Positions 1 to 32,177 of a DNA stretch of 32,177 nucleotides are shown piece by piece; within the stretch, counting starts at the first letter, position 1; each line of letters opens with the position of its first letter. Position numbers and translations under genes: made by a program. The notes beneath the pieces are model-generated. The model made no database searches, was not told the origin of the DNA, and saw only the letters and a list, made by a program, of their open reading frames with translations. This stretch comes from a bacterium (GTDB lineage Bacteria; Bacteroidota; Bacteroidia; CAILMK01; JACPUW01): positions 1 to 32,177 of the forward strand of contig WGNN01000043.1 of assembly GCA_016124515.1 (NCBI GenBank), written 5' to 3'.

Positions 1-287
1 AGGATAACCGGTGGAATAATGGTATCGTAATAGCCCATACCGATGTATGATTTGAATACTTTGTTTTCGGCAGCTTCGGCCTTCAGGGTATTCAGTAGCT
101 TGTATTCGCTTAATGGCGCATCAAGCTGCATGGGATTTTTACGTCTTATATTGGCGGGAATGGTTTGGTCAATGAGTTCATCCAGTGAATTCACTCCAAT
201 TTTTGCAAGCATTTGAGCGGTTTCATCAGCATTGGGACCAATGTGACGTGCTTCGAAATGCTCTTTTCTGGCAGAAAATTTTGTCAT
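1..287 (-). CDS. gcvP: Glycine dehydrogenase (decarboxylating), N-terminal part; gene runs off the left edge
   Basis: Reverse-strand translation from ATG at 287: MTKFSARKEHFEARHIGPNADETAQMLAKIGVNSLDELIDQTIPANIRRKNPMQLDAPLSEYKLL..., typical P-protein N-terminus (RHIGP, IGV.SLDELID.TIP..IR). Confidence 0.9.
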   Translation of the reverse strand, partial: MTKFSARKEHFEARHIGPNADETAQMLAKIGVNSLDELIDQTIPANIRRKNPMQLDAPLSEYKLLNTLKAEAAENKVFKSYIGMGYYDTIIPPVI

Positions 288-368
288 TAAAGTAATGGTT
301 TAGGACGTGATTGAAAATCGCGGCAAAATTAGCAGCTAAGTATGAAATAATTACTTGGTGAAAATCAA

Positions 369-1082
369 TTAGGCGAGCAGCCTTTTGTACATGCTTATGG
401 TATTGGAAATTCCGTAGTACAAGGCATCAGTTACAAGTGCGTGCCCAATGGATACTTCGTGCAACTGCGGCATGTTTTGGGCAAAATATTGCAGGTTTTG
501 CAAGTTGAGGTCATGCCCTGCATGCACCATTAGCCCCAAATCAGCTGCTCTTTGTGCGGCGGCTATATAGGGTGCAATGGCCGCTTGGCGACCACCTGCG
601 TATTGACTGGCATAAGGTTCGGTGTATAGCTCAATACAATTGGTACCTGTTTGCACAGCAGCTTCTACCATTTCTACCACCGGATCTACAAAAATGGAAA
701 CCCGTATGCCCTTTTCCTTTAGTTTGCCAATAACGTCCTGCAAAAAGTTTTGGTGTTTTATGGTATCCCAGCCGTGGTCTGAAGTAAGTTGGTTGGGGTC
801 ATCAGGCACAAGGGTGGCTTGGTGTGGCCGGGCATCGAGCACCACTTCAAGAAATTTTTCGCCGGGGTTACCTTCCACATTCAGCTCTGTTGTTACCGAT
901 TTTTTGAGGTCATATACATCGCGGTAGCGAATATGTCGTTCATCGGGCCGTGGGTGTACGGTTATTCCCTGCGCACCAAATGCTTCACAATCGGCGGCAA
1001 ATTTTACTATATCGGGCAAGCCAAGCGCTCTTGAGTTTCGTATGAGCGCCACTTTGTTTATGTTTACGCTAAGTCGGGTCAT
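369..1082 (-). CDS. pdxJ: Pyridoxine 5'-phosphate synthase
   Basis: 237 aa; MTRLSVNINKVALIRNSR...GITVHPRPDERHIRYRDV...ELYTEPYA...VHAGHDLNLQNL...EVSIGHALV, PdxJ family hallmarks. Confidence 0.96.
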   Translation of the reverse strand: MTRLSVNINKVALIRNSRALGLPDIVKFAADCEAFGAQGITVHPRPDERHIRYRDVYDLKKSVTTELNVEGNPGEKFLEVVLDARPHQATLVPDDPNQLTSDHGWDTIKHQNFLQDVIGKLKEKGIRVSIFVDPVVEMVEAAVQTGTNCIELYTEPYASQYAGGRQAAIAPYIAAAQRAADLGLMVHAGHDLNLQNLQYFAQNMPQLHEVSIGHALVTDALYYGISNTISMYKRLLA

Positions 1083-1095
1083 GTATTTATATTCG

Positions 1096-1827
1096 TTAAT
1101 ATTTGAATTTGTCTTCGAGTCCGCATTTAATCATATACGACCACCTCATCAATCTATTTGAATAAGCGCTCACAACCTCTGCCCCACCATTGAGGTAGAT
1201 GAACTTCATGAGATTATAGTACTCTTCTCTGTCTTTTTGCAGTTTTTGCGCCCAGTAATTTTGCCTTAAGTTGTCAGTTTGCAATGGATGGTTCAAGCCC
1301 AAAAGTTCTATGGTATTTCGCCCCACATCCGATGTTGGAAATAATTTATATGCCCTGTACCTTAGGTGTTGTGAAGGGTCATCCAATGGATTGATAATTG
1401 ACGGAATTTCGCCTTCGGTCTTCAAGTTGTTGTGATGTGCCCGAGTGGAACCTGCTTCAAGTGGAAAAATATCATTTTTAAATACAGTATTGCAAGCGTT
1501 GCAAATGATGAATAGATTATGCCATTCGTAGGCCAGCCAAAAATACCCGGGATATTTCCTTTCTGTGTCAATACCATCTCTATATGCGGTTTTTGGCCGA
1601 TAATGTTCAACCGCATGAAAATCTCTGGGCGAAGACGATTCACAAAAGCAACATTTTTCGCCATTGTCTCTTATAAGCGCTTCTTTAACCGACTCATGCG
1701 CATAAATTGCTTTATTAAAGCTATATCTTACAATTCCAGCCTTGTATTGTTCCAGCAATTTTAGATGCTCCTCTCTACCCTTTGATATTAGAATATCAGG
1801 ACAAATGCCTTTAACTGCCTGAATCAT
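1096..1827 (-). CDS. HNH endonuclease, PtuB-like (Septu / retron-associated HNH type)
   Basis: 243 aa; CCFCES...AVEHYRPK...W.NLFIICNACN...K.DIFPL pattern of zinc-binding HNH nucleases. Start overlaps the stop of the upstream ATPase gene (TGATG). Confidence 0.78.
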   Translation of the reverse strand: MIQAVKGICPDILISKGREEHLKLLEQYKAGIVRYSFNKAIYAHESVKEALIRDNGEKCCFCESSSPRDFHAVEHYRPKTAYRDGIDTERKYPGYFWLAYEWHNLFIICNACNTVFKNDIFPLEAGSTRAHHNNLKTEGEIPSIINPLDDPSQHLRYRAYKLFPTSDVGRNTIELLGLNHPLQTDNLRQNYWAQKLQKDREEYYNLMKFIYLNGGAEVVSAYSNRLMRWSYMIKCGLEDKFKY

Positions 1828-3098
1828 CAGCTCTTTAAACTTTGAAGAAACCTTATAGCTGAATCGACTTCGCTGCCGGAGTTTCCTTGTTTCTCGAGTA
1901 TTTGGTTTATTTCCAACAATCTTTTCTCTTCAGCCGCGCTCAAAACCGTTTTTTCCAGAAGCTGGTCCTTTTCCGTTTTCAACATTGCGGTTTCCCTGCC
2001 CCACGCACTATCAATTGCAAATAAATCACTGGTCAAAATCTGGTCAATTCGCCAGTGCTTTATTTCATTAATATCTTCAATAGCCACCACATGGTCGCCT
2101 TCACGCTTGAGTAAAACAATATGGGCATCTGGATTTGACTGAACAATCAATGGGCTGTGTGCAGTGGCAATAAACTGGGTTTTAGGGAAATGCTGACTTA
2201 AATCCTGCATTACCGTCCGTTGCCATTTTGGGTGCAAGTGCAGGTCTATCTCATCAATAATACACACGGCGGGTTCCTTTATGGGATTTTCGCTTTCAGG
2301 GTAGGCTTCAAACATGCGGCTGGCAAAGTCAACGGTCCAGCCGATGAGGGTTTTATAACCGTGGCTCAACTCGTGCATTTCTACCCATCCATAAGGTGTA
2401 TTGAGCTCTATAGAGAGTTTTCTGTCGTTTATCGTTACTTCTTTTATCCTAATGTCCGACACGTCGGGAAGTATTTCAATTAGTACTTTCCGTATTTTTT
2501 CATACCTGTTTTTATGAAAAGCCTTCGTTTCATTGTTGGTTGATTTTGTACTTAGGCTTTCAGCTTCAAGAAACCATTCTTCGGCATTTATTTGCGTGTT
2601 TAAGTTGAACACCAGGTAGTCGGTACTGTGGTAGCTATTATTGCCATTTTCATTAATTACTCCTGTACCCAATTGTCGTGCAGCTGCGTAAGCCGATATA
2701 GGTGGCAATTGGCCATTTGTTTTACTATCAAATCCACTCACTGCCATTTTTGCCCCTGTGCCCGCAATTTTGGTTTTAACTTGATCCTTCTCAACTTCAA
2801 ACGCGCCAAATCTCAAGACTGTCAGCACGTTGCAAACACCACTATTTGTCTTCAATACATCAGCCTTCGTTAATTTCGGAATATCAGGCGCTAACCTTGA
2901 ATCATTATCCATTTTATCAAGGGGATAGCTTAGCGCAATCAATTTCAACAAAGTAGTTTTACCCGTCCCATTTTCCCCAATTATCACTGTCCAGGGTGCT
3001 ATTTCTAATTTACTATTTGTAAAATTTACTGTAATGGCCTTCTTGAAACACTTTAGGTTTTCGATGGTGATGCACTTGAAATAAACGCCTTCGTTCAT
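1827..3098 (-). CDS. AAA/ABC-type ATPase, PtuA-like (Septu family)
   Basis: 423 aa; N-terminal ITIENLKCFKKAITVNF, Walker A GENGTGKTT, late Walker B VCIIDEIDLHLHPKWQ and H-loop TAHSP; SMC/OLD-like split ATPase; directly followed by the HNH gene. Confidence 0.78.
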   Translation of the reverse strand: MNEGVYFKCITIENLKCFKKAITVNFTNSKLEIAPWTVIIGENGTGKTTLLKLIALSYPLDKMDNDSRLAPDIPKLTKADVLKTNSGVCNVLTVLRFGAFEVEKDQVKTKIAGTGAKMAVSGFDSKTNGQLPPISAYAAARQLGTGVINENGNNSYHSTDYLVFNLNTQINAEEWFLEAESLSTKSTNNETKAFHKNRYEKIRKVLIEILPDVSDIRIKEVTINDRKLSIELNTPYGWVEMHELSHGYKTLIGWTVDFASRMFEAYPESENPIKEPAVCIIDEIDLHLHPKWQRTVMQDLSQHFPKTQFIATAHSPLIVQSNPDAHIVLLKREGDHVVAIEDINEIKHWRIDQILTSDLFAIDSAWGRETAMLKTEKDQLLEKTVLSAAEEKRLLEINQILEKQGNSGSEVDSAIRFLQSLKS

Positions 3099-3113
3099 GT
3101 GATGTTAGGTCTA

Positions 3114-3146
3114 AACTTTTCCAAAGTTAAAAACTTTGGAAAAGTT
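3114..3146. repeat. Perfect 15-bp inverted repeat with 3-nt loop
   Basis: AACTTTTCCAAAGTT (3114-3128) aaa AACTTTGGAAAAGTT (3132-3146); arms are exact reverse complements. Confidence 0.95.
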
Positions 3147-3153
3147 GGTTAAC

Positions 3154-3186
3154 AAAAAAGCCAGCTTCAAATAAATGAAACTGGCT
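3154..3186 (-). terminator. Rho-independent terminator of ahcY
   Basis: Minus strand AGCCAGTTTCA-TTTATT-TGAAGCTGGCT followed by TTTTT; 11-bp stem with one G-T wobble, located just after the ahcY stop. Confidence 0.85.
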
Positions 3187-3220
3187 CAATTTTTAATTTG
3201 AAATTTTCAATCTTTAATTT

Positions 3221-4534
3221 CTAGTAGCGGTAGTGTTCGGGTTTGTACGGCCCCTCTACAGTTACGCCAATGTACTCGGCTTGCTCTTGCGAAAGTGTTT
3301 CAAGCTCCACTCCTATTTTTTCAAGGTGCAGTTTGGCCACTTTTTCGTCAAGATGCTTGGGCAATACATATACTTTGTTTTCGTATTGATCGGTATTGAG
3401 CCACAATTCCATTTGCGCCAGGGTTTGGTTGGTAAATGAGTTGCTCATTACAAAACTTGGGTGCCCCATGGCACAACCCAGGTTTACCAATCTGCCTTCG
3501 GCCAACAATAAGATGTCGTTGCCATCGATATTGTACAGGTCAACTTGTGGCTTGATGGTGTCTTTGGTATTTCCGTAGTTTTTGTTCAACCATGCTACAT
3601 CAATCTCATTGTCAAAGTGGCCAATGTTGCACACGATGGTTTTGTCTTTCATGAGTTTGAAGTGCTCGCCGGTAATGATATCCTTGTTGCCGGTAGCGGT
3701 TACTACTATGTCGCACTCTGGAATGGCTGTGGTCATTTTTTTCACTTCATAACCATCCATAGCGGCTTGCAGGGCACAAATTGGGTCAATTTCGGTTACC
3801 ATCACGCGTACGCCAGCATTGCGCAACGACTCAGCGGAACCTTTACCAACATCGCCATAACCGGCCACAACAGCTACTTTACCAGCCAACATGATATCGG
3901 TAGCACGGCGAATGGCGTCAACCAATGATTCGCGACAGCCGTATTTGTTGTCAAATTTAGATTTGGTTACAGAATCGTTTACGTTGATGGCGGGCATGGG
4001 CAGGGTGCCTTTTTTCATGCGCTCATACAAACGGTGCACACCGGTGGTGGTTTCTTCAGAAAGGCCTTTGATGTTTGAAACCAACTCAGGATAGCGGTCC
4101 AACACCATGTTGGTAAGGTCGCCACCATCATCGAGTATCATGTTCAATGGCTCACCCGATTTGAAAGCAAAAAGGGTTTGTTCTATACACCAGTCAAATT
4201 CTTCTTCATTCATTCCTTTCCAGGCAAAAACGGGAATACCGGCAGCGGCAATGGCGGCGGCGGCGTGGTCTTGCGTTGAAAAAATGTTGCATGACGACCA
4301 GGTAACGTCAGCGCCCAATTCTACCAAGGTTTCTATAAGCACCGCGGTTTGAATAGTCATGTGCAGGCAGCCGGCAATACGGGCACCTTTCAATGGTTTT
4401 TGAGCGCCAAACTCTTCGCGCAGGCTCATAAGTCCGGGCATTTCTGCTTCGGCAAGTCGTATTTCCTTGCGTCCCCAATCTGCCAGGTTGATGTCTTTTA
4501 CCTTATAAGGAAGTTTGGTGGTTTGATTTGTCAT
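3221..4534 (-). CDS. ahcY: Adenosylhomocysteinase
   Basis: 437 aa; [15 protein letters not shown]...[18 protein letters not shown]...[12 protein letters not shown]...[12 protein letters not shown]...[10 protein letters not shown]. Confidence 0.98.
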
Positions 4535-4557
4535 TTTCTTTTTGTTGGGTTTGTATG

Positions 4558-5118
4558 TTAAAGTTCGTCCTCTTCGGGTTCGGGTTTCATAGGGAATGTT
4601 TCGAGAATAGAATAGCTGATTCCTCGGTCGTCAAATTTCGACTCCCAGAGTTCCACTTTGTCTATATCGAGTTCAAAAGGTACAATGTGCTGCATTTTGG
4701 GTGTGCGCACAAATTTGCTGGCGTTTGATTTTACACGCCCCAGGGTTACGTGTGCTATGGGTTCGTTTCGTTTGTCGCCATCCAGGTTTTCGCCAAATTC
4801 AGCGGCAAACTCGGTGTAAGAGGGGCTTTCTCTGAACACGGCCCATACCATGCTGGGTTTTCGGTTTTTGTACATGGTTTTAAAACCCTTAAATACCATT
4901 CTGAAAGGGAACCTATCGCCGGCTATCTGACGTATTTCGGCGTAAATCTGCTCCAACTCCGATTCTTCACGGTCGCCAAGAAAAGAGAGCGTAAAGTGCA
5001 GGTTTTCCTTTTCAGTCCATCTGATGTCGCGATTGTGTTGTGTAGGAATGGTGCTTAGCAGCTCATCTTTCACATCGTCGGGAAGTGGAATCGCAACAAA
5101 CAATCTTTTAGTACTCAT
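4558..5118 (-). CDS. thpR: RNA 2',3'-cyclic phosphodiesterase (2H/LigT superfamily)
   Basis: 186 aa; two 2H motifs: LHFTLSFLG and AHVTLGRV; N-term RLFVAIPLP. Confidence 0.9.
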
Positions 5119-5339
5119 TTATGTATAATTTATTTGATTTCTACGGCCTCAATTAAACTGCAATTTTACTAGAAATAAAGCAAACAGCTACCCACCGCTT
5201 CGGGTTTAAAAAATGTATGGGCAGCAAGACTTTCATTGGCATAAATCAAACCCACTTGAATTACCCCCTTATTTTGCCCGCCCGCCCATCATTTGGCAAA
5301 ACAGAGCAACTTTTTCATTGATGCCGGCTTGATTTTAAC

Positions 5340-5816
5340 CTATTGCTTCATTTCCCAGCCATGTGTGGTTTTAATGCGGTGTATGGAGCGGATATACGCT
5401 ATGTTGGGCAAGAGCGCTATGAATGTAGCGCCTACCCATGCAGTGCTTATCAACAACAGTTCGTTTGTGGTAAAAACCCCTTCTGGCACATCAAAATCGT
5501 TGAAAATCCAAATGCCAACCAACATGAGATAGGAAGCAAAACCTTCGCCTGCGGTGGCTGCACAAATCAAGTCGTCGGTAACAAAATGGCGCTTGTTGCA
5601 AAAGCCAAATTCGCTCAAAGGCATGGTATCGCCCGACAATACGATTAATGAATCGCCCACCAAGCCTTGGTATTTCTTGCATTTGAGTGCATGCGAATTA
5701 GACAAACTTCGGTAGTAAATCCACTTGCCTTCAGCTACGAAAATATGTCTTTGGGGTTTGCTCACTTTACTGAACTCCAAAGTTTGTGAAATGGCCATCA
5801 ATGGACTCAACATCAA
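5340..5816 (-). CDS. Hypothetical membrane protein
   Basis: 158 aa ORF with hydrophobic segments (LMLVGIWIF; LLLISTAWVGATFIALL); start position uncertain. Confidence 0.55.
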   Translation of the reverse strand: MMLSPLMAISQTLEFSKVSKPQRHIFVAEGKWIYYRSLSNSHALKCKKYQGLVGDSLIVLSGDTMPLSEFGFCNKRHFVTDDLICAATAGEGFASYLMLVGIWIFNDFDVPEGVFTTNELLLISTAWVGATFIALLPNIAYIRSIHRIKTTHGWEMKQ

Positions 5817-6036
5817 TAAGATAAAAACTACTTCATGGTACTACATACGCTCTTCTTTATCAAAAATAGTCGTTGCCCACCTGATTTGGGACGATTGGCA
5901 CAAAAACCCGCTTATTTAAGCAACTTACTTTTACCAAATGCAAAGAACGATGGTGAAACAAAGCTTGCGGGCCATGAACTAGATTTGGGTATTCAGCCTA
6001 AAGTGTTAATTTGGGCTTTGAAAACACAGCAACCAA

Positions 6037-6564
6037 ATGAAACGAATAGCCCCACTCCTGCTTTTGATTTTGCCCATGCTTTTGTGCAGCAGCTTTAAAA
6101 GTGGCGAACCCATTGAATGGATGAGCCTGACTGAAGCCATTGAAATGAATAAGCAAGAACCCAAATTCATTTTTATGGATATATACACCGATTGGTGCGG
6201 TTGGTGCAAAAAAATGGACCAAACAACCTTTGTGACTCCAAAAATTACGGAGCTGATGAACAAGTATTTCTACGCGGTGAAATTTGACGCCGAACAAAAA
6301 GAAAAAATCACCTTTAAGGGCGATGAATTTGAATTTGTAAGTGGTGGGCGACGCGGGTACCATCAACTTGCCGCTGCCATACTGCATGGCAAAATGAGCT
6401 ACCCTTCTTATGCTGCCTTCGACGAAAATTTGGATTTGATAACGGTTTTCAGCGGATACCAATCGGCACAAGACTTGGAACCTATTTTGGCTTTCCTCGG
6501 AGAAAAACGCTACAAAAGCCAAACGTTTGAAGAGTATCTGGCTGAAAGGGCCGAGAGCAAATGA
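6037..6564 (+). CDS. Thioredoxin-fold secreted/periplasmic protein
   Basis: 175 aa; signal peptide MKRIAPLLLLILPMLLCSS then FIFMDIYTDWCGWCKKMDQTTF (CxxC motif CGWC). Confidence 0.88.
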   Translation: MKRIAPLLLLILPMLLCSSFKSGEPIEWMSLTEAIEMNKQEPKFIFMDIYTDWCGWCKKMDQTTFVTPKITELMNKYFYAVKFDAEQKEKITFKGDEFEFVSGGRRGYHQLAAAILHGKMSYPSYAAFDENLDLITVFSGYQSAQDLEPILAFLGEKRYKSQTFEEYLAERAESK

Positions 6565-6779
6565 CTAGTCTGCTCTTTATACTGAGCATTTTTGCCGACT
6601 ACCATAAACCTAATAATTTTCATAAAGGCTTGTACTTTATACTTTTTGTATTGGCCGGTTTCCTTCTGGCCATTTTACTCATAAAGTTTCTTGGTATTTG
6701 GGTTTATTTTGCACCGCCAATTCTTATTTTCAGCTTTTGCACTTACCAAAGCATGCAAAGAAATGACGCTAAAAGTTGA
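6561..6779 (+). CDS. Small hydrophobic membrane protein
   Basis: 72 aa; ATGA overlap with the upstream thioredoxin gene; one or two hydrophobic stretches. Confidence 0.5.
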   Translation: MTSLLFILSIFADYHKPNNFHKGLYFILFVLAGFLLAILLIKFLGIWVYFAPPILIFSFCTYQSMQRNDAKS

Positions 6780-7320
6780 TGGTTTTTCAATTGAAAAAAA
6801 AGTTGTAAAAAACAGAAAAATAAGCCTGAAAACGGCCTTAATGTTACCGATTTTACTGGTTTTTTCGCCTGTGTTGATTTTGGGCTTTCTGATTTTTGCA
6901 GCCATAGATAATATAAGTACTCGGTTTAGAAATAATAAGCAACCGGCAATAGAGCCTGTTTTCAGCACCGAGTGGAACGGGTACAAACTGGAGTTGATAA
7001 ACAGAGCACTGCCGCAAAGCGCGGTTATTGATCCCGAAATTGAATTGTTTCAGTGTAATAGCAGCCCCGAAATTGAGACATTAAAAGACTATTGGGTAAC
7101 AGATATATTCCACACGCCCCAAACGCTATTTATAATAACCATAAACCACAGCTTTACCGAACAGGGACTTTTGGTGATTCACAACCATCAATTAACCCAT
7201 ACACCATTAGGTGGCACTGCCTGGTATTTTGATGAACCTGCCGGCAACCACCAATTTTGCGTATTGAAAAACGAGGATGATAAAACAAGCGAAATTTACA
7301 CCCTTCGGGTCAATGGCTAA
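6763..7320 (+). CDS. Hypothetical protein with N-terminal TM segment
   Basis: In-frame ATG at 6763 (MTLKVDGFSIEKKVVKNRKISLKTALMLPILLVFSPVLILGFLIFAAI...) preferred over the TTG at 6691 in the ORF track; overlaps the upstream ORF by 17 nt. Confidence 0.6.
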   Translation: MTLKVDGFSIEKKVVKNRKISLKTALMLPILLVFSPVLILGFLIFAAIDNISTRFRNNKQPAIEPVFSTEWNGYKLELINRALPQSAVIDPEIELFQCNSSPEIETLKDYWVTDIFHTPQTLFIITINHSFTEQGLLVIHNHQLTHTPLGGTAWYFDEPAGNHQFCVLKNEDDKTSEIYTLRVNG

Positions 7321-7361
7321 GCAAGTGAAATAATATTATATTTACCCATAAAACTGCTTGT

Positions 7362-8183
7362 ATGATAGCTGATTTGTTGCAATTTGTAGAGGCCATGCCT
7401 TCCTGACAAAAGCTGGCCTGGATAGTGATTTGCCTGCTTTTGAGCTGGGGACTGGAGTTTGCCAAACCACTTTTCAAATTCACATACAAAAAATGGAGAC
7501 ATGCCGGCTTCAACCTGATGTTTTTGGCCTTTAGTATCATCATCAATGTGGCAATGGGCTTGGTTACTATAGTACTTTTCCGATTTGCCAATGCGCAACA
7601 TTTCGGCCTACTTCGTCAAATAAACCTTCCGCAATGGCTCGCGTTGCTTATTACTTTTCTGGCGCTTGACTTTATAGCGCAATATTTGGTACATGTGCTG
7701 CTGCACAAAGTGCGGTGGATGTGGAAGTTGCATTTGGTGCACCACAGCGATACCACGGTGGACGCCACCACCGGGACGCGCCACCATCCGGGCGATTATT
7801 TTTTGCGCGAAGTATTTGCCATCGCTACTGCTTTTTTGTTGGGTGCCCCATTGGCCTTTTACCTGTTTTACCGCGTGTGCACGGTGTTTTTCACTTATTT
7901 TACGCATGCCAATTTTCACCTGCCCGTTTGGCTCGATAAGCTTGTTGCACTGGTTTTTATCAGTCCTGACATGCACAAGTTTCACCACCATTTTGAGCGG
8001 CCCTGGACCGACTGCAACTTTGGCAATATCTTCAGTATTTGGGACCGTATATTCGGCACTTTTGTATATGCCAACCCACGCGACATTGAGTTTGGTGTTG
8101 ACACACTTGAACCCGAAAAAGCACAGGATTTTAAATACCAAATAGGATTGCCTTTCAACAAAGGGATAAAAACAGATTATTAG
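7362..8183 (+). pseudogene. Sterol desaturase / fatty acid hydroxylase family, interrupted by an in-frame TGA at 7404-7406 (or sequencing error)
   Basis: ATG at 7362 gives MIADLLQFVEAMPS*QKLAWIVICLLLSWGLEFAKPLFKF...; the downstream part keeps the His motifs HVLLHK, HLVHHSD, HHFERPW. The same frame continues after TGA to 8183. Confidence 0.75.
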
Positions 8184-8330
8184 ATTTGAGTTGAATTAAA
8201 AGCCATTTCCTCACTCCCTGTGGCTTATCCAATCCATCATAAATTTGGTTTAAAAGGCAAACAAAAGATAAAAACGCAAAACACTCATTTACAAATTTTT
8301 GCTACTTTTATGGGCTATAAAAATAAAATT

Positions 8331-8831
8331 ATGCGCCATCTGATGTATTTAGGTCTGCTGCTAGCGGCATTTGCCTGTACCTACGAACATGAAAACACCG
8401 ATATTGGGCTCGATGCCACGACCGAAGAACTGAGCCGATGCACGGCAGATGAATTGATAGAAGCGCACCACCCCAAAAAAACGTTGGAAGGAAATTATGA
8501 TATTCAGTATATAATAAAACAAAATAAAGACTGCGTAAACGACACCACTTTTGTTAGTGGCGAAAGCATAAAAATAAGAAAACAAGACATTACTTTTTTG
8601 AAAAACGACAAGGTGACTCAAAAAGTGGCTTATGACTTGATAAGAGCATCGGAAACCACCGGCCCGTATATGATGATTAAAACAGAAAACAACAACAGCC
8701 AAATTGACGGCAGCATTTTGGCTTGTTGCAACGGCATCTTAAAAATAAAAAACACGTATGAAGGGCAATTGAACAATACCGACTGTGCAGGCGCACCACC
8801 TGTTGTGGTTTTGCTTGAGGTGGGGAGGTGA
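8331..8831 (+). CDS. Hypothetical lipoprotein
   Basis: In-frame ATG at 8331 gives MRHLMYLGLLLAAFACTYEHENTDIG with lipobox-like LAAFAC. Confidence 0.65.
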   Translation: MRHLMYLGLLLAAFACTYEHENTDIGLDATTEELSRCTADELIEAHHPKKTLEGNYDIQYIIKQNKDCVNDTTFVSGESIKIRKQDITFLKNDKVTQKVAYDLIRASETTGPYMMIKTENNNSQIDGSILACCNGILKIKNTYEGQLNNTDCAGAPPVVVLLEVGR

Positions 8832-8877
8832 GTTTTGGAGGAAAGCTGTATTAAACTTCCGTTTTTAGCTTAGTAAT

Positions 8878-8902
8878 CATCTAAGCCTTTTGCGCTTAGA
8901 TG
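8878..8902. repeat. Perfect 9-bp inverted repeat (hairpin)
   Basis: CATCTAAGC-cttttgc-GCTTAGATG; downstream of the lipoprotein gene; no long U-tract. Confidence 0.8.
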
Positions 8903-9075
8903 CAGCAAATAGCATAAAAACACTATCAGGCGAGACTACAAGCTTTACAAATCATTTAGCATGTGGCCGAAAAATCAGAAAATGCTTTGCAAACCTGCCG
9001 GTAAAAAATACTCAAGCTCCACATAACCATAAAAGCCGAGCAAGGACATTACCACAAAACCTAGGTTTTCACAAC

Positions 9076-9159
9076 CTATTCTTTTATTATCTTTTTGAAT
9101 GTTTTTAAGCTACCTAAAACAACCCTAATAAAATAAATACCTTTCGCAAGATTTTGACT
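9076..9159 (-). pseudogene. Remnant resembling a type IX secretion C-terminal sorting tail
   Basis: Minus-strand frame reads SQNLAKGIYFIRVVLGSLKTFKKIIKE* preceded directly by in-frame TGA. Confidence 0.5.
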
Positions 9160-9316
9160 TCAAAACGCCCCCTTCTCCCCACCCTCTAATCTCACCACCG
9201 AAAGTGCTTGGATGAGTTTTTTGAGTTTGTTCTCAAAAAATTGGTGAGCAAAGAACACAACCAAGGCCAACAATCTGTTGATGATGAGCTTAATGGCTAA
9301 AGATAATCAATTGCCC

Positions 9317-10339
9317 CTAAAACATGCCGCACATCTTGTACAACAGTCTCGCGCTCACGGTGCCATCCCATTCGGCATTGCCGGTTTCGTTCAGGTCAAA
9401 ACCTATAATTTCCTTTCCGCTTTCTTTAAGTTTTACTAATAAAAATACCGCTTGTTCAAAACTAAATCCACCGGGTACGGGTGTGCCTGTGGCGGAGCAC
9501 AAATCAGGACACAAACCATCGGCATCAAAACTCACATACACTTTATCGGGTAGCGTATGTATTATTTCTTCCACTTGGCTGCTCCAGGTTTTACCGGCAA
9601 AAGCGGCTTCTTTTATATCGGCATCAAAAAAAGTGGTAATGCGCGTATCATTTTCCATGCGTTCCCGCTCTCCTTTTGAGTAATCTCTAATACCCACCTG
9701 CGTCAGGCTAATATTTTCGCTTATAGCCAAGGCATTGTGCATAATGCTTGCGTGCGAATAGACAAATCCTTCATAGGCATCGCGCAGATCGGCGTGGGCA
9801 TCAATTTGCAAAATACCAAAGTGCTCGTGTCGTTCGGCAAGGGCTTCAATATAGCCAAGCGGTGTGCTGTGGTCGCCGCCCACCAAACCTATTTTGTGGC
9901 CTTCGTTGAGCAAAGAAGTACACACGCTTTTCACTGTTTCTTTCAGTTGAAAACAGGCTTCGTTTATGTGGCTGAGCACTTCTTTCTGAGCGCCGCCGCC
10001 TTGCTCCAGGCTTTCAATATATTTTTTGGCAATGGGCCGTAGGTTGTTGTTGAGCTTGGCCATATCGCCCACGTGGGCTGTAAAAAAATGGATGCCCTTT
10101 TTCCATATTTCGCCAAAGTGGTGGTCGTACAAATCGAGCTGCGGGCTTGCGGTAAAAATTTGGTACGGGCCGTTGGCAGTGCCTTCGCGGTAGCTCACCG
10201 TTACTTCCCAAGGCACAGGGTAGAGCACTATTTCGCTTTCTTCAAGGGCAAAGGGCAAGCCAAAAATGCCGGCATTGGTAGCCACCGAGTTATCGGGGTC
10301 AAAGCCGGCAATGGTTTCATTTCTTTTTTCTTTATCCAT
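9317..10339 (-). CDS. speB: Agmatinase / arginase (ureohydrolase) family protein
   Basis: 340 aa; [41 protein letters not shown] metal-binding motifs; adjacent to the spermidine synthase gene. Confidence 0.85.
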
Positions 10340-11627
10340 TCAGCAGGGATTTCACAAAGTTTGGTGTAGCAAATGCTGCTTTGTGTATGTGGCCGTTGTA
10401 GTAACGTAACCCATGTTCTTCAGAAAATTTTTCCAGTGCTTCAACTTCCACATTGTGCACAGGATCTACGCTGCCTTTGCTGCAAAGGGCAAAACTCCAC
10501 ATGCCGCTTGGGTAGGTTGGCACAAAAAAGAAGTAGTTCCACACTTTGTCCTTGCCAAAAACATTGCTGAAACAGCGGCGCAAATCAACAAAAGCGTGTT
10601 GGTTGAAGCGGGGCGATTCGCCTTGTGCCACCATGACGCCGTTTTCGTTGAGGCTGCGGTAAATATTTTGGTAAAACTCGTCGGAAAACAAGCCTTTGGC
10701 GGGGCCCACCGGATCTGATCCATCTACAATAATCAGGTCATAAGTATTGTCTGCTGCTTTGGCCACATAGTCAATACCATCGCCTATTATGAGTTCCAAA
10801 CGCGGATCGTCAAAAGCTGATGCAATATTGGGCAGGTATTCTTTGCAGGCACGCACCACTGCATCGTCAATTTCAACCATGGTTACTTTTTCCACACTTT
10901 TGTGACGCAAAACTTCGCGTACGGTTCCGCCATCGCCACCGCCAATTACCAATACATTTTTCACATTTTTATGGCTCAGCACAGGCACGTGCGAAATCAT
11001 TTCGTGGTAAACGTATTCGTCTTTTTCGGTGGTCATAAACATGCCGTCTATGGTAAGTGCTTTGCCGTAGGCGTAGGTTTCAAGTATCTGCACCTTTTGG
11101 TAAGGCGATTGCTCCCTGAACAATACATCGCCGGTGTGGCGAAGCGAAAGGGCAATATTTTCGTCGCGGTCGGTAAACCAAATGTTGCGGTTGTGTTTTA
11201 CTGCATTCGGATCGTCCTGATCGCGTTTTGGTGCAAATTCAAAATCTTTTCTGCTGAGCAGGTGTTTTTGTCCGCGCTGCATTTCCATGGCGCTACCGTA
11301 GCCCGCTTTAAAGTGTTTTTCAAGGTATTTGTAGCAAATCCAAGGATTTACTGCGCTGCCGCAGGTAAAAATATCAACCGCGGCGTAGCCATACTCAGGC
11401 CATGTATGTATGGCCAAGTGGCTTTCTTCTATAACAACTACACCGCTGACGCCAAAAGGAGAAAAATGGTGGAAGGTGGAATTTACAACAGTTGCTTGTG
11501 CTTCTTTGGCAGCCTGAACCATAAATTGCTCAATGAGAACCACATCGTTCATTATCTGTGGATCGCAGTTGTAGTATTCAACAATTATGTGTCGGCCAAG
11601 GTTGGGTGAGTTGTCTTCAACGTACAT
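10332..11627 (-). CDS. Fused S-adenosylmethionine decarboxylase (N) - spermidine synthase (C)
   Basis: 431 aa; N-terminal [24 protein letters not shown] (SpeH self-cleavage region), C-terminal [18 protein letters not shown]...[14 protein letters not shown]...[13 protein letters not shown] (SpeE). Overlaps speB by 8 nt. Confidence 0.95.
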
Positions 11628-11650
11628 TTTCTGTTTTTTAATTAAAAGTG

Positions 11651-11658
11651 CAAAAGTA
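11651..11658 (-). promoter_or_regulatory. Candidate -7 box (TACTTTTG) for the AdoMetDC-SpeE gene
   Basis: Matches TAnnTTTG 24 nt upstream of the ATG on the minus strand; no clear -33 partner seen. Confidence 0.4.
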
Positions 11659-11883
11659 GCCGCAAGATATAAGTGTAATATTAAATATCAAGAATTAGGT
11701 GGGTTGCTCTATTGCGTAGCGAATAATCGGACCTTCACATCTGCAATAAATAGATGGTAATTCTGTGGCTTTTTTATATTCGACTCATGCTACAAAGTCC
11801 AAAAACAGTGGTGGAAATCATACTAACAAATTTGACGTTTAAAACTATTTAGTACCACTGTGTCTTTCGTTTTATCCTCCCCC

Positions 11884-12450
11884 CTACCTCTTAAACAACC
11901 TTGGCAGCACGGCGGGTGTCTGTTGACGGTAGGCAAGATAGGCTTCGCCATAGGCGGCCACAAGTTTCTTTTCTTCGAGCCATACGCCAATGGGCAGGTA
12001 CAAAAACCAGGTGCCTACCATAATGGCATTGCCTATTGTGGGCGACCACAGCCAGTACCCCAAACCCAGGGCTACCGTGGCCGTATAAAACGGATGCCTG
12101 ACACGTTGCAAAATGCCGTCGGTTTTCAAGCTGCTTTCCTGCTCCTTGGCAAATCCGGCAAATGCTTTCATATCATACACTTGCGCAGCTTTTTTAAACA
12201 CCACAAAAGCCACATAACCCAAGCCCACGGCAGGTATTTTTACACTCAGCGTGGGCTCAAACACAAGCTGTCTGTCAATTCCCAGTTGGTACCAAAATAA
12301 GGGCAGCAAGCTCAGCAAGGCAAAAGCATTGAAAAACAAGCGATACGACTTCTTATTGTTAAAATTGCTTTTTATAAGGTTGGATGCCAGCAGGCTGTGA
12401 AAGGCAAAATATGCCGCCCACAACAGGGCAAAAATCACATATTGGTTCAT
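11884..12450 (-). CDS. NnrU/isoprenylcysteine carboxyl methyltransferase-like integral membrane protein
   Basis: 188 aa multi-TM; GILQRVRHPFYTATVALGLGYWLWSPT...LEEKKLVAAYGEAYLAYRQQTPAVLPRLF typical of the PEMT/ICMT/NnrU group. Confidence 0.75.
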   Translation of the reverse strand: MNQYVIFALLWAAYFAFHSLLASNLIKSNFNNKKSYRLFFNAFALLSLLPLFWYQLGIDRQLVFEPTLSVKIPAVGLGYVAFVVFKKAAQVYDMKAFAGFAKEQESSLKTDGILQRVRHPFYTATVALGLGYWLWSPTIGNAIMVGTWFLYLPIGVWLEEKKLVAAYGEAYLAYRQQTPAVLPRLFKR

Positions 12451-12453
12451 GCA

Positions 12454-13356
12454 CTAAATCTTGATAAGAAATCCAACGTTAAACACGTATTTCCATTGCA
12501 CCCTTGGCTGTTTGGTGCCATCGGCATTGGCAAACAATACGTCTTCGTCGTATATCATTTGGGTAGAAATGGTAGAGCTAATGAAATCATTCACCTTCAT
12601 TTCCAGCAGGTTGTCCCACATAATATCTACAAAGGCGCCTTTGCGGTATGCCTGAAACAGATTTAGTTTCACTTCGTACGAAATGTTTTTAGCCAAATCT
12701 TTAGAAAAACGCATGTTAAACACCGCTCCCAACTCTTTGCGCAGCATTTTGTTTGAGTCAACACCAAAAGCACCTTGGCTTGCCAGGGTCTTGTCCATCA
12801 CAAAAGTGAGTTTACCCGAAAGCGGCGATGCCATCATATAAAAATTTTCGTTGGGTTTGTACTCACCCCCCAGCGAAAGCGCCAGATAACCCGGTGCCAA
12901 CAAGCGCGAAATAATGGTTTGCTGGTCCACCCCGTTGTCGTCTGTATAATATTTATAACCATTGGTCATTTGTGTTCTAAAGTCGAGCAACCCGGTGTAG
13001 GCCCATTTGGTGTCGCCAAAAGCCTTTGACCATTTGGAAGTTACAATAAAGCGGTCGTCGCTCTTCCTGAATTGTTTCACATCGCCCTGCCGTACCAAAC
13101 CATAGCCCGACTCCAGCGTATTGAGCCAGGTAACGTGGTTGTTGGTATAGGTGGCTTGGGCTTTTACCAAACCGGCAATGGCAAAACTATTTTGTCCGCC
13201 ACCGGCCCAATTTGAGAGACCAACATTGGTAACATTCAGTCCAAATGAAGCTGATTTTGCCCAATGCGATGTTTCTTCTGATAAGGAATCCTGTGCTTGA
13301 ATTTGTGAACTGACGCAAAGCGAAATAGCTAAAAAAACAAGTAAATTCTTTCTCAT
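12454..13356 (-). CDS. DUF3078-type outer-membrane-like protein
   Basis: Start reassigned to ATG at 13356 (MRKNLLVFLAISLCVSSQIQAQDS signal peptide); HWAKSASFGLNVTNVGLSNWAGGGQNSFA... Confidence 0.8.
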   Translation of the reverse strand: MRKNLLVFLAISLCVSSQIQAQDSLSEETSHWAKSASFGLNVTNVGLSNWAGGGQNSFAIAGLVKAQATYTNNHVTWLNTLESGYGLVRQGDVKQFRKSDDRFIVTSKWSKAFGDTKWAYTGLLDFRTQMTNGYKYYTDDNGVDQQTIISRLLAPGYLALSLGGEYKPNENFYMMASPLSGKLTFVMDKTLASQGAFGVDSNKMLRKELGAVFNMRFSKDLAKNISYEVKLNLFQAYRKGAFVDIMWDNLLEMKVNDFISSTISTQMIYDEDVLFANADGTKQPRVQWKYVFNVGFLIKI

Positions 13357-13439
13357 GTGTCGTTTATTTACAATTAATTTCACGCGAAATACGGTGAGAG
13401 AACTCAGAGATAGGTTCTTTTTCGGTAAAACATAAACCA

Positions 13440-14564
13440 ATGAAGCGCAAAGTTGCCCTGTACGTGCTATTGACCGCGGTGCTGCTCTATGTGGCCAGCC
13501 TATTGTTTGGCGTGGGCTATATATGGAAAGCCATTGTCTATAACTATGTTGACTATGACGACTACAAAATTTTTGACAACCGAAGCATAGTTGCCGGCCA
13601 GGCACAGCCGTGGCCCGATGCCAAAGCAAAAGGCAGCATAAGCCTGCCCGAAGACCTGGAAAACTACCACCGCGAAATGGGAACCATTGGTTTTATAGCC
13701 ATTAAAAACGATTCCATCATTTTTGAAAAGTACTGGGAAGATTTTGACGAAAACACCATTGCCAACTCGTTTTCGGTAGCCAAATCATACATAACCATGT
13801 TGGTGGGCTTTGCATTGCAAGACGGCTATTTTCATTCGCTCAACGACAAAATAACCGACTACCTGCCCGATTTGGATGCGGAAGTATATGGCGATATCAG
13901 CCTGGAAAATTTGTGCACCATGTCATCAGGACTGGCATGGACCGAGAGCTACGGCGGCCCAATAAACCAAACTACTGAAGGCTATTATGGCAAAGATTTG
14001 TGGCATTTGGTAGCCAACCTGCACAAGGAAAATACTGCCGGCAGCACCTACCACTACAAAGGTTGCGACCCTCAATTACTGGCTTTTGCCATTGAAAAAG
14101 CCACGGGCAAAACCGTTTCGGGTTACCTGAGCGAAAAATTTTGGATACCCACAGGTTGTGTGGGCGATGGGCTTTGGTCGCTCGACCATAAAGACGGCAC
14201 CGAAAAAGCCTATTGCTGCATAAATACCACCGCCCGAAACTTTGCCAAAATAGGGCGGCTCTATATGCAATACGGCCAATGGAATGGCAAACAACTGCTT
14301 GACAGTGAATGGGTAGCCAAAAGCATAAAACCCAACCTGATACCCAATGCCGCCGGTGAACCCACGCGTTACTACGGCATGCAATGGTGGTGCATGAATG
14401 ATTTGAACAAAAACGTGTTTTATGCCCGCGGACTCAATGGCCAATATGTAATTTGCCTGCCCGAAAAAAACATGATTGTGGTACGCATAGGCAAAAAACG
14501 CGAAAGCTCAGGCAACCATCCGCCCGATGTGCTGCGCTATGTAGCCTGGGCCGAAACCCTCTAA
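13440..14564 (+). CDS. Serine hydrolase, beta-lactamase class C family
   Basis: 374 aa; SVAKSYITMLVGFA (SxxK), ESYGGPINQT, HYKGCDPQLLAFAIEKATGK. Confidence 0.88.
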   Translation: MKRKVALYVLLTAVLLYVASLLFGVGYIWKAIVYNYVDYDDYKIFDNRSIVAGQAQPWPDAKAKGSISLPEDLENYHREMGTIGFIAIKNDSIIFEKYWEDFDENTIANSFSVAKSYITMLVGFALQDGYFHSLNDKITDYLPDLDAEVYGDISLENLCTMSSGLAWTESYGGPINQTTEGYYGKDLWHLVANLHKENTAGSTYHYKGCDPQLLAFAIEKATGKTVSGYLSEKFWIPTGCVGDGLWSLDHKDGTEKAYCCINTTARNFAKIGRLYMQYGQWNGKQLLDSEWVAKSIKPNLIPNAAGEPTRYYGMQWWCMNDLNKNVFYARGLNGQYVICLPEKNMIVVRIGKKRESSGNHPPDVLRYVAWAETL

Positions 14565-14586
14565 CTATTTTTGTGCAGTAAGACGT

Positions 14587-15504
14587 ATGAAAACTCCCAA
14601 CTGGCTTTTGTTTGCCGCTGCTTGCCTTATTTGGGGCACCACTTGGTATGCTATCAAATTTCAACTCAATGGTGGTTCGCCGCTTTTGTCTATCGCCTAC
14701 CGTTTTTCAATAGCTGCCGCCCTGTTGTTCAGCTATTTGTTGTTGCGCAAAAAGCAGGTTAAATACAGTTTAAACGAGCATTTTTGGTTTGCATTGCAAG
14801 GCTTTCTGCTGTTTGGCCTCTGCTATTGGTTTACCTACCTTGCCGAGAGCGGACTCACGAGCGGATTGGTAGCGGTATTGTCAAGTCTCATTATATTTTT
14901 CAATGTGGTATTTGGTAAAATTTTACTCAAACGCCCCATTTTGCCCAAATTGATAGTTGGTTTTTTGCTGGGCATTTGCGGAATGGCATTGCTTTATAAA
15001 GACGAGCTTGCCACTGCCGATTTTTCAAATGAAGCCCCTGCCCTGCTCATTATCGCTGTGCTGTCAAACCTTATTGCTTCGTTGGGCAATATAGTTTCTA
15101 TGCGCAACCAAAGCAAAGGGCTTCCCGTGCAACAAACCAATGCATTTGGCATGCTGTATGGCGCGGTTTTTATGTATTTACTGGCCCTTATAAAAGGCGA
15201 TTCATGGCACTTTAGTACCGCACCAAGTTATATACTATCGCTTATATATTTGGGCGTTTTTGGCTCGGTAGTAGCCTTTTATTGCTACCTGACCTTGCTT
15301 GGGCGGCTGGGCCCGGGAAGGGCGGCCTATACCAATTTGGTCATTCCCATCATCGCCCTGCTGGTTTCTACCCTGTTTGAGTCATTTCAATGGAATTGGT
15401 ATGCCTCACTTGGGCTGGCATTGGTGTTGGCCGGCAACTGGGTAGCTTTGTTCAAACCCGTTAAAACCGGCATACCAAAAAATGCCCGACTTGCAAAAAA
15501 GTGA
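14587..15504 (+). CDS. EamA family DMT transporter
   Basis: 305 aa; ~10 hydrophobic segments; N-term LFAAACLIWGTTWYAIKFQL...GGSPLLSIAYRFSIAA. Confidence 0.9.
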   Translation: MKTPNWLLFAAACLIWGTTWYAIKFQLNGGSPLLSIAYRFSIAAALLFSYLLLRKKQVKYSLNEHFWFALQGFLLFGLCYWFTYLAESGLTSGLVAVLSSLIIFFNVVFGKILLKRPILPKLIVGFLLGICGMALLYKDELATADFSNEAPALLIIAVLSNLIASLGNIVSMRNQSKGLPVQQTNAFGMLYGAVFMYLLALIKGDSWHFSTAPSYILSLIYLGVFGSVVAFYCYLTLLGRLGPGRAAYTNLVIPIIALLVSTLFESFQWNWYASLGLALVLAGNWVALFKPVKTGIPKNARLAKK

Positions 15505-15548
15505 TTCCACTATGGGCATAACCTTTTAATTTGCAGAAAAATATACCC

Positions 15549-16484
15549 ATGAGAGTATGTCTGTTTTTATCCTTGCTTTTGGTTACTTACGGTGCAGCCG
15601 CCCAAAATTCTGACCTCATCATAGTAGCTGCCGATTCGGTTGATTATTCTTTTTTTATTGATGGAAAAGAATACAAACTGGACAATGCCAACCAAATAAA
15701 AATAACCGAAATACCGCAAGATGCGCTTTTGAATGTGTCGGGAATGCTAAAGAGCGACAAGCCAATCGCTTTTTTTCAACGCCTTGAATTTAAAGGGAGT
15801 TTTGAGTGGGTGTATGAGTTGACAATAGCCGAAAAAGGCAATCAACTGGAGCTGAAACTACTGAGCCAAAACGAGAAAACAGAAAAATACAAACCCACTG
15901 AATTGGGCGAAAACTACATTGTATATAGGTACAACCACTACAGCATGCCGCAAGAAAGGGTCAACCGTTCGGTAGAAGCCATTTCGTCAATAAAATCAAA
16001 AAGACACCGTGAAGAAACACCAACTACCGTCGTGGTAGAGGAAGGCAAAACCATAGAGAAGAAAGAAGAGCGGAAACAAACTGTAACTGAGGAAGGTGCA
16101 AGCACCGTAATACACAGCGAAAGAACAAGCACAGCCGAAGGCGATGCACGGGAAACCACCATTTTGCGACCACGAAAAGAAGTCTGCGACAGCGCTTGGG
16201 ATGATGAAACAAGACAAGCACAAATGGCGCTTCTGGCCAAAGAAACTGATGAAGCGGGCAAACTGTATGTGAGCAAACGCATAGCCATAGACCATTGCAT
16301 GACTACTGTGCAGGCGGGCGATATAATGTATGTATTTGAGAGTGAAGCTACACGCATAGAAATTGCCAAATTCATTTATCCAAGTCTAATAGATCCTGAA
16401 AATTTTGATGCCCTTGCACAGTATTTCAAAAGCAAAAGCAGTTGGGAAGCCGTGGAGCTATATGTAGATGTGAAATACCGGTAG
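15549..16484 (+). CDS. Secreted protein with C-terminal DUF4476-like region
   Basis: ATG at 15549 gives signal peptide MRVCLFLSLLLVTYGAAAQ; C-terminal MTTVQAGDIMYVFESEATRIEIAKFIYPSLIDPENFDALAQYF resembles DUF4476. Confidence 0.65.
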   Translation: MRVCLFLSLLLVTYGAAAQNSDLIIVAADSVDYSFFIDGKEYKLDNANQIKITEIPQDALLNVSGMLKSDKPIAFFQRLEFKGSFEWVYELTIAEKGNQLELKLLSQNEKTEKYKPTELGENYIVYRYNHYSMPQERVNRSVEAISSIKSKRHREETPTTVVVEEGKTIEKKEERKQTVTEEGASTVIHSERTSTAEGDARETTILRPRKEVCDSAWDDETRQAQMALLAKETDEAGKLYVSKRIAIDHCMTTVQAGDIMYVFESEATRIEIAKFIYPSLIDPENFDALAQYFKSKSSWEAVELYVDVKYR

Positions 16485-16514
16485 GTTGATGATAGCTCCA
16501 AAGCATATACACGA

Positions 16515-17324
16515 ATGACCAAGTGGGCAAAAATCATCCTGACATCAACAATTCTACTATTTGCGTTACATTGTTCAGCACAAACAGATTCTCTTTACAA
16601 AATTTTGATTGATAAAGCTGACTCTGCATATTCTTTTAAAAACTGGGTAGATAAATACGTTATTGCCGACACGACAAAATTCAAAATTGCGAAAGAGCTG
16701 TATGTCAAGGCACTTTCTATCAAACCGGCTAATACATATCCCAAAAGTAGAATTAGGGAGATAGAAAAAATACTTTATGACTTTAAAACAAAGCCTATTT
16801 ACAATAAGCTAATTCTCGAAGCAGATTCGCTGTTTTCTGTTGCCAATTTTGCGACCGCAAAAAACTATTACCTCATAGCAGACTCTTTATATCCGAGTGA
16901 ACATACTAAAGAAAAATTATCTGCAATTCACGCCTTAACAAATAATACTGAAAATTCGGCTGACAGTATTTTATTTATTAAACATGGTACGAGCTTTGGA
17001 ATGTGTGACGGCTATTGTTTTCAGGAAATCACATTCACCAAAGACCTGATTGTAAATATCGAAAAATCTTGGATTAAAGAGCAACCAGACAAAACAGACA
17101 CACTGAAAATGGAAAGGACTAAATGGCAAAATATGATTAACGCAATTGACATCAAGGCATTCTACATGCTACCTCATTTAATTGGTTGTCCTGACTGCAT
17201 GGACGGCGGAGCAGAATGGTTAATAATCGGAACAAAAAATAATGAATGGAAAGTGGAATTTGACTACGGAAGTGACTCGGTGGCTACGAAGAAGCTATTA
17301 TCTATAATTAGATCCGCAGAATAA
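16515..17324 (+). CDS. Hypothetical secreted protein, TPR-like N-terminus
   Basis: 269 aa; signal peptide MTKWAKIILTSTILLFALHCSAQ; C-terminal HGTSFGMCDGYCFQEITFTKD. Confidence 0.65.
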   Translation: MTKWAKIILTSTILLFALHCSAQTDSLYKILIDKADSAYSFKNWVDKYVIADTTKFKIAKELYVKALSIKPANTYPKSRIREIEKILYDFKTKPIYNKLILEADSLFSVANFATAKNYYLIADSLYPSEHTKEKLSAIHALTNNTENSADSILFIKHGTSFGMCDGYCFQEITFTKDLIVNIEKSWIKEQPDKTDTLKMERTKWQNMINAIDIKAFYMLPHLIGCPDCMDGGAEWLIIGTKNNEWKVEFDYGSDSVATKKLLSIIRSAE

Positions 17325-17688
17325 AATAATGCACTGGTACGTACACCGGCTTTGCGTTAGTGAACAGACTGTGGAAGTAGAAACATTTGCGCAATGATTA
17401 AACATCGGTGCTTGCAGACAGTTTTTGGTTTCAAAAGTCAACCATTGAAAAGTCCGGAACTGATGTATTCATAACAACTTGTAATCACACTCAATCTAAC
17501 CAATTGGCATTGGCTATCGTATTACTATCATTAAACCTGTGTTTTTTATCTGAGCAACGCTCGCCTTCAAATGCGTTGTTACAGTAATAACTTATGATTT
17601 ATTTCCGTTGTCGCCCGGACAGCTGCGTATAATAACTTCAAATGATTCAAAACTAACAACCACATCGTAATAAAAACCCTAATCGTCC

Positions 17689-18513
17689 TTACGAAAAAAC
17701 AGCCTCCGCCAAAAAGTGTACAAACTGCGATTTATAATATTTCGACCCTATTTGTGAAATTTGTGTGATACCGGCAATGGCGTTGGTGGTAAAAACTTCT
17801 TCGGCAGCCAACACATCATCTACAGCAAAACAACCTTGTTCGCAAGCTATTCCCTGCCGGCTCAATTGCTCAAGCAAAAAAGCCCTGAAAACCCCGGCCA
17901 CGCAACCTGTGGCGAGCGAAGGCGTGTAAACCTTTTGCTTGGCAAACCACCACAAATTGCTGGAAACCGCCTCGCAGACTTCATTTTTTTCATTGAGCAA
18001 CAGCAGTTCGCCCAGGTTTTTCTCTTGTCGCTCCATGGCGGCCAACACATAGCTTTGCGCTGACAAACTTTTGAGTCCCGTGGCAAATGATGGCAAAACT
18101 AAATTCTCTGAAAAGCCAACATTTCCTTTTGAATGCTTTAAAAGTCTCATGTTTTCGTGCAGCTTTTGCAGGCTAATAAAAACCTGTGCGGCGTTCGTCT
18201 CAGGCAAATAAGTACCGCTTCCACCACGGTAAACAATTAATTTTATGCGGCACTTCTCATTTTCCAAACCATTGGCCTTTTGCAAATCCTGTATGGCCCA
18301 AAGCAGGCTTTCAGGTGCAAAAGGCAGTTCCAACCGGAGTTTTTTCAGCCCATCCTGTATTCTTTTTAAATGGTAAGCCCAAAGCGAACAACCCTGCGCA
18401 TCTGCGTAGATGCTTTCAAAAAAGCCATCGCCAAAAGCCATGGCGCGGTTATAAAAAGAAGGTCCACCCCCCGGCTCCTCAATAAGTTGCAGGTTGTAGC
18501 TAACTATTGCCAT
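17689..18513 (-). CDS. Class IV (PLP) aminotransferase, branched-chain aminotransferase / aminodeoxychorismate lyase-like
   Basis: From ATG at 18513: MAIVSYNLQLIEEPGGGPSFYNRAMAFGDGFFESIYA...LLLNEKNEVCEAVSSNLWWF...TGCVAGVFRAFLLE...EVFTTNAIAGITQI. Confidence 0.82.
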   Translation of the reverse strand: MAIVSYNLQLIEEPGGGPSFYNRAMAFGDGFFESIYADAQGCSLWAYHLKRIQDGLKKLRLELPFAPESLLWAIQDLQKANGLENEKCRIKLIVYRGGSGTYLPETNAAQVFISLQKLHENMRLLKHSKGNVGFSENLVLPSFATGLKSLSAQSYVLAAMERQEKNLGELLLLNEKNEVCEAVSSNLWWFAKQKVYTPSLATGCVAGVFRAFLLEQLSRQGIACEQGCFAVDDVLAAEEVFTTNAIAGITQISQIGSKYYKSQFVHFLAEAVFS

Positions 18514-19144
18514 AGTCTTTCTCCTGACTGGCAAACAGGGCCAACAGAATTTTGATATTTGAAAATGAGTTTTGCAGGTAAGGTTGCAATTCACGTCGGT
18601 TTACCCACAGCACTTCTTCAATATCTTCTTCGGTTTGTGGCTTGACATTTTGCGGATCGGCACATTCCATCAGGTACCAATAAGTGGTTTTGAGTATAAG
18701 TGTATCGTCTTGCTCATAAATGTGAAAAGTGGGTTTTATGGGCGAATTGATTTTTAGCTTGCTTACGCCACACTCTTCTTTTACCTCGCGCACGGCAGCC
18801 TGACGCAAAAACTCCCCTTTTTCTACCTTGCCTTTGGGCAGGTCCCAAACCCCGCGTCGTTTTATGAGCAATATTTCTCCTCGGTTGTTTACAACAAGCC
18901 CGCCGGCAGCTTTTACTTCCTTAAAATCAGCTGCAAAACGGTTGAGCATATCGGTGGGTTTTTCTGATATAAACACCACACCGCTTTTGTGCGCATGCTC
19001 TTCAAGCAGGTTAAAATAATCTTCAACCCCATCATATTCATGGGCTTCTATAGGAAAAACAATGAAATTATCGTAGGGGTTATCGGTAGTTTCTGATATG
19101 ATAAAGGCTTTATCGCCATAGAAAATCTCATACTTTTGCGACAT
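18500..19144 (-). CDS. NUDIX hydrolase
   Basis: From ATG at 19144 (MSQKYEIFYGDKAFIIS): GGLVVNNRGEILLIKRRGVWDLPKGKVEKGEFLRQAAVREVKEECGV, NUDIX box GX5EX7REVXEEXG. Confidence 0.9.
   Translation of the reverse strand: MSQKYEIFYGDKAFIISETTDNPYDNFIVFPIEAHEYDGVEDYFNLLEEHAHKSGVVFISEKPTDMLNRFAADFKEVKAAGGLVVNNRGEILLIKRRGVWDLPKGKVEKGEFLRQAAVREVKEECGVSKLKINSPIKPTFHIYEQDDTLILKTTYWYLMECADPQNVKPQTEEDIEEVLWVNRRELQPYLQNSFSNIKILLALFASQEKDYGNS
19131..19138 (+). promoter_or_regulatory. Candidate -7 box (TACTTTTG) for pyrE, inside the NUDIX ORF
   Basis: TACTTTTG matches TAnnTTTG, 4 nt before the pyrE ATG; -33 partner weak. Confidence 0.4.
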
Positions 19145-19784
19145 GATATTTGATATTGAAATAGGCCGGCAAGTTGCGCAATATTTACTGCAAATCAAAG
19201 CCGTAGTACTTAGCCCCGACCAACCGTTTACATGGGCATCAGGCTGGAAATCGCCTATTTATTGCGATAACCGTTTGATTTTGAGTTACCCTGATATTCG
19301 CAACAAAGTAGCTGAAGCTTTTTTAACCCAAATTAAAAAGCAATTTCCTGAGGTAAAATCTGTATCGGGTGTGGCCACCGGCGGCATAGCGCAAGCAGCA
19401 CTCGTGGCACAAAAAATGGATTTGCCCATGACCTATGTACGCAGCAGTGCCAAAGGACACGGACGTCAAAATCAAGTAGAAGGCGTGGTGCATGCCAACG
19501 AAGCAACCGTAGTAATTGAAGACTTGGTATCAACCGGCGGCAGCAGCTTGCTTGCGGTAGATGCTCTAAAACAAGCCGGCGCCAACGTTCATGGCCTTGT
19601 AGCTATTTTTACCTATGGTTTTCAAAAAAGTATAGACGCATTTGCACAAGCCAAGGTACCCTACAGTACGCTTACCAATTATGACCTTTTGATACAAGAA
19701 GCCGAAAAAATGGGTTATGTATCTGCCGATCAGGTAGCCCGTCTTAGCAACTGGAAACAGGCGCCTGATGCTTGGGGGGTGTAG
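19143..19784 (+). CDS. pyrE: Orotate phosphoribosyltransferase
   Basis: 213 aa; PFTWASGWKSPIYCDNR...SGVATGGIAQAALVAQKMDLPMTYVRS..KGHGR...VVIEDLVSTGGSSL. Confidence 0.97.
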   Translation: MIFDIEIGRQVAQYLLQIKAVVLSPDQPFTWASGWKSPIYCDNRLILSYPDIRNKVAEAFLTQIKKQFPEVKSVSGVATGGIAQAALVAQKMDLPMTYVRSSAKGHGRQNQVEGVVHANEATVVIEDLVSTGGSSLLAVDALKQAGANVHGLVAIFTYGFQKSIDAFAQAKVPYSTLTNYDLLIQEAEKMGYVSADQVARLSNWKQAPDAWGV

Positions 19785-19981
19785 AAAAACATAATGTCTA
19801 ATGGGAAACTGTACGTTTGATGAAATAATTAGATTTACAGAACTAATAACGGGCGTTAAAATCAAGGATAATAAAATTGATTGGCTACTTTTAGACAAAA
19901 AGCCAATTGCCCGACAATTTTGACCAAACCCTGCTGCCAATCCAAAGCTCCGCACCAAAGTAAAGCGACCTTCAGCCTCCG

Positions 19982-20545
19982 TTAAACCCCCACGTGCTTC
20001 TCCAAAAAATAGCGTTGTACCAATAGTACGGTTTTGCTATCGTCCCATTCTGCCGCCTTTAGCCGCCGCCATATCTCGTCTTCCGACAATTCAATCACCT
20101 TAATGTTTTCATGTTCTTCGTCGAGTCCACCGCCCGAGGCAATGCGGTCTTGGTTGGTAACTTCGGTGTAGAAGAAATGCATTTTTTCGGTAATGATTCC
20201 GGGTGCAGACAAGGTAACGCCCCAATAAACCAAATCGCGTACACGGAAGCCCACTTCTTCAAGACATTCGCGCCTGGCTGTCTCAAAAATATCTTCGCCC
20301 TTTTCCAACATACCCGCCACGGCTTCAATGGTGGTTGGGTTTTGCTCGGTGTATTTGCAGGCCCTTAGTTGCTGTACAAAATAGAAGGTGTTGCTCTCGG
20401 TATTTTTTACCAATACGGCCACGGCATCTTTAGACTTCACCAATATGCGGTCAAAAGTTTGTCCATAGGCCGTGATGTAGAGTTTGTCAACTTGTACAAA
20501 ATCCTTGACAAGTATTTGGTCTGAAACGTGTTTGATAATGCTCAT
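19982..20545 (-). CDS. NUDIX hydrolase, ADP-ribose/NDP-sugar pyrophosphatase type
   Basis: From ATG at 20545 (MSIIKHVSDQILVKDF): VQQLRACKY...EAVAGMLEKGEDIFETARRECLEEVGF NUDIX box. Confidence 0.88.
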   Translation of the reverse strand: MSIIKHVSDQILVKDFVQVDKLYITAYGQTFDRILVKSKDAVAVLVKNTESNTFYFVQQLRACKYTEQNPTTIEAVAGMLEKGEDIFETARRECLEEVGFRVRDLVYWGVTLSAPGIITEKMHFFYTEVTNQDRIASGGGLDEEHENIKVIELSEDEIWRRLKAAEWDDSKTVLLVQRYFLEKHVGV

Positions 20546-20552
20546 GGTAAAC

Positions 20553-20586
20553 AAAAAAAGGAGATGATTTTGGCAACCATCTCCTT
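20553..20586 (-). terminator. Rho-independent terminator of the thrS-infC-rpmI-rplT cluster
   Basis: Minus strand AAGGAGATG-gttgccaaaat-CATCTCCTT then T-tract; 9-bp perfect stem 24 nt after the rplT stop. Confidence 0.88.
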
Positions 20587-20609
20587 CGGATATTTTAAAT
20601 TGAAGCTAA

Positions 20610-20954
20610 CTACTTTACTTTTTCAACCACGGCGTTGAACGCTTCGGGGTTGTTCATGGCAAGGTCAGCCAATGTTTTGCGGTTCATTTCAATGCCAGCC
20701 TGTGCCAGTTTGTGCATGAATACAGAGTAGCTCATGTCGTGCTGTCTTACGGCGGCGTTAATTCTTTGAATCCAAAGGCCTCTGAAATGTCTTTTCTTGT
20801 TTTTTCTGTCGCGGTAAGCATACAGCATACCTTTTTCTACCGCGTTTTTAGCAACGGTATAAACGTTTTTGCGGCGACCGAAATAACCTTTGGCGGCTCT
20901 TAATATTTTTTTTCTGCGTGCTCTTGAAGCTACACTATTTACTGAACGTGGCAT
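20610..20954 (-). CDS. rplT: 50S ribosomal protein L20
   Basis: 114 aa; [42 protein letters not shown]...[21 protein letters not shown]. Confidence 0.99.
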
Positions 20955-20961
20955 TGTATTT

Positions 20962-21162
20962 CTATTTTCCTATTGTCAATAAAAGTTTGATGTTTCCTTC
21001 GTCGGTTTTGTCAACTGTGGTAAAATGCGACAATTTCAACTTTCTTTTCTTACTCTTCTTGGTAAGAATGTGGTTGGCAAAGGCATGCTTTCTTTTTATT
21101 TTACCGGTTCCGGTAAGTTTAAAGCGCTTCGCTGTACCGCGGTTGGTCTTCATTTTAGGCAT
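20962..21162 (-). CDS. rpmI: 50S ribosomal protein L35
   Basis: 66 aa; [44 protein letters not shown]. Confidence 0.98.
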
Positions 21163-21177
21163 TACTGTATCTTTAAC

Positions 21178-21732
21178 TTATTTCTTGTTCGACTTAGTTG
21201 GGGCAAGAAACATTATCATGCGCTTGCCTTCAAGTTTTGGCATGCTTTCCACTTTTCCTACTTCTTGCAAAGCTTCGGCAAACTTGAGTAAGAGTATTTC
21301 ACCTCTTTCTTTATACACGATGGCCCTGCCCTTAAAATGTACAAAAGCTTTCACCTTTGCACCCTCGGCCAGGAACTTTTCGGCATGTTTCAATTTGAAT
21401 TCAAAATCATGCTCATCGGTGTTGGGACCAAACCGTATTTCTTTAATCACGGTTTTGGCACTCTTAGACTTAAGCTCTTTTTGCTTCTTCTTACGCTCGT
21501 ACAAAAACTTGCTGTACTCGGTAATTTTGCAGATGACCGGATTTGATTTGTCGCTAATGAGCACCAAATCAAGACCCAAATCAGCTGCTATAGACAGGGC
21601 TTTAGCTATGGGATAAACACCATTTTCAACATTTTCACCCACGAGTCTAACCTCGGGGTTTTTAATCGCTTCGTTAATTAAAAATTCGGGAGCTTTCACT
21701 CTCGGGGCAACGTTTGGTCTTCCTTTTCTGAT
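21178..21732 (-). CDS. infC: Translation initiation factor IF-3; start codon possibly ATC at 21730-21732 (alternative GTG at 21697-21699)
   Basis: INEAIKNPEVRLVGENVENGVYPIAKALSIAADLGLDLVLIS...; no ATG/TTG in frame upstream; frame opens as IRKGRPNVAPRVKAPEFLINEAI after the A-rich gap following thrS. Confidence 0.85.
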   Translation of the reverse strand: MRKGRPNVAPRVKAPEFLINEAIKNPEVRLVGENVENGVYPIAKALSIAADLGLDLVLISDKSNPVICKITEYSKFLYERKKKQKELKSKSAKTVIKEIRFGPNTDEHDFEFKLKHAEKFLAEGAKVKAFVHFKGRAIVYKERGEILLLKFAEALQEVGKVESMPKLEGKRMIMFLAPTKSNKK

Positions 21733-21751
21733 AGTATTAAATTTTTTTAAT

Positions 21752-23689
21752 CTATACTTTTATTTCTTCTGCGATTACTTCTTTGAAGGCTTCAATTGAC
21801 ATCGACCCCAAATCGCCGTGCTTATGTTTTCTTACCGAAACTTGCTCATTCTCCACTTCTTTTTCGCCGATTATGAGCATATAAGGCACTTTTTTGAGCT
21901 CAGCGTCACGAATTTTCTTACCTATTTTTTCGGCACGCTCGTCAATTGAGACGCGAATATCGCATTTATTTAGTTCGTGCAAAACTTTTTCTGCATAATG
22001 CATAAACTTATCACTGATAGGGAGTATGATTCCCTGCTCGGGTGTTAGCCAAAGCGGAAACTCGCCGGCACAGTGTTCGGTGAGTACGGCCACAAATCGT
22101 TCGAGCGACCCAAAAGGTGCCCGGTGGATCATTACAGGGCGGTGTTTGTCGTTGTCGCTTCCTACATATTCCAGTTCAAAACGCTCAGGCAGGTTGTAGT
22201 CAACTTGTATGGTACCCAATTGCCAGCTACGGCCAATGGCATCATTTACCATAAAGTCTAGCTTGGGTCCGTAAAATGCCGCTTCATTGTAAGCAATTAC
22301 GGTATTCAGGTTTTTCTCGGCAGCGGCTTCAATGATGTCGCTTTCGGCACGGTCCCAGTTGGCTTCGCTGCCAATGTATTTGCTTCGGTCTTCTTGGTCG
22401 CGCAACGAAATCTGCGCAACATATTCTTCAAAACCCAGGGCATTGAATACTTTGAAAACCAGGTCAATCACTTTTTTGAACTCATCTTTCACCTGATCGG
22501 GACGGCAAAAGATGTGGGCATCGTCCTGCGTAAAACCGCGAACCCTTGTAAGTCCATGCAACTCACCGCTTTGTTCGTAGCGGTAAACAGTACCAAATTC
22601 TGCAAGACGCAATGGCAAATCGCGGTAAGAGCGCGGGCTGCTTTTGTATATTTCGCAGTGGTGCGGGCAGTTCATGGGTTTCAGCAAAAACTCCTCTCCC
22701 TCGTGCGGTGTTTTTATGGGCTGAAATGAATCGGCTCCGTATTTTTCATAGTGGCCTGAGGTGACATATAAATCTTTGTGACCTATGTGCGGAGTAACCA
22801 CGGGACTGTAGCCTGCTTCTTTTTGGGCATTGCGCATAAAGGCTTCCAGTCGCTCGCGCAACTCAGCTCCTTTGGGCAGCCACAATGGCAAACCCTGCCC
22901 TACTTTTTGCGAGAAGGTAAACAAGCCCAATTCCTTACCCAGCTTACGGTGGTCGCGTTTTTTAGCTTCTTCAAGGCGAGCCAAATACTCGTCTAACATG
23001 GCTTTTTTGGGAAAAGAAACTCCGTAAATACGGGTAAGCATTTGGTTTTTCTCATCACCGCGCCAATAGGCACCGGCCACGTTGAGCAGTTTTATGGCTT
23101 TTATGTAGCCTGTATCGGGTATGTGACCACCTCGGCAGAGGTCAACAAAATTTCCTTGTTCTACAAATGATATATCGCCATCCTTAAGATTTTCGAGCAA
23201 ATCGAGTTTCAGGTGGTCGTTTTTCTTTTTGAAGTAGTCAATGGCTTTGTCTTTGGCTACAAGGTACCAGTTGAACTCATTTTTTTGTTTGGCCAGTTCG
23301 TGCATTTTCTGCTCGATCATTGGCAAATCGTCTTCCGATATTTTTTGCTCGCCAAAGTCCACATCGTAGTAAAAGCCATTGTCTATGGGCGGGCCAATGC
23401 CAAACTTCACATCGCCATAAATTTCTTGCAAAGCCTCGGCAAGTAAGTGTGCTGATGAGTGCCAAAACATGGTTTTGCCTTCCTCATCTTCCCACCTTAC
23501 CAGTTTTATTTCGCCATCTTCGTTTATAGGTCTTTTCAATTCTATTTGTCGCCCGTTGAGCACTGCACCCAATGCCACTCTGGCCAGCCCGGCACTTATT
23601 GACTGGGCTATTTGTAGCGCATTGGTTCCTTTATCGTAAGTTCTCACAGTTCCATCAGGAAAAGTAAGATGTATTTGGTTTTCAGACAT
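21752..23689 (-). CDS. thrS: Threonyl-tRNA synthetase
   Basis: 645 aa; TGS domain [77 protein letters not shown]. Confidence 0.99.
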
Positions 23690-23721
23690 TTTGTAGCAAT
23701 TTCAAATAAAAAATGCGGCTG

Positions 23722-23729
23722 CAAAATTA
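23722..23729 (-). promoter_or_regulatory. Candidate -7 box (TAATTTTG) for thrS
   Basis: TAnnTTTG match on the minus strand 32 nt upstream of the thrS ATG, overlapping the stop of the upstream TPR gene. Confidence 0.35.
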
Positions 23730-24674
23730 TTGTAAATTCTCAAGTTCGCGAAGAGCATCGGCATCGTCGGGATTTATTTCGAGCATTTTCTCCAAACTAT
23801 AGCGCGCTTCGGCCTTTAAACCCAATTCTTTTTCGCACAGGGCGCGGCCCAGCCATGCATCAGCATCGCTTTCATTCAGGTTGATGCAATTCGAAAATTC
23901 ATTGAGTGCTTCTTTAAAATCGGCGTATTGAAAATAGAGGTAAGCCAGCGAAAAATGGTATTGCATGGTTTCGGGGCTCATGCTTATGGCTTTTTCATAG
24001 TCGGACCTGGCTTCTTCAAAATGGTTGAATTTTTCATGCGCTCTTGCCCGCAAAAAATAGTGCTCGGCAAGCGATGAGTCAATCATCACCGCGTTGTTGT
24101 AGTACTGAATGGCCATTTCGTTTGAGTCTGCCAACTGCCATTCGGCCATTTTGAGCATGGCATTCAGGTTGTCGGGGGCAAAGTCTATAGCGGTTTGCAT
24201 ACTCAGCAGGGCTTGCTCCATGTTGTTTTTTGATGCGTAAACCACCGCCCTGCCAATATATGCATCGGCATACGATTGGTTGAAAGCAATAGCTTGGTTG
24301 AAATACTTCAAAGCGGTCTCATAATCTTTTTGCTCAAGATAGGCCTTGCCAAGGCGGGTCCAGATAAGTGGATTTTTGGGTTGCCAGCGCAAGCACGCAA
24401 GGTAGGCCGCCATTGAAGCTTTCATATTTCTGAGTGCCCAATTCACATCACCTTCAAGCAGTTTTGCCTTAAAATTCTGCGTATCGGTTTGGTAAATCAG
24501 GTTGATTGTTTGCAACGAAGAATCATATTGCCCCGCATCGTGCAACAACATGGCGGTTTCGTACAGATCGTCAACCGAAGGACCTGCATTTGCAGACTTT
24601 TCCACCTGGCTTTTATTTCCGGAGCATGCACAAAGACTGCACAACAAAAGCGTTTGAATCACATATTTTACCAT
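23727..24674 (-). CDS. TPR-repeat lipoprotein
   Basis: 315 aa; lipoprotein signal TLLLCSLCACSGNK; repeated TPR units (AYLEQKDYETALKYFNQAIAFNQSYADAYIGRAVVYA...). Confidence 0.87.
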   Translation of the reverse strand: MVKYVIQTLLLCSLCACSGNKSQVEKSANAGPSVDDLYETAMLLHDAGQYDSSLQTINLIYQTDTQNFKAKLLEGDVNWALRNMKASMAAYLACLRWQPKNPLIWTRLGKAYLEQKDYETALKYFNQAIAFNQSYADAYIGRAVVYASKNNMEQALLSMQTAIDFAPDNLNAMLKMAEWQLADSNEMAIQYYNNAVMIDSSLAEHYFLRARAHEKFNHFEEARSDYEKAISMSPETMQYHFSLAYLYFQYADFKEALNEFSNCINLNESDADAWLGRALCEKELGLKAEARYSLEKMLEINPDDADALRELENLQ

Positions 24675-24787
24675 ACCACAAAACTATGATTAAAGGTGGC
24701 GTTTGTAGTGTGCTTTTCATAAGTGATGCCTGACATAGAACAGAAATTGATTGCAGCGCGGGCATAATTTTGCGCCAAATTGAATTT

Positions 24788-25852
24788 ATGTCAGCACAAC
24801 ACCTACTATCCTTTGTTTTGGCAGCAGTGGTTTTTACTGCCTGCGGAAGCGAGGAAACCATTCATTATGAAGATGAAAAGCACCTGAGCAATGTACAACA
24901 ACTAACCAATGGCGACGACAATGCAGAAGCCTATTGGAGTTTTAACAGCGATGCACTGGTTTTTCAAAGCAACCGCAAAGACTGGGGATTTGCCTGCGAT
25001 CAGATATGCTATTTCCCGCTGAAGGATGGGAATATGTTTACCCAAAAGCCGCAAATGATCAGCAACGGAAAAGGCCGCACCACTTGCTCATTTTTCCTAC
25101 CGGGCGACACTTTGGTCATTTACGCATCGACCCACCTGGCCGGCGACGAATGCCCGCCCGAACCCGAAAGAACCAAAGACCGCTACGTATGGCCGGTATA
25201 TGAAAGCTACGACATATTTGTAGCCGACCTGAAAGGCAATATTGTAGCCCAACTGACCGATGAACCCGGCTATGATGCCGAGCCTACCGTATCGCCAAAA
25301 GGTGATAAAATCGTGTTTACTTCAACCCGCTCGGGCGATTTGGAACTTTATACCATGAACCTTGACGGAAGCGATGTGGTGCAAGTAACACATGACCTTG
25401 GCTACGATGGTGGCGCTTTTTTCTCGCCCGATGGCACCAAACTGGTTTTCAGGGCATCGAGACCCAAGAGCGATGAAGATGTGAAAAAATACAAGGAACT
25501 GCTGGCCGAAGGGTTGGTAGAACCCAGCGATATGGAAATTTTTACCTGCAATGTAGATGGCAGCGATCTGAAGCAAGTAACCGATTTGGGCCGCGCTAAC
25601 TGGGCGCCATTTTACCACCCCGATGGCAAGAGAATACTTTTCTCGACCAACCACAACAGCTTGCTCCCCTGGAAATTCAATATATATATGATAGATGAAG
25701 ACGGCGGCAACCTGGAGCAAATAACCTATGACGACACATTTGATGCATTCCCCATGTTTTCGCCTGATGGAAAAAAACTGGTTTGGTGTAGCAACAGAAA
25801 CAACGGCGATACCCGTGCCACCAACATTTTTGTGGCCGATTGGGTAGAGTAG
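24788..25852 (+). CDS. TolB-like / PD40 beta-propeller lipoprotein
   Basis: ATG at 24788: MSAQHLLSFVLAAVVFTACGSEE lipobox; repeats EPTVSPKGDKIVFTSTRSGDLELYTMNLDGSDVVQVTHDLGYDGGAFFSPDGTKLVF. Confidence 0.88.
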   Translation: MSAQHLLSFVLAAVVFTACGSEETIHYEDEKHLSNVQQLTNGDDNAEAYWSFNSDALVFQSNRKDWGFACDQICYFPLKDGNMFTQKPQMISNGKGRTTCSFFLPGDTLVIYASTHLAGDECPPEPERTKDRYVWPVYESYDIFVADLKGNIVAQLTDEPGYDAEPTVSPKGDKIVFTSTRSGDLELYTMNLDGSDVVQVTHDLGYDGGAFFSPDGTKLVFRASRPKSDEDVKKYKELLAEGLVEPSDMEIFTCNVDGSDLKQVTDLGRANWAPFYHPDGKRILFSTNHNSLLPWKFNIYMIDEDGGNLEQITYDDTFDAFPMFSPDGKKLVWCSNRNNGDTRATNIFVADWVE

Positions 25853-25951
25853 CATGCCGCTTGAAGGCAGCTTAAGTTATTGATTATTAGCGCACAAAAC
25901 AGCGTGCACAAGCAAAGAACAAGAGTTAACACACCCGTTTTAACAAATTGT

Positions 25952-25959
25952 TACCTTTG
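25952..25959 (+). promoter_or_regulatory. Candidate -7 box (TACCTTTG) for accA
   Basis: TAnnTTTG match followed by GCGCCGCAAAA, 20 nt before the accA ATG. Confidence 0.5.
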
Positions 25960-25979
25960 GCGCCGCAAAAAAGCATGAT

Positions 25980-26942
25980 ATGGCCGAATTTGTACTTGAG
26001 TTTGAAAAAGACATAAAAGAGCTGGAAGCGCAGGTAGCCAAACTGCGCGCCACCGAAGGCAGTGAAGAGAATGAAGTAATTGCCAAGGAAATAGCCGGCA
26101 TGGAAAAGAAGCTGGAAAAGATTCGTACCGAAGTATATGCCAATCTTACCGGCTGGCAAAAAGTGCAGGTATCGCGCCACCCCGACCGCCCCTACACCCT
26201 GGACTATATAGAAAATATGTGTACCGATTTTGTGGAGCTGCACGGCGACCGCTTAGGTTTTGACGACAAAGCCATAGTAGGCGGCTGGGCCAAAATTGAT
26301 GGTCAGCCTGTGATGATAATTGGTCACCAAAAAGGCAAAAACACCAAAATGCGCCAATACCGAAATTTTGGTATGGCCAACCCCGAAGGATATCGCAAGG
26401 CGCTAAGGCTCATGAAAATGGCCGAGAAATTTGACAAACCCGTAATAACCCTCATCGACACCCCGGGTGCTTATCCCGGTCTTGAAGCTGAAGAACGCGG
26501 ACAGGGTGAAGCCATTGCCAGAAACCTGCGCGAAATGGCTTTGCTGAAAGTACCTATTATTTGTGTGGTAATAGGCGAAGGTGCATCAGGCGGAGCACTT
26601 GGCATAGGCGTGGGCGACCGCGTACTTATGTTGGAAAACACCTGGTACTCAGTTATTTCACCCGAATCTTGCTCTTCAATTTTGTGGCGCAACTGGGACA
26701 ATAAAGAAGAAGCTGCGGAAGCCCTGAACCTTACTGCCGATAAAATGCTGGCCAACGGCCTTATTGACGGCATAATAAAAGAGCCTGTAGGGGGAGCGCA
26801 TGCCGACCCTGATAAAACGTATAAAAACGTGAAGGCGGAGTTGAAAAAATTGCTGAAAGACCTGAAAGACATGGAATCAGATGAGCTGATAGCCAATAGA
26901 ATTGATAAATTCAGCCACATGGGTGCCTTTGTAGCAGAATAG
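25980..26942 (+). CDS. accA: Acetyl-CoA carboxylase carboxyltransferase subunit alpha
   Basis: 320 aa; [36 protein letters not shown]...[51 protein letters not shown]. Confidence 0.98.
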
Positions 26943-26964
26943 ATTTTTTAGCTGAAAATACTTG

Positions 26965-26997
26965 AAAGCCCGGAGCAGTAGTTTCGGGCTTTTTTTA
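26965..26997 (+). terminator. Rho-independent terminator of accA, overlapping the 3' end of the convergent gene
   Basis: AAAGCCCG-gagcagtagttt-CGGGCTTTTTTT; U-tract reaches the TAA (26995-26997) of the minus-strand transporter gene. Confidence 0.85.
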
Positions 26998-27750
26998 TTC
27001 AGAACGGTGTACTGAAGCGGCCATTTTCTCTGCCTCTTCTTTGCCCAGGTAGCGTTCTATAAAATAGTGCACCACATAGATGGCGGGCGTAGAAATAATG
27101 GCTACCACAAATTTGTACACATAGTTGACCACCCCAATGGCAAGTATGTAAATGGTGGGCAACTGACCGGCAAAGGCAATAAACAAAACCACATAACTAT
27201 CAATCAATTGCGAGACCAAGGTGGAACCTGTAGCACGCAGCCATATTCTTTTTTCGCCCGTGATGCTTCTGATTTTGGTAAACACATACACATCAACAAA
27301 CTGACTTACCAAAAAGGCCACGAGCGAACCGATAATGATGCGCAAACCCTGCCCGTAAACCGCATTGAAAGCCAGCGACATATCTTCCACACCCTGCTCC
27401 TGTTTCATCACCACCCAAAAATCGGCAGGTTCTACATTGATGGCGAGGTAAATCATTAAAAAACCGTAGGCGATAAGCCCGGCCGTGAGAAACGAAAGCA
27501 GCCTGATGCCTCGCTGTCCGTAGTATTCATTCAATATATCGGTAAAAACAAAAACTACCGGCCAAAGCAACACACCGGTGGTCATGGTAAAGCCCAGCCC
27601 GTCCTGCCCCAGAATTTTAAGGTTGAGCGGCTCAAAACCCAAGGTGCGCTCTACACTGAACAATTTGACACCCAAAAACTCCGCAAGTAGTGCATTGGCA
27701 ATAAAAAACCCGCCCAATACTATGAAAAGAATGTTCTGTTTATTTTTCAC
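26995..27750 (-). CDS. yhhQ: Queuosine precursor transporter (YhhQ/QueT-like)
   Basis: 251 aa; FFIANALLAEFLGVKLF...GVLLWPVVFVFTDILNEYYGQRG...ATGSTLVSQLIDSYVVLFIAF. Confidence 0.88.
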   Translation of the reverse strand: MKNKQNILFIVLGGFFIANALLAEFLGVKLFSVERTLGFEPLNLKILGQDGLGFTMTTGVLLWPVVFVFTDILNEYYGQRGIRLLSFLTAGLIAYGFLMIYLAINVEPADFWVVMKQEQGVEDMSLAFNAVYGQGLRIIIGSLVAFLVSQFVDVYVFTKIRSITGEKRIWLRATGSTLVSQLIDSYVVLFIAFAGQLPTIYILAIGVVNYVYKFVVAIISTPAIYVVHYFIERYLGKEEAEKMAASVHRSE

Positions 27751-27912
27751 ATGGTTTTACTTAAGGCAAATGTATAAATGAAAACCTAGTGATTTGGTTT
27801 AAAGTAACCATTGCTTATACCATTGGTGGTTCGCAAAAAACAAAAGTCATCGACAAAATTGTGAGGTGGATTTCGTCCCGTTATACTTTGGCAAATAATA
27901 AAAACAAAAGCG

Positions 27913-28039
27913 CTGATGAGAAATGGTCAGGAATGAGGCCGTCGAAGGGTTGAATGCCGGGAGTTTACTTGGGTAAATGACCAAATTCAACACGAGAAAA
28001 ACGAAATTATTGGACATTTAACGCAGACACTAAGTAAGT
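27913..28039. repeat. Copy 1 of tandem ~127-bp structured noncoding repeat
   Basis: CTGATGAGAAATGGTCAGGAATGAGG...CAGACACTAAGTAAGT; 123/127 identical by hand count to 28060-28186. Confidence 0.95.
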
Positions 28040-28057
28040 ACTTGAAGAAAATCAAGT
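28040..28057. repeat. 6-bp hairpin forming the spacer between the two repeats
   Basis: ACTTGA-agaaaa-TCAAGT; flanked by CAGAC (28024-28028) and GTCTG (28058-28062). Confidence 0.8.
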
Positions 28058-28059
28058 GT

Positions 28060-28186
28060 CTGATGAGAAATGGTCAAGAATGAGGCCTTCGAAGGGTTGA
28101 ATGCCGGGAGCTTACTTGGGTAAGTGACCAAATTCAACACGAGAAAAACGAAATTATTGGACATTTAACGCAGACACTAAGTAAGT
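28060..28186. repeat. Copy 2 of tandem ~127-bp structured noncoding repeat
   Basis: Offset 147 bp from copy 1; 4 substitutions, no indels; bounded by AGTGTCTG (28055-28062) / CAGACACT (28171-28178). Confidence 0.95.
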
Positions 28187-28194
28187 TTGAATAT

Positions 28195-29427
28195 ATGGAG
28201 CAGACCTACCTAACCATCTTCGTAACCATAGTAATTGTGGGCTTTGTGGCCGATCAGGTGCTCGACTACCTGAACAACTACAACCGGCCTGAGTTGGTGC
28301 CCAAAGAGCTTGAAGGCATTTATAATCAGGAAAAATATGCCCAATCGCTGCATTACCAACGCGACCAAAACCGCGTGGCCAATATCAGTTCATGGATCAG
28401 TTTTGTCATTATTTTGGGTTTGCTGCTCACCCAATCTTTTGGCACCATCAACCGCGATTTGGAAAATATGGGGCTGCACGGCAAATGGCTCAGCCTCGCT
28501 TTTTTTGGGCTTATCTTTCTTGCAGGCGATTTGCTATCGCTACCCCTTAGCTTGTACGCCACCTTTGTGGTTGAAGAAAAATATGGCTTTAACAAAACCA
28601 CGCTAAAAACCTTTTTTGCCGACAAATTGAAATCTTATGCGCTCACCGTATTCTTGGGCGGAGGCTTGCTTTATTTGTTGCTCAGCATCATCATATCGCT
28701 TGGCAATACCTTTTGGATTTGGGCTTGGTTGCTTATGGTGGCCGTTATGGTATTCATGAATTTTTTCTACACCACCCTATTTGTTCCGCTGTTCAACAAA
28801 CTTACCCCACTTGCCGATGGCGAGCTGAAAGAGGCCATTGTCGCCCTTTCGGAGAAACTCGATTTTCCGCTGAAAAAAATTATGGTGATGGACGCTTCCA
28901 AACGATCGTCAAAGTCCAACGCCTATTTTTCGGGCTTTGGCAAGCTCAAGTCAATCGTGTTGTTTGATACCTTGCTCGATAAACACAGCAACAAGGAATT
29001 GTTGGGGATTTTGGCACACGAAATAGGACATTACAAAAAACGACATATAGTAAGCAATTTGTTGATTGCGGTGGTGTTAAATGGCTTGACACTCTATGTT
29101 TTGTCGTGGTTTATTTTTAATGATGAACTGTCGAAAGCATTGGGAGCGCATCAATTGTATTACCACCTCAATATTATTGCCTTCGGTATTTTATTTGAGC
29201 CTATCAGTACGCTTACCGGTTTGTTGGGCAATGTATTATCGCGTAAACACGAATACGAGGCGGATGCGTTTGCAGTAAAGCACACCGACAAGGAAGCATT
29301 TAAAGATGCTCTAAAAACCCTTTCAACCGAAAATCTTAGCGACCTGCAGCCCCACCCGGCCTATGTTTTTGTACACTACTCCCACCCCACGGTTTTGCAG
29401 AGGTTAAAGGCGATTGATGATTTGTAG
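28195..29427 (+). CDS. M48 family metalloprotease (Ste24/CAAX prenyl protease type)
   Basis: 410 aa; HEIGHYKKRH zinc motif, SKRSSKSNAYFSGFGKLKSIVLFDTLL, EYEADAFAV, FVHYSHPTVLQRL. Confidence 0.93.
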   Translation: MEQTYLTIFVTIVIVGFVADQVLDYLNNYNRPELVPKELEGIYNQEKYAQSLHYQRDQNRVANISSWISFVIILGLLLTQSFGTINRDLENMGLHGKWLSLAFFGLIFLAGDLLSLPLSLYATFVVEEKYGFNKTTLKTFFADKLKSYALTVFLGGGLLYLLLSIIISLGNTFWIWAWLLMVAVMVFMNFFYTTLFVPLFNKLTPLADGELKEAIVALSEKLDFPLKKIMVMDASKRSSKSNAYFSGFGKLKSIVLFDTLLDKHSNKELLGILAHEIGHYKKRHIVSNLLIAVVLNGLTLYVLSWFIFNDELSKALGAHQLYYHLNIIAFGILFEPISTLTGLLGNVLSRKHEYEADAFAVKHTDKEAFKDALKTLSTENLSDLQPHPAYVFVHYSHPTVLQRLKAIDDL

Positions 29428-29729
29428 GCTTATATGCTATTTTTTAAGCACATCTTGGGTTTCCTTTTAATAGGCGCTTATGATAACCGTGACATTTACT
29501 ATGCCCCAAAGCGGTTTGAAAAGTAAAACGCCTTTCATTGAAATTTTAATTACTAAAGTTCCGGGGTTCTAAACACCCCTGATATTCAGTTTATATGCAA
29601 TTTTCAGCACTTAAAACGCCACCTATCTGATTGAATTACAACAAGAAATTTGGACTGGAAAGGATATTGACTTGAATTATTAATTTCCAAGGTCAAATTT
29701 TGAGCTTACCGTCTGAAAGTTGAGCTCGT

Positions 29730-30020
29730 TGCTCCTTTCTTGTACTTTTTGCTTGACCAAAAAGTACCAAAAACTCAAGGCTTGGTTTCTTTTCTTAACG
29801 CTCCGAAACAACCGAAATTCCTGAACAAAAAAAACTCGCCGCCACTTTTTGTATTGCAAATCAAATATTTGGCTTATCCAAAGTTTGTACCCTTTGTATC
29901 TGTATAAAGGCTCATACAGCTTTTTGTTCCGGGCGGAATTTCAGTCATTTCTCCACTAAAAAGAAAAAGAGCCGTCCTAATTACATGAAAAACAAGCCCC
30001 CCCCTTATTGACGAAACCAG
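29730..30020. repeat. Repeat-like noncoding intergenic block with inverted repeats
   Basis: GTACTTTTT-gcttgacc-AAAAAGTAC (29742-29767) perfect 9-bp stem, then a long noncoding stretch without credible ORFs; boundaries approximate. Confidence 0.5.
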
Positions 30021-30185
30021 GGGGATTTTGGGCATCTCTCAATACACGAGCTATCGAATTTGGCCTTTTTGTCTATCAGAATTTAGAGATTTACATTATA
30101 GTTTACCCCGAAACTTCAGTTAATTCCACTTCCATTAAACCCATTTTCTCACGAATATTTATTTAAATTGTTTGTGGACCCATGA

Positions 30186-30761
30186 TTAACGATCAGGATC
30201 AACACGCATAAATAGCTTGCGTTTTACCCCAATAAAACCCACTGCCAATGCACCAAATTTATGCCACAGCGGTAAACACTGAACACTCAGCTCCCAGCGC
30301 TTGGTCATATACCAATTAACTTCCGTTCCAAACCCAAAATATGTTATCAATTTGGTGAGATCATAACGGAAATTAAATACTGATGGAATAATAAATGTTT
30401 GGCAAATTCCGGAATTAAATCGAAATTCAAATCTATCAAAACCAGGAATTTTAAACCGATAGTGAACGGTATATAGGTTGAAAGCGGAATTTTGTTTGGG
30501 TAACCATTGCCATTTGGCATTTATAAAATAGCGGTCAAAACCAAATGCTAGGTGTTTACCCAACTCAAGCTCCAACCCAACCCTATTATGTATTTCACCA
30601 AACCAACCAATCAAATACTTATCATATTCTATGTTGGCAAAAAAATAGTAATGTGCATTTACGCCAACTTGATACGGTTCTTTTTCCTTTCCATTTGCCT
30701 GCAAAGCCACTAAAATTAAAAACAAAATGAAACAGGCCTTTAAATGGCTAAAATTTATCAT
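30186..30761 (-). CDS. Hypothetical secreted/outer-membrane protein
   Basis: 191 aa; signal peptide MINFSHLKACFILFLILVALQANG; alternating beta-strand-like pattern. Confidence 0.6.
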   Translation of the reverse strand: MINFSHLKACFILFLILVALQANGKEKEPYQVGVNAHYYFFANIEYDKYLIGWFGEIHNRVGLELELGKHLAFGFDRYFINAKWQWLPKQNSAFNLYTVHYRFKIPGFDRFEFRFNSGICQTFIIPSVFNFRYDLTKLITYFGFGTEVNWYMTKRWELSVQCLPLWHKFGALAVGFIGVKRKLFMRVDPDR

Positions 30762-31455
30762 GCCCCTTTTGTTTATTATTTATTATGAAAACAATATCGG
30801 TCCAGAGCAAGAAAAAAACGGGCGAATACTCATGTTGAAATGCATTTACCCCTAAATAATAACCGGTTGACGCTTTAAGCTCTACTTGAAACCAGCGTGC
30901 AAAACGCCAATGTGAACCCACAAACGGAGTAAGTAGTAAATTATTAAACTTCCGGTTAGACACCATTTGTTGTTGGTGCGAATTGAGATAAATATTGGTC
31001 CCTTCTACAGAACCACCAAAAAAAATATTATTTACACAATTGTTTAGCAAATTAAAATTGTTGATCAATACAAGGCTATCGCGTTTGGGAAATAGGTATT
31101 GACGGCCATACAAGCCCAAACCAATTCCTTTGAGTGTGTACAGTGGCGTTGCTGAGCCGTCGCCTAAGTACCTGAAAGTTAATCCGTAGTCATATTTGGA
31201 TACCTTTCCTCTAGAAATTGCCGTACAAAATTCATATTGCCAGATTGCCGGTTTGCTGGCTTTGTTCAAATTGCGCATGTAGGCAAAACGCCAATAGCTT
31301 GAAACGAACAATTGGTGATTTGATTTCCCGGGTAAATCCGTATCATTTGATGCTTCGACTACCATTGGCAATAAGCAAAATAAGGCAAAACTCAATATGG
31401 GTATTCGCAACAACCCTTTATGCACCAAAATGGGACTCAACCAGCTCATATACAA
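30748..31455 (-). CDS. Hypothetical secreted/outer-membrane protein, paired with the downstream ORF
   Basis: 235 aa; N-terminal hydrophobic segment LRIPILSFALFCLLPMVVEA; overlaps 30186..30761 by 14 nt. Confidence 0.55.
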   Translation of the reverse strand: MYMSWLSPILVHKGLLRIPILSFALFCLLPMVVEASNDTDLPGKSNHQLFVSSYWRFAYMRNLNKASKPAIWQYEFCTAISRGKVSKYDYGLTFRYLGDGSATPLYTLKGIGLGLYGRQYLFPKRDSLVLINNFNLLNNCVNNIFFGGSVEGTNIYLNSHQQQMVSNRKFNNLLLTPFVGSHWRFARWFQVELKASTGYYLGVNAFQHEYSPVFFLLWTDIVFIINNKQKGHDKF

Positions 31456-31770
31456 TCTCTTTCAATAGCATCAATTTATTACGTCCCATTAAACTCAAGT
31501 TTCTTTCGCTCACTAAGAATGCTATAATTTAAAGTACGATTGGCAATATAACCGATATATTCAGGTTAGCACAATTTTTAGCTGAATTATTTTGCCATCA
31601 AGGGTAGTTATCAAAAAGATTGAAATATGATTTTTGGCAAATCAGTTCGATTTTATGGCTTCCGGCTTGATGTTGACCACAGGACAAACTAATTTTTATT
31701 TGCCGTATTATTCAATAAATCAATCCATTTTCATTACCACCACAATAAACCCGAACTCTCAAGAACATTT

Positions 31771-32177
31771 TCAAAGAAAATAACCTGTTTCCAAAAAGAA
31801 GGTCATTTCGGTAAGTATGCTGCGGTCGTTTTTGAGGCGGGGCACTTTGTGTTGTCCGCCCAGTTTGCCTTTCGATTTGAGCCATTGGTAAAATGTACCT
31901 GCGGGTACTTTATGCACTTTGGGCATTACCAATGCCATATCGCCATGTCGCTTGGCATCGTAGTCGCTGTTTACCGCGCGCAATTCATTGTCGAGGTCTT
32001 GCACAAAAGCATCAAAATTGGCGGGCTCTTTTTCAAACTCTATAAACCACTCGTGGGCACCTTTGTTGTGGCTGTCAAAATACACCGGTCCGGCGGTAAA
32101 TTCCTTCACCTGACAGTTGTGGGTTGCACTTGCTTTTGAAATAGCACTCTCGGCATTTTCTATAATAAGCTCTTCGC
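31771..32177 (-). CDS. GH3 (auxin-responsive promoter) family protein, C-terminal part; runs off the right edge
   Basis: Frame open to the window edge: EELIIENAESAISKASATHNCQVKEFTAGPVYFDSHNKGAHEWFIEF...GTFYQWLKSKGKLGGQHKVPRLKNDR, typical GH3 C-terminus. Confidence 0.82.
   Translation of the reverse strand, partial: EELIIENAESAISKASATHNCQVKEFTAGPVYFDSHNKGAHEWFIEFEKEPANFDAFVQDLDNELRAVNSDYDAKRHGDMALVMPKVHKVPAGTFYQWLKSKGKLGGQHKVPRLKNDRSILTEMTFFLETGYFL

What the first reader, a model, noticed from the sequence alone, without database searches (positions are those of the whole stretch)
27913..28186. Tandem ~127-bp noncoding repeats with a hairpin supported by compensatory differences
Two copies (27913-28039, 28060-28186; 147-bp period) differ at only 4 positions by hand count. 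Two of these are the outer pair of an apical hairpin: copy 1 TTTAC-TTGG-GTAAA (27964-27977), copy 2 CTTAC-TTGG-GTAAG (28111-28124), a T:A to C:G compensatory change. Around it, GTTGAAT pairs with ATTCAAC, and AAATGGTCAAGAAT pairs imperfectly with ATTATTGGACATTT; the third difference (G at 27930 / A at 28077) falls in that outer stem and would be a G-U vs A-U pair in RNA. So most of the divergence preserves the fold, which suggests selection on RNA or DNA secondary structure rather than a simple recent duplication.
Basis: partly seen in the sequence, partly recalled or inferred. Interest (0 to 1): 0.75.

Follow-up and report, generated by a model that had tools for sequence, protein, structure and literature searches.

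The report
Tandem copies of widespread hairpin transposon

Summary
In detail: two copies, four differences, one compensatory T:A to C:G pair. The explanation is larger than the locus. The pair is two head-to-tail copies, 22 nt apart, of a ~125-nt imperfect-palindrome element. This genome holds about 32 copies; the sampled same-genus and same-family genomes have none. Covariance models built from them find full-length relatives, scattered, in other Bacteroidota, in green sulfur bacteria, and (after a DNA-pattern scan) in Pseudomonas, Halomonas, Chromobacterium, Rhizobium, Listeria and others, up to 71 copies per genome. Pairing is kept while sequence changes almost everywhere (42 of 44 pairs with double changes). 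One strand folds better, and unpaired internal loops are conserved. Recent copies in other genomes have terminal inverted repeats and 4-bp target duplications, so this is a MITE-type mobile element. Element 3' ends sit on stop codons far more often than 5' ends (46 versus 9). Nothing in Rfam matches. Best reading: a MITE moved in trans by a DDE transposase (IS5-like inferred), tandemly duplicated after insertion, whose folded strand is under selection, probably as RNA. The function of the core and the mobilising enzyme were not identified.

The parts
27908..28032 (+). Element copy 1 (full hairpin; outer stem damaged: AAGCGCTG opposite CAGACACT)
   Evidence: CM R1/R2 hit 27909-28032, 116.8 bits; alignment A1
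28033..28054 (.). 22-nt spacer between the copies; its first 7 nt (AGTAAGT) equal the first 7 nt after copy 2
28055..28179 (+). Element copy 2 (full hairpin, outer stem AGTGTCTG/CAGACACT intact)
   Evidence: CM R1 hit 135.4 bits, E 3.8e-33; z -4.4
27964..27977 (+). Apical hairpin of copy 1, TTTAC-TTGG-GTAAA, directly after conserved GGAG and before conserved TGA (tandem G.A)
   Evidence: sequence; alignments A1, A5
28111..28124 (+). Apical hairpin of copy 2, CTTAC-TTGG-GTAAG (compensatory pair)
28082..28086 (+). Conserved internal-loop strand GAGGC of copy 2 (copy 1: 27935-27939)
   Evidence: near-invariant in A1 and A5
28147..28152 (+). Opposite internal-loop strand AACGAA of copy 2 (copy 1: 28000-28005)
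   Evidence: near-invariant in A1 and A5
28180..28186 (+). AGTAAGT, host flank duplicated with the element (second occurrence of 28033-28039)
28195..29427 (+). Downstream gene, CAAX protease / M48 peptidase; not part of the element (context)
   Evidence: Pfam PF16491, PF01435
26995..27750 (-). Divergent upstream gene, Vut_1-type transporter; not part of the element (context)
   Evidence: Pfam PF02592

Best explanation
The repeats are two copies of a non-autonomous mobile element (MITE type, ~125 nt, no gene) inserted between the transporter and the M48 gene and then duplicated in tandem together with about 22 nt of local flank. SHOWN: the element is multi-copy, absent from close relatives, patchy across bacteria; recent copies elsewhere have terminal inverted repeats and 4-bp direct target duplications; one strand keeps a long hairpin with conserved internal loops by compensatory change; element 3' ends are over-represented at stop codons. 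INFERRED: movement is by a DDE transposase acting in trans on the ends, IS5-like because of the 4-bp targets and by analogy with MITEPsy1; tandem arrays arise after insertion by local duplication; the folded strand is kept because it acts as a structured RNA in transcripts of neighbouring genes (modulating mRNA ends, or being tolerated there), rather than because transposition needs it.
For: Own genome: 34 BLAST places, 32 CM hits at E<=1e-4, none in same-genus G001 (100% complete) or same-family G002; the M48/transporter gap is 68 bp without the element in G002 versus 444 bp here. Spread: 13 of 293 class genomes, 33 of 398 phylum genomes, 12 of 14 named genomes re-searched. Mobility: in G149 nearly identical 123-bp copies have 4-bp duplications (TAAT, TTAT, TTAA, AGAA, GTAA, TTCA, CTAA, ATAC, TAAA, ATTG, ATAA); G171 copies have AATT/ATTT/AAAT; a Pseudomonas plasmid copy has CTAG. 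Structure; helix 37-39/106-108 was not in model R1 yet covaries (52 double-changed cells). Strand: sense folds better in 61 of 63, mean -44.9 versus -33.9 kcal/mol; z -6.5 versus -5.1. Core not needed to move: 105-bp and 60-bp deletion derivatives in G149 also carry target duplications. Stop codons: 46 versus 9 (binomial p 4e-7), with intact C-termini of PurL, SdhB, SerRS, AsnRS.
Against: No transposase with matching ends was found in G149 or G171, so the mobiliser is unknown. No expression data exist here; RNA versus single-stranded DNA cannot be told apart by sequence. The window pair itself lies upstream of a gene in sense orientation, not at a stop codon. Own-genome copies are too old to show clear target duplications.
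Confidence: 0.55

Rival explanations
1. The folded strand is needed as single-stranded DNA during movement (hairpin-recognising enzyme, as for IS200/IS605, REP/RAYT or integron attC), and selection is on that.
For: Strand-specific fold; GGAG tetranucleotide at the foot of a hairpin resembles the REP motif; outer-stem sequences differ copy by copy in G178 and G120 while pairing holds, which a sequence-reading transposase would not explain.
Against: Regular 4-bp target duplications, which IS200/IS605-type movement does not make. Deletion derivatives without the apical domain have moved. Y1 transposase (PF01797) does not track the element: one copy in G000, none in G158, which has elements; many in genomes without elements.
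Confidence: 0.17
2. A plain palindromic MITE: arms are kept complementary by template switching (quasi-palindrome correction), with no selection on the fold.
For: Long imperfect palindromes are corrected this way; MITE transcripts in general fold (PMC10969869).
Against: Correction would also erase the non-complementary internal loops (GAGGC / AACGAA, tandem G.A beside the apical stem), yet these are the most conserved parts across phyla. It predicts no strand preference, but one strand is favoured. GU cells exceed AC cells in A5 (105 v 57 where GU is not the majority), though not clearly in A6 (40 v 36).
Confidence: 0.12
3. A tandem cis-regulatory RNA (riboswitch-like) of the M48 gene.
For: Two copies end 15 nt before the M48 start and are in sense orientation; tandem arrangement.
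Against: Copies occur beside unrelated genes throughout the genome and on both sides of genes; M48 orthologues in relatives lack it; no Rfam match.
Confidence: 0.04
4. Domesticated element: insertions persist because they act as mRNA 3'-end or terminator-like structures for the gene whose stop codon they abut, as proposed for YPAL in Yersinia.
For: 46 of 146 elements have the 3' end within 6 nt of a stop codon versus 9 for the 5' end, in all groups; genes intact; many f40 copies sit next to terminator-like hairpins.
Against: The gene's own mRNA would carry the less stable complementary strand. In the youngest sets the bias is weak (G149 6:2, G171b 2:1). YTAR-like targets coincide with stop codons, so position alone can be target choice.
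Confidence: 0.12

Closest known systems
MITEPsy1 of Pseudomonas syringae (PMC3189936)
   Same: Short (100 nt), no gene, terminal inverted repeats, 4-nt target duplication (CTAG or YTAA), several copies per genome, active; authors suspected relatives in many bacteria
   Different: Its interior was not compared with the core found here; its ends (GGAAGGTCTGAAAAAGCC) differ from those seen in this family; no conserved strand-specific fold was reported
YPAL / RU-2 of Yersinia (described in PMC2229807)
   Same: Palindromic mobile repeat of ~168 bp, target duplications, transcribed with upstream genes, long RNA hairpin; insertion next to stop codons is from memory of De Gregorio et al. 2006
   Different: YPAL duplications vary from 3 to 26 bp and targets lie at dyad symmetries; known only from enterobacteria; sequence not compared here
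ERIC / RU-1 (PMC2229807)
   Same: 127-bp imperfect palindrome, intergenic, MITE-like, RNA hairpin affecting mRNA stability
   Different: TA ends and enterobacterial/Vibrio range; an E. coli search with a Pseudomonas copy of the present family found nothing
Ppu-9 stem-loop family of Pseudomonas putida (PMC2267715)
   Same: 124 bp, 57 copies, mostly intergenic; could be an earlier sighting of this family in one species
   Different: Only length and counts are in the text; weak RNAz score; sequence not available to compare
REP / RAYT repeats (PMC3733652)
   Same: GGAG/GTAG-type tetranucleotide at the foot of a hairpin
   Different: 20-40 bp units; presence of Y1 transposases does not track this element

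Membership tests
MITE (non-autonomous DDE-type element) | Short, multi-copy, no gene | tested here: met
   ~125 nt; 32 copies here, 71 in G171, 52 in Pseudomonas sediminis
MITE (non-autonomous DDE-type element) | Terminal inverted repeats | tested here: met
   GGGCATCTCTAAAA/..AGAGATGCCC in G149; AGTGTCTGTCCATA in G171; AGTGTCTG/CAGACACT here
MITE (non-autonomous DDE-type element) | Fixed-length target-site duplication | tested here: met
   4 bp at recent copies in G149, G171, green sulfur-type genomes, one Pseudomonas plasmid; not recognisable at the old copies of this genome
MITE (non-autonomous DDE-type element) | Autonomous partner with the same ends | tested here: not met
   None found at unpaired ends in G149 and G171; partner could lie elsewhere or be lost, so this lowers 'derived from a known IS', not 'is a MITE'
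IS5-family-mobilised element | 4-bp YTAR/CTAG targets | tested here: inconclusive
   CTAG at one Pseudomonas copy; G149 targets are 4 bp but not all YTAR
Rfam RNA family | Match above gathering score | tested here: not met
   No match in window or over elements in 38 relative loci
REP/RAYT | Y1 transposase co-occurrence | tested here: not met
   G158 has 8 elements and no PF01797; many genomes with PF01797 lack the element
Integron attC site | RYYYAAC/GTTRRRY core ends next to cassette genes | tested here: not met
   Outer stems are AGTGTCTG/CAGACACT here and vary freely elsewhere; integrase not searched
MITEPsy1 / YPAL / ERIC / Ppu-9 sequence family | Homologous interior sequence | not tested
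   Their sequences were not held in the texts read

The most novel reading that the evidence does not exclude
The conserved core is a functional RNA (or single-stranded DNA) bound by a conserved bacterial factor, so that a single mobile RNA family, unrecognised in Rfam, has spread through Bacteroidota, green sulfur bacteria, Proteobacteria and Listeria at tens of copies per genome, changing its terminal repeats to suit different transposases while keeping the core.
Probability: 0.3. Interest if true: 0.85.

Novelty: new variant of a known kind. Interest (0 to 1): 0.6.

Why it matters
MITEs are usually thought of as genus-level debris of insertion sequences whose only working parts are the ends. 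Here the ends vary and the interior fold is what is shared between phyla, on one strand only. That asks a testable question: what does a selfish element without a gene need an RNA-like core for? The family is abundant enough to serve as a natural experiment on RNA structures at gene ends, and covariance models like those built here would let annotation pipelines mask or study it.

Tried and rejected
Hammerhead or other self-cleaving ribozyme (CTGATGAG...GAAA looked suggestive): the strands do not form the required stem II and no Rfam match appears even at E 10 apart from two chance lncRNA hits. Protein-coding repeat: frames are interrupted by stops and the change pattern follows pairing. REP/RAYT: PF01797 distribution does not fit. 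Integron attC: end motifs absent. Riboswitch of the M48 gene: copies occur beside unrelated genes. Search for a parent insertion sequence with the same ends in G149 and G171: only short elements (60, 105, 123, 147, ~198, 235, 418, 455 bp). Plasmid search with the window pair: nothing; E. coli search with a Pseudomonas copy: nothing. Literature search for the end or core strings: no relevant paper.

Full report
WHAT IS THERE. The two repeats exist as described, with four differences. Two of them form the compensatory U-A / C-G pair at the base of the apical hairpin; a third is A-U versus G-U in the outer stem. They lie between a divergent transporter gene (Vut_1, 26995-27750 minus) and a CAAX-type M48 protease gene (28195-29427 plus).

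COPIES IN THIS GENOME. BLAST finds 34 places in the own genome at E<=1, most of them strong. A covariance model from 19 copies (R1) finds about 30 strong ones, and the broader R2 finds 32 at E<=1e-4. The same-genus genome (100% complete) and the same-family genome have none. In the same-family genome the two flanking genes are syntenic with only 68 bp between them, against 444 bp here, so the insertion is lineage-specific.

STRUCTURE. Consensus on the strand given: outer stem, then internal loop GAGGC / AACGAA, a short helix, a GAA / GA loop, a second long stem, and an apical hairpin UUUAC-UUNN-GUAAA framed by GGAG and UGA, which can form tandem G.A pairs. In 19 own copies 22 of 41 pairs show changes on both sides (shuffles 9.4; slid controls 5-9). 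In 42 relatives it is 39 of 41 pairs and 358 double-changed cells (85 in shuffles). In 63 mixed copies it is 42 of 44 and 624 (189). In 28 distinct copies, most from a 2-3 Mb genome family taken to be green sulfur bacteria, it is 38 of 44 and 181 (59). In 62 copies from mostly proteobacterial records it is 42 of 44 and 784 (271) (there the apical helix was fixed by the search pattern and says nothing). These alignments lean towards the structure because the model made them, but helix 37-39/106-108 was absent from R1 and still covaries. The modelled strand folds better than its complement in 61 of 63 copies.

SPREAD. With R1, 13 of 293 genomes of the class have it, in 10 genera. With R2, 33 of 398 in the phylum. 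R2 finds 52 copies in Pseudomonas sediminis, 36, 31 and 30 in three other Pseudomonas, 25 in Rhizobium paknamense, 16 in Chromobacterium, and none at this threshold in the Brucella and Mesorhizobium genomes. Single weak hits outside Bacteroidota and Proteobacteria should be taken as leads. No Rfam family matches.

MOBILITY. In G149 nearly identical 123-bp copies with ends GGGCATCTCTAAAA...AGAGATGCCC are flanked by 4-bp direct repeats that differ from copy to copy. Derivatives of 105-106 bp (second stem broken) and 60 bp (apex lost) carry the same ends and also 4-bp repeats, so the core is not needed for movement there. G171 has 147-bp units with ends AGTGTCTGTCCATA and 4-bp AT repeats, and a second 235-bp element with the same ends. 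Green sulfur-type copies have ends GGGCACCTCT...AGAGGTGCCC and repeats such as TATA, ATAA, TCAA. A Pseudomonas tremae plasmid copy has CTAG. MITEPsy1 has the same duplication length and CTAG/YTAA targets and was assigned to IS5-type movement (PMC3189936). I could not find an autonomous element with these ends.

POSITION. Among 146 placed elements, 46 have their 3' end within 6 nt of (or overlapping) the stop of a gene running into it, against 9 for the 5' end; gene starts show no bias (11 v 10) (p 4e-7). ORFs were called crudely and copies within a genome are not fully independent, but every group shows the direction. Often the end of the element supplies the stop codon, and the genes tested are complete at the C-terminus (PurL, SdhB, SerRS, AsnRS). 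A YTAR-like target explains hitting stop codons; the orientation bias needs something more, most simply that one orientation is better tolerated or useful in the transcript.

TANDEM ARRAYS. This genome has about ten arrays of 2-5 copies. Ten of fifteen spacers are exactly 22 nt although their sequences differ by locus. In several arrays the first 3-7 nt of the spacer equal the flank after the last copy, as expected if element plus flank was duplicated together. Why 22 nt recurs is unexplained. Listeria rustica and L. grandensis have arrays too.

CONCLUSION. What the core does is open; I favour an RNA role (about 0.55 for the whole explanation), with ssDNA-level selection as the main rival.

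Noticed in passing
G000 arrays at C65, C133, C20, C51, C94, C131 and others (L006, L005, L007, L003, L008, L073): Spacers between tandem copies are exactly 22 nt in most arrays although their sequence is locus-specific; no mechanism known to me fixes this length.
   Followed up: partly
L133 and L138 (G158): Two copies end exactly at the 5' end of tRNA-Leu genes.
   Followed up: no
L154, L159, L157: Copies lie directly after cobalamin riboswitches (L154, L159) and directly before a SAM riboswitch (L157).
   Followed up: no
L218-L220 (G171): A second, unrelated 235-bp foldback element shares the terminal repeat TAGTGTCTGTCCATA with the hairpin element.
   Followed up: partly
L291:5480-6110 (Listeria rustica), L275:6426-6693 (Listeria grandensis): Tandem arrays of the element with spacers longer than in the window's genome.
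   Followed up: no
G178 and G120 copies (L120-L132): Outer stems differ in sequence from copy to copy within one genome yet stay paired, many next to terminator-like hairpins.
   Followed up: partly
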